From the NCBI RefSeq assembly GCF_014203045.1, contig NZ_JACHIF010000014.1:1-64000 (forward strand): DNA of 64,000 nt, written 5' to 3'. How positions within the stretch are numbered: the first letter of the stretch is position 1; each line of letters begins with the position of its first letter. Source of the DNA: Prosthecobacter dejongeii (GTDB lineage Bacteria; Verrucomicrobiota; Verrucomicrobiia; Verrucomicrobiales; Verrucomicrobiaceae). The notes under the pieces are model-generated. The model saw only the letters and a list, made by a program, of their open reading frames with translations. It had not been told where the DNA came from and made no database searches. Shown here one piece after another: positions 1-64,000 of this stretch. A program made the translations under genes and the position numbers.

Positions 1-237
1 GTTCTGAACGTACTTCTCCAAATCAAAGATACGCTGTTCAACGGTAGGTCCGGCCGGGGCCGCAGGAGCTTCAGCGGCTGGAGCAGCCGCAGGAGTCGGT
101 GCGGGGGCTGGGGCAGCAACTGGCGCCGGTGCGGGCGCTGGTGCTGCGTCTTGGGCATGGAGAGCGCCGGTCAGGAGAGCGGCGGATGCCAGGAGTCCGC
201 ACGTGAACGTGCGCCAGTGGGGCAGGATTCGCATCAT
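1..237 (-). CDS. amt: Ammonium transporter, N-terminal part (runs off the window start)
   Basis: Only the first 79 codons lie in the window; the gene continues beyond base 1. The start is one of two adjacent ATGs (232-237). The product begins with a signal peptide (hydrophobic stretch ending in ALHAQ), then an Ala/Pro-rich linker of about 35 residues, then TVEQRIFDLEKYVQN. Verrucomicrobial and planctomycetal Amt proteins often have a signal peptide, a low-complexity linker and a 'LExYVNN' segment just before the first transporter helix, so Amt is the best reading. No transporter helix is visible, so this is inference. It is supported by a sigma-54-type promoter 83 bp upstream and by the second, unmistakable amt at 41122-42696. 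Confidence 0.5.
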   Translation of the reverse strand, partial: MMRILPHWRTFTCGLLASAALLTGALHAQDAAPAPAPAPVAAPAPAPTPAAAPAAEAPAAPAGPTVEQRIFDLEKYVQN

Positions 238-319
238 GTTTATGGGTTGGATCGGTGTTGTTAGGGAGAGGTGGCTACCTGGGGGTTATCCCTGGTTTCC
301 GCCACTCCCGAGATGCAGA

Positions 320-334
320 GCATTGGCCGTGCCA
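320..334 (-). promoter_or_regulatory. Sigma-54 (RpoN) -24/-12 promoter candidate for the partial amt
   Basis: Read on the minus strand, 334 to 320 is TGGCACGGCCAATGC. The consensus is TGGCACG-N4-TTGC; this site has the full TGGCACG, the exact GG-N10-GC spacing and one mismatch (ATGC for TTGC). The predicted transcript would start near 308, leaving a leader of about 70 nt before the ATG at 237. Nitrogen-regulated sigma-54 control is typical of ammonium transporters. Confidence 0.6.
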
Positions 335-381
335 AGTTTCTGCATCATTGCTCACTTGTTCCTTATCCCATCATGGACGGT

Positions 382-400
382 GGTCACTCGGGGAGTGACC
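382..400. promoter_or_regulatory. Perfect inverted repeat upstream of the sigma-54 promoter
   Basis: GGTCACTC-GGG-GAGTGACC is a perfect 8-bp dyad with a 3-bp centre. It lies about 48 bp upstream of the -24 element of the partial amt, between that gene and dacA. The position suits an enhancer-binding activator such as an NtrC-type protein. It could instead be a hairpin at the 3' end of the dacA transcript, but no T-run follows on the minus strand. I see nothing else in 238-501. Confidence 0.4.
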
Positions 401-501
401 TAACCATGGTTGCGCTGCGTTCAGCGATAAGCTGAAGGCTATTGTTGATGTTAATATCTTTTGTTAGACCGTTCGCAAGTTGCCAGTGCGGCATTGCCTT
501 C

Positions 502-1479
502 TTAAAAGTTGGAGGCGGTCAATCCCCCCCCTTTGGCTCTTTGCAGGCCCCAAGACATGAGCAGACGGCCATCGTCCCAAATGTATTTTGTCTTTGTGCC
601 GAGCTGCACCAAAATGACGTCGCGTCCGCGTGAGCTGGCGGTTGAGATAAGGCAGCGCCCGCTCGCCACGGTATAACCTGTTTTCATACCATTGCATTCC
701 GGCATGCTGCCCAACAAATTATTGGTGCTCTTAAGGGTGACTGTGCTCCCGCTGTTTTTGCGGAAAGTATAATATTGACGACGCACGGCATCGCGGATGA
801 GTGCGTTGCGATAAGCTGCCATGGCGATGCGTGCCATGTCTCGAGCTGTGGAATATTGCCCTGGAGCTGTAAGCCCGTGAGGGTTTTTGAAATTGGAGTT
901 TGAGCAACCGAGAGACCTGGCCTTGGCGTTCATTTTGGAGGCGAAGGCGCTGATGCTCCCCGCATTGTCTCGAGCTAACACATTGGCGACGTCGTTGCAG
1001 CTTTTAATCAAGAAGGCGTACAGCAGATGTCTGCGTGTGTAGGTTTCTCCAGGGCGAAGCCCCAAGCAGGTGGGCTCCACTTTAACATCGGAGGCTGTAA
1101 CGGTGACACGCTTGTCGAGGTTTCCTGCATCCAGCACCACGAGAGCAGTCACAAGCTTTTGTGTACTGGCCACAGCACGGGCGGTTTCGGCATTTTTAGA
1201 GGCCAGGTGTTTTCCTGTATGGGCATCTATCAATAAATATGAGGAAGCACGAATGTAGGGGGTATTGGAAGCCGCCGCAAACATGGGCTCCGCCTCCACC
1301 TCCCAGCCGGGGTTGTAAGCTACAGGCTGGGCGGTTGGATAAGCTGTCTGGACGTAACTGCGACCACTGAGGTCCCCGCCAGAGCGCATCTGCTGTTGAG
1401 TGCTGGAACAAGCTGAGAGAAAAAGGATCAGTAGTGAGGGGACTGTCAGATGTAAAAAACGAGTGAATGAAGAAGACAT
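502..1479 (-). CDS. dacA: D-alanyl-D-alanine carboxypeptidase (peptidase S11), lipoprotein
   Basis: A low-molecular-weight penicillin-binding protein that trims the terminal D-Ala from peptidoglycan pentapeptides at the outer face of the inner membrane. All three active-site boxes are present: S-T-Q-K (serine near residue 105), S-C-N, and K-T-G followed by YT. The ATG at 1479 (325 aa) is preferred because it gives a compact signal peptide with lipobox LSAC, Cys near residue 24; an in-frame start at 1542 would add 21 residues before it. The long C-terminal domain of PBP5 is absent, so this is the short S11 form. It is transcribed toward the partial amt but separated by 264 bp holding that gene's promoter. 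Confidence 0.9.
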   Translation of the reverse strand: MSSSFTRFLHLTVPSLLILFLSACSSTQQQMRSGGDLSGRSYVQTAYPTAQPVAYNPGWEVEAEPMFAAASNTPYIRASSYLLIDAHTGKHLASKNAETARAVASTQKLVTALVVLDAGNLDKRVTVTASDVKVEPTCLGLRPGETYTRRHLLYAFLIKSCNDVANVLARDNAGSISAFASKMNAKARSLGCSNSNFKNPHGLTAPGQYSTARDMARIAMAAYRNALIRDAVRRQYYTFRKNSGSTVTLKSTNNLLGSMPECNGMKTGYTVASGRCLISTASSRGRDVILVQLGTKTKYIWDDGRLLMSWGLQRAKGGGLTASNF

Positions 1480-1613
1480 GGAGAAGGGGGGCTTAGACGA
1501 GGTAGCGTAGGCTATGGATACCGCTAAAAAAACGTTTTGCATCTAGGCGGGCGGGTCGCCTGGTGTCAACCTTGACTCCCTGCATCCGTTAGGCTAATAA
1601 ACGGGAACTTGGC

Positions 1614-1642
1614 GATGCGCTTTCAACACTGAGAAGCGTATC
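1614..1642 (+). promoter_or_regulatory. Hairpin in the leader of the TerC-family gene
   Basis: GATGCGCTT and AAGCGTATC pair over 9 bp with one G-U, closing an 11-nt loop. The hairpin ends 18 nt before the ATG at 1661. Some TerC/Alx genes are controlled by a manganese or pH-responsive leader (yybP-ykoY), but the conserved bases of that riboswitch are not recognisable here. I report only the hairpin. Confidence 0.3.
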
Positions 1643-1660
1643 CAGGTCATATAACAACTG

Positions 1661-2551
1661 ATGCTTGCGGAAATATTCTCTCCTGCTGTTTGGCAGATTC
1701 TCACCGAGGCCCTCCCGGTCATTCTGTCATTGATCATTATTGAAGGTCTTTTATCGGTGGACAATGCGCTAGCTATTGCCGCCATGGCAGCCCACTTGCC
1801 GCATCACCAAAAATTCTGGGCACTGCGGGTGGGAATTATTGGGGCCTATGTTTTCAGGGGACTTGCATTGCTTTTTGCAGGATACATTATCCAAAACCCG
1901 TGGCTGAAGCTGGTGGGGGCTGCCTACCTGATTCATTTGATGGCTCACCATTTAGCCACTGCCCACAAAAATGCTCATGCTGAGCAGAATGGCACTGATA
2001 CGATTAAACGAGGGTTTTGGGGAACCGTGGCTTCGATTGAGCTTATGGATCTGAGCCTAGGGGTGGACAATGTGGTGGCTGCCGTGGCGCTCAGTGATGA
2101 ATTCTGGGTGGTCTGTACAGGGGTTTTTATTGGGATCCTGGCGCTGCGTTTTGTCGCGGGTTACTGCATAGGGCTCATCGAAAAATTCCCAATCTTAGAA
2201 CACACGGCCTTTATCCTTATTGGTTATGTGGGGCTGATTCTCGTCACAGAGCTGACTTTTCACGTGGATATCACCACCTTGATGAAATTTGTGGGAATCG
2301 TGTCCATCATCGGCTTTTCGCTTCTTTATTCACGAAATGAGTCCGTGAAGGCGATTTCGAAGCCTATTCTACGATTTCTCATGCTGCCGATTCGGCTTTA
2401 TGACCTCATCATTGGCAATTTGTTCATGGTCTTGTTCATTCCCTTCAAGTCGGCTTCGTCCCTCGTTCACCGGATTTTACCCCGACCGAAAACAGTGCCT
2501 GAAACGCCCAAAGAGGAAGAGCCAGGGCCTCCTCAGCCACCCTTGAGCTAA
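1661..2551 (+). CDS. TerC/Alx-family integral membrane protein
   Basis: A polytopic membrane protein of 296 residues. It shows the family's hallmarks: an acidic motif in an early helix (IEGLLSVDNALAIAAMA) and its second-half counterpart (SIELMDLSLGVDNVVAAVAL), each with a D-N pair inside a membrane segment. I count about seven hydrophobic helices, followed by a charged Pro/Glu-rich tail. TerC-family proteins such as Alx, MeeY and YkoY are implicated in manganese export or metallation of exported proteins. The substrate here cannot be read from sequence, and no tellurite-resistance genes are adjacent. Confidence 0.85.
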   Translation: MLAEIFSPAVWQILTEALPVILSLIIIEGLLSVDNALAIAAMAAHLPHHQKFWALRVGIIGAYVFRGLALLFAGYIIQNPWLKLVGAAYLIHLMAHHLATAHKNAHAEQNGTDTIKRGFWGTVASIELMDLSLGVDNVVAAVALSDEFWVVCTGVFIGILALRFVAGYCIGLIEKFPILEHTAFILIGYVGLILVTELTFHVDITTLMKFVGIVSIIGFSLLYSRNESVKAISKPILRFLMLPIRLYDLIIGNLFMVLFIPFKSASSLVHRILPRPKTVPETPKEEEPGPPQPPLS

Positions 2552-2640
2552 TAACGCGTCAGACATCTCTCCCACCTACTTGGCCTGGAGAATAATACTT
2601 TCGCCTTGCCTGACTGCTGCCTCCGCGCTCCGTGTGCGGC

Positions 2641-3534
2641 ATGGCACTGATCATTAATGGCGAAGAGATTGACGACGAAGTCATCGAAGGAGAATTCCGC
2701 AATGTCAAAGGGCACTACGAGCGCACGCTCCAGGTAGCCTGCTGCGAGCGTGATCAGGAATTCCGGGGCTACGCCAAGGATAATCTGGTTTCTCGGGTGC
2801 TCCTGAATCAAGAGTCTCTCAAGCGTTTTCCCACGGTCTCAGAAGAGGATGTTACCAACCGATTGCAAAAGCTCATTGAGGAAGCTGGTGGCGAAACACA
2901 GTTCTACATGAACATCGGCATGCCCTATAAGGATGAAGCCGTCGTCCGTGAGAATGTTAAGGGGGGCGTTCGTTTGGACAAAATGTTGGGGGACATTTAC
3001 GGTGCAGATCCTGATTTCAGTGAGGAAGAATTACGCGCTGCTTATGAGCGCGATCTTGCCCTTTACATGACGGAAGAAATCATTCGCGTGGCGCACATCA
3101 CGAAAAATCTGCAAGGAGCACAGAGCCGCACGGAAGTCTTCAAAACGATGCGTGAACTGCGCTCTCAACTGCTGGCTGGAGCGGATTTCATGACTCTGGC
3201 TGAGGAACACCGTGCAGATGAACAACAGCAAATTGACCTGGGCTGGTTCAAGCGAGGTGAATTCATGGAAGAATTCGAGGTCATCGCCTTTTCCATGAAT
3301 GATGGGGAAGTAAGCCCTGTTTTCACGACGCAATTGGGATTTCATCTTTGCACGGTGCTTGGTCGCAAAGTGCCAGAGGCTATCCCTTTTGCGGCGGTGA
3401 AGGAAGCGGTGCGGCAGCGACTGCTGGAGGCACACAAAGACACAAAATTTAATGAGTTGATCGCTCAACTCAAAAAGGAAGCGAAGATCGAAGACACGGA
3501 TCCTGATGAGTCTGGCGAAACGGCCCATCATTAG
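2641..3534 (+). CDS. Parvulin-type peptidylprolyl isomerase, cytoplasmic form
   Basis: The C-terminal half (residues ~150-260) is a PpiC/rotamase domain: RVAHITKNL opens it, DLGWFKRGEFMEEFEVIAF is the core signature and TQLGFHLCTVL closes it. The N-terminal ~140 residues are helical, as in NifM/SurA-like chaperone domains. The ATG at 2641 (MALIINGEEI) is preferred to the in-frame GTG at 2632, because parvulins of this type begin just before such a strand. No signal peptide is visible, so a cytoplasmic folding role is likely; an exported parvulin is encoded at 58922-59824. It lies on the same strand as lgt, 92 bp upstream. Confidence 0.8.
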   Translation: MALIINGEEIDDEVIEGEFRNVKGHYERTLQVACCERDQEFRGYAKDNLVSRVLLNQESLKRFPTVSEEDVTNRLQKLIEEAGGETQFYMNIGMPYKDEAVVRENVKGGVRLDKMLGDIYGADPDFSEEELRAAYERDLALYMTEEIIRVAHITKNLQGAQSRTEVFKTMRELRSQLLAGADFMTLAEEHRADEQQQIDLGWFKRGEFMEEFEVIAFSMNDGEVSPVFTTQLGFHLCTVLGRKVPEAIPFAAVKEAVRQRLLEAHKDTKFNELIAQLKKEAKIEDTDPDESGETAHH

Positions 3535-3626
3535 CCTGACCACGCACGACGAGGTGACTCTGGCGTAAGCTTGCGCATCCGTCGCTTGCCAGAACTCTGT
3601 TTTGACTCGAAAGCCTGCCTGTCCGC

Positions 3627-4577
3627 ATGACCGATCTACTTGCCTACTATCTGCACGATCTCAGCCCCTACGTCGTCCGTTTCACGGATAGTTTTGCCGT
3701 GCACTGGTATGGACTGGCTTATGTCTTGGGTTTTTACCTCGCTTATCGAGTGATGCTCTTCCTGGCGAAACGGGGACTATCAGAGATCAAACCTGATCAA
3801 GTGGCCGATTTTATCACCATGGTGGCTCTATTTGGAGTCGTCCTGGGCGGGCGCCTGGGTTACATGTTACTGTACGATTGGGATCACTTTGTGACGGCCC
3901 CTTGGAGCCTTTTTTTACTCAATCAAGGTGGTATGGCTAGCCATGGCGGTATCGCTGGCGTGGCTCTATTCTTGCTCTGGTATGCCCGTAAGAACAAGAT
4001 TTCCTGGACGGGCTTGGGGGATACGCTGGTGTGCGGTGCTCCATTAGGAATCTTCTGCGGTCGTATTGCAAATTTCATCAATGGAGAGCTCTTTGGTCGT
4101 GTCACCACGGTTCCTTGGGCGATGAAGTTTCCCACGGAGTTACGGCACGAGGATTTTGTTGCTCAGGGGGGAACCCCAATTTCCCTGCCTCCCGGCTCAC
4201 AGCATAGCCCAGACATCATCGCTTTTTTCCAAACTCAGCCTGAGGGTGTAGCTGGGCTGGAATCCATCCTCCATCCTCGTCACCCTTCACAACTTTACGA
4301 AGCCTTAGGGGAAGGTTTGTTTCTTTCCGCCATCCTTTTGGCTGTGCGTCTGCGTTACCCTCGACTGCCTCATGGCATTTTGACTGGGCTGTTTTTTATT
4401 CTTTATGCGGTGGCTCGCATCAGCCTGGAATTCGTCCGGCAGCCGGATTCGGGCTCTGCGATGATCATGGGGCTCACTCGCGGACAATTCTTTTCGGTTT
4501 TTATGATTGGCATTGGAGCTGCATTTATCGCCTTTGGCTGCTTCCGTGGTCCGACTAAAGCAGTTCCTGCCCGATGA
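3627..4577 (+). CDS. lgt: Prolipoprotein diacylglyceryl transferase
   Basis: Lgt transfers diacylglycerol from phosphatidylglycerol to the lipobox cysteine of prolipoproteins in the inner membrane. Seen: the GGRLGYMLLYDWD segment, the MASHGGIAG loop with the functional His, and the signature CGRIANFINGELFGR with the conserved Arg and Asn residues. There are about seven hydrophobic helices and the C-terminus contains RPHGILTGLFFILYAVAR-like sequence. The 316-aa length is normal. An extra hydrophilic loop at residues ~175-215 (rich in Pro, Gln and Gly) is slightly longer than in E. coli. Lipoproteins that need this enzyme are encoded at 502-1479 and 59821-60894. Confidence 0.95.
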   Translation: MTDLLAYYLHDLSPYVVRFTDSFAVHWYGLAYVLGFYLAYRVMLFLAKRGLSEIKPDQVADFITMVALFGVVLGGRLGYMLLYDWDHFVTAPWSLFLLNQGGMASHGGIAGVALFLLWYARKNKISWTGLGDTLVCGAPLGIFCGRIANFINGELFGRVTTVPWAMKFPTELRHEDFVAQGGTPISLPPGSQHSPDIIAFFQTQPEGVAGLESILHPRHPSQLYEALGEGLFLSAILLAVRLRYPRLPHGILTGLFFILYAVARISLEFVRQPDSGSAMIMGLTRGQFFSVFMIGIGAAFIAFGCFRGPTKAVPAR

Positions 4578-4660
4578 GATTGCCTTTCAAGGTGTGATTT
4601 TAAACCGGACAGCATTTTTATGCTGCTGCTGGACTGAGGATTGCACCTCCGCCATGGTCC

Positions 4661-5701
4661 ATGATGGACACCGACGTTCAGATCACCAAACGCAAAGACT
4701 TCCTGCCGCTCACGGAGGAACTGGAGACTTACCTGGATGAGTTTGGGCGTCATTATTCGCTACCTGCCTCATATAAAGACTTGTTGGGTTTTACTGAGAG
4801 CTACCCTTTGGATGATAAAAATGGCAACCCAACCCACTGGGCCAGTGTCTTGTATCCACGAGAGCTTCAAGATGAGCTCTACCCTCGACTGACCAGCATT
4901 TACTCCCTGCTACGCACCGGGGATTTGCATGCTGTGCCGCATTTGTTTGTCGAGCGCGTAGACTATTGCGAATTTGGCAACTCAAGGCCTTTCCGAGTCA
5001 GGGTGGTCAATCAGTATAACGACAACTATGACCATTTTTACGTCAAGACGGCGGATGCCTCTCGCGTCTATGGTTTGGAGTTGGAGCATTTGCTTTCGCC
5101 CAATCGAATCAACTATCTAGCCCAGCGCAATACTTTGGTGGAGGAGCACATCGCTGGTGTGCCTGGAGACGTGTTCATACGTGATCACCTGGATCGTCCA
5201 GATGTGAACAAGGTGCGCATCGCCAAAGAATTTGTGAAGTTTAGTGAGCGCTGTTTTCTGCGATTGCTGGGAGATATGCGCAGCTACAACTACGTGATTG
5301 ATATCACTCCAGACTTCGAAGATGTGCAGTATCGAGTGCGGGCGATAGATTTCGACCAACAAAGCTACGAAGGGCGTCGCAGCCTGTACTTGCCACAGTT
5401 TTTCAAAGAGAATAATCCAGTCGTGTGGCTGTGTGGAAAGTTGCTGAACTTACCCACGATGAATCAATACCAGGATGAAGAACGCAGCCTGATCGCTCGC
5501 CGTTACATCAGTGAGCATCAGCGCATCACGGCCCTGCTTCAGATCATGAAAAATAACCCTCGCGAACCTGCTGAAAAGGTCGCGCAACTGGCACGTGAAC
5601 TCGGGGAATACCACCACTCAGATGCTTTTGACACCTGCGATAGTATGGGCGCTGTGGTTGAACGAAATTTGGAGGTGACACTGGGAAGACACCTGGTGTG
5701 A
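4661..5701 (+). CDS. Conserved hypothetical protein, possibly kinase-fold
   Basis: A soluble protein of 346 residues that I cannot assign to a named family. It has no signal peptide, no membrane helix and no low complexity. The central part, including RSYNYVIDITPDFEDVQYR followed by VRAIDFDQQSYEG, is rich in Asp and aromatic residues. The D-F-D close behind an N-Y-V-I-D segment is reminiscent of the catalytic loop and metal-binding Asp of protein-kinase-like phosphotransferases, but no glycine-rich loop is obvious. It starts 83 bp after lgt on the same strand. The ATGs at 4661 and 4664 are equivalent candidates for the start. Confidence 0.6.
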   Translation: MMDTDVQITKRKDFLPLTEELETYLDEFGRHYSLPASYKDLLGFTESYPLDDKNGNPTHWASVLYPRELQDELYPRLTSIYSLLRTGDLHAVPHLFVERVDYCEFGNSRPFRVRVVNQYNDNYDHFYVKTADASRVYGLELEHLLSPNRINYLAQRNTLVEEHIAGVPGDVFIRDHLDRPDVNKVRIAKEFVKFSERCFLRLLGDMRSYNYVIDITPDFEDVQYRVRAIDFDQQSYEGRRSLYLPQFFKENNPVVWLCGKLLNLPTMNQYQDEERSLIARRYISEHQRITALLQIMKNNPREPAEKVAQLARELGEYHHSDAFDTCDSMGAVVERNLEVTLGRHLV

Positions 5702-5711
5702 TGATCTTCCC

Positions 5712-7601
5712 TTATCGCAAGGCTTTGGCCAAAAACGCACGCTCTTCAGGCAGCATTCTGTCCTGAGGCCCGATCGTCTGAACCACACTGCGTGCCGCAT
5801 CCGCCGCGTTCCGTGCGTCACTCCCTCGCGCAATGCCAGCGAGAATGGCACGTTGCCCAGGCGATAGGATATTGACGTCCAAATTTTGCAGCAAAGCCGT
5901 CGCAGATTTGACATCGCCTAACCGCCAATGTGATAAAGCCACCAGAAGGCGGCGCAAATGATCGTCGGGACGTTGCTGGAGCAGTTTTTGAGTCTCATCC
6001 AGCGTCAATTCCAGTTGGCGACCCGTGAGCAAATTGATATACAAAAAACGTTCTACAAAGACGGGATCATCCGGCCAGCGACGTGCAGCCTCTGTAGCAG
6101 CTTCGAGCAGCCCCTCTGTATTACCATTGGCTTCGGAGGCGCGAATCAATCCTTGATAACCCTGCCGGTCTGTTCGGGTATTCAGAGCGGCACTTTTGTA
6201 GGCGCTTTCAGCGATGTCGGCATAACCACGCGCTTCGGCGTATTCGGCAATTTTCATGCACAATTCCCCACGCCGTTCGATGTCTGCGGCGTTCTTGGCT
6301 GCGGTCAGAGCACTTCGTACTTCTTCAGTGGGTTTGCGGGTGACAAAGGCTAAATGAGCTCGGTAAAATGCACTCACACTCTGGTTGAGGATGGATTCGA
6401 CTTTGGGATCCTTCACCAAGCGTTCTAATGCTTCAAATCGCTGCAACATCGTCAGGGCTGTGAGATAGTTTTCCAAGAGAGGTTGGTACTCTTTGGCGTC
6501 TTCTTCATTCACAAGAGCCAAAACCTGAAGGAACTCTTTTTGTTCGACCAACCAGCGTACCATGGGCACCAGATCCTCGCGTTTTTTACCCTTGGCCATC
6601 TCAATCGCTTCCTGAACAAGCTGCACCTGCTGTGCAGGGTTCATTTGGAGTTTGCGCTTTAGAGCGGCTACTTGGTGCCAGCCTGTCGCTTTTGGGTGGC
6701 TGCGCAGTTTTTCAATAAGCCGATTTGCCTCATCGGGGGGTAAAATCTCAAAGCTATCGAGAAACTCGATGGCCTCGAGGCCGATGGCATCTTCTCGTTC
6801 TGCGACCGCCCAGGCACGGCGCATACCATCCGCTTGCTCACTGGGGTTTGCTGAGTCAGTTTGGATTTTGGCTACTCGCAGGCTGTGTGCCGCATCTTCG
6901 GGATGTTTTTCGGCATAGTTTTTGAGGGTTTTGAGGAGAATGCTGTTTTTCTGACTGCTGCTCCACACCTCTTCCGCCAATTTCATCGAAAGTGGATCCG
7001 TGGGAGACAAACTGAGCACTTCCTCCAAAAGACTAGCGGCTTCTTTGCCCCGGTTTAGATTCATCAGGGCTTTGACACGAGTTTGCTTGTCCTTCAACTC
7101 AGTCGCTCCATTGGCCTCCAGACGATCTAGGAAAAACAGGGCTTCAGGCCGTTTCATCGCGGTAAGATATTCCGTATTGAGGCGGATCGCACCGATGTTG
7201 TCAGGTGCCAGTTTGTAGGCTTCTTGGGCCTTAAAAACGGCATTCACGATCTGGCCATCTTCCGCCATACGACGGGATTCAGCGACCATCTTGTCCGCTT
7301 TCCAGTCCTGGTAAGTGTCCTGGATGGGTTTGGCATAATAGATGCCAAATCCCATCAATGTGAGGCAAAAAGTCGCGACGCCGATCCTTGCTGCCCAGCG
7401 TGCTGTTTTGGATTGACGATCCCGATGTGCCTGCGTAGGCGGCACCAGCCAGTGCCACAGGGTGACAAAAGGACGGAAGAGAATAAAAGGCTTCGGCTGT
7501 CCGTTTTGGTTCGGATCAATCGTCTGGTTGGTGAGCACTGCGGAAAAGAAGGGGCGGTTGGGGGAGTGTGCCAAGATAACGAACGCTTCCCACCTCGTCA
7601 C
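5712..7601 (-). CDS. Membrane-anchored TPR-repeat protein
   Basis: A 629-residue protein starting with GTG only 2 nt after the uvrA stop, so it is almost certainly cotranscribed with uvrA. It has a proline-rich cytoplasmic head, one transmembrane helix (GVATFCLTLMGFGIYYA, residues ~75-95) and then about 500 residues of helical tandem repeats with TPR-like spacing (for example QIVNAVFKAQEAYKLAPDN and EAASLLEEVLSLSPTDPLS). Such proteins act as scaffolds, and no catalytic motif is visible. Cotranscription with uvrA need not mean a DNA-repair role. Confidence 0.7.
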   Translation of the reverse strand: MTRWEAFVILAHSPNRPFFSAVLTNQTIDPNQNGQPKPFILFRPFVTLWHWLVPPTQAHRDRQSKTARWAARIGVATFCLTLMGFGIYYAKPIQDTYQDWKADKMVAESRRMAEDGQIVNAVFKAQEAYKLAPDNIGAIRLNTEYLTAMKRPEALFFLDRLEANGATELKDKQTRVKALMNLNRGKEAASLLEEVLSLSPTDPLSMKLAEEVWSSSQKNSILLKTLKNYAEKHPEDAAHSLRVAKIQTDSANPSEQADGMRRAWAVAEREDAIGLEAIEFLDSFEILPPDEANRLIEKLRSHPKATGWHQVAALKRKLQMNPAQQVQLVQEAIEMAKGKKREDLVPMVRWLVEQKEFLQVLALVNEEDAKEYQPLLENYLTALTMLQRFEALERLVKDPKVESILNQSVSAFYRAHLAFVTRKPTEEVRSALTAAKNAADIERRGELCMKIAEYAEARGYADIAESAYKSAALNTRTDRQGYQGLIRASEANGNTEGLLEAATEAARRWPDDPVFVERFLYINLLTGRQLELTLDETQKLLQQRPDDHLRRLLVALSHWRLGDVKSATALLQNLDVNILSPGQRAILAGIARGSDARNAADAARSVVQTIGPQDRMLPEERAFLAKALR

Positions 7602-7603
7602 GG

Positions 7604-10600
7604 TTAAATTTCCTCTTTGAGAAACCGCCCCGTCGCGCTGGACTCTACCTTAGCCACCTGTTCGGGAGTACCTTCGGCAACAATGCTGCCGCCTTGGTTA
7701 CCACCGCCAGGCCCTAGGTCCACAAGCCAGTCCGCACAGCGAATCACATCCAGATGATGCTCGATGACGATGACCGTGTTCCCCGCATCCCGCAGGCGGA
7801 ACAGCACCTGGAGCAGCGTCTGAATATCCGCAAAATGCAGGCCCGTGGTCGGCTCATCCAGCACATAGAGCGTGTTGCCAGTGGCCCGCCGGGCCAGTTC
7901 AGCAGAAAGCTTGATCCGCTGCGCCTCCCCCCCCGAGAGGGTGTTGCCAGCCTGCCCCAGGCGGACGTAACCAAGGCCGCACTCCTCCAGCGTGCGGAGC
8001 TTTTCCGCAATGGCACTGGCCTTGCCAAAAAAGCGAGAAGCCTCGCTGACGGTCATCTCCAGCACTTCGGCGATGTTGCGCCCCTTGAAGGTGATCTCTA
8101 GCGTCTCGGCATTGTAACGTTTGCCGTGGCAGTGGTCGCAGGTCACGTACACATCCGCCAGGAAGTGCATGTCTATTTTGATCTGGCCGTCGCCCTGACA
8201 TTTTTCACAGCGCCCCCCAGCCACATTGAAACTGAAACGACCTGCTTCATAGCCACGCACACGAGCCAGAGGCAGATTGGAAAAAAGTTCCCGGATCGGG
8301 CCAAAGGCTCCCGTGTAGGTGGCCGGGTTGCTGCGCGGGCTGCGGCCGATGGGGGACTGGTCAATGACCACCACCTTGTCAAAGGCCTCAATGCCAGTGA
8401 TGCCCTCGTGCCTGCCGGGTTCATCCTTGGCATGGTAAAAATGCCGCTGCAGAGCACGCATGAGGATGCGGTTGATCAGGGTGGACTTGCCACTGCCGGA
8501 AGGGCCTGTCACAGCGGTCAGGCAGCCGACGGGAAAAGAGGCCGTGACATGCTTGAGGTTATGCTCGGTGGCATCATGGATGGTGAGCCAGTCGGCAACC
8601 ATGGGCACTGCACTCAGAGCAAAGGCCTCAGCTCTAGCCTTCTTTTTAGCTTGGGAACTGAAAATGGAAGCCTCTGCCCTGGGGGCAGCACGGCTGCTGC
8701 CCAGCGGACCTTTCGGGGACACTCTGCCTGAGGGGGGGGAGATGCGAAGTTGCTCACTCAGATAGGCCCCGGTGAGGCTGGCCTGGGTGGCCATGACTTC
8801 AGCGGGCGTGCCCTGGGCGATGAGCTGCCCGCCGTGAACCCCGGCTGCGGGTCCCATTTCGATGACATGATCCGCAGCACGCATCATGGCCTCGTCATGC
8901 TCCACTACCAGCACAGTATTGCCCAGATCCCGCAGACGCAGCAGCGTGCGGATGAGACGTTCCGTATCGGCTGGGTGAAGGCCGATGCTGGGCTCATCCA
9001 GCACATAGAGCACACCGGCCAAACCTGCGCCGATCTGAGTGGCTAAGCGAATGCGCTGCATCTCCCCGCCGGACAGCGTGCCGCTTTCGCGGTTCAGCGC
9101 TAGGTAGCCCAAACCCACCTGCTCCAGAAAGTCGAGCCGCTTGAGAATCTCTTTTTGCAACTCTTCCACGTAACTCCGCTGGTGTACGGTCAGCGTCAAT
9201 GCCTGGACCCAACCGAGCGCATCTCGTATGGGGAGTGAACACAGGTCATGGATGTTGAGCGAACTGCCTTTTTTTTCAGTATCTTTGGTTAGGTGGCCCC
9301 CTCCAGTGAACCCAGAACTCAGCACCACGGCCAAGCTTTCCCGCCGCAGCCTTTTGCCTGCACAGGCAGGGCAGGGCAGGGGATTCATGTAGCGGGTGAG
9401 TTGGGTGCGCAGCGCGTCACTCTCCGCATTCGCGTGGAGTCGTTCGGCCTCCTTCAGGAGGCCCTCATAGGGTTTGGCCAGACTGCGTTTATTGGCTCCG
9501 GTGGTCAAGCCGGTGGTGATTGCCTGCTCCCCCGTCCCATGAAAAAGAGCTTCTTTGAAGGCCTTCGGCAACCCCTTAAAAGGCACCTCAACAGAGACCC
9601 CCATGTGTTTGGCCAGTGCCTCCACACCACGCTGGTGAAGTGCCTTCAACTTGGGGTTTCGCGACCACCAAGTCTTCACCGCGCCGTCTTTGATGGAAAG
9701 CTCAGGCTCTGGCACGATCAACCCTGGATCAGGGGCCATCAGTGTGCCTACTCCCTCGCAGGTCGGGCAGGCCCCGATGTGGGTATTGAAGGAGAAGTGC
9801 TGGGGGGTTAGCTTTTCAATGACAAAACCTGTGCGCGGATTTGCATAGGCCGTGGTGAAACTGAGAATCTCTTCGGGAGAAGCGCTGGTGCGTTCGCCTC
9901 CGCTCACCAGAAACTGCACCTCATTTTCATTCCAGCGCAGGGCGGCCTCGATGCTCTCCATGAGCCGTGCCTTCACGCCTTCGCGGATGACCAGGCGGTC
10001 CACCACAATTTCGACCCGATGTTCTTCACGCAGGCTGGGTTTCAGCTCTTCCTCCAGTTCCACTATTTCGCCATCCAGGCGCACGCGAACGAACCCCTGG
10101 CGGCGCAGCTTTTCAAACAGCGCCCGCAGAGTGGCCCCATCCGAAGGAGCCTGCGGGGATAGGACAACCACGCGGGTGCCTTCGCCCAGTTGCAGCAAGC
10201 GCTCGCCAATCTCCGCCGGGGTGTTTTTGATCAATCGTTCCCCGGTTTCTGGATCATGCGGTTGCCCGGTCACGGCATAAAGAACGCGCAGGTAATCGTA
10301 GATCTCCGTGACCGTGGCGATGGTGCTGCGTGGATTGGGCGCGCTGTGCACCTGCTCAATGGCCACCGCTGGAGACAGCCCCTCAATGAAGTCCACGTCC
10401 GGTTTTTCTAGCTGATCCAAAAACTGCCGCGCATAGGCTGAAAGGCTCTGCACATAGCGTCGCTGGCCCTCGGCATACAGAGTGTCAAAGGCCAGGGATG
10501 ACTTGCCGCTACCGCTGACGCCGGTGAGCACGACGAGCTTGTGCCGTGGAATGTCCACATCAACGTTTTTCAGATTGTGCTGCCGGGCACCCCGCACCCG

Positions 10601-10618
10601 GATAAAGTCCTGCGCCAT
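7604..10618 (-). CDS. uvrA: Excinuclease ABC subunit A
   Basis: The damage-recognition ATPase of nucleotide excision repair. Both ABC cassettes are complete: Walker [10 protein letters not shown] (residues ~33-41) and GPSGSGKST, with signatures [12 protein letters not shown] and [12 protein letters not shown]. The C-terminal zinc module (CEKCQGDG...[10 protein letters not shown]) is intact. In the first zinc module only the second pair remains ([10 protein letters not shown]); where E. coli has C-P-x-C the sequence reads [18 protein letters not shown] pair is also present. At 1004 aa it is longer than the usual ~940, largely because of a Ser/Pro/Ala/Lys-rich linker between the two halves. uvrB and uvrC are not in the window. 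Confidence 0.95.
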
Positions 10619-10677
10619 GCTCTATGATAAAGGGCGGTCAGCGGCTGGGCGCAAGCACTATGGCAAAGGCCTGGAGG

Positions 10678-12489
10678 TCAGCTTTGCTTATGATGCCGCG
10701 CCAGATAGCTGCGACAGTTATCCTCCCCCATGTATTTGGCCAGCAGTTTCGGGTCAGTCTCGGTGAGGTCCACGAGAATGAGGCCGTCGATGACGGAGGA
10801 GAAATCTTTGTCCACATTGAAGCTCAAGATCGTGCCGTTGAGCCGCAGGTAGTGCTTTAGCAGAATGGGGATGCCTTTGCCGTCGGTCTCAACACTGGAG
10901 ATGAGGGCGGAACAGTCGTCCACGTCCTGCAGATTGGCGCTGATGAACTCACGCATCAGCCGGCGGCTTCGCAGATAACGGAAAGGATTGCGCGGTTTGA
11001 CAAAACTGGCGAGGTCCTCGTGCAAGCAATTGCCCTGGAGGAATTCGACCATCATTTTGCGGCTCAGACTGTCGTAGTCCTTGCTGATGCTGACGGGACC
11101 GAAAAGCTTCCTGTAACCAGGATTACGCACCATCCAGTGCGCGATGCCTTTCCACAATAAAGGCAGGGAAGATAGATTCCGCTGATATTCCTTAATGATG
11201 AAACTGCGCCCCATCTCCACCGCACTTTCGAGGTGCGCAAGGAAGGGTTTTTCAAACTTGAAGAGAGTACTGGTATACAGTCCCTTCGGGCCGTATTCCC
11301 GCAGAATGATGTCTGCCCGCCCCAGGCGATAGGCACCTGCGATTTGCTGTTTATCCTCATCCCACAAAAACAGATGCTGGTAGTAACGATCGTACTTATC
11401 CAAGTCCACCTCGTTACCGGTGCCTTCACCTACATGCCGGAAGGTCACTTCGCGAAGACGCCCAATTTCCTGAAGAGTATCCGGGATCTCATGGGAATGG
11501 GCAGCATAAACACTGAGATTGCCTTGACCGGTGAGACGACCTCCGCGCTCCGCCAGTGCCTGCACTTCATTAAGAATGCGAGCACGATGCTCGGCTGCTA
11601 GAACGACCTCTCTCGAGGGTTTTGCCGAAGCTACAGAGGCTTCAACCGATGCAATGATTTTGCGTCGATTGGCCAAAACAAAGGTGTGGATCCGTAGATA
11701 TTTGGTCAGTGTTTCGTCATCTTCAAACTTCCGCAGCTTCGCAAATGGAATGGGGGTGCCGACCCGCATCTCCACTTCGCTATCGCGTTTGTTGCAAAAT
11801 TCACGCAGTAAAAGCCCTGTGCGCAGACGCGGGTGCAGGAGACCAGCAGCATGGAAAAGCGGGCTGTTGCTACCTGGGAAAAAAACAGGCAGTACTGTCG
11901 CCTGAGTGCGCCTAACCAATGAGCCGACATGGGAGCTCCAAACCGGCTCTTCGATACCAGATCCTGGCTTATAGCCAGAAACTTCACCCGCAGGGAAGAT
12001 CACCAGGGTGCCACCCGTCTTCAGATGCTTCAGTGCTTCTTTCATCGCACCCACATTGCTACGTGCAGCGGCCTCACCCCCGAAAGGATTGACGGGAATG
12101 ATGTGCGGACGCAAGGCTGGAAAGGCGGCCAGCATGGAGTTCGTCATCACCTTGACTTCCGCCCTCTGAGTGGCCGCGTAGTGGGCAAGGATAACTGGGT
12201 CCAAAATGCCGTAGGGATGATTGGCGATGACGATCAAAGGTCCTGATTTTGGAAATTCGAAATCAGTCGCTGCATCCACCGCATAGGTGGCATTCATGGT
12301 TTTTAAGACGGACTCGAACCATGTCTGACACGTTTGTCCCTGCGCATGATTTTTTTGAAGCTCGCATGCTCCATTGTAGATCTCATCCAGTCCGCGCAGT
12401 CCCAGAGTCCGGTCAAGGACAGGGCCAAGGATCTGATATGCACCACGTTGAAGCGGAGTGCGCAAATAGTCACGGAGATCGAGAATCAT
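10678..12489 (-). CDS. OlsF-like fused acyltransferase (PlsC-type + GNAT/OlsB-type)
   Basis: Two acyltransferase domains in one chain of 603 aa. Residues ~60-300 are a PlsC-like O-acyltransferase with [11 protein letters not shown] (His91, Asp97; the H-x5-D form seen in OlsA/hemolysin-like enzymes) and the downstream FPAGEVSG motif. Residues ~330-590 resemble OlsB N-acyltransferases ([17 protein letters not shown], then an AGAYRLG strand and [18 protein letters not shown]). In the known OlsF enzymes of Serratia and Flavobacterium, the N-terminal half performs the O-acylation and the C-terminal half the N-acylation of ornithine lipid synthesis; the order here matches. The ATG at 12489 is chosen because the longer frame from 12672 would overlap pyrF by 98 bp. 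It lies 85 bp downstream of pyrF. Confidence 0.75.
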
Positions 12490-12574
12490 CGAAAAAACAG
12501 GCGGCAAGCTTGCGGGTGATTGCAAACTCGCAAGCAGACAAAGAGTGCCTTTCTTGTCACTTAAATCGCCTTTA

Positions 12575-13330
12575 TCAAGCCAGGGCTTCTTGGATGCGGA
12601 GTTTCCAGTCGGCTGCGACTGTGGCAAAACCACTGCGCTTTTCCTGGTGGTACATGATGCCGCGGGAGACATTCACCAGCACAGGGGCCTTGCGACCACT
12701 GCCTTTTAAGGAAGATAAATCGCCACCCTGGGCACCAAGACCAGGGATCAAAAGCGGTACGTCTGGAGTGCGCTGTAAAACGTCTTGAGCGGCGTTGGTG
12801 AGGCCGATAACTAAACCGACTTCGCGGCTGACTTGAGTCATGTCTGCCACCAGTTCAAACACTTTACGATCACCGGTCGGTTGCAGTTCCACATCCACCG
12901 CGCCGGGGTTTGAGGTCACTCCCAGGAGATAAATACCCTTATCGGCATACTTCAAAAAAGGCTCCAGGGTGTCTTTGCCCATGTAAGCATTCAGCGTCAC
13001 CGCATCTACACCGTAGGAATCATAAGCAGACTGAGCGTAGTAACCTTGCGTCTCCCCAATATCCCCACGCTTCACGTCGAAAATGACTGGGATCTCTTTG
13101 GGGATCTCTTTGAGGACCTGGGAAAGAATCCTCATACCCTTCCACCCCATCGCTTCGTAGTAAGCAGAGTTCGGCTTGAAGGCTGCCGCGTGGGGGGCAG
13201 TCTCCTCAATTACCTTGATAATGAACCGCTTGGTGGCCTCATCAGCCTGATCCATGCGCACGTCTAGGCCTACGCAAAGATTTGATCCCGTGGCAGCGAT
13301 TCGTTTTTCCAGTTTCTCTCTGAAGGTCAT
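12575..13330 (-). CDS. pyrF: Orotidine 5'-phosphate decarboxylase
   Basis: Catalyses the last step of de novo UMP synthesis, decarboxylating OMP. The 251-residue chain shows the substrate-binding NLCVGLDVR strand, the catalytic D-x-K-x-x-D array (Asp85, Lys87, Asp90 in FDVKRGDIG) and the phosphate-binding PGLGAQGGD loop. The extended active-site loop after [20 protein letters not shown] is of the longer 'type 2' form found in actinobacteria and many Gram-negatives. It diverges from purE, with 74 bp between the two starts, which probably contain both promoters. Confidence 0.95.
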
Positions 13331-13404
13331 GTCTCCCTATCATGGAAAGGGTAAGTGATTTTGGCAAATGGTTGCAGCCGCGATTTCTTCGGGCTAGTTG
13401 CGTT

Positions 13405-13902
13405 ATGAGTTCACCCCTTGTTGGTATCATCATGGGCTCCAGTTCAGACTGGCCCACTTTGGAAAATGCAGCCCGCGTGTTGCAGGACTTTGGCGTACCC
13501 TTTGAAAAAAAGGTGGTCAGCGCACATCGCACACCTCAGTTGCTTTATGATTACGCCACCACCGCACAACCGCGTGGCTTGAAATGCATCATCGCTGGGG
13601 CAGGTGGCGCTGCCCATTTGCCTGGCATGACCGCTAGCATGACCACGATCCCCGTTCTTGGTGTGCCGGTGCAGAGCAAAGCACTCAGTGGTGTGGACAG
13701 TCTGTACTCCATCGTGCAGATGCCCGGGGGGATTCCCGTAGCCACTTTTGCCATCGGCAATGCCGGAGCTCTGAATGCCGGACTTTTTGCGGTCTCCATG
13801 CTGGCCAACGAGCAACCAGAACTGGCTGAAAAACTCAAAGCCTTCCGGGATAAACAAACGGCCAAGGTACTCGAGAGCCAGGCTGAAATCGAAAAAGAGT
13901 AA
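13405..13902 (+). CDS. purE: N5-carboxyaminoimidazole ribonucleotide mutase
   Basis: PurE converts N5-CAIR (made by PurK) to CAIR in purine synthesis. The class I signature is clear: [16 protein letters not shown] at the N-terminus, VVSAHRTP with the active-site His, and [12 protein letters not shown]. It is 165 aa, normal for the family. The ATG at 13405 is used because the upstream in-frame ATG at 13342 would add 21 unconserved residues in the pyrF-purE promoter gap. purK follows 95 bp downstream on the same strand, so the pair is a purEK operon. Confidence 0.95.
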
Positions 13903-13997
13903 TGCTATTTCTGCCTCGCACGGGCTCTTTTGTTTCACCTTCACTCATTCGCTCCGAGAGTCCTTTGAGGATGCTGAGTGAATCCGATTCTTATTCC

Positions 13998-15140
13998 ATG
14001 TCTCCTTCTCCTCTCCTCCCTCCTTCCACGATCGGCATCCTTGGCGGTGGTCAACTGGGCCGCATGCTAGCCCTGGAAGCCCGCCGCAATGGTTATCGTG
14101 TGGTGATTTTCACCGATGAACCGAAGGGCTGCCCTGCAGGCCAGTTTGCCGATCTCGAAATCAATGCCGCTTACGATGATCGTGCAGCGCTGGATCGTTT
14201 CTTGGCCGAGGTGGATGTGGTGACGGCCGAGTTCGAAAACATCCCCGATGCTTGTTTGCAAGCAGTAGAAGCCGTCAAACCCCTGCGTCCGGGGAGGAAA
14301 GCTATCTACACGACCCAACATCGGGAGCGGGAAAAGTTGTTCCTGCGCGAACAGGGGATTGCCTGCGCCGAATTTCGAATCGTTGAAACCCTGGCTGAAT
14401 TAGAAAAAGCTGTGGGGGAACTGGGCCGTCCGTGTGTCATCAAAACAGCGGCTTTCGGCTACGATGGCAAAGGTCAGGCCAAGGTCGTGGCGGAGACGGA
14501 TCTCGCGGAAGCGTGGAAGGCTTTTGAGGGTCATCATGCCGTGGTAGAGCAGTGGGTGCCATTTTTGTGTGAGGTCTCGGTGGTCGGCGCTCGCAGTGTG
14601 GATGGCCGCATGGCCACTCATGGAGTAGTGGAAAACCAGCATGCTCATCACATCCTTGATGTCACTCTAGCCCCGGCCCGTGTAGATGCCAGTATCGTCG
14701 AGCAGGCTTTGGAACTCTGGGAAGCGGTGGCCGAGGGTTTGGATTATGTCGGCACAATGGCGGTGGAGCTTTTTGTCACCGCTGAAGGGCGGGTCTTGGT
14801 GAATGAAATCGCCCCGCGCCCACACAACAGCGGCCATTACACGATTGATGCCTGTGTGACCAATCAGTTCCAGCAGCAGTTGCGTGCGATCTGCGGTCTT
14901 ACATTGGGAGATCCTTCGCAGCACAGCCCTGCCGTGATGGTTAATCTCCTGGGCGATGTCTGGCCTTCAGAACTCGTGCATCCAGATTGGTCCCCAGTGC
15001 TGAATCATCCTCGTGCCCACCTGCATCTGTACGGCAAGGCGAGTGCCCGGCCAAAACGCAAGATGGGTCATTATACCGTGCTAGGCGATACGTTGGAAGA
15101 AGCACTGGATTCTGTGGAACAGATCCGTCGGTCATTCTAA
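13998..15140 (+). CDS. purK: N5-carboxyaminoimidazole ribonucleotide synthase
   Basis: PurK uses ATP and bicarbonate to carboxylate AIR, feeding PurE. The ATP-grasp chain shows GILGGGQLGRMLALEA at the start, KTAAFGYDGKGQ (ATP-binding loop) and NEIAPRPHNSGHYT, whose Glu and Asn bind metal. Length is 380 aa. The ATG at 13998 lies just before the conserved beta strand; ATGs at 13902 and 13971 are in frame but add only unconserved sequence. A convergent hisF gene starts its 3' end 22 bp after the stop. Confidence 0.95.
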   Translation: MSPSPLLPPSTIGILGGGQLGRMLALEARRNGYRVVIFTDEPKGCPAGQFADLEINAAYDDRAALDRFLAEVDVVTAEFENIPDACLQAVEAVKPLRPGRKAIYTTQHREREKLFLREQGIACAEFRIVETLAELEKAVGELGRPCVIKTAAFGYDGKGQAKVVAETDLAEAWKAFEGHHAVVEQWVPFLCEVSVVGARSVDGRMATHGVVENQHAHHILDVTLAPARVDASIVEQALELWEAVAEGLDYVGTMAVELFVTAEGRVLVNEIAPRPHNSGHYTIDACVTNQFQQQLRAICGLTLGDPSQHSPAVMVNLLGDVWPSELVHPDWSPVLNHPRAHLHLYGKASARPKRKMGHYTVLGDTLEEALDSVEQIRRSF

Positions 15141-15162
15141 AGGCTGCGTTTGAGCGGAGGTG

Positions 15163-15924
15163 TTAAAGCCTCCGCATAGGCACACCTTGGAGGCCCAGGT
15201 ACTCTTTCACGTCACCCACAGTGTATTCGCCGAAGTGAAAGATACTGGCGGCCAGAACTGCATCTGCTTTGCCCCGGCTGAGGACATCCGCCATGTGCTG
15301 CATATTTCCAGCACCGCCGCTGGCGATGACAGGAATGCTCACAGCTTCACTGACAGCCCGTGTCAGAGCGATGTCATACCCAGCCTTGGTGCCATCTGAA
15401 TCCATGCTGGTGAGCAAGATTTCGCCTGCGCCACGCCGGCAGACTTCAGCCGCCCACTCTACGGCATCAAGTTCAGTTAAACGACTCCCGCCATGCGTGT
15501 AAACACTCCATGAGCCGCGCTCGTTGCGCTTGGCGTCGATCGCCACCACCAGACACTGGCAGCCGAAGGCCTCAGCGGCCTCGTCAATGACTTGGGGAGT
15601 GGAGACCGCAGAGGAGTTGATGCCCACTTTATCCGCCCCAGCGAGCAGCATTTCACGCATGTCCGCCACGGTACGGATCCCGCCCCCAACTGTTAGTGGC
15701 ATGAAGCAGGACTCTGCCGTGCGGGCCACCACATCTACCATGGTCTTGCGCTTTTCATTGGTAGCGCTGATGTCTAGAAACACCAGTTCATCCGCTCCTT
15801 GTGCGTTGTACACTTTGGCGCATTCCACCGGATCGCCTGCATCTCTGAGTTGTAGGAATTTTGTGCCTTTGACCACACGGCCTTCTTTGACGTCGAGACA
15901 GGGAATGATGCGCTTGGTGAGCAT
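15163..15924 (-). CDS. hisF: Imidazole glycerol phosphate synthase, cyclase subunit
   Basis: HisF joins ammonia from HisH to PRFAR, giving IGP and AICAR. With the start at 15924 ([13 protein letters not shown]) the catalytic Asp falls at residue 11 as in characterised HisF proteins, and the second catalytic Asp sits in VVAIDAKR. The phosphate-binding GGGIRT and ASGGAGN loops are intact. It is 253 aa. The longer frame from 15999 would add 25 residues and is rejected. HisH and other his genes are not nearby, so this is an isolated his gene. Confidence 0.96.
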
Positions 15925-16064
15925 GGGAATTTGCAGATTAAAGGCTGCTAGGGGAGAGTCAAGGGGCAGGGGAGTTCCCATGTCCTCATTCAACATCACG
16001 GCAACGGGCCTTTCATTTGGACACTGCTACGTTATGTTTAAGTCAGTCATTCGTCTTTACCCTC

Positions 16065-16967
16065 ATGCCTTCACTGCACGCGCCTGATGTCCTTTGCGAG
16101 GCTTTCTTCCAGTTCATGGAAGTAGAGAGGAGGTCCTCTCCCCGCACTTTGGAAAACTACGCACACGCCCTAAAGACGTTTCGGGAAAAGCAGAAAAAAT
16201 TTACGAGTTGGGAGGCACTCACGGCGGATGACTTTCGCCGCTATTTATTTGATCAAATGAAGCGTGAGATGAGCCGAGCCACCATTCGCCTGCATTTCTC
16301 CGCGCTGCGTTCTTTCTTCAAGTGGCTGACTCGCCGCCAGGGCTGGAAGACGAATCCTTTGCTGGATGTGCAGCTGCCCAAGCAAGAAAAAAAGCTGCCT
16401 GTGGTACTCACCGTGACGCAGGTCACTGAGATGCTGGATCTGCCGATGAAAACAGAGAAAGAGCGCACCGCCCCAGCCTGGGCTCAGGAGCGAGATGCGG
16501 CCATCCTCGAGCTCTTTTACAGCACCGGCATGCGTCTCAGTGAATTGGCTGGATTGAATGTCGAGGATGTGGACTCCTACAGCGATACGGTGCGCGTTTT
16601 TGGCAAAGGCAGTAAGGAACGGCTTTTACCCATCGGCACACCTGCGATGGAGGCGATTCAACGATACCGAGTGAAGGCTGGTGTGCACAGCGGGCCGCTT
16701 TTTCTCAGCAAGCTTCGCAAGCGGATCACCAACCAAGCTATCGGCGATGTGGTGGAGAAGTACTGGAAGAAGTCCGGGCTGCCAGTGCACATCACACCGC
16801 ATAAACTGCGCCATAGCTTTGCCACGCATTTGCTGAACAATGGTGCCGACCTACGCAGTGTGCAGGAACTCTTGGGCCACGCCAGCCTCAGTACCACGCA
16901 GATCTATACCCATGTCTCCACTCAGCGAATGAAGGAGGTCTATGATGCCTCGCATCCGCGGGCCTGA
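16065..16967 (+). CDS. Tyrosine recombinase of the XerC/XerD family
   Basis: A 300-residue site-specific recombinase. The N-terminal SAM-like core-binding domain ([18 protein letters not shown]) precedes a catalytic domain with every active-site residue: Arg in [12 protein letters not shown], Lys in [24 protein letters not shown] (His and Arg), the [16 protein letters not shown] His, and the Tyr nucleophile in that same segment. Length and lack of neighbouring mobile genes fit the housekeeping enzyme that resolves chromosome dimers at dif. XerC and XerD cannot be told apart by eye. No dif-like site was recognised next to it. Confidence 0.88.
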
Positions 16968-17023
16968 AAAGCTATCTGGCTGGACGCAATGTTGTCTAAA
17001 CCGAGTGCGTTAATGAAGTTTTT

Positions 17024-17896
17024 ATGAAGTGCTTCCTTTGTCTTTTCACGGCTCTTGTTTTCACCGTTATCAACGCCAAGGCCCAAGTGAAGAAGATGGA
17101 TCCCGTGGATGAGTTAGCGGCTACTCTGACGCCGACTCGCTCAGTGATTTACAAAAAGGTCGCCGATCGTGAACTGTCTCTCCATGTTTTCGAACCAGAC
17201 GGGCATCTGTCAACTGACCGGCGAGCTTGTTACATCACGATCCATGGCGGCGGCTGGACAGGTGGAAATGCCAAACGCATGTATCCATTTGCGGCTCACT
17301 ACAGAGAAAGGGGGCTCGTAGGTATCAGTGTGGAATATCGTCTGCATCAGCCCAAAGAAGGCGTGACTGTCTTCGACTGCGTGAAGGATGCCCGAAGTGC
17401 TTTGCGCTATGTTCGTGCGCACTCGCAAGACTTCGGGATAGATCCCCAGAAAATCATTGTCAGTGGGGGCTCTGCGGGTGGCCATCTGGCTGTGGCAACG
17501 GCTTTATTTGCGGATGTGAATGAAGCTGGGGAGGATACATCTATCTCGGCTGAGCCCAATGCACTTGTGCTTTTGTTCCCGGTGATTGACTGCTCTCCAG
17601 ACGGGTATGGACAGGTCAAAATTGGCAAAGACTGGAAAAAGATTTCTCCGGTGCATCAAGTGAAAGCAGGTTTACCTCCTACCATCACCTTTCATGGTAC
17701 CGGCGATACGGTGACGCCATTCATCGGTGCTCAACGGTTTCATGACTCCATGCTGAAGTTAGGAAATCGCAGTGAGCTGGTCGTCAATGAGAGCGGAACT
17801 CATGGTTACCTCATGCGAGATCGCGTTTTATTGGACGATACTTTCGTTCGCAGTGATGCATTTTTGACCTCGTTAGGACTGATGGTTTCACGCTGA
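17024..17896 (+). CDS. Exported alpha/beta-hydrolase (HSL-type esterase)
   Basis: A secreted esterase-like enzyme with an N-terminal signal peptide (hydrophobic core CLFTALVFTVINAKA). It has the oxyanion-hole motif HGGGW, the nucleophile elbow GGSAGGH, the acidic residue in HGTGDTVTPF and the catalytic His in GTHGYL. This is the carbohydrate-esterase/BD-FAE-like branch common in Verrucomicrobiota and Planctomycetota, whose substrates are often acetylated polysaccharides. The true substrate is not known. A second, non-exported relative is encoded at 22679-23548. Confidence 0.85.
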   Translation: MKCFLCLFTALVFTVINAKAQVKKMDPVDELAATLTPTRSVIYKKVADRELSLHVFEPDGHLSTDRRACYITIHGGGWTGGNAKRMYPFAAHYRERGLVGISVEYRLHQPKEGVTVFDCVKDARSALRYVRAHSQDFGIDPQKIIVSGGSAGGHLAVATALFADVNEAGEDTSISAEPNALVLLFPVIDCSPDGYGQVKIGKDWKKISPVHQVKAGLPPTITFHGTGDTVTPFIGAQRFHDSMLKLGNRSELVVNESGTHGYLMRDRVLLDDTFVRSDAFLTSLGLMVSR

Positions 17897-18053
17897 GTCA
17901 AAGGACTAGCAAAGTAAATAGAGCGGTGAAACGAAACGAAGATCAAAGAATTCTGGAATATCTGCGGAATTCATTCTCACACTTTTGGCCAGGCAAGTCG
18001 CCAACGCGGCCTATTTTTAATTGTGTTCCTTGGTTTCGGCAAATTTTTCTTCA

Positions 18054-18680
18054 ATGAACTCCTTCGTTCTTTCGCCCCTGCTTGAATTCGCCGGGATGTC
18101 GGCCTTACGTGAGTTTGAAATTGACCCCGTACCGATAACGAAGTCTGCTACTCCTCGCATGGCCCCAGCGCCCGATTTTAAGCAACTCATTGATACTCAC
18201 TATCAAGGGCTTTTCCGCTTCGCCCAAAGCATGTGTCGGCGCGAAGGCATGGCTGAAGATCTTGTTCAGCAGACTTTTCTACAATGGGCTCGCAAAGGCC
18301 ATACATTGCGAGACTTGGATAAGGTTAAAACTTGGCTTTACACCACCTTGTATCGAGAGTGGTTGGCTGTTGCCCGCCGAGAAAAGAAGCATGAGCACGT
18401 TGAGTTTGAGGCAGAGCTTCATGGTAGCACCCTAGACCTTCCGGAAGAAGACCCGCCCACACTAGACTCGGCCACATTGCATCGGGCTCTTGATGCCATG
18501 GAAGAACACTATCGTGCTCCTTTGGTTTTATTTTATCTGCGAGAATTGTCGTATCGCGATATTGCAGAAACGCTGGATCTTCCAATCGGAACCGTAATGT
18601 CACGGCTGTCACGGGCGAAGGATTCCTTGCGGCGTATCCTCCAGCAGACAGGAACAACCGATTTGAAACCCCGCTCATGA
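18054..18680 (+). CDS. ECF-type RNA polymerase sigma factor
   Basis: A sigma-70-family factor with region 2 (DTHYQGLFRFAQSMCRREG, EDLVQQTFLQWARKG) and region 4 (LRELSYRDIAETLDLPIGTV, a helix-turn-helix that binds the -35 element). It ends in an ATGA overlap with the next gene, which has the build of an anti-sigma factor. The start is uncertain: TTG 18021, ATG 18054, ATG 18096 and ATG 18159 are all in frame, and none has a strong ribosome binding site. ATG 18054 is given (208 aa), and the true protein may begin at 18159 close to region 2. Confidence 0.85.
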   Translation: MNSFVLSPLLEFAGMSALREFEIDPVPITKSATPRMAPAPDFKQLIDTHYQGLFRFAQSMCRREGMAEDLVQQTFLQWARKGHTLRDLDKVKTWLYTTLYREWLAVARREKKHEHVEFEAELHGSTLDLPEEDPPTLDSATLHRALDAMEEHYRAPLVLFYLRELSYRDIAETLDLPIGTVMSRLSRAKDSLRRILQQTGTTDLKPRS

Positions 18681-19471
18681 CTCCTGAAGAAGCCAGAATT
18701 AACCTTGATGCTTGCTCATTGCGTCCAGGCGACGCTGAGCCTGAGGCTCGTGCGTTATTGAGTCAAAATCCTGAGTTGTCTAAGTGGATTGACAAGCGCA
18801 CGGCCTTTGATGAAAAAGCTGCTTCTGCATTTGCCCAAAAAGAAGTTCCAGAGGGGCTGAATGATCGTCTTTTGGCAGCCCTGATGGCAGAGCCAGTTTC
18901 GGCCTCTCAAACCACGAGTAAAACATCTCGGCAGCCTGTTCTAAAGTCTGTTTGGATGCCATGGTTAGGACTGGCTGCTGCTATGACCATTGCGTTTGTG
19001 GCTTTGCGCTGGAGTAATACTGCACCTGAATGGCGAGCTGAGGCACTTGCCATTGCAGATGGTTTACAGGGAGGAACTTTGCCGCTAGACGAATTTTCTG
19101 GTGATCTTTCTCATTTGAAAGCTTTTTTAGCCAATACTAAAGCACCTCAACCCAATGAAATTCCCAAAGAGTTGAGGTCTTTTTCCACTCTTGGATGCAA
19201 GGTTATTGTGATCGGTGGACGTCCTGCCTCAGTGGTGTGTTTTCAGATTATGAAAGACAATCCGGCGCACCTCATTACCTTTCAAGCATCAGGTTTGAAG
19301 GACAGCCCGAATGGAAGTGAACCCCAATTTTCGCAACATGGAAACTGGCAAATCGCAACCTGGAGATCGGGTGATCAGGGCTATTTTTTAGCAAGCAAAG
19401 CTCCAGCGAAAACGCTTCAGGAGCTATTCACTTGGATTCAAAGCCTGGGCTCACTGACCCGTTTGGTGTAG
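18677..19471 (+). CDS. Probable membrane anti-sigma factor
   Basis: This gene shares an ATGA overlap with the ECF sigma gene, a translational-coupling arrangement typical of sigma/anti-sigma pairs. The 264-residue product has a soluble N-terminal ~90 residues, one transmembrane helix (WLGLAAAMTIAFVALRW) and a C-terminal periplasmic domain of about 145 residues. No zinc-binding HxxxCxxC motif is present in the N-terminal part, so it is not of the ZAS type. The function rests on position and topology, not a recognised domain. Confidence 0.65.
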   Translation: MTPEEARINLDACSLRPGDAEPEARALLSQNPELSKWIDKRTAFDEKAASAFAQKEVPEGLNDRLLAALMAEPVSASQTTSKTSRQPVLKSVWMPWLGLAAAMTIAFVALRWSNTAPEWRAEALAIADGLQGGTLPLDEFSGDLSHLKAFLANTKAPQPNEIPKELRSFSTLGCKVIVIGGRPASVVCFQIMKDNPAHLITFQASGLKDSPNGSEPQFSQHGNWQIATWRSGDQGYFLASKAPAKTLQELFTWIQSLGSLTRLV

Positions 19472-19527
19472 CTTGGTAAGATTCGTCGAGAAATTTGCGA
19501 CAAAGACACGTTCTGGCTTTCGTCATC

Positions 19528-20268
19528 ATGAATGTTCTTTGCCCCCTTTCTTTTCTCACGCTGATCTCATTGAATTTGCTGGCCTTGGAGGATCAACCGA
19601 CCCTCATGACCAGCCGTGGTAAGTTGCTGGTGAATGAAGATTTCGCTCAACCTCTGAAGCCCTTCGATGGTAAGTCCAACGGCTTCGCTTCAGGTTTTTC
19701 GGGCTGGCGCTGGAATGCGGTGCCCCGTGGTGGCAAATGGGCGGTGGAGGAAGGCGTTTTTACCGGGCGTGAAACGGCTGAAGTGAAACACCCGGCTACG
19801 GCTTCTTATGGATTCATGTATAAAGATGTCATCATCCAATGCCAAGTGCGGATGAACGATGTGCCTCTCGCGGGTCGCAAGTACCGTAGTTTGAGTGTGC
19901 GCACGGTGGATGCGAAGGATTATGTGTGCAGTATCCACCTGAGTGAAGGTGGCTTTCGCATCACCAAGGATGATAACGATCACGCCGGCCCAGATAAGGC
20001 AGTTCCGCTTGGAGCAGCTAAAACACCTTTAAAACTCGATGAGTGGCACACCGTCGTCTTTGAAGTACTAGGCAATGAAATGCTGGCAACAGTGGATGGC
20101 AAGAGCCTCACCGGGAGTCACGAGTTGATTGATCGCCAAAAACACAGTCTCATGTTCGTTGTGGGTGTGGAGGGTAGTGTGCGTCATCTGAAAGTTTGGG
20201 AGGCTTTTCCCAATGCAGACTGGCCTCTAAACAAAACTAAAATTCAAGCCTCTACTTTAAAACCCTGA
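19528..20268 (+). CDS. Exported LamG/DUF1080-like domain protein
   Basis: A secreted protein of 246 aa with a signal peptide (VLCPLSFLTLISLNLLAL). It is followed by a beta-rich domain with the sequence style of 3-keto-disaccharide hydrolase/DUF1080 proteins (FSGWRWNAVPRGGKWAVEEG, DEWHTVVFEVLGNEMLATVDGK). These concanavalin-like folds bind or cleave glycans. The ATG at 19528 is preferred over an in-frame TTG at 19495 because it starts the signal peptide directly. It follows the sigma/anti-sigma pair by 56 bp on the same strand and could be part of that regulon. Confidence 0.6.
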   Translation: MNVLCPLSFLTLISLNLLALEDQPTLMTSRGKLLVNEDFAQPLKPFDGKSNGFASGFSGWRWNAVPRGGKWAVEEGVFTGRETAEVKHPATASYGFMYKDVIIQCQVRMNDVPLAGRKYRSLSVRTVDAKDYVCSIHLSEGGFRITKDDNDHAGPDKAVPLGAAKTPLKLDEWHTVVFEVLGNEMLATVDGKSLTGSHELIDRQKHSLMFVVGVEGSVRHLKVWEAFPNADWPLNKTKIQASTLKP

Positions 20269-20338
20269 CTATAAAGATCCCCCTGGATTGAAAATCTCAG
20301 GAGGAAATTTGGATCAGGTTAAAAGGTTTTCGCCGGAT

Positions 20339-21529
20339 CTAATAGATCATCGTATTGTCTGGAGCTGTGGTCTCCTCGATGTGGGTCGCTTTAATCACAG
20401 GAATGGTCTGATCTCCATCCTTTTCATAACTCATGATGCCTGAAATTTTGACCCACGTCATTTCCTTGAAATCAGGCGCCTTTTTACCAAAATCCACAGG
20501 AACAGAATAAGGACGCGCATCGGCAGCGCAGCACTGCACGAGCATGCGGAAGATACGCAGACGATGACCGTTGGCATTGTTCACTTTTTCAGGCAGGACC
20601 TGAGCGGTAGTTTCGATGGGCTGCCCCGTGATGACACGCTGCACCTCCAAGTCACCACCCGTGTAATAAATTTCAGGTACTTGCAGGACAAATTCACCTT
20701 TGCTGTTTTGTTCGATCTGCTGCTTCAAATCTTCCAGCGTGAAGCTGCCATAACTCTGGGCTTCTTTTGGTGGAGCCGAAGATGCTTTAGCGACGGCTTC
20801 TGGATCATTGAATTTCTCTGGGGCCGGAAGAGGGGTGTCGGGTAATGGAACAGGTTTTGGAGTCGCACGGCTTGGTTTTGAGCCGTCACCACGCAGAGTG
20901 AATTCATCCGCCCGTGCGGTCGAGTTGTAGTTTTGGTTGTACACCCCTTTGTTCAGCACCGCATTCGCACTGTAACGGTCTGGAGATTGTATGGCGGCCC
21001 AGGTGATCGGAGCTGCGAGGATGAGAATGGCTACCAGCCGCCCGGTCCAGCCACTTTCTTCCAAGATACCATGCCCATGGTGATCATGCGTGTGACTGTG
21101 GACGTGGGCATGAGTGTGGTCATGATCGTGATCGCAAGCATGATGAGTGTGTCCATGGTCATGCCCGCAGCCTTCGTGATGGGCATGCGAATGAGCGTGG
21201 TCATGGTCGTGCCCTCCACAGCAGCCAGATTTCGCTTCTTTGCCATGATCATGCCCACAGCCTTTATCATGGCTATGATCGTGACCACAGCCGCCGGTGC
21301 CATGGTCGTGACCTTCACAACCGGCGACTTCAGAGCCCATCGTTAGCAAATTAAATAAACCCATGATGGCCAATCCGATGCCTGTATAAAGCACCATCGG
21401 GCGGAAGATTCCGTCACCCGGAAGGTATTCGTTCACACGGCCAGAGTAGTGGAAATAGAGCAGGACTGCACTCCAGAGAAGAAGCAGGGCAACACTGATG
21501 AGGTGGATTAAAGTACGGGTTCCGCTCAT
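20339..21529 (-). CDS. TIGR03943-type permease partner with long His-rich segment
   Basis: Two N-terminal transmembrane helices, one C-terminal soluble domain, and between them a histidine/aspartate-rich stretch of roughly 80 residues (residues ~75-150) built from HDHG, HDHSH and HTHAH units with several Cys. A third hydrophobic helix ([16 protein letters not shown]) follows. The C-terminal part ([37 protein letters not shown]) matches the two-gene permease system typified by B. subtilis YcgQ/YcgR. The partner permease is immediately upstream. The His-rich stretch suggests binding of zinc, nickel or copper; substrate and direction are unknown. Confidence 0.75.
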
Positions 21530-21556
21530 GAGAAGTGAAATGGCTAAAGAATGAGA

Positions 21557-22579
21557 CTATTTGGAAAAAATACTGGTGATAAATTCCCAGGATTTTTCAG
21601 GAAAGGCACGAGGATCATTAACGAACAAGGTCATAGGGCCCGCTAAGACAGCAATGAGAATGAACGTGCCGAGTAACATGGCGATGACCATGCGGCGTTT
21701 GAACACAGCCGCATACATGAACATGAGTTTGATGTCCATCATCGGGCCAAAAACGAGGAAGGCCAGTTTGGCCGCCATGGAGAAGGAAGCCATAGGGGCT
21801 GCAATGAAGGCATCCGATGTGCTGCATAGAGACAATACGAAGGCCAGTCCCATGATGGATGGGATTGCCAAAAGTTCATTGCCTGCCACACGATCCAGCA
21901 AGGTCTGATCCACCTGTGTGTTGAAGACGGAGGTAATGATGACGCCAATGGTAAAATACATGCCTGTATCCAGGAAGTCTCCCATGGCGGTGCGGAAAGC
22001 ATGCACCAACCGGGCATTAAAGCTGGCCTTTGAATCATTGCCTTTGGCGTTTTCAGCGGCCGAATCTTCAATCTCTTGAGCGATGTTCGTTTTAAGGACC
22101 TGGGCAGGTTTAAAACGCAACACGATGAGACCGATCGTAACTGCGACAAGATAGCCTAAAGCGAGCCGTGAGATGGTCATCGTGGCGTTGCCAAAGGTAG
22201 CCCAGCCAGTCACTTTTTCGAATTCCTTGAAAGCTGTCAGCGTACTTACCGCCACGATGGGATTCATGATTGGCGCTGAAAGCATGTAAGAGAGCGCGCA
22301 GGAAAGCGGCAGTCCTTTTTTCACGAGCCTACGAATCACCGGAACGACGGCGCATTCACAGACGGGAAAAATCAGGCCCAAAAAGCCAGCTATAAGCGTG
22401 GATAAGACCTTGTTTCTAGGCAGCACCCGTTCGAGCAATTTTGCAGGCAGAAAGGCGTCAATGAGCCCCGAGAGGAGCGTGCCGATCATGATGTATGGAG
22501 CTCCTTCAAAAAGGATGCTCAAAAAAGCCATCAGGACATCTCCAAAGGGACTGGGTTCGGGCAAGGCAGCTAAAATCAT
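21557..22579 (-). CDS. Permease, COG0701/DUF318 (YraQ) family
   Basis: A 340-residue polytopic membrane protein with about eight to ten hydrophobic helices. Recognisable family features are LIFPVCECAVVPVIRRLVKKG with the conserved C-E-C, PIMNPIVAVSTLTAF, and SLCSTSDAFIAAPMASF with the S-L-C-S-x-x-D-A-F element. The stop is 27 bp before the His-rich partner's start, so the two genes form an operon, as elsewhere for this pair. Conserved C-E-C and C-S-T-S-D segments within the membrane could coordinate metal or a thiol, but the transported species is not established. Confidence 0.85.
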   Translation of the reverse strand: MILAALPEPSPFGDVLMAFLSILFEGAPYIMIGTLLSGLIDAFLPAKLLERVLPRNKVLSTLIAGFLGLIFPVCECAVVPVIRRLVKKGLPLSCALSYMLSAPIMNPIVAVSTLTAFKEFEKVTGWATFGNATMTISRLALGYLVAVTIGLIVLRFKPAQVLKTNIAQEIEDSAAENAKGNDSKASFNARLVHAFRTAMGDFLDTGMYFTIGVIITSVFNTQVDQTLLDRVAGNELLAIPSIMGLAFVLSLCSTSDAFIAAPMASFSMAAKLAFLVFGPMMDIKLMFMYAAVFKRRMVIAMLLGTFILIAVLAGPMTLFVNDPRAFPEKSWEFITSIFSK

Positions 22580-22678
22580 GCAGTGGCAGCTTTAAACGTG
22601 CGTCGCCACCCGATTCAAGCGGGAAACCTTCAGTCTGAACTATTCAGGTAAATAAATTTCACCATTTGCAGCTTCGCC

Positions 22679-23548
22679 TCAATCCACCTTGCCCAAGCCG
22701 GCTTCAGGATCTGGCTCTAAAAAGCCCAACTCCACAAAAAACTCATCCATGGCCATCAATGTGGCTTCATACATCTCAAAGGAGAGATTGAAATTGAAGA
22801 AACCGTGCCCTTGACCTTCAAATTCGATCAATCGGCAAAAGTTTTTCTTCTTGGAAGACTTTTTTGCAAACTCATAGGTGCCACCGAAAGGCACCACTCT
22901 GTCTGCCGTGCCGTGCATGATCAACATCGGCGGCAAGCCCGGTTTGATGGCACGAATCAGGTTGGCATCTTTAGCTACGCCTGCATCAGGAAAGCGATCC
23001 AAACCAAAGCCTTTCTTAGAGGTATCCAGAACCGGGTTGAATAGCACTAGCGCGTTTGGAGAGGGACTACTATCCAGAATATCTGCAGGGTCGTCAAAGC
23101 CACTGAGCATGGCAGAAGACGTGATGGCATGGGCACCTCCACTGCCACCAACACCGACAATCTTGCCCGGATTGATACCAAGCTCCACCGCATTGAGGCG
23201 AATCCAGCGCATGGCAGAGCGCGCATCTGCAATTGCTTCGAGAGGCCCCCCATGATTTCGGTGAGTGATCCGGTAATCAAAAGCCATCGTCATCATGCCG
23301 CGAGAAGCAAAGTAAACGCAGTGTGGCGCAAACTGAGCGATCTGGCCATTGTCCCAGCCACTGCTAAAGAAGAACGCCGCCACCGATTTTGGGTATGGCG
23401 GGGCCTTATCTGCATCAGGTTCCCAGATATACACGGGCAGGCTGATATCGCCTACAGTCTTGTAGATCTCTTCGCGAGCAGATTTGAGGAGTTCCCGATT
23501 TCGGTCGAGTGGGAGTGTTCGTTGATGACCTTCGCCGGGTGATTCCAT
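22679..23548 (-). CDS. Alpha/beta-hydrolase, esterase/lipase-like, no signal peptide
   Basis: A 289-residue hydrolase with a nucleophile elbow VGGSGGAHA, the acid in HGTADRVVPFGG and catalytic His in GQGHGFFNF. The usual HGGG oxyanion motif is replaced by FFFSSGWDNG, an altered form. There is no signal peptide with the ATG at 23548, unlike the paralogue-like enzyme at 17024-17896. It stands alone between the permease pair and an exported protein of the opposite strand. Confidence 0.75.
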   Translation of the reverse strand: MESPGEGHQRTLPLDRNRELLKSAREEIYKTVGDISLPVYIWEPDADKAPPYPKSVAAFFFSSGWDNGQIAQFAPHCVYFASRGMMTMAFDYRITHRNHGGPLEAIADARSAMRWIRLNAVELGINPGKIVGVGGSGGAHAITSSAMLSGFDDPADILDSSPSPNALVLFNPVLDTSKKGFGLDRFPDAGVAKDANLIRAIKPGLPPMLIMHGTADRVVPFGGTYEFAKKSSKKKNFCRLIEFEGQGHGFFNFNLSFEMYEATLMAMDEFFVELGFLEPDPEAGLGKVD

Positions 23549-23676
23549 GATTGCGTGTGGCAGAATCGTGACTCTTGCAAAAATACGCGATCCAGCAACA
23601 TCTTTTCCTGGCCTAGAGGCTTCATTGAGGATGTATTTACGTGCCAGGTCTCCTTAATTTCTGCGACACTCCCCCC

Positions 23677-24567
23677 GTGAACACTTTTGTCCGACTTCTT
23701 TGCCTTTTTTTGGTTCTCAATCTCAACACTAGGTCTGAGGCGCAAGCCCCTGCTTTACGACAAAATTTAGACGCTGCGTATCAGAAATGGCGTGCCGCTA
23801 TCCTGGCGCAGGATGCACGAGCCTGGGCAAATTCCGTGACACGATACCGCCAAGTCGTCACACGTAATTTGATCGTAAGTCAAAAACAACCTTTCCCGCA
23901 GGCCGTGTTTGCAGTGCCGCTGGATCCTCCAGATATTTCAGGCCTTCGTCTTTTAGAAGCCCAGGCCGTGGGACCCACTGCCCATACCTTGTATTTCGGT
24001 AAAGTGAATCTGGGCGGGGACCCTGGGCAGATTCCTGACAGCGTTCTCATGCTGAAGTTTTTCAATGAAAATGGCAGCTGGCGTTTTGATAGCAGCAAAG
24101 TTCTCAAGCTGCTGGATCATCCTCAGCTGATCGCTCAAATGAAGGGCTCCGCACCCATGGATTTTTTGGACTACCCTGAGTTTACCCCTCCTGGACAGGT
24201 TCCTCAGGTGCCAGCCTTGTGCGAAATTCCTGAAAACATGGCGGGCTGCACGCTTCAGTCTTTTGGGTATGAGACCCGAATGCGGGTGAATGGATTCGAC
24301 TATCCTGTCATGCAAGATCATGCCGAAAAGTTCTTCGTCATTGGAGGGCTCAAAAATGGAGCCAACGATGTGTCTTTGATCATCAAACCGACAGACATTC
24401 CCGCTGGAGAAGAGCGTCTCCTACAGTTAGATTTTTTTGTCCTCACTGGCAAGGCCGGGAAACCACCTGTGCGTGTTTTCCATTATGATACCAAGGAAGC
24501 CACCATTGTGAGTCCGCTCAAGCTGCCCGTAACGATTACGGCTGACGTCTTAGATAAAGGGCGATGA
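23677..24567 (+). CDS. Exported hypothetical protein
   Basis: A secreted protein of unknown function, 296 aa from GTG 23677, which begins a signal peptide (NTFVRLLCLFLVLNLNTRSEAQA). An in-frame GTG at 23641 would add 12 residues without improving the signal. The mature part contains a segment with SnoaL/NTF2-like style early on (LDAAYQKWRAAILAQDARAW) and a beta-rich C-terminal domain with RMRVNGFDYPV and DVSLIIKPTDI. No catalytic motif is seen. Confidence 0.55.
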   Translation: MNTFVRLLCLFLVLNLNTRSEAQAPALRQNLDAAYQKWRAAILAQDARAWANSVTRYRQVVTRNLIVSQKQPFPQAVFAVPLDPPDISGLRLLEAQAVGPTAHTLYFGKVNLGGDPGQIPDSVLMLKFFNENGSWRFDSSKVLKLLDHPQLIAQMKGSAPMDFLDYPEFTPPGQVPQVPALCEIPENMAGCTLQSFGYETRMRVNGFDYPVMQDHAEKFFVIGGLKNGANDVSLIIKPTDIPAGEERLLQLDFFVLTGKAGKPPVRVFHYDTKEATIVSPLKLPVTITADVLDKGR

Positions 24568-24595
24568 TGTATTTCATACAATTCGTTAGACTGGG

Positions 24596-26017
24596 TTACT
24601 TGCCGCGATGTTTGGCAAAGATCGCCAGTGTACGATCTCTCTCGGTGGAGTGATCCACCATCGGTAACGGGTAGCCTGGAGCAAGGGCTCGATTATCCTT
24701 TGGGGGAGCCAGGAATTTCTCTTGCGACACGTTTTTCAGTTCTGGTACCCAGGTGCGAATGTAGGTGCCGTCTGGATCATAACTTTTCGTCTGAGTCCAT
24801 GGATTTTGAATACGGAAATAGGGAGCTGCATCTGCACCTGTGCCAGCGCTCCATTGCCAGCCACCATTGTTGCTGGCATTCTCACCATCCAGCAGATGCT
24901 GCATGAAAAAACTCTCTCCCAGTCGCCAGTGACAATGCAGATCCTTGGTAAGAAACATGGAAACAATCATCCTTACCCGATTGTGCATGAAGCCAGTGGC
25001 TAGCAACTCGCGCATGCCTGCATCCACAATGGGAAATCCAGTGCGGCCTTGGCTCCAGATCTGAAAATGCTCATCCGAACCGGGCCATGGCATGCCGCGG
25101 AATTCAGGGGCAAATTCCTCTTCAAAGACAGACGGGTTATTCCACAAAATGGCGAGATAAAACTCACGCCAAGCCAGTTCCTTGATGTAAGTTTCAATGG
25201 AAGTTTTGGCATCCGCTATCGTAGCTTGTGCCGCAGCACTTTGGCAGCGGGCATACAATTCCCGAATGGAAATGAGACCGAAGCGTAGATCTTGGCCGAG
25301 ACGGGAGGTCGTCGTGCCAGCGGGAATGTTTCGCTTTTGAGCATAGCTGTGCAAGGTCCGATTTTCGATGAAGTTCTTCATTCGCTCTCGCGCTGCTCGC
25401 TCACCAGGGATGGGTAGTTGTGCAGTGTTCTCCGGGAGTTTCCAATGTTGAAGGGTCGGCAGTGGCAGGCTTTTCACTGCCTTCCCAGGCGCAGTTCCGA
25501 GGCTGCCCAGTTTTCCAAGTGTGGGTGTTTTGTCCAGGCCCAGCCAGTTACGCGAGTAAGGAGTATATACTCGGTAGGGGCTTCCGCTGCCTGTGAGCAC
25601 TTCATCAGCTTCATGCAGCACTCGGTCCTTGTAGCTATGGCATTCGATGCCGATGCGGCGACACACCTCCTGCACCTTCTTTTCCATCTCACGTCCATAG
25701 GGATCGTAGTCGCGATTAAAATACACGGCTTTGGCTTCAGTTTCTTTGATGAGCTTTTCCAGTTCTTCATCGGCACGCCCACAGCGAAGGATGAGCCGAC
25801 TGCCCAGGGTTTCTAAATTTTTGTCGAGGGATTCCAAGCAACCGCAAAGAAACTGCTGGCGCGCAGACCCCGTCCACCCGTGATGGGCTTTCCAGTCGCT
25901 CAATACATAAACAGGGATCACTTGAGCTCCCTCTCTAGCCGCTTGATGCAAGGCGGTGTTATCCATCAGCCGGAGATCGCGGCGGAACCAGTGAATGACG
26001 GTGGAGTGCTGAGGCAT
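24596..26017 (-). CDS. phrB: Deoxyribodipyrimidine photolyase (class I cryptochrome/photolyase family)
   Basis: Repairs UV-induced cyclobutane pyrimidine dimers using light, with FAD as catalytic cofactor. The N-terminal antenna domain starts with VIHWFRRDLRLMDNTAL. The C-terminal FAD domain contains ELAWREFYLAILWN, GRTGFPIVDAGMRELLATG, MHNRVRMIVSMFLTKDL and NNGGWQWSAGTGADAAPYFR with the Trp tetrad positions preserved. The ATG at 26017 gives 473 aa, normal for CPD photolyases. The longer frame, up to 26215, would overlap the next gene and is rejected. Confidence 0.93.
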   Translation of the reverse strand: MPQHSTVIHWFRRDLRLMDNTALHQAAREGAQVIPVYVLSDWKAHHGWTGSARQQFLCGCLESLDKNLETLGSRLILRCGRADEELEKLIKETEAKAVYFNRDYDPYGREMEKKVQEVCRRIGIECHSYKDRVLHEADEVLTGSGSPYRVYTPYSRNWLGLDKTPTLGKLGSLGTAPGKAVKSLPLPTLQHWKLPENTAQLPIPGERAARERMKNFIENRTLHSYAQKRNIPAGTTTSRLGQDLRFGLISIRELYARCQSAAAQATIADAKTSIETYIKELAWREFYLAILWNNPSVFEEEFAPEFRGMPWPGSDEHFQIWSQGRTGFPIVDAGMRELLATGFMHNRVRMIVSMFLTKDLHCHWRLGESFFMQHLLDGENASNNGGWQWSAGTGADAAPYFRIQNPWTQTKSYDPDGTYIRTWVPELKNVSQEKFLAPPKDNRALAPGYPLPMVDHSTERDRTLAIFAKHRGK

Positions 26018-26093
26018 GGCGCAATTTACGTCACTCCTCAAATGTCGGATGAAGAAAAACAGATGAATCTCAACAGTGCCTATTCGCTGTGTA

Positions 26094-28577
26094 TTAATCC
26101 ACGTAACGAAACTCGGCGCTGGCCAATAATGATTGGCAGAAAAGTGTGAATAGTCGGTATTCATCCGACTTGTGCTCGCTTGCACTGATACCACGTGCCG
26201 CTTGAAAAAAAGCATTGGCTAATTCTTTCTCTGCTTGGTCAGGTGCTCGGTTAAAGCAAAGTTCAAATGCTCGTTTTAGATAGGCCTCTGGATTATTTTT
26301 TCCCCGCAGTGCTCGCTTGGCTAAAGCAGCAGCCCTCTGCTGCACCCAAGGGCCATTGAGTAGGTAGAGAGCTTGCAGAGGAACATTTGTCACATCGCGA
26401 TTCCCTGTGACCAAGGTGGGCTCTGCAAAGTCGAATAATTCCAGGACATCGGGCAGGTGATCTCTCACCACAGGAAGATAAATGGAGCGACGTAGGCTGC
26501 CATCTAAATCCGCTGGCAAAGCGGTATTGAAACCCATCAAAGAAACAGACTGACCTGTAAATTCTGTGACCAGAGAACCCGGACGGCGGCTGACATCCAG
26601 CTCGCCTGAGATAGCGAGCATGGAGTCACGAATCACTTCAGCATCCAAACGTCGTTTATGTGCCCGCCACAGCAGGCGATTGTCCGGGTCTTTCTCAAAG
26701 CCATCTTTTCGGTAGTCGGAGGCTTGCCGATAGCTTCGGGATAACACGATTTCTCTGACCAGCGCTTTGAGTGACCAATCTTGCTGAATCATTTGTTGGG
26801 CTAAAGTATCCAGCAACTCTGGATGCGAAGGCCTTTCGCCACTGTAGCCAAAATTGTCCGCTGTCCTCACCAACCCTACCCCGAAGAGATGCCGCCATAC
26901 GCGATTCGCGATGACACGAGCAGTCAGTGGATGTTCTGGATGAGTCAGCCATTTGGCCAATTCTAAGCGACCACTTTGAACAGGTCCCGGAGCGGAAACA
27001 GATAGATCAAATACAGCCGGGAACCCTCGCGGGACGGCTTTGACTGGTTGAGCGATTTCTCCGCGATTCAGCAACTGAGCCTCTTGAATGTGGGCAGCAT
27101 CCTCGACGCCCATACATAGGGGTAAGGCATTGCCTTCATCATCCACCGTCATCAGTTGGCCATCGATGCCTCCTCGTGTCCAGAGAATGCGGATGGCATT
27201 GCTCAGCAGTCTGAAGCCTTCATGGCTGATGTCCCGGCCCTCTTTTTGAGCCTTTTTGATGTAGGCTTCTTGCGCTGTCTGCTCAGCATCCAATTTGTTT
27301 CGATCCGCTCGGAGTTGCCTTACCTTTGATGGGTTAAGGGGCTTGTTAGGGATCAATTGGGCTGGGAGTTTGGGCAGTCGAATGAGGCTGCTGCCGTTGT
27401 TGTTCTCGGAATCAATCCAGGTGCCATAATGAGTTTGGGTACTTTGAAAAATACCCGCTAGTGCATAATAGTCCTCCATGCTGAAGGGCTCACTTTTATG
27501 ATCATGACAGCGTGCGCAGGCTATCGAACTGGCGATGATGGCCCGTGTCACGGTGTCCAATTGTTCATCGGCCAAATCGGCAGCAAACTGGGCCTTGTTC
27601 ATTTCATTCAGCCCTTTCGCACCCATGGCCAAGAACCCAGTGGCAATCAGATGCTCCGCCCGTTCGGATTCATTTTTGGCGGGTAGAAGATCTCCCGCAA
27701 TCTGTTCGACGATGAATCGGTCATAGGGTTTATCTGATTGGATGGCATCCACCACATAATCGCGATAACGCCATGCATGAGGAAAGACGAGGTTGGACTC
27801 CCGGCCATTGGATTCCGCAAATCTCGCTACGTCTAACCAATGACGTGCCCAACGTTCGGCAAATCTGGGGCTCTTCAGAAGCCCGTCCACCGTGCTGGCT
27901 AGGAGTCCCTCTCTCGTCTCCAAAGCCGTCCAGGCCTTAACAAAGGTTTGCGATTCTTCAGGCGTCGGCGGCAGGCCAGTGAGGTCCAGATAAAGGCGCC
28001 GTAAAAGCACGCCTGGAGCCGCATCTGGGGAAGGGGAGAGCCCCTCCCTTTCCAACTTCGCTAGGATGTGATGATCCAAATCCCGCCGCGCCCACCCTTT
28101 GTTTTGGACCTCTGGATTTGGGTGTTTCTGCGGCTTTTGGTAACTCCAGAATTTCTTTCCAGCGGCCACATCCACAGGTGGCCTTTCTTGAATAGGGGCG
28201 GAAGAGATTCGTGGATCCACGGCTCCTTCTCGAATCCAGGTTTCAAAATCTATCGTCACTGCTGTCGCCAGAGCGGGGCCTTTTGGCGGCATTGCCAGAT
28301 CTGGATCTTCATGCCGCATGGCCGCCAGCAGCAGGCTTTTGGTAGGCTCTCCTGGGACTACTGCAGGGCCACTATCACCGCCCGTTAGCAGTCCTTGTTT
28401 GCTATCCAGTGACAATCCTCCTTTGGTCTTACCAGATTCTGCGGAATGACATTCATAACAATGCTTCACCAAAACGGGGCGGATCTTGCCTTCAAAAAAA
28501 GCCGTGTCTGTCCCCATGGCCGCCCTGGCACTGCTCATGAAAACCGCCGCGCCCAAAATGAAGAGGTGGAGATTCAT
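26094..28577 (-). CDS. Exported DUF1549/DUF1553 protein with N-terminal PSCyt1-like domain
   Basis: A verrucomicrobial/planctomycetal secreted protein of 827 aa. After the signal peptide (LHLFILGAAVFMSSARA) comes a c-type cytochrome-like module with a single CYECH motif (Cys40, Cys43, His44), GGLSLDSKQGLLTGGDSGP and MPPKGP. Then follow DUF1549 (DLTGLPPTPEE; ARHWLDVARFAESNG; SIACARCHDHK with a second CxxCH) and DUF1553 (VANRVWRHLFGVGLVRTADNFG; SRSYRQASDY). The family is linked in the literature to sulfated or complex polysaccharide use and to haem binding. The usual downstream DUF1501 gene is absent: a methyltransferase and a photolyase flank it. Confidence 0.88.
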   Translation of the reverse strand: MNLHLFILGAAVFMSSARAAMGTDTAFFEGKIRPVLVKHCYECHSAESGKTKGGLSLDSKQGLLTGGDSGPAVVPGEPTKSLLLAAMRHEDPDLAMPPKGPALATAVTIDFETWIREGAVDPRISSAPIQERPPVDVAAGKKFWSYQKPQKHPNPEVQNKGWARRDLDHHILAKLEREGLSPSPDAAPGVLLRRLYLDLTGLPPTPEESQTFVKAWTALETREGLLASTVDGLLKSPRFAERWARHWLDVARFAESNGRESNLVFPHAWRYRDYVVDAIQSDKPYDRFIVEQIAGDLLPAKNESERAEHLIATGFLAMGAKGLNEMNKAQFAADLADEQLDTVTRAIIASSIACARCHDHKSEPFSMEDYYALAGIFQSTQTHYGTWIDSENNNGSSLIRLPKLPAQLIPNKPLNPSKVRQLRADRNKLDAEQTAQEAYIKKAQKEGRDISHEGFRLLSNAIRILWTRGGIDGQLMTVDDEGNALPLCMGVEDAAHIQEAQLLNRGEIAQPVKAVPRGFPAVFDLSVSAPGPVQSGRLELAKWLTHPEHPLTARVIANRVWRHLFGVGLVRTADNFGYSGERPSHPELLDTLAQQMIQQDWSLKALVREIVLSRSYRQASDYRKDGFEKDPDNRLLWRAHKRRLDAEVIRDSMLAISGELDVSRRPGSLVTEFTGQSVSLMGFNTALPADLDGSLRRSIYLPVVRDHLPDVLELFDFAEPTLVTGNRDVTNVPLQALYLLNGPWVQQRAAALAKRALRGKNNPEAYLKRAFELCFNRAPDQAEKELANAFFQAARGISASEHKSDEYRLFTLFCQSLLASAEFRYVD

Positions 28578-28648
28578 GCCTGTATCGTCTCAAAACGCGC
28601 CATCAGTGGCAAGCTTTGCAAACCCCCGCCCGCAGTTCCCCAAAGCAG

Positions 28649-29335
28649 TCACTCTTTAGCTAACCCAAAGAACATCATATGTTGCCAGGGCAGTTCATTG
28701 AACTCCCGCACCAGCTTAAAGCCATTGCTTGTCAGTTCTTTATTGATCTGAGCCTTGGTCATCTTGTGCTCAGGTTTGATCGGCACACTGTCATCTTCTG
28801 CACGGAACTCGACCAAAACCACCACTCCATCGGGTTTTAGCGCCTTACGGATGCCTGCTAGCATCTGCTCGGGGTGGGAAAACTCATGATAAACATCCAC
28901 TAACAGGACTAGATCACAAGACGCCGCAGGCAGCATGGGGTCATGCATCTCTCCGATGATGCTCACGATGTTCGTGATGCCCTTGGCCTCAGCTCTTTTT
29001 TTGAGCATCTCAATCATTTCCACCTGCACTTCCACGGCATACACTTTGCCATCTTTGCCCACCGCTTCGGCCATCGGCAGCGTGTGGTAGCCATTGCCAC
29101 TGCCCATGTCACACACAGCCATGCCGGGTTTGAGTTTTAACTCTTCGCGCATCCGTAGCGTCGCCTCTTCTCGGTCTCTTTTGTGGCGGATCAGCCACCC
29201 CGCTCCCTGCCAATGCATCGTTTGGGCGATTATTCGGCCCTGATATTCCGTCAAAGCTGGAGGAGGGGCTGATACCTGAGCCTGTAGCCCCAGAGCCAGC
29301 AGCATAAAAAGCAAAAAACGGTCATGCATGCTCAT
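28649..29335 (-). CDS. Exported SAM-dependent methyltransferase
   Basis: A class I methyltransferase with a signal peptide. From ATG 29335 the 228-aa chain starts with MHDRFLLFMLLALGLQAQVSA-like sequence and then carries the SAM-binding motif VCDMGSGNGYHTLPMA, an acidic loop residue in VYAVEVQVEM, and LVLLVDVYHEF (motif IV). Export of a methyltransferase is unusual outside Verrucomicrobiota and Planctomycetota, because SAM is cytoplasmic; the signal sequence could be an uncleaved anchor. The longer frame from 29395 is not supported. It lies 71 bp upstream (in transcription) of the DUF1549/DUF1553 gene. Confidence 0.75.
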   Translation of the reverse strand: MSMHDRFLLFMLLALGLQAQVSAPPPALTEYQGRIIAQTMHWQGAGWLIRHKRDREEATLRMREELKLKPGMAVCDMGSGNGYHTLPMAEAVGKDGKVYAVEVQVEMIEMLKKRAEAKGITNIVSIIGEMHDPMLPAASCDLVLLVDVYHEFSHPEQMLAGIRKALKPDGVVVLVEFRAEDDSVPIKPEHKMTKAQINKELTSNGFKLVREFNELPWQHMMFFGLAKE

Positions 29336-29499
29336 CTTAACGTCTTTGCCTCGCATTCCCTTCGACCTGAAAAAATTAAAACCGCAGCTTTGCACCGTAT
29401 CTAAAATGCACCTATTTACAGAAATTATGGAAAAGTTTAATATTTACGCTTGAAATAATTTTAATAATTCATAGATTATTAATGAAGCCTTACAAAAAT

Positions 29500-30240
29500 A
29501 TGAAAAAGCTGATCCTCATCCAGAACGACTATCCTTCCACTGGCAAGAGCACGCTGGCTCATTGCTGTGCCCGTTATCTCAGTGAGCACGGTGCTCCCCA
29601 CCAACTGCTTTCCCTCGTGGACGAAGCTGGGCATGACACCTCCGGGTGCGTTTTCGATGCGACCACTCTTACGGCCGATAGTCTGCTGGATAAACTGGAT
29701 GAAAGCCCCATCACCATCTTGGAAGTGGCCACCGGGATGGGAGAGTTTTTTCAAAAACTTTATCAGACTTCTCAAATGGATCTCATTCTACCAGAGGCCA
29801 GTGTTAGCCTTTCTGTGGTCCTGCCAGTGACCAGCGAGCATGATAGCTTCGATTCCGTCCTGGAGGCTGCAGAAGTCTATTCGGACAATGCAGAATACAC
29901 CATCGCCCACCTTATCACCAGCAGCTACGAAGACGATGACAAAGTCTGGGACACCAGTTATGCCGCCCGCGTCATGGATATGTTCGAGGCTGTCGAATTG
30001 TACATTCCCGAAATCGGCATGCACCTGGAGATGGAGCTACGTTCGCATCACGCCAGCTTGGATGACGCTTTGATGGACCCCCAGGCAGACGAGCATTTCG
30101 GCAAAGATTTCACCAAATGGATGGGCCGCGTCATGGGGCAGGTGGACAGTGCACGCCAATACCTTTTCGGTGAAGCCTTTCGCCCGACCACCGCGCCGAA
30201 GCCAGTCAAAAAGAATCGCATCAAAGCCCGCGCTCTGTGA
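29500..30240 (+). CDS. P-loop NTPase-like protein with variant Walker A
   Basis: A 246-residue protein starting MKKLILIQNDYPSTGKSTLA, the position and form of a ParA/TraL-type ATPase strand and P-loop. The first glycine of GxxxxGK[ST] is Asp (D-Y-P-S-T-G-K-S). Downstream are SLVDEAGHD, ITILEVATGMGEFF and VVLPVTSEHDSFDSV, which fit the switch and Walker B strands of SIMIBI/MinD-like folds, though no clear DxxG is seen. The last 20 residues are basic. ATG 29482 is in frame as well. An AT-rich stretch (29400-29480) forms the promoter region. No ParB-like partner is adjacent. Confidence 0.55.
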   Translation: MKKLILIQNDYPSTGKSTLAHCCARYLSEHGAPHQLLSLVDEAGHDTSGCVFDATTLTADSLLDKLDESPITILEVATGMGEFFQKLYQTSQMDLILPEASVSLSVVLPVTSEHDSFDSVLEAAEVYSDNAEYTIAHLITSSYEDDDKVWDTSYAARVMDMFEAVELYIPEIGMHLEMELRSHHASLDDALMDPQADEHFGKDFTKWMGRVMGQVDSARQYLFGEAFRPTTAPKPVKKNRIKARAL

Positions 30241-30345
30241 GCTATCTTACGGCTGCTTGTTGAAACTACGCAGGTGCCTCCAGTTCCCGCGTAGTTTTTC
30301 CGTGCCGCTTGCGCAGCATTGCAGGTGCAGCCACGTATAGGGAGC

Positions 30346-33300
30346 ATGTCTTTGTTCTCTTTCGTCCTCTCCTCAGCCCGGCATTATTGGCGCGGACACC
30401 TGGGTCTTCTTCTGGGTACCTTTCTGGCATCCGCTATTTTGAGCGGCTCTCTACTGGTGGGAGATTCCGTCCGCGCAAGCCTTCGTCGGGTTGCAGATCT
30501 GCGTCTGGGAAAGATCCAGGCTGGTGTGCTTGGTGGAGACCGTTGGTTTACGCAAGAATTGGGCACAAAGTCTCACGCGGTTCCAGCCATCATGGCCATT
30601 GGTTCCACGGCTTCTTCAAATGGCAAAGTGCGGGTCAATGGCACTCAAGTGCTCGGTGTGGAGGCAGGCTTTTGGCAACTGAGCACCAGCGGCAAAAACA
30701 TTGAACTTGCCCAAGGCCAGATCGCCCTCAACGAACCGCTCGCACGCAAGCTCTCCGCGAGAGTGGGTGATACCGTCCTGGTTCGCCTAGAACGCCCCAG
30801 TGCCATTTCTCGTGATGCCCCTCTCTCCGGTAGCACCAATGAAGACGTGTCTCTACGTCGCACCGTTGGAGCTATTGTTTCAGCTGAAGATTTTGGGGCC
30901 TTCCAACTCATCGCCTCACAAGTATCTCCCGACTCCGTTTTTGTTCCGCTGGCAGATCTCCAGACGCAGATCGAAATGGATGGGAAGGTGAATGTGCTGC
31001 TCTCTTCATCCTCCACTTTGAGCAGCGATAGCGCCGCTTTAGAAAAAGCCAAGACACTGCCTGACTTTGCTCTCAAACTCCAACGAGTCACGGCACCTCG
31101 CCAGGAATGGGAGGTCAGTACCGATCGCGTTTTTATGGACCGTTCTCTGGCGAGTAAGCTGCTTGCTCGCCCAGAAAGCTATGGCGTATTGACGTATCTC
31201 GTCAATGGCTTCACCTCAGCCAAAGGAGCCACCCCTTATTCCATGGTTACCGCCACGGACAAACTCAATGTTAGGCTCTCTGAGATCGTCATCACCCAAT
31301 GGCTAGCAGAGGATCACGGCCTCTCGGTGGGGGATAAGCTGAATATCATCTACTACGTCGTGGGTATTGGTCGAGAGCTTAAGGAACAAACAGCCACTTT
31401 CACCGTCAGTGGTATTCTACCCATGGATGATCCCAATGTCACCCGTGCCTGGACTCCTGATTTTCCGGGTGTTTCGGATGTGGACAATTGCCGCGACTGG
31501 GATCCCGGCATCCCGATGGATACCAAAAAGATCCGCGATAAAGATGAAAAGTATTGGGACGATTACAAAGGTACACCCAAAGGTTTCATCAGCCTGGAAG
31601 ATGGGAAAAAACTCTGGGCCAATCGTTTTGGCAATCTCACCTCGATTCGATTTGCCGATGCAGCTCAGGATGAAACAGCTTTACGTAAAGAGATGGCCTC
31701 TGGCCTCGCTCTCGCAGATATCGGTCTCACACCCACGGATCTTAAAGGTCAAGCCACAGCGGCAGCGAAGGGCAGCGTGGATTTTGGTGGGCTGTTCATT
31801 GGCCTCAGCATGTTCCTCATCGCTGCCGCTCTCATTTTCGCCGCACTCCTGTTCCTCTTCACTCTTGAGCGCCGTTCTGCCCAAGTCGGTTTGCTTTTAG
31901 CCATGGGGTGGACCTCTAAAATGGTGCGACGCTCCTTGTTAGGTGAAGCGGGGGTGCTTGCCGCTATTGGTGCCATCCTTGGTGTCTTTGGTGGTGAGCT
32001 CTACACCAAACTAGCTCTCAAAGGTCTCAGCGGGGCTTGGTCAGGCGCTTCCCAGGGCCTCCCGCTCATCTATTCCGGTAGCCTAGCCACCAAAGCTGGG
32101 GCCGGTGTCGGGGCTGTCATTGTGGTGTTGCTCACTCTGTGGTGGGCCAGCCGCCGCCTTTTTAAACAACAAGCACGTGATCTGCTTGGTTCTTGGAGTG
32201 CCGATGACGCCGCAGGGCAGGGGACACCACGACCCCGTTGGCGGAAGATCATGCCTTTCGTTTGGCTCGGTGGAGCTGCTGCTCTCATGGCCACTGGCAG
32301 CCAGGCTACAGCACCCGAGGCTGTTGCGGGCATGTTTTTTGGCAGCGGCTTTTTACTCCTCATGAGTGGGCTCTCTCTGGCGCGTCATTGGATGAATCGT
32401 TCGTTAGGCCTTGCCCAGACTTTGTGGCAGATCGGCCTGCGCAATGTCACTCGCCGTCCCTCGCGTAGCCTTGCAGTTATGGGGATGATGGCTGGCGGTA
32501 TTTTCCTCGTCACAGCGGTGAATGCTTTTCGCATGAGCGCTGGAGACGTGGCCAAACCTACCTCGGGCACTGGCGGCTTTGCACTCATCGGTGAGTCTTC
32601 TTTACCGATCTATGAAGACCTCAATACACCCGCAGGCCGTGATGCCTTTGGCCTGGACGAAGAGATTTTAAAAGGCGTCACCATTGTGCCTTTCCGCGTC
32701 CGGCAGGGGGATGACGCCAGTTGTCTCAATCTCAATCGCGCTCAAAAACCTGCTCTCGTGGGGGTGGATCCGGCCAAGCTTGAAGGCCGATTCAGTTTTG
32801 CCGGCAAGGGAACCTGGTTAGGTCTCAACGAACCTCTCCAAGCGATCGCTGACCAGGCCACCGCTATGTGGGGTCTGGGCCTCGGCGTGGGCGGCGCGCT
32901 GGATTATCAAGATGCCGCTGGAGCCACTCTCCAGGTCAAACTCCACGCCATGCTCGCCGGGTCTGTTCTCCAAGGAAAAATGATCATCAGCGAGCAGTCC
33001 TTTCTCTCCACTTATCCAGACGTGGCCGGTTATCGCGCCTTCCTCATTGACGCCCCAGCGGATCAAGTGGATGAAGTCAGCGCCCACCTCACCCGTCAGC
33101 TTGAGCAGCGTGGATTGGCACTTGAGCGCGCTAAGGACCGTTTGGAGACATTCATGAGCGTGCAGAATACCTACATTGGCATCTTCACCGTCCTCGGTGG
33201 CCTGGGCGTTCTCCTGGGCACCGCTGGTCTTGGCATCCTGGTTGCCCGTCACGTGCTAGAGCGCCGTGGCGAACTAGGCCTCATGCAGGCCGTGGGTTTC

Positions 33301-33549
33301 CCGCCAGCCTCTCTCCGCCGACTAATCCTTGGCGAGCACATCGCCCTCCTCATTATCGGAGTCTTGTTAGGAGTCGTCAGCGCGATCCTTGCCGTTTGGC
33401 CCAGCCTACAGCAAGGCGGTACGGCACTTCCCATTTCCTTCCTCAGTATTCTCACCCTCACCATCATCCTCTTCGGCATCCTTATCTGCTGGATCGCCGT
33501 CTCTAGTGCGGTACGTGGGAAGCTCATCGAAGCCATCCGCAGAGAGTAA
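30346..33549 (+). CDS. Large FtsX-type permease (MacB/LolCE-like), no ATPase partner nearby
   Basis: A 1067-residue membrane protein with a first helix at ~15-40 (LLLGTFLASAILSGSLLVG), a large extracytoplasmic region (to ~480), three helices around FIGLSMFLIAAALIFAALLFLFTL, a second set near residues ~560-690, another extracytoplasmic domain, and a C-terminal FtsX core (GVLLGTAGLGILVARHVLERRGELGLMQAVG). Such permeases act with an ABC ATPase (LolD/MacB type), and none is encoded beside it. ATG 30346 is preferred to ATG 30319 because GGAG sits 1-5 bp upstream and the helix follows at once. An unrelated DUF3592-like gene follows 51 bp later. Confidence 0.8.
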   Translation: MSLFSFVLSSARHYWRGHLGLLLGTFLASAILSGSLLVGDSVRASLRRVADLRLGKIQAGVLGGDRWFTQELGTKSHAVPAIMAIGSTASSNGKVRVNGTQVLGVEAGFWQLSTSGKNIELAQGQIALNEPLARKLSARVGDTVLVRLERPSAISRDAPLSGSTNEDVSLRRTVGAIVSAEDFGAFQLIASQVSPDSVFVPLADLQTQIEMDGKVNVLLSSSSTLSSDSAALEKAKTLPDFALKLQRVTAPRQEWEVSTDRVFMDRSLASKLLARPESYGVLTYLVNGFTSAKGATPYSMVTATDKLNVRLSEIVITQWLAEDHGLSVGDKLNIIYYVVGIGRELKEQTATFTVSGILPMDDPNVTRAWTPDFPGVSDVDNCRDWDPGIPMDTKKIRDKDEKYWDDYKGTPKGFISLEDGKKLWANRFGNLTSIRFADAAQDETALRKEMASGLALADIGLTPTDLKGQATAAAKGSVDFGGLFIGLSMFLIAAALIFAALLFLFTLERRSAQVGLLLAMGWTSKMVRRSLLGEAGVLAAIGAILGVFGGELYTKLALKGLSGAWSGASQGLPLIYSGSLATKAGAGVGAVIVVLLTLWWASRRLFKQQARDLLGSWSADDAAGQGTPRPRWRKIMPFVWLGGAAALMATGSQATAPEAVAGMFFGSGFLLLMSGLSLARHWMNRSLGLAQTLWQIGLRNVTRRPSRSLAVMGMMAGGIFLVTAVNAFRMSAGDVAKPTSGTGGFALIGESSLPIYEDLNTPAGRDAFGLDEEILKGVTIVPFRVRQGDDASCLNLNRAQKPALVGVDPAKLEGRFSFAGKGTWLGLNEPLQAIADQATAMWGLGLGVGGALDYQDAAGATLQVKLHAMLAGSVLQGKMIISEQSFLSTYPDVAGYRAFLIDAPADQVDEVSAHLTRQLEQRGLALERAKDRLETFMSVQNTYIGIFTVLGGLGVLLGTAGLGILVARHVLERRGELGLMQAVGFPPASLRRLILGEHIALLIIGVLLGVVSAILAVWPSLQQGGTALPISFLSILTLTIILFGILICWIAVSSAVRGKLIEAIRRE

Positions 33550-33600
33550 ATAAAGGGGATGACGCACGGCGCTGCCATCAACTCGGAAAAGGTGTCTATG

Positions 33601-34131
33601 CAGGGAAAACTGACCAACAATCGCTACAACCTGCTTCGACTCTCTTCCCCTGGCAGACGAGAAAGATGGACCTCAAAGCTGGGAAACTTCCTGCTCTGCC
33701 TCGGTTTGCTGGTGGGATTCCCCTTGATGCTCGCTGGTCTAGGCTATTCCGTTTGGCGGCATTATGACTTATTGCACCACGGCATTGAAAAAAGAGTGCT
33801 GGTTCTGGGCTTGGATCGAACCACCTACGCACCTAAAGGTGGAGCCACGTATGACTACCGATTGGAAGTGGATGGGCGACGGTTCACTCAAGGTTTCAGA
33901 ACACAGTTACCCATCGGCCATCAAGTCACCATGCTGGCCTCGCCCACGAACCCTCGAGACCTCACCCCGGGTAGCAGAAACAGCACTTGGTTTGAGCTTT
34001 TTTCGGCCACTTTAGGGGGAAGATGGCTCACCCTCGCAGTGCTGGTTGGGTTCCCAGTCAGTGTCATTCTCGCCACCCCAGAACTTTTCAGATTGATGCA
34101 TCGTTCTTGGAGGAAGGTGCTCAATCGTTGA
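33601..34131 (+). CDS. DUF3592-like membrane protein
   Basis: Two transmembrane helices (LLCLGLLVGFPLMLAGLGYSVW and LTLAVLVGFPVSVILA) flank a soluble domain of about 75 residues with the YDYRLEVDGRRFTQGFR strand and PRDLTPGSR, as in DUF3592 proteins. ATG 33601 (176 aa) has an AAAAGG element at a suitable distance; ATG 33559, immediately after GGGG, would add 14 residues. It follows the FtsX-type permease by 51 bp and is likely cotranscribed. Confidence 0.6.
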   Translation, partial: QGKLTNNRYNLLRLSSPGRRERWTSKLGNFLLCLGLLVGFPLMLAGLGYSVWRHYDLLHHGIEKRVLVLGLDRTTYAPKGGATYDYRLEVDGRRFTQGFRTQLPIGHQVTMLASPTNPRDLTPGSRNSTWFELFSATLGGRWLTLAVLVGFPVSVILATPELFRLMHRSWRKVLNR

Positions 34132-34154
34132 TTCTTCTTATAGATTGACTTCCC

Positions 34155-34595
34155 ATGCCGATCACCAACATCATTTCAGATAGCCTGGACCGATCATTCA
34201 GTCTCTACCGTGATCTTATTGACTCTGTTGATGAAGCCGCACTGAGTTCGAAACTACCATCGTTGCCCTCAAATACTTTGGGGCTCCAGCTCTGGTGTGT
34301 GGTGGGCGCAAGAGAGAGCTACACCAGGGCGATCATGGCCAATCAATGGGCCGGTTTTACCTGCTCGCTGGAAACGGCCACCCTCATAATTCCAGTAGCC
34401 GAGGCTCTCAGTCGTTCCGCCCAGGCAGTTTCAGACGTCCTGAAATCCATCGAGACTTATACCGATGTCCAGAACCGCTTGATCATCGATCTGTTGGAGC
34501 ACGAAGCCGCTCATCACGGCCAACTCATCCGTTATCTCTACGCCCTAAAGCTGAGCATCCCATCCAGTTGGAAATCCAGATACTCTTTGGCATAA
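34155..34595 (+). CDS. DinB-like four-helix-bundle protein
   Basis: A 146-residue protein. The C-terminal helix carries LEHEAAHHGQLIRYLYALK, the metal-binding helix of the DinB/YfiT family (E-A-x-H-H-G-Q-x-x-x-Y), and the first His would be in the LQLWCVVGARESY helix, where the usual His is missing. Members bind divalent metal and often act as thiol-S-transferases or nucleases of unproven role. It is the last gene before the tRNA-Val-associated islet. Confidence 0.75.
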   Translation: MPITNIISDSLDRSFSLYRDLIDSVDEAALSSKLPSLPSNTLGLQLWCVVGARESYTRAIMANQWAGFTCSLETATLIIPVAEALSRSAQAVSDVLKSIETYTDVQNRLIIDLLEHEAAHHGQLIRYLYALKLSIPSSWKSRYSLA

Positions 34596-34641
34596 AGTAT
34601 TGGTGACAAGAAAACCCAATGGGAATCCATCAAAGATGGAA

Positions 34642-34661
34642 CGAAGATTCTTAAATCTTCG
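34642..34661 (+). terminator. Stem-loop after the DinB-like gene
   Basis: CGAAGATT-CTTA-AATCTTCG is a perfect 8-bp stem with a 4-nt loop, 46 bp after the DinB-like stop. No strong T-run follows (GACATTTC), so it may be a weak terminator. It lies just outside the islet boundary at 34693. Confidence 0.4.
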
Positions 34662-34692
34662 ACATTTCAATCTGCCACTTTGCTAAAACTAG

Positions 34693-34718
34693 AATGGTGC
34701 GCGGTGCAGGCTTCGAAC
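34693..34718 (-). repeat. Displaced tRNA-Val 3' end (att-like direct repeat, distal copy)
   Basis: The sequence from 34693 reads AATGGTGCGCGGTGCAGG, then C, then TTCGAAC. It equals 36290-36315 at the tRNA except for one base (C for G at 34711). It includes the complement of the CCA end, the acceptor strand and the T-loop. The rest of the tRNA is missing: the sequence beyond (34719 on) cannot complete the T-stem, so it is not a second tRNA gene. Confidence 0.75.
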
Positions 34719-34930
34719 TGGAAGCCTTCCCTTATCCCATAAAGCCGGGAACGCTTTACCCGGTCAAAATACGTGCCCTTGTGCAGAATGACGCATTTGG
34801 CGAGGTCGTCGCGGCGTGGCCCTCATTCGTAGCCATCAAGGCACCCAATCCTAGCCCTTCGAAATCATGGCAAGGAATACACCCTCCAGGGCCGTGCTGC
34901 GCTTGGATACAAAACGTGGGCACCCAAAGC

Positions 34931-34977
34931 GGGGCAGCTACCGACAGGCGGAACGGGTGTGCCCGACCGCCTGCCCC
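34931..34977. repeat. Long GC-rich hairpin inside the islet
   Basis: Three nested paired blocks form one extended stem: GGGGC (34931) with GCCCC (34973), AGGCGG (34946) with CCGCCT (34967), and CGGG (34954) with CCCG (34962) around a TGTG loop. There is a one-sided bulge of 10 bases on the left arm and an AA/A internal loop. It sits in non-coding sequence left of the antitoxin. No T-run follows, so it is not a simple terminator. It may be a recombination or transfer structure of the ancestral element. Confidence 0.45.
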
Positions 34978-35193
34978 GGTGGCGGCACGCCAGATGCGGC
35001 GGGCTTGTCTAAAACGCATATTAGAGCAGGAGGGGCATACCAGAAGCAGCGCCCTCCCGTTTCGACGCCGTATGATTTGCATGGGGCGTTTTCGTCCCGC
35101 CTGCTAGCTAGACCCTCAGCCCCCTCCTCCTGAGCTCTTTGAATCCACAAATCTGAACTGGCACTTCTTTTCGTTCTATCCTATATTCTTAGT

Positions 35194-35403
35194 ATGTCAC
35201 ATGTCGCAGAGTTGATCAAAGAGGCGGCCAAGCTTGATATGCTGGATCGTGCTGAGTTAGTGTCTTCGCTCCTTGAAGACCTAGATCCCTGCCCTCGCCA
35301 CGTGAGCGATGAGGAGGCCTTGCAACGCTTTCACGATTTGAAATCTGGCAATGTCAAAGGGCTCTCTGAGGCCGATTTTTGGAAAGCCTGTGGGCGGAAA
35401 TAG
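35194..35403 (+). CDS. Antitoxin, addiction-module component of the TIGR02574 type
   Basis: A 69-residue acidic protein with the family's N-terminal pattern (ELIKEAAKLDMLDRAELVSSLLEDL) and a Trp near the C-terminus (ADFWKACGRK). Proteins of this type are encoded directly before RelE/ParE toxins and neutralise them. The toxin ATG comes 3 bp after this stop, so translation is coupled and the antitoxin probably autoregulates the pair. The promoter is likely in the AT-rich bases 35150-35190. Confidence 0.85.
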   Translation: MSHVAELIKEAAKLDMLDRAELVSSLLEDLDPCPRHVSDEEALQRFHDLKSGNVKGLSEADFWKACGRK

Positions 35404-35406
35404 CTG

Positions 35407-35697
35407 ATGGAGATTATTCGCCATCCAAAGCTTGCCGAGGATATCCGCGATGCGGCCCTACACTACGCAGAAATCTCGGAAAGGGTGCTTGCTGCTTATT
35501 GGAGTGAGCTAGATTCGGTTCTGGCCTCAGTGAAAAGAAATCCGCGCAGCCATCACTATGATTCATGTGGTTTGCGCAGAGCCAGTCTCCGCAAATTTCC
35601 TTATCACTTGCTGTATGAGGTTGATGATGATGCCATTTATTTGGTCGTTCTCAGACACGATAAAAGGCACCCCGATTATGGGGTAGATCGTCGCTAG
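35407..35697 (+). CDS. RelE/ParE-family toxin
   Basis: A 96-residue toxin with the ParE/RelE alpha-alpha-beta layout. The N-terminal strand IIRHPKLAEDIRDAALHYAE leads into a long helix (AAYWSELDSVLASVKRNP), then the C-terminal sheet RRASLRKFPYHLLYEVDDDAIYLVVLRHDKRHPDYG with the typical 'FPY-x-hhYE' and basic end. This form acts either on gyrase (ParE) or on ribosome-bound mRNA (RelE); the target cannot be decided by eye. It is 3 bp after its antitoxin within the tRNA-Val islet. Confidence 0.85.
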   Translation: MEIIRHPKLAEDIRDAALHYAEISERVLAAYWSELDSVLASVKRNPRSHHYDSCGLRRASLRKFPYHLLYEVDDDAIYLVVLRHDKRHPDYGVDRR

Positions 35698-35801
35698 GCC
35701 TAACTTATCTTTGTGGGATAAATCGGTGCTTGCGCCTTAGTTTTTTGAATGGAGTTGCTCTTGAGCTCTGGCTACCAGACTCCCAGCTAGAGTCTCTAAT
35801 A

Positions 35802-35897
35802 ATGAATTTTTTGAAAGCCCAAAAAATGCGAGGGCGCTGGGTCGTAAAGCGCGAAGATTTCATCCGCTTTTTAAATCAGCTTCCACTGAATTTTTGA
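35802..35897 (+). pseudogene. Excisionase-like (HTH_17) fragment
   Basis: A 31-codon frame ending MRGRWVVKREDFIRFLNQLP. The G-R-W-x-V-x-R-x-x-F-x-x-F-L pattern is the C-terminal wing of MerR-like/excisionase helix-turn-helix domains. The N-terminal helix-turn-helix (about 25 residues) is missing, and sequence before the ATG does not supply it. It lies immediately before the integrase-like relic, matching a xis-int order. Weak but position-supported. Confidence 0.35.
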
Positions 35898-35900
35898 GCC

Positions 35901-36212
35901 ATGCTATTTTCAAATCATAGCCCAAAGGAGAGCGCTATTTTCGCTTTTATTATTTCGACGATCCCAAGGATCTTGTGAATGACTCGACCAGGCGCACAAC
36001 GAAAGAGGCTGCAACTAGGTATGCCAAACTACTTTTTGAAAAAAGCCCCGCTTGAGCGCGATGGCCTGGGGTCTTCCCAAGCTGAACGTGACGCCAGCAA
36101 GAAAGACCTGCGGCTTCACCTGAATAATTTTCTGGATTCGCGGGAGAGAGGGGAATACCCGAACATCAATCTGTTCCAGGGCGCCAAAACGTATCGAGAA
36201 GTGTCTAGGTGA
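35901..36212 (+). pseudogene. Frame-shifted integrase-like relic
   Basis: Three frames must be joined to read it: a short ATG frame at 35901, then 35921-36055 (PKGERYFRFYYFDDPKDLVN, then DSTRRTTKEAATRYAKLLFE), then the frame open to 36212 (SKKDLRLHLNNFLDSRERG). The middle part looks like the N-terminal arm-binding region of tyrosine integrases (Y-F-R-F strand, S-T-R-R-T-T-K-E-A-A helix). The catalytic domain is lost. The last frame (35979-36212, 77 codons) is often called a gene on its own but is better read as part of this relic. It ends 80 bp from the tRNA, where an integrase gene is expected. Confidence 0.4.
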
Positions 36213-36291
36213 ATAGTGGTATGGATTCGGTTTAATCCGTTGAAAATGAACCATTTGACAAGAAATGTCGCGACGTGGCGAACTGTTCAAA

Positions 36292-36366
36292 TGGTGCGCG
36301 GTGCAGGGTTCGAACCTGCGACCCCTGCCGTGTGAAGGCAGTGCTCTACCGCTGAGCTAACCGCGC
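36292..36366 (-). tRNA. tRNA-Val (anticodon CAC)
   Basis: Read on the minus strand: a 7-bp acceptor stem (GCGCGGT / ACCGCGC), a D-arm with AGCTCAGCGGTAGAGC, an anticodon stem CTGCC/GGCAG with loop TTCACAC (anticodon CAC, reading GUG), and a T-arm GCAGGTTCGAACCCTGC. CCA is encoded (36292-36294 on the plus strand as TGG). The gene is intact; the first bases of its 3' end are duplicated at 34693. An 8-bp inverted repeat (36251-36258 / 36287-36294) lies just beyond the CCA. Confidence 0.93.
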
Positions 36367-36473
36367 GGTGTGTGGGATGGCTAGTTAAGCGCTGGATCTG
36401 ACCTTTGCCAGTTCTTTTTTACAATAAATGAAGGTTTTAAAGGAGTCGGCCACAGATCCGTTTATGTTTGATC

Positions 36474-38120
36474 ATGTTCCAGATGCCCAACTCTCTGCGG
36501 ATTCTCTCCTTCATCGCGCTCACCACTTCGATAGCTCACTCCCAGGCGACTCCAACAGAGCCTGAAAAAGCGGTGCTGCCGCCTCAAGAAAAGAAGGCGA
36601 ATGAAGGGCAGGGTGGAAAATTTATGAAGGAGGACAAGGGGAATAAAGAAGCAGCGGCTGACAAAACTGAAGGGGCGAAAGATGAAAAGTCTAAGGAAGA
36701 CACATCAGCGGACAAATCCGAGAAAAAGACTCAGACGGAGCATAGCCTGACTCTCAATGGCCAAAAGATCGATTTCACCGCGACGGCTGGCCTACTGAGC
36801 CTGAAAGATGGTGAAGGTAAGGTCACGGCAGATATCTTTTACATCGCCTACACCAAAAAAGGTGTGGCCGATCCTGCAAACCGTCCGCTCACGTTTTCCT
36901 TCAATGGCGGTCCGGGGTCATCCTCGGTGTGGATGCATCTAGGACTACTGGGACCCAAGCGCGTGAAACTACGTGACGATGGTTTTGCCGTGCCTCCTCC
37001 TTATCAACTGGTAGAAAATGAGTTCTCTCTTCTGGATGAAACGGATCTTGTGTTCATAGATCCGGTAGGCACGGGATATAGCCGCGCGAGTAAGCCTGAG
37101 GAGGCCAAGAACTTCTTTGGTGTGAATGAGGATGCTCGTAGCATCGGCGAATTCATCCGACTGTACATCACCAAGAATACTCGCTGGCCCTCGCCTAAAT
37201 TCCTGATTGGTGAAAGCTACGGCACCACGCGTGCGGCGGCTCTCAGCGGAGAGTTGCTACGCACGCATCGGATGAATCTCAATGGCATCATGCTCGTCTC
37301 TACCGTGCTCAACTTTCAGACCATCTGGGGTTCCGAAGGCAATGACCTGCCATTTGTTCTCTACCTGCCAAGCTTCACGGCCACAGCTTGGTATCATCAA
37401 AAACTGCCTGCTGATTTGCAGAAGAAACCGCTGGCTGAAGTTTTACAGGAATCCGAGAAATTTACCAGTGGAGACTACAATGAGGCTCTTCTTCTTGGGG
37501 CATCTTTACCTGCTCAGCAGCGTGCAGCCGTGGTGAAGCAGATGGCACGTTTCACGGGTTTGTCAGAAACGTTTGTCGCCGCCTCAGATCTACGTGTTTC
37601 ACTGAGTCGTTTTAATGCCGAATTACTGCGAGATCAGCGTCTGGTAACGGGCCGTTTCGATAGCCGTTACACTAGCTACATGCGTGACCGCCTGGGTAAT
37701 GAGGCTGAGCGTGATCCTAGTGCAGACGCTGTCTTCAGTGCCTTTGCTTCCACCTTCAATCATTACGTGCGCCATGACCTCAAGTTTGAAGATGATCGCC
37801 CTTACAACATTCTTGGCGGAGTGGGCAAGTGGAACTGGGATGCCGAGAACCAGTTTGCCAATGTCTCTGAAATCCTCGCTGAAAGCATGACGGCAAATCC
37901 TTTTTTGAAAGTGCACGTCTCCAATGGATTTTACGACATGGCGACGCCTTATTATGCAGCTCGCTACACCTTCTCTCACTTGAACATTCACCCAGAGTTG
38001 ATGAAAAACATCACCCAGGATGATTACACGGCCGGACACATGATGTACCTCAATCTGCCTGACCTGAAAAAACAAAAGGAAGATCTCGCTAAGTTCATCC
38101 GCGCGGCTTCCCAAAAGTAG
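36474..38120 (+). CDS. Exported serine carboxypeptidase (peptidase S10)
   Basis: A secreted peptidase S10 enzyme, 548 aa from ATG 36474. The signal peptide (NSLRILSFIALTTSIAHSQA) is followed by a Lys/Glu/Asp-rich low-complexity stretch (residues ~35-95) and the catalytic domain. Motifs: NGGPGSSSVW (substrate carboxylate-binding), IGESYGTTRAA with the Ser nucleophile, NGFYDMATPYYAA with the acidic residue, and AGHMMYL with the His. Bacterial S10 enzymes remove C-terminal residues from peptides. It stands alone, 107 bp from tRNA-Val. Confidence 0.9.
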   Translation: MFQMPNSLRILSFIALTTSIAHSQATPTEPEKAVLPPQEKKANEGQGGKFMKEDKGNKEAAADKTEGAKDEKSKEDTSADKSEKKTQTEHSLTLNGQKIDFTATAGLLSLKDGEGKVTADIFYIAYTKKGVADPANRPLTFSFNGGPGSSSVWMHLGLLGPKRVKLRDDGFAVPPPYQLVENEFSLLDETDLVFIDPVGTGYSRASKPEEAKNFFGVNEDARSIGEFIRLYITKNTRWPSPKFLIGESYGTTRAAALSGELLRTHRMNLNGIMLVSTVLNFQTIWGSEGNDLPFVLYLPSFTATAWYHQKLPADLQKKPLAEVLQESEKFTSGDYNEALLLGASLPAQQRAAVVKQMARFTGLSETFVAASDLRVSLSRFNAELLRDQRLVTGRFDSRYTSYMRDRLGNEAERDPSADAVFSAFASTFNHYVRHDLKFEDDRPYNILGGVGKWNWDAENQFANVSEILAESMTANPFLKVHVSNGFYDMATPYYAARYTFSHLNIHPELMKNITQDDYTAGHMMYLNLPDLKKQKEDLAKFIRAASQK

Positions 38121-38354
38121 GGTGGAAAATATACTGTAGGCAGACGCTAAAGCTCGACCTCATTTCGAGCATTCCTATCCCATGCCAAGGAACAGGGCTT
38201 GCCGAAACCCTGCTCTTTGGGAAAAAGATGAAGGCGATCAAGACGAGGCCAACACCGCTTTTTGGGTACGCCATGAGTTTCGCCTATCCAATGGATCCAA
38301 CATTCGACCAGGCAGGCAGAATGGCATCACGCTGCGGCAAAGCTTTTTCTGCTT

Positions 38355-38888
38355 TTAGCTTTCAGGATATACAGCCACGGCCATGACACCTTCACTAGGC
38401 AACCATCCCACCACTTCTACGCGGCGGGGGGTCTTGGAGGTTTTGCTGCCCATGCCTTGACTGACAGTGTCCAAAAGTTGCTTCTGTGTATCGGCATTCA
38501 CGTCACCACCGAAGAAATTAGCCAAGTTGGTCAAAATGGGAGCAGGCGCCTCCATGCCGACAATGGTAACCGGCGTGCGATTTTGTCCGCTCGCCAAGAT
38601 TTGTTCGCGCATCATTTCTGGCGACAAGCCGCCTGGCATCAGGATAAGCTTTCGCAGACGTGCGACGGTGGGCGCATGGATCTGTGGCTGGGCCATTGCA
38701 GCATTGGCGCTGGCGGCTGCTACCGGGGGCTTGATGGACTTTGTTGGTTTTAGAAAGCGTGTCTCAGAAGATACCTCCTGGACTGAATATTCAGGGCCTC
38801 CTTCAGGCAGTGGCAGCAGGCTGTCCTGTGCGTAAACACTGGCGCAGAGAAGGCTGAGGAGACTGGAAAAACGAACCAAGGAAATCAC
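38355..38888 (-). CDS. Exported hypothetical protein
   Basis: A 177-residue protein with a signal peptide from GTG 38888 (ISLVRFSSLLSLLCASVYAQ). The mature part contains an Ala-rich linker, a strand-helix region PTVARLRKLILMPGGLSPEM and a C-terminal RRVEVVGWLPSEGVMAVAVYPE. No family is recognised. The intergenic regions on either side (38121-38354 and 38889-39091) show no further gene. Confidence 0.5.
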   Translation of the reverse strand: MISLVRFSSLLSLLCASVYAQDSLLPLPEGGPEYSVQEVSSETRFLKPTKSIKPPVAAASANAAMAQPQIHAPTVARLRKLILMPGGLSPEMMREQILASGQNRTPVTIVGMEAPAPILTNLANFFGGDVNADTQKQLLDTVSQGMGSKTSKTPRRVEVVGWLPSEGVMAVAVYPES

Positions 38889-39091
38889 GAGGGCGTGGTT
38901 TTATCAGCCCGCTTGTTTTTAAACAACAATTTTTTGACCCAGTGACAAAAAAACAATCGTTTTTAAAATGTTAATTGGCCCTCGGGAAAAGTTACCCCGG
39001 GCAACTTGGATGAGCAATGAGAACTCAAAGGTTGCCTGTGCGAACTAGCCAAACGCCCCCCTTGAATCATCCAGGGGGGGCAAATAAAACC

Positions 39092-39871
39092 TTAGATGGT
39101 CATGGAACTGTAGCCGCCATCCACCACCATTTCCTGGCCGGTGATGAAACTGCCTGCTCCGTTGGCGGCCAGGAGCAGGGCTGCACCTACGAGTTCATTG
39201 GCGGAGCCAAAGCGGTTCATTGGGGTGTGGCCCATGATTTTGGCTACGCGATCTGGTGTCAGAACTTTTTTGTTCTGCTCGGCAGGGAAAAAGCCCGGTA
39301 CCAGCGTATTGACGCGGATATTCAGTGGTGCCCATTCACGAGCAAGGTTCTTACTGAGGTTATGAACGGCCCCTTTGGACATGCTGTAGGTAAAGACTCG
39401 ACTCAGCGGGAGCAGGCCAGACATAGAGCCCAGATTGATGATGGAGGCAGGCACTTTCTGTTCGACAAAGTATTTCCCGAACACTTGACAGGCTAGGAAC
39501 ACGCCTTTGGTATTGATGCCCATGATGCGGTCATACTCTTCTTCCGGGATATCCAAAAAAGGAGTGGCGGAGTTTACCCCAGCACCGTTCACGAGGATGT
39601 GGCAGCCACCGGAGCGCTCCAACACCTGATCGAGCAGCAGTTGTAGATCTGCTTTGCGGGAAGCATCCGCACTGACAAAGTAGCCTTCGCCACCAGCCGC
39701 GTGGATGGCCTCCAGACGCTTTTCTGCCTTGGCGGGATCACGCCCGACTAACACGACTTCTGCACCTGCACTGGCGTAACCTTCGGCAATGGCACCGCAC
39801 AATTCACCGGTACCTCCGATGATGACGGCGGTTTGATTCTGGAGGGAGAAAAGTTCAAAGATGGAAGACAT
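39092..39871 (-). CDS. SDR-family oxidoreductase, fructuronate-reductase-like
   Basis: A short-chain dehydrogenase of 259 aa. It shows the NAD(P) loop [13 protein letters not shown], an NGAGV element, and the catalytic array SMSGLL...[11 protein letters not shown] (Ser, Tyr, Lys), and the C-terminal [14 protein letters not shown]. The GGTGxLC form of the loop is typical of the SDR fructuronate/mannonate reductases (UxuB-like) of sugar-acid catabolism, which would complement the glucuronate isomerase at 60970. That enzyme is 21 kb away, so substrate is inferred. ATG 39871 is preferred over 39892. Confidence 0.75.
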
Positions 39872-39985
39872 GATGGGGAAGGGGAGAGGCACAGTGACTC
39901 AACGTGAGTAAGAGCAAGACTTTTGCCCATGTCGAATACAGAACGTTCGTCAAGGCCAGAAGTCACATTGCAGACTGCCTAAAAG

Positions 39986-40000
39986 TGGCACGCTGCGTGC
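39986..40000 (+). promoter_or_regulatory. Sigma-54 (RpoN) -24/-12 promoter candidate for the amt operon
   Basis: TGGCACGCTGCGTGC has the full TGGCACG block and exact GG-N10-GC spacing to the -12 GC; TTGC is GTGC. The transcript would begin near 40011-40012. This places the GTG at 40014 at the very 5' end, so the first gene may be leaderless or really begin at ATG 40089. It has the same architecture as the site at 320-334 before the other amt. Confidence 0.55.
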
Positions 40001-40013
40001 TTATTCTTGGGGA

Positions 40014-40376
40014 GTGGAAGCCACCAGAATCATTCCCATCACAGCCAGCCGCCCCGTACAAGGTCAACAACCTGCCAATGTCATTCGCATGGAACCTGAT
40101 CCTGGTTTGATCAAAATGGATACTCAGCAGGGACGCGAATCGTTGTCCGGGGGAGATGCCGAATCTTCTCAGCGTTTCGCCAGCGAGGTCAAGTACGTCA
40201 CTTATTATGCTCAAAAGCTAGCCGATACCCTGGGCATGCATCAGCTCCAGCTTGGCATCATTGAGGATCGAGAAGGCCAGACGGCTTTCCAAAATTCCAC
40301 CAACGGATGGCATGGTGTGGTTAGTAGCAATCGTCGTTCCTTGAAACAAGTGCGTGAATCTCTGACCCGAGGCTGA
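40014..40376 (+). CDS. Small conserved hypothetical, first gene of the amt operon
   Basis: A 120-residue soluble protein with no assigned family. It starts with GTG at 40014 (reading from VEATRIIPIT); ATG 40089 is a possible start because the sigma-54 promoter ends only 13 bp before the GTG. The N-terminal 45 residues look unstructured; the rest is helical (EVKYVTYYAQKLADTLGM). It precedes the Roadblock-like gene by 16 bp, so the two are cotranscribed and likely form part of one complex, but its function is unknown. Confidence 0.55.
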   Translation: MEATRIIPITASRPVQGQQPANVIRMEPDPGLIKMDTQQGRESLSGGDAESSQRFASEVKYVTYYAQKLADTLGMHQLQLGIIEDREGQTAFQNSTNGWHGVVSSNRRSLKQVRESLTRG

Positions 40377-40392
40377 AAAGGCACATCCCAGC

Positions 40393-41085
40393 ATGAATTT
40401 AAATTCACTCATCGGGGCCGTTGCAGCCCTGCAGCGACTGGAAGGTGTGGCAGGTGTCATGCTTTTCAAAGGACGGAACACGGTGCATAAACAAATGCCT
40501 TTCTCTGAAGGACGCGCGCTGGATCTCATGGATGTGCTCGGGCAGATGCTGGAGGGATACCGACAGGTGCGGAGGAAGATGCGTCAGGTCTATCTTGAGT
40601 TCGATGGGGGCACCCTTTTGGTTCTCATTCAGGATGAAACGATCTTGGTGTTTCTCCTCACCGCGAGGGCGGATGCAGACCTCGCTGCCAGCGCCGCTAG
40701 CGTCTTGCTGAATGACCATGCGCTCGTGCTGACTCAGTTGTCCACTGAAGCGGCCGATTCTGTTTCGCGAGCCCACGATGGAATTGAAGAGCTTGTGGTT
40801 AGCAGCCCTCGTCGTCTTCAAGAAATCACGGACAAGGCCGAAGTCGTCGTCAACAACTGGGGGCAGGTTCGGAAGCAAGTCGAAAGCATCCTGGGAAAGG
40901 TCATGGGACGTGCCCAACTTTCGATGATGATTGACCGAGTCATGGCGAAACGAGGGGTGCAAGACCCCTATCGTTTGCCGCCGGCCGAGGTTCGAAAACT
41001 TGCAGAAGCCTTGATCGAACAGGTGCCTAACACCACCAAACGTCAGGCCCTGCTGAGTGAGCTAGAAACTCTTTTAGCCGAATAA
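40393..41085 (+). CDS. Roadblock/LC7-like domain protein
   Basis: A 230-residue protein whose N-terminal ~110 residues follow the Roadblock/LC7 pattern (helix LIGAVAALQRLEGVAGVMLF, strands around YLEFDGGTLLVLIQDETILVFLL), as in MglB-type proteins. The C-terminal ~120 residues are helical, with a basic/acidic coiled-coil-like end (LSELETLLAE). MglB-type proteins regulate small Ras-like GTPases, but no MglA-like GTPase is in the window. It sits between the small operon gene and amt (37 bp before amt). This context suggests a signalling input into ammonium uptake or nitrogen control. Confidence 0.6.
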   Translation: MNLNSLIGAVAALQRLEGVAGVMLFKGRNTVHKQMPFSEGRALDLMDVLGQMLEGYRQVRRKMRQVYLEFDGGTLLVLIQDETILVFLLTARADADLAASAASVLLNDHALVLTQLSTEAADSVSRAHDGIEELVVSSPRRLQEITDKAEVVVNNWGQVRKQVESILGKVMGRAQLSMMIDRVMAKRGVQDPYRLPPAEVRKLAEALIEQVPNTTKRQALLSELETLLAE

Positions 41086-41121
41086 ATTCATCCTCCCTTC
41101 ACGCTTTTACTTTCGTCATTC

Positions 41122-42696
41122 ATGATCCGTTATCTCCGTTCTTTTTTCTTCCTGATCGTCATCTCAATGGCTCACTCCGCAGATGGCCAAGATGCGTCTG
41201 TAGCCCCGCCAGCTATTGAGCAAAAGCTGGATGGGATCATGGAAAAACTAGACGCCAATGAGCGCGTCAATGCACGCCTGGACAGCATTCTGAAAAAGCT
41301 AGATGCGAATGATCAGGTGGTTAATCGCCTGGATGGTCTTTTGGAAAAACTGAGCCAGAGTGACAAAGCTACAGCCCCTCAAGCCACTTCCCCAGCAGCC
41401 ACGCCAGCCAACCTTGCCAATCCAGTCACTGAGGGGAATGCAGTCCCTGTAGGTGCCCTTGAATCCCTCCAGTCTAACATCAATTATGTCTGGATCGTCA
41501 TCACTGCCGCCATGGTGTTTTTCATGCAGGCAGGCTTTGTGATGTTGGAGATTGGAGCCTGTCGGGCTAAAAACACCATCAACATTGTGATGAAAAGTTT
41601 CCTAGACTTTTGCATCTGCGCCATTGTTTTTCTTTTGGTTGGGTTTGGCCTCATGTTTGGCACCAGTTGGAGAGGGCTTGTTGGCATGGACGGGTTTTGG
41701 CTCTCCACGTTTGGAGCTGACCATCCCATCTGGGTTTTTTGGTTCTTCCAGTTAGGCTTTGCTGGAGTTTCCTGTACCATCCTTTCCGGAGCTGTGGCCG
41801 AAAGAACAAAGTTCATGGGCTACCTGCTCTATTGCGCCCTCTTTACCATCTTTATCTATCCAGTGGTGGGGCACTGGGTATGGGGAAGTTTTGCCGGCAC
41901 CTTTGGCATCGGCGGGGAGAAGGGTTGGCTGGAGGCACTTGGTTTTGTCGATTACGCAGGCTCTTCAGTGGTCCATGCCTGCGGAGGTGCATGTTCTTTA
42001 GCTGGGATTCTAGCCGTTGGGCCTCGCGTCGGGCGTTTTGGCAAAGATGGCACCCCACGTCTCATTGCTGGACATAATATACCGCTTGTTGCCTTGGGCG
42101 TTCTCTTGCTGTGGTTTGGCTGGTTTGGATTCAATGCAGGATCATCCTTAAGCGGTAGTGGGGTCATTGGTCGTTTGGTGGTGAATACCACCATCTCCCC
42201 GGCTGCCGCAGGTTTGGCTGCCATGGTCGCCATGTGGTTCATCCAGGGACGTGCAGATGTGAATATCGCCATGAATGGGGCATTGGGTGGTGCTGTGGCT
42301 ATCACGGCCTGCTGCGGCAATGTGACTCCCGCTGCGGCCATCCTCATTGGTCTATTCGGCGGCATCACCACCACCGTCGCCACCATCGCGCTGGAGCGTC
42401 TGCGCATAGACGATGCCGTCGGGGCCGTACCAGTGCATCTGGCCTGTGGTTGGTGGGGCACCCTGTGTGTCGCCCTCTTTGATGAAAAAGGTTTTAGCAT
42501 CGAGCGCCTCGGGATCCAGGCTCTAGGGACCTTCAGCATCAGTCTCTATGCCTTCATCTCCTGCTCCATCATCTTTGCTTTGATCAAACTAGTCGCTCCC
42601 ACTCGCGCAACGGAGGAGGAGCAAATCAATGGCTTGGATTTCTCAGAGCATGCGGCCAATGCCTACCCCGATTTCCAAACAACGGAACAAGCTTAA
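41122..42696 (+). CDS. amt: Ammonium transporter with periplasmic repeat domain
   Basis: A 524-aa Amt protein with a signal peptide, then three tandem 17-residue repeats (residues 36-52, 53-69 and 70-86: LDGIMEKLDANERVNAR and close variants) forming a predicted coiled coil, then a linker and the Amt core. Core features include GACRAKNTINIVMKSF, SSVVHACGGACSLAG (His of the twin-His pore) and GAVPVHLACGWWGTL (second pore His). The eleven-helix transporter conducts NH4+/NH3. No PII (glnK) gene is adjacent; the operon partners are the two upstream genes. Confidence 0.92.
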   Translation: MIRYLRSFFFLIVISMAHSADGQDASVAPPAIEQKLDGIMEKLDANERVNARLDSILKKLDANDQVVNRLDGLLEKLSQSDKATAPQATSPAATPANLANPVTEGNAVPVGALESLQSNINYVWIVITAAMVFFMQAGFVMLEIGACRAKNTINIVMKSFLDFCICAIVFLLVGFGLMFGTSWRGLVGMDGFWLSTFGADHPIWVFWFFQLGFAGVSCTILSGAVAERTKFMGYLLYCALFTIFIYPVVGHWVWGSFAGTFGIGGEKGWLEALGFVDYAGSSVVHACGGACSLAGILAVGPRVGRFGKDGTPRLIAGHNIPLVALGVLLLWFGWFGFNAGSSLSGSGVIGRLVVNTTISPAAAGLAAMVAMWFIQGRADVNIAMNGALGGAVAITACCGNVTPAAAILIGLFGGITTTVATIALERLRIDDAVGAVPVHLACGWWGTLCVALFDEKGFSIERLGIQALGTFSISLYAFISCSIIFALIKLVAPTRATEEEQINGLDFSEHAANAYPDFQTTEQA

Positions 42697-42754
42697 GCTC
42701 ATGCCGCAAACTCTTCGGGCCTGAGCATTTCGGGTGGGATAAACTTAAGCGCAA

Positions 42755-42775
42755 GACTTCAAAAGACGTGAAGTC
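42755..42775 (+). repeat. Small hairpin after amt
   Basis: GACTTCA-AAAGACG-TGAAGTC: a perfect 7-bp stem with a 7-nt loop, 59 bp after the amt stop. Lies close before the stronger stem-loop at 42789-42818. No T-run follows, so it may be a weak terminator or a processing signal. Confidence 0.35.
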
Positions 42776-42788
42776 CGTCTTCATCCGC

Positions 42789-42818
42789 CCTTGATATGAG
42801 GAATGACTCATATCAAGG
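42789..42818 (+). terminator. Perfect 12-bp stem-loop downstream of amt
   Basis: CCTTGATATGAG-GAATGA-CTCATATCAAGG is a perfect 12-bp stem with a 6-nt loop, 93 bp after the amt stop. It is the clearest candidate 3' end of the amt operon transcript, although no T-run follows. The remaining intergenic sequence to 43120 (about 300 bp) holds no gene I can support, only the AT-rich promoter region of the next gene. Confidence 0.5.
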
Positions 42819-43082
42819 CTAGTAGGCAACTGCAATTGCCCATCTTTTTGATAATAAGGAAGCTTCCTGGCCCTTGGCTTAATTCAAAGAGCCACGGCTT
42901 GAAACTGGATGAATGAGCTTCATACCGCTGAATCTCCACTCGCTAAAATATCCACGCACCGCAGCCAAACATCTCCCGTTTCTACCCAAAGCAACAATCT
43001 TGTCACGATCTTGTGAATTACCATCTCTGATTATGACAGCTATTGGTCCGTTTGAGATGCTTTCGTGGTGATTTGCCTAGAT

Positions 43083-43097
43083 TGGCACGAATCTTGG
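43083..43097 (+). promoter_or_regulatory. Weak sigma-54-like site upstream of the small Cys-pair protein
   Basis: TGGCACGAATCTTGG has the full TGGCACG block and TTG at the -12 position, but the critical -12 C is G. It ends 23 bp before the ATG at 43121, giving a predicted start near 43109. Only the resemblance is claimed. Confidence 0.25.
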
Positions 43098-43120
43098 TGT
43101 TTCATTAAGCTCCCCCCCCT

Positions 43121-43429
43121 ATGACAGACACAGATCTTTCAACAAAGTACACCCGCGTCGTGAAAACCAGCCTGGGCCAGTGGGTTCAGGCCATGGTGGT
43201 CAAAGAACCTCTGGCCATCACCCCGCAGATTCATTGGAAAGGCGTCGGCCGTATGCTTCCCGTGCGTGCCCTGCCGGAGAATGTTGAGCAAGCGCGTCGT
43301 GCGGCTCTCAAAGACCGCCGTTTTTTCCGTCACTGCGAACGCTGCAATGAAGTCCGTCCTGTTTCGCTCATCCTTGAAGCTGGCGTTTGCATGGACTGCA
43401 TTCACAAGATGCAAGCCGTCGCGGCCTAA
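43121..43429 (+). CDS. Small protein with two CxxC pairs
   Basis: A 102-residue protein whose C-terminal third is a treble/ribbon-like zinc site: CERCNEVRPVSLILEAGVCMDC (Cys at about 74, 77, 92 and 95), followed by IHKMQAVAA. The N-terminal part is beta-rich and basic. It is single and monocistronic, between amt and pyc (opposite strand). No family or function is assigned. Confidence 0.55.
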   Translation: MTDTDLSTKYTRVVKTSLGQWVQAMVVKEPLAITPQIHWKGVGRMLPVRALPENVEQARRAALKDRRFFRHCERCNEVRPVSLILEAGVCMDCIHKMQAVAA

Positions 43430-43515
43430 CGTCTTTACACTCATAAAGCCAGACGCTCAGAAGAGTGTTTGTAGTTTTATCGTGTTTTGATGCAGCGATG
43501 AGAGCCAATCAAGCA

Positions 43516-43547
43516 ATCGTGCCCAGAGTGTTAGGTCTGGGCACGAT
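43516..43547. terminator. Perfect 12-bp stem-loop between convergent genes
   Basis: ATCGTGCCCAGA-GTGTTAGG-TCTGGGCACGAT is a perfect 12-bp stem with an 8-nt loop. It lies between the small Cys-pair gene (plus) and pyc (minus), 27 bp from the pyc stop, so it can end both transcripts. No T-run is seen on either side. Confidence 0.55.
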
Positions 43548-43574
43548 CATCATAGTCTTCCACTGCTAGCTGGC

Positions 43575-46500
43575 TTATTTCCCAAGCCGCACAAGCAGGT
43601 CTTTGCTCTCCACGCTTTCGCTGATCTTCACACAGATTTCTTGGACCGTTCCCGAGGTGGGCGCGGAAACAGCAGCGAACATCTTCATGGCCTCTAGGGT
43701 CACGAGAGTTTCGCCCTCTTTGACTTTCTGGCCCACACTCACGGCGATGCTGGCCACCATGCCGGGCATCGGTGCGCCTACTTGGGTCGGGTCAGCCGGG
43801 TCAGCCTTGGTCTTCGTCACCGCATCCTTGGCCAGCAGCTTGTTCGTCACCGTCGTGTGACGGGGATAGCCGTTGAGTTCAAAGATGGCCGTCTGCTGGC
43901 CGTTCTGGTCTGGCTCGGTCATGTTCAGCAGCCTCACGAAGAGTGTTTTACCAGCCTCCAATTCGATGTTGATCTCTTCCTTCTGCTGCAAGCCGTAGTA
44001 GTAGGCCGGCGTGGGCAGGGCTGAGACATCGCCATAGGTTTTGCGGAACTCCGCAAACTTCAGGAACACATCTGGATACATGAGGTAGCTCCACACATCG
44101 TCTTCAGTGGGCTTCTTCTTCATCTTCTGTTCCAGCTCGGCGCGCACCTCATCCAGCTTGATCTTTGCGGCGTGCGTTCCTGGGCGGCCGTTGATGCGTT
44201 TGCCGCCTTTGCCCACGATGGCATCGGCCAGCGCATTCCACTTCTTGCGGCTGTCGGCAGCCTTGTCGGCCTCCATGCCGTAGAAGGGCTCGCCCAGCCA
44301 GCCTTCAAACATGCTCGTCACGTCCTTGCTCCACTTAGTGCCAGCGAGCTGGAAGATGTCGCCCGGCTTCACGCCACGCGCCACGCACTCGATGGCTAGG
44401 TCGCCCACCACTTTGGAGGAAGGTGTGACTTTCACGATGTCGCCGCAGAGCTGGTTCACCTCCGCATACGCGTGGGCGATCTCCGGCCAGCGTGGCCCTA
44501 GGCCCATGCCAATGGCCTGTTCCTTGAGGTTCGTGTACTGGCCGCCAGGCATCTCATGCAGATACACTTCAGCGGTGCCGTAGGGCTCGCTTGTGTCGAA
44601 GGGTTTGTAAAACGCGCGCACGGCCGCCCAGTAGTCGCTGAATTCCTGCAACGCTTCCGTATTCAGTCCTGTGTCACGCGGCGTGTGCTGCATGGCGGCG
44701 ACGATGGAGTTCAGGTTCGGCTGGCTAGTGCCGCCAGACATGGAGGCGATGGCCGCATCCACCACATCTACTCCGGCATTGGCTGCCTCGATGATGCTGG
44801 CCGCATTGAGGCCACTGGTGTCATGCGTGTGGAAGTGGATAGGGATGCCCACCTCGTCCTTCAGCGCTTTTACCAGCTTCTTCGCCGCATACGGGCGCAC
44901 CAGTCCGGCCATGTCTTTGATACACAGCATGTGCGCCCCCATCTTCTCTAGTTCCTTGGCTAAGCGCACGTAATACTTCAGGTCATACTTGTCGCGTTTT
45001 GGGTCCAAGATGTCGCCGGTATAACAAAGAGTGCCTTCACAGATGGAACTTGTGTCCTCGCGCACAGCCTGCATGGCTGCCGTTAGGTTGGGCAGGTAGT
45101 TTAGGCTGTCGAAGATGCGGAAAATGTCCATGCCGTTTTGGGCAGCATGTTTGATGAATCCCTTCACCACATTGTCCGGGTAGTTGGTATAACCCACAGC
45201 ATTGCTGCCACGGAAAAGCATCTGGAGAAGGATGTTCGGCACCTTTTCGCGGATATCGCGCAGGCGCTCCCACGGGTCTTCGCGCAGGAAGCGCATCGTC
45301 ACGTCAAAGGTCGCCCCACCCCACATTTCCAGGGAGAAAAGGTCTGGCGTGCGCCGCGCCACGGCATCCGCCACCGCCAGCATGTCATAGGTGCGCATGC
45401 GGGTGGCCAGCAGGCTCTGGTGTGCATCGCGCATGGTGGTGTCCGTCAGCAACAGGCGCTTTTCTTTGGCCACCCAGTTTTTGCAAAATTTTTCCGGGCC
45501 CATCTCCGTGAGGAGCTGCTTCGTACCAGGAGCCGGGGCCACTTTGTGATCCCACTTCGGAATCGGTGCGGCGATGAAGGCCTTGCTGATCTTGTGGCCC
45601 TTGGCAAACGGGTTGCCATTCACCACCGTGTCTGCCAGATAGTTTAGCAGCTTCGAGGCACGGTCCTTGCGCGCTACGAACTTCAGCAGGTCTGGATTGT
45701 TATCAATGAATCGTGTGGTCGCCTGGCCGGTCTTGAAGTCTTCATGGTGCACCACGTTCATCAGGAATGGGATGTTCGTCTTCACCCCACGAATGCGAAA
45801 TTCGCGCAGGCCACGGTCCATGCGATCCAGCGCCTGCTGGTAGGTGCGGCCATAGACCGTCATCTTCACCAGCATGGAGTCATAATAAGGCGTGATGACC
45901 GCATTCGTCGCGCCGAGTGCACCGTCCAGTCGCACGCCAAACCCACCGGCACTGCGGTAGGTGAGGATTTTGCCAAAGTCCGGTGTGAAGCCGTTCTCCG
46001 GATCTTCGGTGGTGATGCGGCACTGGATGGCGTAGCCGCTCTTTTCGATTTTGTCCTGGGCAGGCAGGCCCAGCGGCTCATCATGCACCTGGTAACCCTG
46101 CGCGATGAGGATCTGGCTGCGCACGATGTCAATGCCCGTGATCTCCTCCGTCACCGTGTGCTCCACCTGGATGCGTGGATTCATCTCGATGAAGAACCAT
46201 TCGCCCGTTTCGTGGTCCACCAGGAATTCCACCGTGCCGGCATGCGTGTAGTTCACTTCTTTCGCCAGCTTCACCGCCGCTTCGCACAGGCCATCGATGA
46301 TCTCCTGCTTTACGCCATAGCTCGGCGCCTGTTCGATCACCTTTTGGTGGCGGCGCTGCACGGAGCAGTCACGCTCATGCAGGTGCAAAACATGGCCGTG
46401 CTTATCCGCCAGGATCTGCACCTCGATGTGCTTCGCCTTGCCCACAAATTTTTCCAGGAACACCGCGCCGTTGCCAAAGGAGCGCAGAGCCTCCGTCTGC

Positions 46501-47135
46501 GCCTCGTCCAGCAGCTTCTCCAGGTCCTTCGCCTCGCGGACCACGCGCATGCCACGCCCGCCACCGCCGAAGGCCGCTTTGATGATCAGCGGAAAGCCGA
46601 TCTTCTTTGCCACCGCTACCGCTTCTTTGCGGTCGCTCACGGGCTCATCCGTACCTTCTAGGATCGGCACGTTCAGCTTGCGTGCTACATTGCGGGCAGC
46701 CGTCTTGTCGCCCATCATGTCCAGGATCTTCGCCTCAGGGCCGATGAAGATGATGCCGGCATCTGCGCAGGCTTGGGCAAACTGAGGGTTTTCTGAAAGG
46801 AAACCGTAGCCGGGGTGGATGGCGTCCACGCCCTTTTCCTTGGCCAGGGTCACGATGCCCTCAATGTCCAGGTAGGCACCCAGCGGGCCTTTGTCCTTGT
46901 TCAGTTCATAGGCTTCATCCGCCTTGAAGCGGTGTGGGCAAAAGCGGTCTTCCTGCGCATAGATGCCCACCGTTTTCAGCCCCAGTTCCGTGGCCGCCCG
47001 CATCACGCGGATGGCGATCTCGGAACGGTTCGCGACCATCAACTTCTTGATCGGGCGGATTCCCGTCGGGGCAGACGGTTTGCTCGATGCAGGGGGCGCA
47101 GTGCGGGGGGCTTTGGCGGCGGCTTTCTTGGGCAT
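43575..47135 (-). CDS. pyc: Pyruvate carboxylase
   Basis: A single 1186-aa chain carrying biotin carboxylase (ATP-grasp; KKLMVANRSEIAIRVM at ~30, FGGGGRGMRVV, EMNPRIQVEHTVTE), carboxyltransferase (TTMRDAHQSLLATRMRT at ~575, MWGGATFDVTMRFLREDPW, FRIFDSLNYLPNL) and the biotinyl domain at the C-terminus with LEAMKM. It makes oxaloacetate from pyruvate, anaplerotically. The N-terminal Ala/Pro/Lys-rich ~25 residues are extra. Full-length Pyc in one gene is common in this phylum. The gene diverges from the PIG-L gene with 251 bp between. Confidence 0.97.
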   Translation of the reverse strand: MPKKAAAKAPRTAPPASSKPSAPTGIRPIKKLMVANRSEIAIRVMRAATELGLKTVGIYAQEDRFCPHRFKADEAYELNKDKGPLGAYLDIEGIVTLAKEKGVDAIHPGYGFLSENPQFAQACADAGIIFIGPEAKILDMMGDKTAARNVARKLNVPILEGTDEPVSDRKEAVAVAKKIGFPLIIKAAFGGGGRGMRVVREAKDLEKLLDEAQTEALRSFGNGAVFLEKFVGKAKHIEVQILADKHGHVLHLHERDCSVQRRHQKVIEQAPSYGVKQEIIDGLCEAAVKLAKEVNYTHAGTVEFLVDHETGEWFFIEMNPRIQVEHTVTEEITGIDIVRSQILIAQGYQVHDEPLGLPAQDKIEKSGYAIQCRITTEDPENGFTPDFGKILTYRSAGGFGVRLDGALGATNAVITPYYDSMLVKMTVYGRTYQQALDRMDRGLREFRIRGVKTNIPFLMNVVHHEDFKTGQATTRFIDNNPDLLKFVARKDRASKLLNYLADTVVNGNPFAKGHKISKAFIAAPIPKWDHKVAPAPGTKQLLTEMGPEKFCKNWVAKEKRLLLTDTTMRDAHQSLLATRMRTYDMLAVADAVARRTPDLFSLEMWGGATFDVTMRFLREDPWERLRDIREKVPNILLQMLFRGSNAVGYTNYPDNVVKGFIKHAAQNGMDIFRIFDSLNYLPNLTAAMQAVREDTSSICEGTLCYTGDILDPKRDKYDLKYYVRLAKELEKMGAHMLCIKDMAGLVRPYAAKKLVKALKDEVGIPIHFHTHDTSGLNAASIIEAANAGVDVVDAAIASMSGGTSQPNLNSIVAAMQHTPRDTGLNTEALQEFSDYWAAVRAFYKPFDTSEPYGTAEVYLHEMPGGQYTNLKEQAIGMGLGPRWPEIAHAYAEVNQLCGDIVKVTPSSKVVGDLAIECVARGVKPGDIFQLAGTKWSKDVTSMFEGWLGEPFYGMEADKAADSRKKWNALADAIVGKGGKRINGRPGTHAAKIKLDEVRAELEQKMKKKPTEDDVWSYLMYPDVFLKFAEFRKTYGDVSALPTPAYYYGLQQKEEINIELEAGKTLFVRLLNMTEPDQNGQQTAIFELNGYPRHTTVTNKLLAKDAVTKTKADPADPTQVGAPMPGMVASIAVSVGQKVKEGETLVTLEAMKMFAAVSAPTSGTVQEICVKISESVESKDLLVRLGK

Positions 47136-47386
47136 GGTTGTAGGGTTGGGAAAGGTAAAGACAGGCGATTTTCAACGTCAGCCATCCTTTTGCAAGGCTT
47201 GGCGAATTTCAGGGCATTTAAATTTTATCGTTCAGGCTTGGAGAACTCAATGAAACGATGGTTTCCCTGCAATCTAGCTCCTTCAAGCCCACACGCTGGA
47301 TCGTAAATATCCCACAATGAGACATCGGAACCGGAATCTGTGACAACAGCATGGGAAATCGGACGTAGCATGCTGTCCTTCCCACC

Positions 47387-48178
47387 ATGCCCTCCGTACT
47401 CGCTCTCTTCGCCCATCCTGATGACATTGAATTTGTTGCCGCTGGCACCATGCTCCTCCTCCAGGAGCGCGGCTGGGACCTGCATTACATGAATATGTGC
47501 ACGGGCAATGGTGGCTCGGTGCAAATGGATGGCCCCACCACCTCCCGCACACGTCTGGCGGAAGGGCAGGAGGCCGCCCGCATCCTGGGGGCCACGTTTT
47601 ACCCGCCCATCGCCGATGACCTGGAGCTCACTTACAGCGTGCCATTGCTGCGTAAAGTAGCTGCGGTGGTCCGTGAGGCACAGCCCACCATCGTCCTCAC
47701 TCATTCACCTGCCGATTACATGGAAGATCATCAGAATGCGCAACGACTGGCTTGCACCGCCGCGTTTGCCCACCCGATCCAGAATTTCGTCACCGATCCG
47801 CAACGCCCCTCCTTCCTGCATGACGTGACCGTTTATCATGCCATGCCTCACGGGCTCTGCGATCCCCTCCGCAAGCGCATCCACGCCGGTGCTTATGTCA
47901 ACACCACCAGCGTCCATGCGAAAAAGCGCGAATCCCTCGCTGCCCACGTCAGCCAAAAGCATTGGCTGGATGTCACGCAGGGCATGGATTCCTACCTCGT
48001 CAGCATGGATGAATCTTCGCGCAAGGTCGGGGCCCTTTCTGGTCAGTTTGAGTTTGCCGAAGGCTGGCGTCGTCATTTGCATCTGGGCTTCAGTGCCACC
48101 GCAGTGGATCCTCTCAAAGATGCCTTGGGTGAAGACTGCCTTATCAATGAAAGCTATGAAGCCTCGCTGAAAGAGTAG
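47387..48178 (+). CDS. PIG-L/LmbE-family deacetylase
   Basis: A zinc-dependent deacetylase of 263 aa. It shows the metal motif ALFAHPDDIEF (His, Asp, Asp), an MNMCTGNGG strand and the metal-binding HSPADYMEDHQNA (His). Family members remove N-acetyl groups from GlcNAc-containing substrates such as GlcNAc-PI, GlcNAc-inositol or bacillithiol precursors. No thiol-biosynthesis partner is adjacent, so the substrate is unknown. It is single, with a stem-loop after its stop. Confidence 0.85.
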   Translation: MPSVLALFAHPDDIEFVAAGTMLLLQERGWDLHYMNMCTGNGGSVQMDGPTTSRTRLAEGQEAARILGATFYPPIADDLELTYSVPLLRKVAAVVREAQPTIVLTHSPADYMEDHQNAQRLACTAAFAHPIQNFVTDPQRPSFLHDVTVYHAMPHGLCDPLRKRIHAGAYVNTTSVHAKKRESLAAHVSQKHWLDVTQGMDSYLVSMDESSRKVGALSGQFEFAEGWRRHLHLGFSATAVDPLKDALGEDCLINESYEASLKE

Positions 48179-48214
48179 AGAAAGCGGCTACTTTCTGTCG
48201 CCAAGAAGCAAATG

Positions 48215-48240
48215 GGGCCATGAGAGATTCCGCATGGCCC
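48215..48240. terminator. Stem-loop between convergent genes
   Basis: GGGCCATG and CATGGCCC pair over 8 bp around a 10-nt loop (48223-48232), between the PIG-L gene (plus) and the host-attachment-family gene (minus). It ends both transcripts at most weakly: only a short A-run (AAAA) follows on the plus strand. Confidence 0.45.
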
Positions 48241-48247
48241 AAAAGTC

Positions 48248-48688
48248 TCACACCTCGGCCAGTCTCTTCAAGAGTTCTTCTGGCGTTTGTCCATTCAGAT
48301 TTTTCTTCACTCGCAGGACCAATTTGTCACGCATGAGTGGTGGCAGTTGGTCTAAAACGGCACCGTGAATCTCAGGTGAGGCCACCAGTCCCCAGGTGTC
48401 GATGTTATGTTCGTCGATCAATTCCCCGATTCGCTGACCAATCTTGCGAATAGCGCGCAGTTCCAACTCGGCTTCCAAGGGCAGTCGCTCGGCGGATGAA
48501 TTGCCCTGTCCCATGGATTCCATGGCAGAAAAGCCACCGGCTTTGTCGGTGACTTGGTCGCTTAATTTTTCCAGTGATTCAGGAATGTCCATGGCATCAA
48601 GGGCAGTGATTCGCCCCTCTGCATGTCCGCGATAGGCAATGAAGTGTCCGCGATCCGTGACGATAAGAAGTTCAGGCAAGGTTTTCAT
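48248..48688 (-). CDS. Host-attachment (baeRF-like) family protein
   Basis: A 146-aa protein resembling the 'protein required for attachment to host cells' family: LLIVTDRGHFIAYRGHAEG at the start, an acidic middle with a Gly/Ser-rich stretch, and WGLVASPEIHGAVLDQLPPLMRDKLVLRVKKNL at the end. Members are distant relatives of eRF1-like release factor domains. Despite the name, attachment has been shown only for an Agrobacterium/plant context, so a housekeeping or stress role is likely. Confidence 0.65.
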   Translation of the reverse strand: MKTLPELLIVTDRGHFIAYRGHAEGRITALDAMDIPESLEKLSDQVTDKAGGFSAMESMGQGNSSAERLPLEAELELRAIRKIGQRIGELIDEHNIDTWGLVASPEIHGAVLDQLPPLMRDKLVLRVKKNLNGQTPEELLKRLAEV

Positions 48689-48795
48689 GTGGAGTCAAGT
48701 TTCTTCTCCTTCATCGCTACCGCTTACCTATCTGGCCCTCAGGAAGTGTAGATGATACAAATCACCGCGCTCCCTGAACGTAAAAAGAATCTTCG

Positions 48796-51700
48796 CTACT
48801 CTCGCACACTCAAACGGAAAAAAACACGGCTCGGCAATGTTTCCCCCGTCGCAGGAGTGGCGATCGCTTGCATCACTTGCGGATCCTCTGCGGGGGATGA
48901 TTCAGTGGTGAGTGCGACGTTGAGTGAAAGACTGCCATTGTTCTGGCCACTCCGGAACCAATGAATCAGATCTGTGGACCATTCGACTTCGGCTGTGATG
49001 TCCTGCCGATTCAAGGCGCGGTTAAAACCAAAGATCGCGTTACTCTGAGTCACCGTGATGGACATCATGCCTTTGTTCCGACTGTCTCCAGGCAGAGAGC
49101 CCATGTAGTATTCCAAAAGATTCGACACACCATCACCATCAGCGTCATCATTGGCACCTCGTTTGGCGGAATCTTGGATCAGGTTGAAAGACCAATTTTG
49201 AACAGGCCGGTCGGCAATGCTAGCTGTGGCACTTGAATTCATCCCAAGGGTGTAACTTGTATCTGCAACAGCTGCGATTTGGACCACCTCTCCACCTTCA
49301 GCTAGGTCATCCGGTAAAATCACCAAGGGTAAATTGGCAGACGATTGCCCCTCTGGGATGACGATGGAGTTCTGAAATCCTGAATAATCCAGTCCAGTGG
49401 TAGCACTGCCAGCCGCGGCTAGAGGCACCGTTAGGGCACTGGTCGTGCTGCCAGTGCGTGAAATAGTAAACAACACAGCTTGGTCGCTTCCGCTTTCACC
49501 GGCGGCAGAATCAGGCGCTGTAAGTGTGACAACGCTGGCTGCATTGGATGTCGAAAACGGAATCACAAGGATGCGTAGATCGATCGGCTGATGCGTCCCG
49601 TTGATCTGTGGTAAATCCTGGGTAAATACTCGGAACTGATTGCCGTTAGTGGCCCACGCCACGATGTTATCTTCCGCTGCCGCAGATCGGGATGAATCAG
49701 CGGTGATCAAGAGTGCTGCTGTCGAGGGATTGATGACTGTTCCATCACCGAAAAGTAGGTCCATTCCCTCAGATCCAGGGATTGCGGTGAGTCCCAATTC
49801 ACTCAGGCCTGCATTCATGTGGGTGACTGCCCCTCCACTGCTGATGGCCGCTGCAAAAACGCCCATCGTCTCTGCTGGAATGTACACAAAGCTAAACGTG
49901 CCCGCCTGCCCAGACGCATCATTGTCACGCACATCCACCACCCACCGACCGTCCTCGGTGCGAATCGAGCAAACATTGTCTCCTAAGGATCCCCCATTGC
50001 CATTGGTCACTGCCAGTAAATTGCCTGCCGTGGACAGTCCATCGATCCCATAAGTTCCTAGAACACTCAGCAGAGACACAGATACCCCCGCAGGAAGATT
50101 GCCACTCAAAATCGCGCCCGTGCTATCCACACTTGCACCTGTCCATCCTGCTTCATACGGCAAGTAGGCCACACTGATACCTGCTGTCTCTTCGGCTGTG
50201 GCAGGGTTTGCGGTAGAGCTGTTGTCATTCGCATTGTCCAGCACGCTGATATTGGCACTGCCATCCGTCCCCGCAAAAGGCAGAGCAAGATTGTCCAGAG
50301 CATTTAAGCCGGCAGAGATGGTCGTTGGGCTGTTCCAGTTCGTTGCCAGCGTAATGCCAGAATTGAAGGGGATCACTGCACCAGAAATCTTCAGGGACAA
50401 ATCACCCTCGTTGTTTCCAGGCAAGTTGAAATCATAGGGCGGTAGGCTGGTTCCCACGACTGTCCACGCTGGCAGGTCAAACAAACCGACCGAGCGTTTT
50501 TTGGAATCAGTGGGCACCGGGGCTTCGACGAAAACGGACACCGTCACTGCAACAGAATCTGCAACTTGCCCGAGGCTGTCGGTGGCTTTGGCGGTGAATG
50601 TGTACGTGCCTGGCGGTAGATTGGTTAGACTGAGGCTGAATGGGGCCTGGGTATCCAATCCCAGAGAGGTCATGGCTGCAGTTCCTTTGAAAAATTCCAC
50701 CTGACTCACGGGTGCCTCTTTATCGAGAGCATTGACCGTTAGTGTCACATTCCCAGGTGCTGGGATCGCCGTGCCATTGCTGGGAGCAGTTATCGAAATA
50801 GTGGGCAATTCATCACCTACCTGAACAGTGATTTTAGCGATGTTGGAAAGCGTGGCCGCATTCGTATTGTCCACCGCAACCGCCGAAAGATTGTGCGTGC
50901 CTAACGATGGATTTGTCCATGCAAAGGCATACGGAGCCGTCGTGTCTTCTCCCAACTTCACCCCTTCTCGGTAGAATTCCACACGCCGGATAGAACCATC
51001 CGCATCTGCTGCTGTGGCGGTGAGATTGATAGTCACGGGTGTAGCAAAAGCAGCCCCCTCGATAGGGGTATCTAAGGTAATCGTCGGCGCCTGGTTCTCT
51101 ATCGTGCTGAAACGCCGGGGTGTAGAACTACTGGTTAGGCTACCATCGGAAACAGCGGCATACCACTCGTAGTTTTTTCCAGCTTCGAGGCCTGTCCAAT
51201 TCAGGGCAGCCACACTGCCCCCTGCTGGTACGGCAACTGTACCCAATGGCACCCAGTTCATCACTGGAACCTGCATATTGTAAGGAAGCTGAACCGTGGA
51301 TTCCCAAGAGGGAATATCATCACTGGCATTGACAGCACGATCAAGAGTGGGGGAGTAACTTTGCAGACGGATGGAATTGCTCGCGGGTGAGAAGGTCAGA
51401 GTCCGAAGAAATCCATTGCCGCCATTGGTCGTCCCTTGGTAATCGGAAAGCACCGAGTAAACGGTTCGGCCCTCGTAAACATCTGCTCTCCGTCCCTCTG
51501 CATGGATGTGCCCGCAGAGCATGAGAAAAAAGTTCGGGTTGTCCTTCAGCGCATCATAGATGCCTCGACCTTGTGCGCTAAAATTGGCTGGATTACCACC
51601 GCCGATGATGGAATGGCTGGTGGCGATAGCTCGCCGATGTGGATGAGCTTTCAGTAAAGCATCTGCCCAGTTGAGGATGGCGGCATTTGGGGTCGTATCA

Positions 51701-54700
51701 TAGGCAAAGTGAATGGCGATGAAATCCAGTCCACTCGCGCTGAAAAGCTGATAGTTATTCGTATTGTCACTGCCATAGTTTCCTCCCCAATAGGTTCGCT
51801 TGGCGAAACGATTGATGCCAAAATATTGATTATAAAAGGAGGTAGAACCACCGTCATAGTTGCCAATAGGGTCGATGTCATGATTGCCCGGTGCCACGCC
51901 AAAGGGGACTCCGTGTGCGAGCAGCGTGGTCACCGGATTTTCTAAGCGTGCCATGGCAGCAGAGGCTCGTGTCCATTCGATGTCGTTGCCTCCATTGTTA
52001 CCCTTTTGCACGATGTCTCCCATGTGACTCACAAAGGCGATATTGCGAGCATTCCTGTTGTCCACGACCCACTTCGTTTGCGCTCCAAAAGTGGCGATGA
52101 GTTGCTGCACCGTGATGGTATCGGCATGGCCAGATGCACCCTCAGAATAGAATTGAGTGTCAGGGATTTGGATGAGATTGAAATCGGGGCCTGGAGCTAT
52201 TGGCGTGGTATGACGACCGTAAAAAGTTACGGTCATCGCATCGCCGTTGTCGTCAAAAACATCCGCCTTTAGCTGAACTGAGGCTTCAGTAACTGAGGTT
52301 TCATTCGCTGGTGTAGATAATGCCACCGCAGGATGATTCGCTGAGGGAAGAATATGCAGGGTGGCTACATCGCTTTCACGGGTTGCTCCTCGTTCGTCCA
52401 GCACCCGGGCAGTAACCGTGTATTGACCGATCGCAGGGGCTAACCAAATGTATTGATAAGGGGCGCTCGAGTCTTCCCCCACTTTCACCCCGTCCACCAA
52501 GAAATCCACCTTAACCACGGGGCCATCTTCGTCAGCAGCGATCGCCTCAAAAGTAACGGGGGATGAGACTGCCGCGCTGGACACTCGTGGCGGCTGAGTC
52601 AGTGTGATCGTGGGTTCGATATTTGGCACACCAAAAGGCACACCAGCCACCCAAAGGGGGCCACTGGTCAGTGCGCCGACATCAGCTCCGGCCGAACTCG
52701 CAGTCGTTGTGCCGCTGCCTTCATTGAGACCAAAACGTCCGATCAAGCCCGTAGCACTGATGATGGGTTGATCTTTACTCGAAGCGATCTCTGTCGCACT
52801 CCGTGCATAATTCCAGACACGTGCTTCATCAATACGCCCTCTAAATGCACCTTCTGCAAGACCGGCAGAATTCAAAGCGGTGCCGATACCAAAATGCTGA
52901 ATGCTGTCATAACGTGGGCGCGCATTTGCGGTGACTGTTGTCGTGCCTACTTCCACTCCATTGAGATACAATTTCCACGTGCTTGAGCCATGGTCAAACG
53001 TTGCGGCCGCGTGATGCCAGGCATTGTTAGACACAGGGTCGTGGCTGGCCGTGATGGGGAAGTTTACACCCGCAGCGATGCCAGTGCCGGGCTGTGCTTC
53101 AAAGTCAGCCACGAGTTGTCCCGCTGAATTGATACCAAAGAAGATGTTGCAGTCCACGTTACTGCCATCGCTTTCCCCACGGCCTTTGCCAAAAAGCGGC
53201 ACAGCACTCACACCTCCTGAACCTGAGCCTGATGTACGGCCAGCTCCCTCACGCCTGAACCAGCATTCCAGGGTGAATCCTGCATCGCTCATTTGCCCCA
53301 CGTTCAGTGTCGGCGCAGTTCCCATCGTCACGTAGTCATTCTGGCCATCGAATGACAAGGCTGTGTTGGCTGGGATGCTGGCGGGATCCAGCGTGATGGT
53401 CACCTGGGTTAGGGGTGTAGTGGCCACATTTCCTTCATTATCCGTAGCTCTAGCTTGGTAGTCATAATGACCGGCTGTTAGACCGACATCTGTGAACGAA
53501 TACGGGGCGCTGCTATCTGTTGCAATGACTGCCCCGTTGCGCAGAAATTCCACGTGGATCACACTGCCATCGGCATCTGTCGCGGTGGCTTCCAAGTCAA
53601 AATTTGCAGTTCCCGTGGCTGAGGCTGCCGGGGCAGGGGACGTCAGCGTCACGACTGGCAATACTGGCGCGGTAAAGAAAGCAAAGCTGAAGACATCATC
53701 TGCGGCCGCTGAAGCATTTTGAAGGTTAGGCGTTGCTGCGGGAAGATCGCGACATTCAATAACCCAACGGTTATTTGCCTGATCCCAGGCGGATGAAACG
53801 ATGTTATCTGTAGTGTTGCCCACACCACCCTCCGGACTCACCAAGAGCGTGCCAGTCTGGTTAGATTCTCCGGCGATTGTGAGATACCAGATACCTGTTG
53901 CACCTTTGGTGACACCGATGTTTTTACCTGGAGTATGGGCGGAAATATCCAGGCTAGCATCGCCATTGACTCGGCCAATCGCAGTGAGTTTTTCGCTCCC
54001 GACTTTATCGAGTGGCAAGTACACAAAACCGACCCCGTCATTTTCATAGCTGGCTCCATCCACTCCATTGTCATGGCTATAGATTGTAAACGAGCCATTC
54101 GCGTTCGCTTGGGACAAAGCGTAGTTATCTTCGTTTCGTGCTCCAGCGACCAAGAGGATTCCGTTCTGAGCGGCATTGTTTCCGGTGAGGGAATTGAGGT
54201 TGAGCGTGTATTGCCCACTGGGCGAGGCGAGATCAATGAAGTGGGTATTTAATCCCAAGGCAGAGTTTCCTACCAACTGAGTCAGCTCGCCATTATTGAC
54301 AGTATTTCGGGCGATACCGCCGATCCATCGAGTGTAAGGGAAGAAACCAAAATTGACATCCATATTCACCTCGCCTCCAGCCGGAGAACTGAATAGTGCG
54401 ATGGTATAATCTGTTAGACCATCATTGGGACCGAAACCCGCCGTGGCAAAAAAACGACCGATGGTGTCACCTTGGGCCGTGTTATCTCGCGACAATTCAG
54501 AAACGATGGGAATGAGCACCCCAACATCTGGATCCACACCCGTGCCGAAGTTTAGGCTATAGTCACCTCGGTTTCCCCCTTCGATAGAAAAGTGGGCTGA
54601 GCTCCCCGCCTTCTTCGTGAGGGTGACAGAGGTCTCCTCATTGCCGGCATCATTTTGGGTCACCGTAAGTCCTCCAAACTCGGTGCTTTGAGCTGCGACG

Positions 54701-54753
54701 AAAAGGGGTAGCCAGAAACAGGCCATTGCTAAAACATGAGGCAAACGAATCAT
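48796..54753 (-). CDS. Giant secreted protein: Ig-like, LamG, calcineurin-type phosphoesterase, Calx-beta
   Basis: 1985 aa from ATG 54753 with a signal peptide (IRLPHVLAMACFWLPLFVAAQS). Order: beta-rich N-terminal region (~30-370); an Ig-like repeat; LamG (~470-690, with FDGQNDYVTMG and ARVWNYARSATEI); a second Ig repeat; a metallophosphoesterase (~860-1140, PDTQFY, SHMGDIVQK, GVAPGNHDIDP, HSIIGGG and LCGHIHAEGR); more Ig repeats; a second copy of the N-terminal beta-rich type; a Calx-beta domain near 1755-1860; and a C-terminal DADGDGVSNLLEYYMGSLP region. It is likely exported to the surface or medium, hydrolysing phosphoesters, with Ca-binding segments. The TPR gene 34 bp upstream (in transcription) is probably cotranscribed. 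Confidence 0.85.
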   Translation of the reverse strand: MIRLPHVLAMACFWLPLFVAAQSTEFGGLTVTQNDAGNEETSVTLTKKAGSSAHFSIEGGNRGDYSLNFGTGVDPDVGVLIPIVSELSRDNTAQGDTIGRFFATAGFGPNDGLTDYTIALFSSPAGGEVNMDVNFGFFPYTRWIGGIARNTVNNGELTQLVGNSALGLNTHFIDLASPSGQYTLNLNSLTGNNAAQNGILLVAGARNEDNYALSQANANGSFTIYSHDNGVDGASYENDGVGFVYLPLDKVGSEKLTAIGRVNGDASLDISAHTPGKNIGVTKGATGIWYLTIAGESNQTGTLLVSPEGGVGNTTDNIVSSAWDQANNRWVIECRDLPAATPNLQNASAAADDVFSFAFFTAPVLPVVTLTSPAPAASATGTANFDLEATATDADGSVIHVEFLRNGAVIATDSSAPYSFTDVGLTAGHYDYQARATDNEGNVATTPLTQVTITLDPASIPANTALSFDGQNDYVTMGTAPTLNVGQMSDAGFTLECWFRREGAGRTSGSGSGGVSAVPLFGKGRGESDGSNVDCNIFFGINSAGQLVADFEAQPGTGIAAGVNFPITASHDPVSNNAWHHAAATFDHGSSTWKLYLNGVEVGTTTVTANARPRYDSIQHFGIGTALNSAGLAEGAFRGRIDEARVWNYARSATEIASSKDQPIISATGLIGRFGLNEGSGTTTASSAGADVGALTSGPLWVAGVPFGVPNIEPTITLTQPPRVSSAAVSSPVTFEAIAADEDGPVVKVDFLVDGVKVGEDSSAPYQYIWLAPAIGQYTVTARVLDERGATRESDVATLHILPSANHPAVALSTPANETSVTEASVQLKADVFDDNGDAMTVTFYGRHTTPIAPGPDFNLIQIPDTQFYSEGASGHADTITVQQLIATFGAQTKWVVDNRNARNIAFVSHMGDIVQKGNNGGNDIEWTRASAAMARLENPVTTLLAHGVPFGVAPGNHDIDPIGNYDGGSTSFYNQYFGINRFAKRTYWGGNYGSDNTNNYQLFSASGLDFIAIHFAYDTTPNAAILNWADALLKAHPHRRAIATSHSIIGGGNPANFSAQGRGIYDALKDNPNFFLMLCGHIHAEGRRADVYEGRTVYSVLSDYQGTTNGGNGFLRTLTFSPASNSIRLQSYSPTLDRAVNASDDIPSWESTVQLPYNMQVPVMNWVPLGTVAVPAGGSVAALNWTGLEAGKNYEWYAAVSDGSLTSSSTPRRFSTIENQAPTITLDTPIEGAAFATPVTINLTATAADADGSIRRVEFYREGVKLGEDTTAPYAFAWTNPSLGTHNLSAVAVDNTNAATLSNIAKITVQVGDELPTISITAPSNGTAIPAPGNVTLTVNALDKEAPVSQVEFFKGTAAMTSLGLDTQAPFSLSLTNLPPGTYTFTAKATDSLGQVADSVAVTVSVFVEAPVPTDSKKRSVGLFDLPAWTVVGTSLPPYDFNLPGNNEGDLSLKISGAVIPFNSGITLATNWNSPTTISAGLNALDNLALPFAGTDGSANISVLDNANDNSSTANPATAEETAGISVAYLPYEAGWTGASVDSTGAILSGNLPAGVSVSLLSVLGTYGIDGLSTAGNLLAVTNGNGGSLGDNVCSIRTEDGRWVVDVRDNDASGQAGTFSFVYIPAETMGVFAAAISSGGAVTHMNAGLSELGLTAIPGSEGMDLLFGDGTVINPSTAALLITADSSRSAAAEDNIVAWATNGNQFRVFTQDLPQINGTHQPIDLRILVIPFSTSNAASVVTLTAPDSAAGESGSDQAVLFTISRTGSTTSALTVPLAAAGSATTGLDYSGFQNSIVIPEGQSSANLPLVILPDDLAEGGEVVQIAAVADTSYTLGMNSSATASIADRPVQNWSFNLIQDSAKRGANDDADGDGVSNLLEYYMGSLPGDSRNKGMMSITVTQSNAIFGFNRALNRQDITAEVEWSTDLIHWFRSGQNNGSLSLNVALTTESSPAEDPQVMQAIATPATGETLPSRVFFRLSVRE

Positions 54754-54787
54754 ATCATCGGGGGGATGGACCAATCTTAAAAATGCA

Positions 54788-55687
54788 TTAGCGGACTAAT
54801 GGTGTGACTTTGACGGGAGCAGGCGGAGCCACCACGACAGTGGTCGCTGGCGTCTCCCCGAGGGCTCGCTGGGCCTTCTCTAACAGGGTAGCGAAGTAAG
54901 GTTGTCCTCGTTCTAAATTCGGTCGGGCTAGGATGTGATCTCTTAACTCCAGCCAGATCTTTTGGGCCTCTTTCGGCCGTCCCCACTGACCTAGTAGTTG
55001 CGCCTTTCGCGCTAGCCATTCATGCGGCTTTGGACTGACTTGGTACAGCCCTTCTAGGTGACGTAGTGCCACCTCATACTGTCCCGCATTCACCGTCATT
55101 TCGAAGGCTCTTTCGAGCAGTTCAGGGTGCGATTGCAATTTTGTTACTGCTTCATTCAATACCCTTGCTGATTCGGTGATATTGCCCTTTGAGAGCCAAA
55201 CATCAGCCATTTCAAAAAACACCTCAGCTTCTGGCTGGCTGCAATTCTCGATCACTTCTTGAAAGTCACAGATCGCTTCGTCCGGTCGCTGGAGTTGGAT
55301 TCGCACCCGGGCACGTTCTGTGAGCGCCTTCGCATGTTTCGGATGCGTTGCTAGAAACTCATTCAACATGGATTCTGCTGCCCGCCATTGGCCGCCTTTG
55401 GCGAGAGCCATACCCTGCACCAGCGCCACTGGGTATTGGCCTGGCGCAAGCCTTTCTGCACACTCCAGCGCCACCAAAGCCGAGCTCCACTCGCCATGTT
55501 CCTCACAGATCACAGCGAGGCGAAAATGCAGGTCCGCATTTTTCGGCTCGTTCTTCAATGCCTTCTCAATCTCGCTCACCACCTCATGGTAATCTCCATG
55601 GGCATCAGCATACCCCGCGCAGCCCCAAATGAGGCTGAACATCAGAATGCGAAAGCGAGTAGCAGAATAATAAGGCAGGAGTGCCAT
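54788..55687 (-). CDS. Exported TPR protein
   Basis: A 299-residue protein with an N-terminal signal-like segment (FRILMFSLIWGCAGYADA) followed by about six TPR-like helix pairs (DLHFRLAVICEEHGEWSSAL, KALTERARVRIQLQRPDEA, EVFFEMADVWLSKGNI) and a Pro/Val/Ala-rich tail (residues ~280-299). It is transcribed into the giant phosphoesterase 34 bp downstream, so this pair is an operon; a role in its export or assembly is plausible but unproven. Confidence 0.7.
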   Translation of the reverse strand: MALLPYYSATRFRILMFSLIWGCAGYADAHGDYHEVVSEIEKALKNEPKNADLHFRLAVICEEHGEWSSALVALECAERLAPGQYPVALVQGMALAKGGQWRAAESMLNEFLATHPKHAKALTERARVRIQLQRPDEAICDFQEVIENCSQPEAEVFFEMADVWLSKGNITESARVLNEAVTKLQSHPELLERAFEMTVNAGQYEVALRHLEGLYQVSPKPHEWLARKAQLLGQWGRPKEAQKIWLELRDHILARPNLERGQPYFATLLEKAQRALGETPATTVVVAPPAPVKVTPLVR

Positions 55688-55930
55688 TCACAGCTCCAAA
55701 GCTCCAAATTCGCTGATTCCCAAGTGAAGGTTTTGACACAAGCTTTTCGCCGCTATGAGCACCCCAACTCAATGCCCCCTGAAACCATGGACATTAGGGT
55801 TTCGCCCCGCATGACATCTCTTCTGTGTGACATTAAAATCACGTCTCTGAAGGCATCAAAAACAAACGGACGATCTTGGGGAAAGGTAAATTGCGGCTGA
55901 AAATCAAGCGAGCATTCCGTACATTCCTAG

Positions 55931-57208
55931 ATGCCGTTTCGTCTTCTTCTTTTCTCTGTCGCGCTCCACAGCTCCTTTCTTCTGGCGGTCGATCCTCCCT
56001 CGCTCTCCAAATCTCAGCTCACCGAGCCGATGAATCAGGCCTGGGATGCAGTCTGGAACCGCTTCTACCTCGATAAAGTTCAGACCTTCGCCGATTACCT
56101 CAGCAGTTACGAAAAAGGCCAAGAACAGTCCCACCTGCCCAAGGCAGAAGAGGTGAACCGACAATACCCGAATCCCTGCGGCTATGGCACAGGGATGGAA
56201 GATGGGGACATCCTAGGTGGAGCCATGCTTAGCATCCTTTGTGATCGTTTTGCCGTCACCGGAGAGGAAGATTTGCGTGAGCGCGCAGCTAATGTTTTTG
56301 AAGGGCTACGCCGCTGCGCGACGGTCCATGGCGTGCGTGGCTTCATCGCTCGAAATGTTTGCCCAGAGGATGGCACTGGAGTTTACATCAATTCTTCTCG
56401 GGATCAGGTTACCCACTTCGTTCACGGCCTGTGGCAGTATTATCACAGCCCCCTCTCCACAGATCTCACCCGCCAGCAAACCCGCACTATTATGGCCGAT
56501 GTGGCCGAGCGGATGATCGAATTCGTTACACCGGAAAACGACTATGACTTCTGCCGTGCCGATGGCACACGCTGCCCGCTGGGCATCTGCCGCATGTGGA
56601 ATGTCCAGGCGCATGAAGCCGCCCGCCTGCCCATGATCTATGCCGCCGCCTGGGATGTGACGCACGATGAACGCTACCGCAAAATGTGGCGTCAGTATGT
56701 GGCTGAGGCCATCGAACAATCGGCCTCGCCCGATCCGCACAAACCCGCTTATGCCCTGCTCCAGATGCAATGCTCTTTAGAAGTGCTGCATGACTTGGAG
56801 CCTGATGCAGCGCTGAAGGTGACCCTTCAGGCTCGAATGGCCCATGTCCGTGAGCTAGCCCTGAAGCGCTTTACCTGGGTCGCTGGAAAGATCGCCACCA
56901 AAAGCCCCGAAGAGATGCGCATGCTGGGCCCTGACTGGCGCAAGGTCTCCGTCTGGAAGGACCAAAAGGGCTATCAAGTTCCCCAGTGGGGGCCGTATCG
57001 CGAGATCTGGCACCTCACCCGCGAAGCTGGCGAATCCGCCCTTGTCATTCTCATGATCAATCCAGAAACGGTTACCTCTGAGCAAAAAAGCAATTTGGAG
57101 AAAATGATCCTAAAGACGGACTACCTGCACAACTCCAGTTGCGGCATCATCTACCACCTTGCCGCCTATTGGAAAGCCTGCCGCCATACTGTGCTGAAGA
57201 AGCACTGA
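55931..57208 (+). CDS. Secreted protein of alpha/alpha-barrel style, unknown
   Basis: A 425-residue exported protein (signal FRLLLFSVALHSSFLLA). The mature part is helix-rich with recurring aromatic/Trp motifs (NQAWDAVWNRFYLD, THFVHGLWQYYHSP, MIYAAAWDVTHDERY, GPYREIWHLTREAGES), the style of (alpha/alpha)6 barrels such as unsaturated glucuronyl hydrolases or polysaccharide lyase partners. Two Cys pairs (RADGTRCPLGICRMW) may bond. I cannot name the catalytic residues. The intergenic 55688-55930 holds no gene. Confidence 0.55.
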   Translation: MPFRLLLFSVALHSSFLLAVDPPSLSKSQLTEPMNQAWDAVWNRFYLDKVQTFADYLSSYEKGQEQSHLPKAEEVNRQYPNPCGYGTGMEDGDILGGAMLSILCDRFAVTGEEDLRERAANVFEGLRRCATVHGVRGFIARNVCPEDGTGVYINSSRDQVTHFVHGLWQYYHSPLSTDLTRQQTRTIMADVAERMIEFVTPENDYDFCRADGTRCPLGICRMWNVQAHEAARLPMIYAAAWDVTHDERYRKMWRQYVAEAIEQSASPDPHKPAYALLQMQCSLEVLHDLEPDAALKVTLQARMAHVRELALKRFTWVAGKIATKSPEEMRMLGPDWRKVSVWKDQKGYQVPQWGPYREIWHLTREAGESALVILMINPETVTSEQKSNLEKMILKTDYLHNSSCGIIYHLAAYWKACRHTVLKKH

Positions 57209-57278
57209 TCTGATTTGTGGCCCAAGCCTCCCTCTCCAAAGGTCATCGATGAGTCCAATCCTCTGTGAGAAAAAACAG

Positions 57279-57368
57279 TGGCGGTGAGAGAGGGATTCGA
57301 ACCCTCGGTAGCGGTAAGGCTACGCATCTTTAGCAAAGATGTGCTTTCGACCACTCAGCCATCTCACC
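57279..57368 (-). tRNA. tRNA-Ser (anticodon GCT)
   Basis: Read on the minus strand: acceptor stem GGTGAGA/TCTCACC, anticodon stem CATCT/AGATG with loop TTGCTAA (GCT, reading AGC/AGU), a long class-II variable arm (GTAGCC...TACCG region), and a T-arm GAGGGTTCGAATCCCTC. CCA is encoded at 57279-57281. The long variable arm is diagnostic of a serine tRNA. It lies between convergent sequences without an integration signature. Confidence 0.95.
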
Positions 57369-57501
57369 AAAACTGTCTGCCGCAGTGCGGGCAGGCGTGA
57401 CTATTAGCGCGACACTGGGGCCGTCGTCAACGCAAAAGATGCAGTTAAGAAACAGAATCTCCACTTCCCCCTCAGCAGGTCCTGCGTACTCTACCTTGTC
57501 T

Positions 57502-58914
57502 ATGAATAATGGGAACCCTTCTGACCGACCTGGCACTCTCGAAAAAGCGCTCAAGATCAACCTCGCCCACAAGATCTACGGCACCTTCGCTGAAATCGGG
57601 GCCGGGCAGGAAATCGCCAATTGGTTTTTCCGGGCTGGCGGCGCTTCCGGCACGGTGGCCAAGACCATGTCTGCCTATGACATGACTTTTAGCGATGAGA
57701 TCTATGGCAAGAGCGCCCGTTATGTCTCACGTCAGCGCATGGTGGCTATGCTGGATCATGAATATGAGATCGTGCATGAACGCCTCGCGGAAAAAAGAGG
57801 GCAGGGGACGACTTTCTTTGCCCTAGCTAATACTGTTCGTGCCAAGGGCTTTCGAGATACCAAGGAAGAATGCCATGGCTGGATGGGGCTGCGCTTTCAG
57901 ACAGAGCCGATGGGACCGTGCAATGACATCCAACTCCACGTTCGTCTCACCGATGCCACCAACGCTCGCCAGGCCGAGGCCTTGGGCATCTTGGGGGTAA
58001 ACCTCCTCTATGCCGCATATCATTTGCGTGATCACCTCCCCACTTTCCTCCACAGTCTCATGGATGAACTCACTCGCTGGCGGGTGGAAATTGACATGGT
58101 GGATTTCAGCGGCCCCGCCTTTGAAGCTTCAGTGTTTCAAGATCGACTCGTGGCTTTGGAGTTGGTTCGCAGTGACCTTGCGGATGCGGCACTTTTCGGA
58201 GCCAATGGCGAAATCTGTCAGGCTTCGGATGTGCTCTACAAACGTCCCGTGCTTCTCAATCGCGGTAGTTTTGATCCCATCACCCGAGTGAATTTGGACA
58301 TGCTTGCGCAGGGGGGCAAGGCCTTCGTGCAAGACTTTGGCCCGTTGGCCGATAACCACATCGAAATCCTAGAAATCACCATGCACAATCTGCTCTGCAT
58401 GGAGGACTGTGCCGTGGAGTATGACAACTTTTTGGCGCGTGCTGATGTGCTGCAATCTCTGGGGAAAAATGTGCTCATTTCTAAATACGCCGAGTTCCAC
58501 CGGCTCAGCGGTTTCTTAGCGAGACACACTCGCGATCCGATTGGTATCATCCTCGGTCTGCCATTGTTTGAAGAGCTCTTCAATGAACGGTGGTACACGG
58601 ATCTAGAAGGAGGTCTCATGGAGGCTTTTGGTCGTCTATTCCGCAACCAAGTTCGCCTGTACGTCTATCCCGCAGGCGATCCGATGACCGGAAAGATTCG
58701 CGATGCTTGGAATGCCCGCGTCACACGTGAGCAACAGCATCTACTCAACTACCTGCTGGATACTGGCTCTGTCCACCCCATCCAAAATGGCTTGGACGAT
58801 AGCATTTTCCAGACCAGTGCGGATGTGCGTCAGATGATCCTTCAGCACGATGAGCGTTGGCGCACGCTGGTGCCGCCGATTGTCCTTGAACGCGGGCCAT
58901 GGACTCTAGCTTGA
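57502..58914 (+). CDS. Widely conserved uncharacterised protein (often mislabelled TonB-dependent receptor)
   Basis: A 470-residue soluble protein without signal peptide or membrane beta-barrel. It starts at ATG 57502; the longer frame from 57385 would run through the tRNA-Ser promoter side and is rejected. Recognisable segments are KIYGTFAEIGAGQEIANWFF, ASGTVAKTMSAYDMTFSD, EECHGWMGLRFQTEP and LMEAFGRLFRNQVRLYVYPAG. This family is found in many phyla and is frequently annotated as a TonB-dependent receptor, which its sequence does not support. The function is unknown. Confidence 0.7.
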   Translation: MNNGNPSDRPGTLEKALKINLAHKIYGTFAEIGAGQEIANWFFRAGGASGTVAKTMSAYDMTFSDEIYGKSARYVSRQRMVAMLDHEYEIVHERLAEKRGQGTTFFALANTVRAKGFRDTKEECHGWMGLRFQTEPMGPCNDIQLHVRLTDATNARQAEALGILGVNLLYAAYHLRDHLPTFLHSLMDELTRWRVEIDMVDFSGPAFEASVFQDRLVALELVRSDLADAALFGANGEICQASDVLYKRPVLLNRGSFDPITRVNLDMLAQGGKAFVQDFGPLADNHIEILEITMHNLLCMEDCAVEYDNFLARADVLQSLGKNVLISKYAEFHRLSGFLARHTRDPIGIILGLPLFEELFNERWYTDLEGGLMEAFGRLFRNQVRLYVYPAGDPMTGKIRDAWNARVTREQQHLLNYLLDTGSVHPIQNGLDDSIFQTSADVRQMILQHDERWRTLVPPIVLERGPWTLA

Positions 58915-58921
58915 GAGCTTC

Positions 58922-59824
58922 TTAGTCGCTCGCTGGTTTGAGAGGTAACTTCTCCGTGATCCTCTCCAGTGCTGCCTGCCGTTTATTGGCTTGAAGGATG
59001 GCAGTGAGTTCAGCACGCACTTCATTGAGCTGCGGCAGCCGTTCATCCTTTCGTTGGATTAGGCGGATGATATGCCAGCCGAGCTCGCTCTGGATTGGGG
59101 AACTCACCTGTCCAGTTTGCATGGAAAGCGCGGCTTGAATCACTGCCTGAGGTGTTCTGGATATCCCGAGCCAGCCTAGATCGCCCTGTTTCTTTTGAGT
59201 CCGTGCATCTTCACTGTGTGTTTGCACCAAGCCAGCCCAGTCTTCACCCCTCAAAAGCCTCTGGTGCAGCTTGCGCATTTCTACACTTCGGTCCTTGGCT
59301 CTTAGCCCGCTTTGAGCGAGAAAAAGATGCTCAATCCTCTGCATCTGGGGTAGTTTTAGAGCTGAATCAGTGGCTTGGTAGGCAGCTTGCAGTTCATTCG
59401 CAGTCACAAGGCCCGATTGAGCCATTTGTGCTTCTACCCAAGCTTGATCTAAAAGCGCTTCCTTGACACGATTTTCCATGAGTCGCTCGGTCAGGCCTTG
59501 GCCTATGAGGCGTTGATCTCGGTCTGTGGACTTCTCCCACTGTCGTCGCCAAGCTTGCATCTCTTTTTCCAGGGCTGTGCTCACATCGGGGTGGAAAGTC
59601 ACCTCTCTCTGCCGCTGTTGGCGGATGTTGAGCGCCACTCGCCAACGAATTTCGGCTGTATTTGCTGCCAAGCCACGGAACTGGAGCTGTGCGACCTCTT
59701 CGCTTAAATTCCTCTCCGCGATGGCTTGCTCTGAACCTAACAAAAAGCGTCGCAATGGCTCTTCTTTGAATTGGCAAAGGGCGATCAGCAAGCCAAGCAA
59801 AATGGGACACCACCAGGCTTTCAT
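58922..59824 (-). CDS. Membrane-anchored parvulin (periplasmic peptidylprolyl isomerase)
   Basis: A 300-aa protein with an N-terminal hydrophobic segment (WCPILLGLLIALCQF), a helical SurA/PrsA-like N-domain, and a rotamase domain near residues ~165-260 (MQRIEHLFLAQSGLRAKD; GDLGWLGISRTPQAVIQAA; SPIQSELGWHIIRLIQRKDE). It acts outside the cytoplasm, probably as a chaperone of exported proteins. Its start overlaps the upstream aminopeptidase stop (TCAT, ATGA on the minus strand), so it is cotranscribed with that gene. Confidence 0.85.
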   Translation of the reverse strand: MKAWWCPILLGLLIALCQFKEEPLRRFLLGSEQAIAERNLSEEVAQLQFRGLAANTAEIRWRVALNIRQQRQREVTFHPDVSTALEKEMQAWRRQWEKSTDRDQRLIGQGLTERLMENRVKEALLDQAWVEAQMAQSGLVTANELQAAYQATDSALKLPQMQRIEHLFLAQSGLRAKDRSVEMRKLHQRLLRGEDWAGLVQTHSEDARTQKKQGDLGWLGISRTPQAVIQAALSMQTGQVSSPIQSELGWHIIRLIQRKDERLPQLNEVRAELTAILQANKRQAALERITEKLPLKPASD

Positions 59825-60894
59825 CGGGACTTGGCTGGTTGGATCTTCGCCCGCCGTTCCATGGGGTTCAATGTCTTCATCTCCTCCATCTCTTTCAAAA
59901 AGGCTTCAATATCCCCACCCTTCGCTCTCAATCGAGCCTCAAAAGCCGGCACCAGATCGTAATAAGTGGCTAGGGTGTTTAGGCGTGCATTGTTCATCGG
60001 TTTTTTAAACCATCGATCCAATTTCAGAGAGCCTCCATAGCGTTTGTTCATCGCTTCCAGTCGTAATTTCATCCTCACAAAGGCCGCCTGTTTACCTTCG
60101 CGCATGGCTTTTTCATCGAGATCTTTTTGAGCATATAACCGAGCTACCTCGGTGCGTGTTTGCAGCACCTCGCGGATGAAGTCCTTCTCCACTCGCATCT
60201 CCTTTTCATACTGCGCTAGATCCTGCAGTCGGTCTTGAGACCGCAACCAGCGCCGGGTGCCTTCACGCCCCACCACGGTGGCCAGAGCTTCGTTAAAGTC
60301 CGTGTCACCTTGGAGATAGATCCTCTGGTGAGTGAGTTCATGGAAAATCAGTTCTGCCAGAGACGCATCATCCCGACCTAAAAAGGTATTCAGCAACGGG
60401 TCTCGTAGGTAGCCCAAAGTGGAGTAGGCTTCCACCCCACCGACATACACATCCAGGCCTTCCGCACGCAATTTTTCCGCTTCCTTTTCCGCCAAAGATT
60501 CTTTGAAAAATCCACGGTATTTCACACTCCCCACCAGAGGATACCACCAGCGTTTAGCCTCAACGCTGAATTCAGGGGTCGCAAAGATCACCCACACCAC
60601 ATAGCGGCGCCCAAGGTTCGTGTAGCGTTCATATTGCCCTTCAGCAGGCAGCCCCAAATGTTCCTGCGCGTATTTCCTCACTTGAGCCACCGTGTTGAGT
60701 TTCTCCTTAAGTAAGGGTTTCGACTTGGGGTCGGCGAGCACCTTGTCCACGGGACTGGCCTTGCTCAGGATCTCCACCTGACCTCGCAGCGCCTGCGTGT
60801 AGAAGCCCACCGTCGAACAAGAAGTGAGTGCTAGCCCTAAAAAAAGACTAAACACGCATCGCCATGTGTCTAAGTTGTTGCCTTTGCGCTTCAT
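59821..60894 (-). CDS. Predicted aminopeptidase lipoprotein (COG4324-like)
   Basis: A 357-aa lipoprotein (lipobox LALTSC in FLGLALTSCST) with a zinc-peptidase motif HELTHQR (H-E-x-x-H) and a downstream Glu in FNEALATVVGREGTRRW. Family members (PF10023-type) are secreted metalloaminopeptidases of unproven substrate. The stop overlaps the start of the exported parvulin gene, so peptidase and chaperone form a two-gene operon and may work on exported proteins. Confidence 0.8.
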   Translation of the reverse strand: MKRKGNNLDTWRCVFSLFLGLALTSCSTVGFYTQALRGQVEILSKASPVDKVLADPKSKPLLKEKLNTVAQVRKYAQEHLGLPAEGQYERYTNLGRRYVVWVIFATPEFSVEAKRWWYPLVGSVKYRGFFKESLAEKEAEKLRAEGLDVYVGGVEAYSTLGYLRDPLLNTFLGRDDASLAELIFHELTHQRIYLQGDTDFNEALATVVGREGTRRWLRSQDRLQDLAQYEKEMRVEKDFIREVLQTRTEVARLYAQKDLDEKAMREGKQAAFVRMKLRLEAMNKRYGGSLKLDRWFKKPMNNARLNTLATYYDLVPAFEARLRAKGGDIEAFLKEMEEMKTLNPMERRAKIQPAKSR

Positions 60895-60969
60895 CGCGTC
60901 ACGATGCTACGAAAGTGCCACTCCACCAAGCTGGAACTTTCCCCCCATCCTCAGCCCCAACCTCTGTTC

Positions 60970-62382
60970 ATGTCTTTCATCCACGATGACTTCCTGCTGT
61001 CTTCGAAGACCGCACGCCGCCTCTATCACTCCTTTGCCAAGGATGAGCCCATCCTGGATTACCACAATCACCTGCCTCCGAAGGACATCGCGGAGGATCG
61101 CCAATTCAGAAACCTTCACGAAATCTGGCTGGAAGGGGACCATTACAAATGGCGCGCCATGCGTTGCAATGGTATCCCCGAAGAGTACATCACTGGAGAT
61201 GCCAGCCCTAGAGAAAAATTCATGGCATGGGCAAAAACGGTTCCGCACACGCTGCGCAACCCTCTTTACCACTGGACCCACATCGAACTGAAACGCTACT
61301 TCGGGATTGATGAACTCCTCAATGAAAAGAGCGCTCCGGCGATCTGGGAACAGACTCAGGCTGCCTTAGCACGGCCTGAGATGAGCACCCGAGGCATCCT
61401 GCGCAGCCAGAAAGTCCGTGCTCTCTGCACCACGGACGACCCTACAGACGATCTTTCCTGGCACAAGAAGTGTGCCGATGATGGTTTCGAAATCGGTGTT
61501 TACCCCACTTTCCGCCCTGATAAAGCTTTGGCCGTGCAGCAGCCGGAAGCATGGAATGCCTGGTGTGATAAATTGGCCTCCGTTTCCAATACGGACATCA
61601 ATAACTTCAGCGCTCTGCTCACCGCACTGGAAAAGCGCCATGACTTTTTCCACAGCATGGGTTGCCGCCTCAGTGACCATGGCTTGAACCGTTGTTACGC
61701 AAATTTCTCCACGGAGGCCGCAGCCTCCCGCATCTTTGATCGCTATCGCAGCCATCGCACCAAAAGGCTCTACCCCGAGGATCATGAACTGCTAGCCACC
61801 CACATCATGCTCCACGTGGGCCGTCTGAACGCGCGCCGCAAATGGACCATGCAGCTTCACCTCGGTCCCGTGCGAAATAACAACTCGCGCCTCGCCAAGA
61901 AAGTCGGTGCGGATGTCGGTTGTGACAGCATCGGTGATTACCCTCAGGCCGAGTCTCTGAGCCGCTTTTTGGATGCCCTGGATACAGAAAACTCCCTACC
62001 CAAGACGGTTCTCTACAACGTCAATCCTGCGGACAATTATGTATTCGGCACCATGGCAGGTAACTTTGCCGATGGCACGACCCCGGGCAAAGTGCAGTTT
62101 GGCTCAGGCTGGTGGTTTGTGGATCAAAAAGAAGGCATGGAATGGCAAATCAATGCCCTAAGTAACTTGGGCCTGCTCAGCCGCTTCATTGGCATGCTGA
62201 CAGATAGCCGTAGCTTCATGTCTTTCCCCCGTCACGAATACTTCCGCCGCACCCTCTGCAATCTTTTGGGCAATGACATCGAAGCTGGCCTCATCCCGGA
62301 CGATGACGAACTGACTGGAAGCATGCTGAAAAACATCTGTTACGCCAATGCCAAGGCCTACCTGGGGTTAGAAGTCAGTTAA
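60970..62382 (+). CDS. uxaC: Glucuronate isomerase
   Basis: UxaC isomerises D-glucuronate to D-fructuronate (and galacturonate to tagaturonate), first step of hexuronate catabolism. The 470-aa chain from ATG 60970 has the metal-binding YHNHLPP (His32, His34), RALCTTDDPTDD and MQLHLGPVRNNN, and a C-terminal TDSRSFMSFPRHEYFRR. ATG 60904 would add 22 unconserved residues. It ends at a strong terminator (62404-62440), so it is monocistronic. Fructuronate reductase may be provided by the SDR at 39092-39871. Confidence 0.95.
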   Translation: MSFIHDDFLLSSKTARRLYHSFAKDEPILDYHNHLPPKDIAEDRQFRNLHEIWLEGDHYKWRAMRCNGIPEEYITGDASPREKFMAWAKTVPHTLRNPLYHWTHIELKRYFGIDELLNEKSAPAIWEQTQAALARPEMSTRGILRSQKVRALCTTDDPTDDLSWHKKCADDGFEIGVYPTFRPDKALAVQQPEAWNAWCDKLASVSNTDINNFSALLTALEKRHDFFHSMGCRLSDHGLNRCYANFSTEAAASRIFDRYRSHRTKRLYPEDHELLATHIMLHVGRLNARRKWTMQLHLGPVRNNNSRLAKKVGADVGCDSIGDYPQAESLSRFLDALDTENSLPKTVLYNVNPADNYVFGTMAGNFADGTTPGKVQFGSGWWFVDQKEGMEWQINALSNLGLLSRFIGMLTDSRSFMSFPRHEYFRRTLCNLLGNDIEAGLIPDDDELTGSMLKNICYANAKAYLGLEVS

Positions 62383-62403
62383 AACTTAGGATTCCTCGAA
62401 ATC

Positions 62404-62440
62404 AGCGCGTTCCTTTCATGAGAAGGGACGCGCTTTTTTT
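62404..62440 (+). terminator. Rho-independent terminator of uxaC
   Basis: AGCGCGTTCCTT and AAGGGACGCGCT pair over 12 bp with one wobble, closing a 7-nt loop (TCATGAG), followed by seven T. It begins 22 bp after the uxaC stop. This is the strongest intrinsic terminator in the window. Confidence 0.92.
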
Positions 62441-62566
62441 ATTCTGGAATAGCTAGCATCGCCGCAAAGATCAGTGTGTTTCTGCCAGCATTCGCTTATC
62501 GCTCGCCCCTTGCACCCTCCTGCTTTCTGCGCTCACCTCTTTCCCCGCCCTTTTTTGCCTCGTCCC

Positions 62567-64000
62567 ATGCCTGAGACCGCTCCATCGCCCCTCATCACCA
62601 ACATTGCTGCTTACCAGTTCGCCACGCTGACGGATCTTAAGTCGCTGAGGGAACGTCTCGTGGCCCAGTGCAAAGCCTGGGGGCTCAAAGGCACCATCTT
62701 GCTTAGCACGGAAGGGATCAATCTTTTCATCGCTGGGCTACGTCCTCAAATTGACCTTTTGTTGGCCGAACTGCGTGCCTTGCCAGGCCTCGAAAGCCTA
62801 ACCCCCAAATTCAGTGAAAGTGCAGATCAGCCCTTTCGCCGCATGTTGGTTCGCATTAAAAAAGAAATCATCGCCTTTGGCGTTGAAGGGATCGAGCCAG
62901 CCAAATACACCTCTCCACGGATTGAGGCTAAAACACTCAAACAATGGTTGGATGAAGGTCGCCCCATCACCTTGCTAGATACTCGCAACGATTACGAGGT
63001 GAAGCTAGGCACCTTCAAGAACGCTCATATCATCGGGGTAGATAGCTTTCGCGACTTCCCTGAGGCCGTGCGCCGCCTACCCGAAGAGCTCAAACAGCAG
63101 CCCATTGTCACCTTTTGCACGGGAGGCATTCGCTGTGAAAAAGCCGCGCCCTTCATGGAGCGTGAAGGTTTTCAGCAGGTCTGGCAGTTGGAAGGCGGCA
63201 TCCTCAAGTATTTCGAAGAGGTTGGAGCTGCTCATTACGATGGAGAATGTTTTGTTTTCGATCAACGGGTCGGTGTGGATCCAGCTCTTTCAGAGACTGA
63301 GTCCACCCAGTGTTTCGTCTGCCAGTCCCCATTAACCGAGGAGGATCAAAAAGACTCCCGTTTTGTCGAGCATGTTTCGTGTCCCTACTGCTACAAAACC
63401 ACGGAGCAGCAGATGCAGGAAAACATCGCCGCTCGCCACGCCGCCATCCGAGGGGCAACCACCCCTCTCCCAGGCAGCGTGCCTTATGATCACGAGCAGC
63501 CGCTAAATGTGCCGGAGGCCTGCGATGGGCGGACTCTTTTGGAAACACTCACCACGGTTCTCCCACATGTGCCGCTGGCTGAGTTGCAGTCTCGTTTTGA
63601 AAATAAACGCATTCTCAATCAAGATCACCAACCGGTTCCTCCACATCACATCGTCAGGGCAGGGGAGCGTTACCTGCGCTTACTCCCGGCAATGGTCGAG
63701 CCGACCGTGAATGCAGACATTCGGCTGCTCCACGAAGACGAGGCCATCATCGTGCTGGAAAAACCTGCCCCGCTGCCAATGCACGCGGGTGGTCGTTTCA
63801 ATCGCAACACGTTGCAATACATTTTGCACCAGGTTTACCAGCCCCAAAAACCTCGTCCGTGTCATCGGCTGGATGCCAACACGACTGGCCTAGTCATCGT
63901 CGCCCGTACACGTCACTTTGCAGGCAATATCCAGACTCAGTTTGCCCAGGGGAAAGTGGCCAAAACTTACCTCGCCCGTGTCCACGGTCATCCTACCGCA
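62567..64000 (+). CDS. TrhO-type rhodanese fused to RluA-type pseudouridine synthase (3' partial)
   Basis: One uninterrupted frame of 478 codons from ATG 62567 to the window end, missing its 3' end. Residues ~10-310 are a TrhO/YceA-type protein: an N-terminal acylphosphatase-like domain, rhodanese domain with LLDTRNDYEVKLGTF and active-site Cys184 in FCTGGIRCEK, and a Cys cluster (CFVCQSP...CPYCYK). After a ~70-residue linker comes an S4/RluA-type synthase: LHEDEAIIVLEKPAPLPMHAG, CHRLDANTTGLVIVAR (catalytic Asp436 in HRLD) and GKVAKTYLARVHG. TrhO hydroxylates tRNA U34; RluA-type enzymes make pseudouridine in RNA, so this may be a two-step tRNA-modification enzyme. Confidence 0.85.
   Translation, partial: MPETAPSPLITNIAAYQFATLTDLKSLRERLVAQCKAWGLKGTILLSTEGINLFIAGLRPQIDLLLAELRALPGLESLTPKFSESADQPFRRMLVRIKKEIIAFGVEGIEPAKYTSPRIEAKTLKQWLDEGRPITLLDTRNDYEVKLGTFKNAHIIGVDSFRDFPEAVRRLPEELKQQPIVTFCTGGIRCEKAAPFMEREGFQQVWQLEGGILKYFEEVGAAHYDGECFVFDQRVGVDPALSETESTQCFVCQSPLTEEDQKDSRFVEHVSCPYCYKTTEQQMQENIAARHAAIRGATTPLPGSVPYDHEQPLNVPEACDGRTLLETLTTVLPHVPLAELQSRFENKRILNQDHQPVPPHHIVRAGERYLRLLPAMVEPTVNADIRLLHEDEAIIVLEKPAPLPMHAGGRFNRNTLQYILHQVYQPQKPRPCHRLDANTTGLVIVARTRHFAGNIQTQFAQGKVAKTYLARVHGHPTA

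Follow-up and report, generated by a model that had tools for sequence, protein, structure and literature searches.

At positions 34693-36366 of the window (the whole 64,000-nucleotide stretch of Prosthecobacter dejongeii DNA analysed here), an intact tRNA-Val(CAC) gene and a displaced fragment of its 3′ end lie in direct orientation and bound a degraded element, as in islands of tRNA-targeting tyrosine integrases. A repeat search over the 64-kb window returned a 26-nt direct repeat (34693-34718 and 36290-36315, one mismatch, spacing 1597). The 25-nt core has exactly two matches in 64 kb at up to three mismatches and none in 100 shuffles, which rules out a chance repeat. The tRNA gene was called by ARAGORN at 36292-36366 on the minus strand, so that its 3′ end faces left. 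An earlier note on this DNA had described a 26-bp repeat of the tRNA-Val 3′ end, 1.6 kb apart with one mismatch, and an intact right-hand tRNA with its 3′ end to the left, and both descriptions hold. The features are as follows, where G033, G012 and G013 are genomes of the same genus with full elements and "circle" is the element with its two ends joined.

34155..34595, plus strand: left flank gene, 146 aa, DinB-like by its earlier name (85% amino acid identity in G033)
34693..34718, plus strand: left att core, a displaced copy of the tRNA-Val 3′ end (placed as in G033, G012 and G013 relative to tail and rep)
34719..34861, plus strand: broken copy of the detached integrase tail, the end of int in the circle (tail HMM, E 3.3e-10)
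34862..35047, plus strand: 5′ fragment of rep (rolling-circle initiator), frame broken (rep HMM; 94% identity to G033 over 189 columns)
35046..35143, plus strand: counterpart of the DNA that immediately follows the PD-T7-4-like gene in the element of G033 (alignment, 87% identity)
35194..35403, plus strand: open ORF of 69 aa, antitoxin-like (Unstab_antitox at 20.6 bits, under its cut-off of 23.3)
35407..35697, plus strand: ParE-type toxin ORF, 96 aa, open (PF05016 ParE_toxin, 24.6 bits, cut-off 23)
35775..35897, plus strand: 3′ part of xis, HTH_17 excisionase-like (xis HMM positions 34-61, E 6.8e-9)
35903..36170, plus strand: N-terminal part of int, frameshifted (int HMM 8-49, E 4.4e-15, and 45-85, E 2.1e-13, in two frames)
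36171..36290, plus strand: C-terminal stretch of int (int HMM 389-425, E 7.4e-17; about 0.85 kb of int missing before it)
36290..36315, plus strand: right att core, which extends into the intact tRNA gene at its 3′ end (repeat search, shuffles)
36292..36366, minus strand: tRNA-Val(CAC), intact integration target (ARAGORN; Rfam tRNA, 70.6 bits)
36468..38120, plus strand: right flank gene, S10 serine carboxypeptidase (PF00450, E 1.3e-19)

Pieces of the window remnant

From left to right, the pieces run in the order tail, rep start, a 98-bp stretch, toxin-antitoxin (TA) pair, xis end, int start, int end and tRNA. The broken integrase tail and the rep start, both right of the left core, were absent from the earlier note. 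The window tail shares 92% identity with that of G033 over 111 columns, with small gaps and one 37-column gap, and the rep HMM matches 34833-35130 in two frames (E 2.8e-13 and 1.5e-10). A structured RNA in this conserved left end was considered and rejected, as Rfam returned only the tRNA plus sub-threshold matches; the end is conserved because it is coding sequence (int tail and rep). The 98-bp stretch at 35046..35143 shows that, compared with G033, about 1.8 kb is deleted here. Further right, the DNA identity to G033, G012 and G013 is 65-69% in the xis piece and 68-71% in the N-terminal int piece, and the HMM matches listed above bear out the xis- and int-like fragments of the earlier note. 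The int match at 389-425 overlaps the tRNA, and in element-free loci antisense tRNA-Val(CAC) alone scores at about 402-426, so that only the portion before that counts as int. For the same reason, a signal of about 402-426 at tRNA-Val genes was rejected as an int remnant, because the tRNA itself encodes those residues. The integrase gene is not intact in the window; its pieces are frameshifted and deleted, and the window copy is therefore a remnant. With none of its rep, tail, xis and int intact, it should be unable to move on its own.

The TA pair, which stands in the cargo position, is the one cargo still intact in the window. Its two ORFs are open and adjacent, and the toxin exceeds its Pfam cut-off; the antitoxin scores below its own, and the pair named in the earlier note is a candidate ParE/ParD-like type II module. 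DNA similar to the TA pair is found elsewhere in G064, G036 and G034. The "DinB" label of the left neighbour could not be upheld, with no Pfam family at E≤1.

Three further observations were made in the window and its own genome. A 16-nt inverted repeat of 88% (35047-35062 and 35824-35839) brackets the TA pair, with its left arm beginning at the rep breakpoint and its right arm within the xis piece; it may be due to chance. The frame at 15942-16964 is possibly a chromosomal Xer-type recombinase; the integrase HMM matches it weakly (E 9.7e-5, positions 111-338). A second rep fragment, the C-terminal half, is found at L100:8153-8770 (G000:C4, the window's own genome; E 3.4e-32), another decayed element, with no tRNA within the 18 kb around it.

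Elements and tRNA sites in related genomes

We searched for the region in 56 genomes, the window's own included. Longer elements with the same ends, which the earlier note had suggested looking for, were found in three genomes of the genus (4.0-6.4 kb). All are full elements at tRNA-Val(CAC), with lengths of 4015 bp in G033, 4328 bp in G012 and 6427 bp in G013, and they share an anatomy of rolling-circle Rep, variable cargo, Xis and tyrosine integrase (Int). The G033 element encodes Rep (411 aa), a DUF4145 protein, Xis (61 aa) and Int (426 aa), and the DUF4145 protein matches the PADLOC defence model PD-T7-4 (E 1.2e-78). In G012 a Sel1-repeat protein stands between Rep and Xis, and in G013 a PIN-domain protein preceded by a small ORF, followed by further ORFs. 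Other elements carry, as cargo, genes of type I restriction (G004) or for a PtuA-like ATPase (G041). Six of the 10 proteins scanned with PADLOC had no match, the TA pair of the window among these. The integrase-borne element with a TA pair proposed by the earlier note thus needs amending: the intact form is Rep-cargo-Xis-Int, and it is the cargo slot that the TA pair fills.

Rep matches PF23343 in G033 and G012 (E 3.7e-13 and 1.9e-11) and was assigned by alignment in G013. HYH at 176-178, Y230 and Y234 are invariant in these three Reps, and we take the HYH and the downstream Tyr to be the motifs of a rolling-circle (HUH) initiator. Pfam PF00589 was found in Int of G033 and G012. An alignment of 15 Ints shows R, K, H-x-x-R and Y without variation and one more H with almost none; these residues, presumably the catalytic set of a tyrosine recombinase, all lie before the junction. 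Relatives of Rep were found in 12 of 288 genomes of the order, and relatives of Int at E≤1e-20 in 7 of 48 genomes of the genus, with fragments and the window's own genome counted in both cases.

The core pattern, with one mismatch allowed, is present in 45 of the 48 genus genomes. Two same-strand cores within 15 kb on one contig were found in five genomes, at Val-CAC in G000 (the window's own genome), G033, G012 and G013 and at Val-GAC in G004. Extra core copies on other contigs are found in G002, G003, G030 and G001; in G002, a left core with tail and an int end at tRNA-Val lie on separate contigs. In G001, G027 and G020, the genes that flank the occupied site of G012 and G013 surround a tRNA-Val with a single core, that is, an empty orthologous site. 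The left flank of G001, with an ORF starting MNT(I/L)EEIFKNYE, matches G013 to near the core, apart from about 150 extra bases in G001, and at this site the int HMM detects only the tRNA-coded residues plus four before them. In the left flanks of G027 and G020, the DNA from the gene to the core does not align. Integration at the tRNA 3′ end, as put forward in the earlier note, is supported by the full elements at the same tRNA and by these empty sites for the G012/G013 context. Comparison of the genome sequences establishes the anatomy of the elements, their ends and the empty sites.

The earlier note had also suggested an empty tRNA flanked directly by the DinB-like and S10 genes, and no such genome was found. 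The DinB-like gene occurs in 5 of the 48 genus genomes (G000 counted) and lies beside this site only in G000 and G033. The S10 gene adjoins tRNA-Val(CAC) in G033, G018, G056 and G064; the tRNA is unoccupied in G018 and G064, but with other left flanks, and rep fragments lie near it in G056. The genes right of S10 in the window (38340-43246) are found inverted on the left side of the G033 site (L107:1-5089), so the site has undergone rearrangement. Elsewhere in the genus, int HMM matches reach well beyond the tRNA-coded part in G024 (389-425) and G001:C92 (377-415) and exceed it only slightly in G056 (394-426) and G020 (397-426). The first of these is a C-terminal int remnant at tRNA-Val(CAC) (L041:4775-4966, G024:C13), and the second, an int C-terminus with core (L049:4982-5161), is an orphan element end with no tRNA within the 10 kb around it.

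The split integrase

In the integrated elements, int reads antisense into the tRNA gene, and its last 56-69 codons are found at the opposite end of the element. The int stop of G033, G012 and G013 lies inside the tRNA gene, and joining the right end to the left end lengthens the 426-aa Int to 471-473 aa by tails that are alike. With a first tail HMM, this module was also found in diverged elements, either ahead of rep or close to a tRNA-end sequence. With a wider profile, the tail was found at 28 places in 26 of 288 order genomes (E≤0.01), of which 25 were examined (those left out are in G002, G098 and G188). Thirteen of the 25 places have the tail, int and a repeat of 23-54 bp between the upstream side of the tail and the tRNA end. 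The other 12 are without the full arrangement, partly owing to contig ends: L096 has int and tRNA on a contig that begins within the tail, L195 and L202 have a 23-24 bp repeat with the tRNA and no int match, L197 has a 12-bp repeat only, L196 has int and no tRNA in the stretch, L201 (G196) has the tail attached to an int frame, and six have neither int nor tRNA, several of them at contig ends. Among sampled genomes of the phylum, 20 of 387 have tail matches at E≤1e-4; they overlap the genomes of the order search, and among the new ones L211 was inspected. There (L211:259-1719, G545), a single frame encodes the tail fused to a Rep-like protein.

The targets of the 13 elements are of seven kinds: Val-CAC (3), Val-GAC, Arg-TCT, Asn-GTT (4), Ser-GCT (2), Ser-CGA and Ser-GGA. 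Counting L096 and L202 adds Ser-TGA, which makes eight tRNA kinds in all. The elements range from 2.4 to 12.8 kb and their integrated Ints from 421 to 474 aa, with the int stop inside the tRNA gene in 11 of 13, 3 bp past it in G167 and 44 bp past it in G120:C35. When the ends were joined as a circle in silico, Int continued in frame into the tail in all 12 readable joins (471-518 aa; tail of 56-69 residues), the 13th (G148) being masked at the junction. The frame played no part in choosing the 13, and at one in three each the probability of 12 in-frame joins by chance is about 2e-6, less extreme if related elements are counted once. The Int frame of these relatives, as joined in silico, crosses the core and ends differently in the circle and in the chromosome; the broken window copy is not among them. 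In 8 of the 12 joins, a Rep frame opens close to the joined stop, at −4 nt in four, −8 nt in one and +12 nt in three. No Rep start was found near the joined stop in the other four (G142, G146, G004 and G032), and in G142 and G004 a Rep-like ORF below the Pfam cut-off lies further on. Rep_1 is above its cut-off in G145, G041 and G120:C35 and below it in G167; G120:C33 was matched by the rep HMM.

A natural join is found in G196, where catalytic domain, core and tail lie in one frame; the N-terminal part of this int was not recognised, and no tRNA was found within 18 kb. At the left end of G012 (L035:5559-5849), the tail continues the frame of a short sequence that matches int weakly (E 1.1e-5, positions 392-419). 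This G012 join resembles a frozen attP junction, as if an earlier element had stood there in tandem.

The left-end tail could instead be a separate small protein, perhaps started inside the core, with int a simple tRNA-overlapping integrase. Two loci, L185 and L188, do have a start codon, within the core or close to it, that opens an ORF of 76 or 90 aa in the tail frame, and the fusion to a Rep-like protein at L211 points in the same direction. Against this, int stays in frame at every one of the 12 readable joins, with cores from seven kinds of tRNA genes, and there are the natural join in G196 and the weaker one in G012; we consider a separate protein quite unlikely. A trans-acting tail peptide may still act in the integrated state.

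To assess the constraint on the tail, dN/dS was calculated from Nei-Gojobori counts. It is about 0.3 for the tail among G033, G012 and G013 (dS 0.82 and dN 0.25 for G033-G012; dS 0.80 and dN 0.25 for G033-G013; dS 0.10 and dN 0.031 for G012-G013, the last from few codons with 4 synonymous and 4 non-synonymous changes). For G033-G012 it is about 0.12 in int and about 0.15 in rep. Three other tail pairs gave 0.15, 0.36 and about 1 (G146-G055). At the sequence level, both the in-frame joins and the conservation of the tail are established. An AlphaFold model of the G196 protein (mean pLDDT 71.5, pTM 0.56) has the catalytic part followed by residues 171-248, mostly below 50, and two helices in the tail (265-272 and 279-292), with pLDDT of about 83-85 in most of it. 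The tail is thus predicted to be two helices on a flexible tether.

Origin of the window copy and the proposed switch

Compared with G033, the window is unevenly conserved: identity is 92-94% at the left end but 87% over the 98-bp stretch and 65-71% in xis/int, and each of the flanking genes has 79%. The left end therefore resembles G033 more than the chromosome does, and the right end resembles it less. The xis/int part shares 65-73% identity with all three relatives (G033, G012 and G013). The G+C content also varies, from 0.60 at the left end to 0.50 in the TA pair and 0.46 in xis/int, in a 64-kb window of 0.535. These results suggest, with moderate confidence, that the window copy was put together from two or more insertions or arose by an exchange.

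A single element from a common ancestor with G033 could have decayed in place, with the low xis/int identity due to neutral drift. G033 has the same site with the same genes on both sides, and the remaining pieces keep the order seen in G033. One decay history should not, however, give both a left end at 92-94% and xis/int at 65-71% between flanking genes at 79%, and a G+C of 0.60 at one end and 0.46 at the other is unexpected from it as well. Uneven decay could also yield a mosaic, though rep and int of one element should decay alike, and we regard a single origin as unlikely. As for the repeat being a chance or gene-conversion copy of the tRNA end near a TA pair, with no integration scar, it is only 26 bp long with one mismatch; this reading has a negligible probability given the shuffles, the rep, xis, int and tail pieces ordered as in intact elements, the empty sites in relatives and the intact relatives at the same tRNA. 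The decayed integrative element of the earlier note stands in outline, by the full elements and empty sites, but it looks composite and not like one element that simply decayed.

The locus is most likely a decayed, and probably composite, remnant of small Rep-cargo-Xis-Int elements that integrate at tRNA 3′ ends and, in intact members, have the core within int and a tail that would be restored in the circle. In the circle, int would end in the conserved tail and rep would begin at the int stop or shortly beyond it, so that xis, int, tail and rep would form one run from which the long Int and Rep would be made. Recombination between the core and a tRNA 3′ end would keep the tRNA whole and swap the tail for residues read antisense from the tRNA gene, trimming Int, and would strand the tail and rep at the other end with only chromosomal DNA upstream. 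The short Int, together with Xis, may later excise the element. We infer that the circle would occur in cells with the long Int as the integrating form, that the short Int would be restrained or, with Xis, biased to excision, and that integration would silence rep.

Mx8 is a Myxococcus phage of about 50 kb. Its attP lies inside the tyrosine integrase gene (IntP), integration exchanges 112 C-terminal residues for 13, and the swapped enzyme is described as less active or of changed specificity, not inactivated (PMC4701971, PMC6070905). The elements described here likewise have the attachment core within int and a C-terminus that integration would change. Unlike the phage, they are elements of 2.4-12.8 kb with an HUH-type Rep, a cargo slot, eight kinds of tRNA 3′ ends as targets and a tail of 56-69 residues. 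The archaeal virus SNJ2 gains a working replication operon when it excises and circularises, which brings the integrase operon and rep together (PMC13107129), and circularisation would similarly restore the int-rep run here. SNJ2 differs in being archaeal, in a Rep related to Rep_trans and not HUH, and in an integrase gene not described there as split. Mx8 remodelling changes an integrase and SNJ2 circularisation restores a rep operon, so the proposed switch has precedents. The combination in Verrucomicrobiales elements is a variant of a known principle, attP within int being known from Mx8 and restoration of a rep operon from SNJ2. Integration also splits the gene of the SSV-type "suicidal" archaeal integrases, where separation of the catalytic part is described as inactivating (PMC8371274); here the domain, in Int of G033 and G012, is PF00589 instead of Phage_integr_3, and the catalytic domain remains whole, with its conserved residues before the junction. 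Actinomycete integrative elements (pSAM2/AICE) are mostly found at tRNA 3′ ends (PMC4701971). No FtsK/SpoIIIE transfer gene, a criterion for AICEs, was found among the G033 and G012 element genes scanned, and, unlike pSAM2/AICE, RepSA was matched only below threshold in one element (17.9 bits, cut-off 34).

A phage origin was rejected, with no match to Rep in 50,697 phage records, and a pattern-based scan of IMG/VR with Rep gave 27 stretches that matched the pattern, none confirmed as a relative. The same type of scan in named genomes gave only two loci, which correspond to G012 and G013. Against plasmids, Rep has partial matches of 28-43% to eight actinobacterial plasmids, none covering 80% of the query, and the G033 Int matches 18 records, none over 80% of the query. 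The tailed Int of G196 matches 133 phage records, again none over 80% of the query. Searches of open-access papers on integrative elements, rolling-circle replication or tyrosine recombinases in Verrucomicrobia and on attP within integrase genes listed no title or abstract opening that describes such elements.

It is about evenly balanced whether, across the phylum, bacterial integrative rolling-circle elements use the attachment site as a state switch, in which the circle alone would encode the full Int and a coupled rep, and integration would trim Int and disconnect rep, with defence or TA genes as exchangeable cargo. Self-disrupting recombinases are called exclusively archaeal in an archaeal recombinase review (PMC8371274). 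Mx8 is a bacterial exception to integrase self-disruption, and here 13 element copies are found in one bacterial order. As a compact system, these elements would allow directionality control, replication control and the regulation of a tyrosine recombinase through its C-terminus to be studied together. The exact ends of small elements, some of which carry defence genes, may also be mapped by a simple signature, an integrase tail lying detached next to a repeat of a tRNA end.
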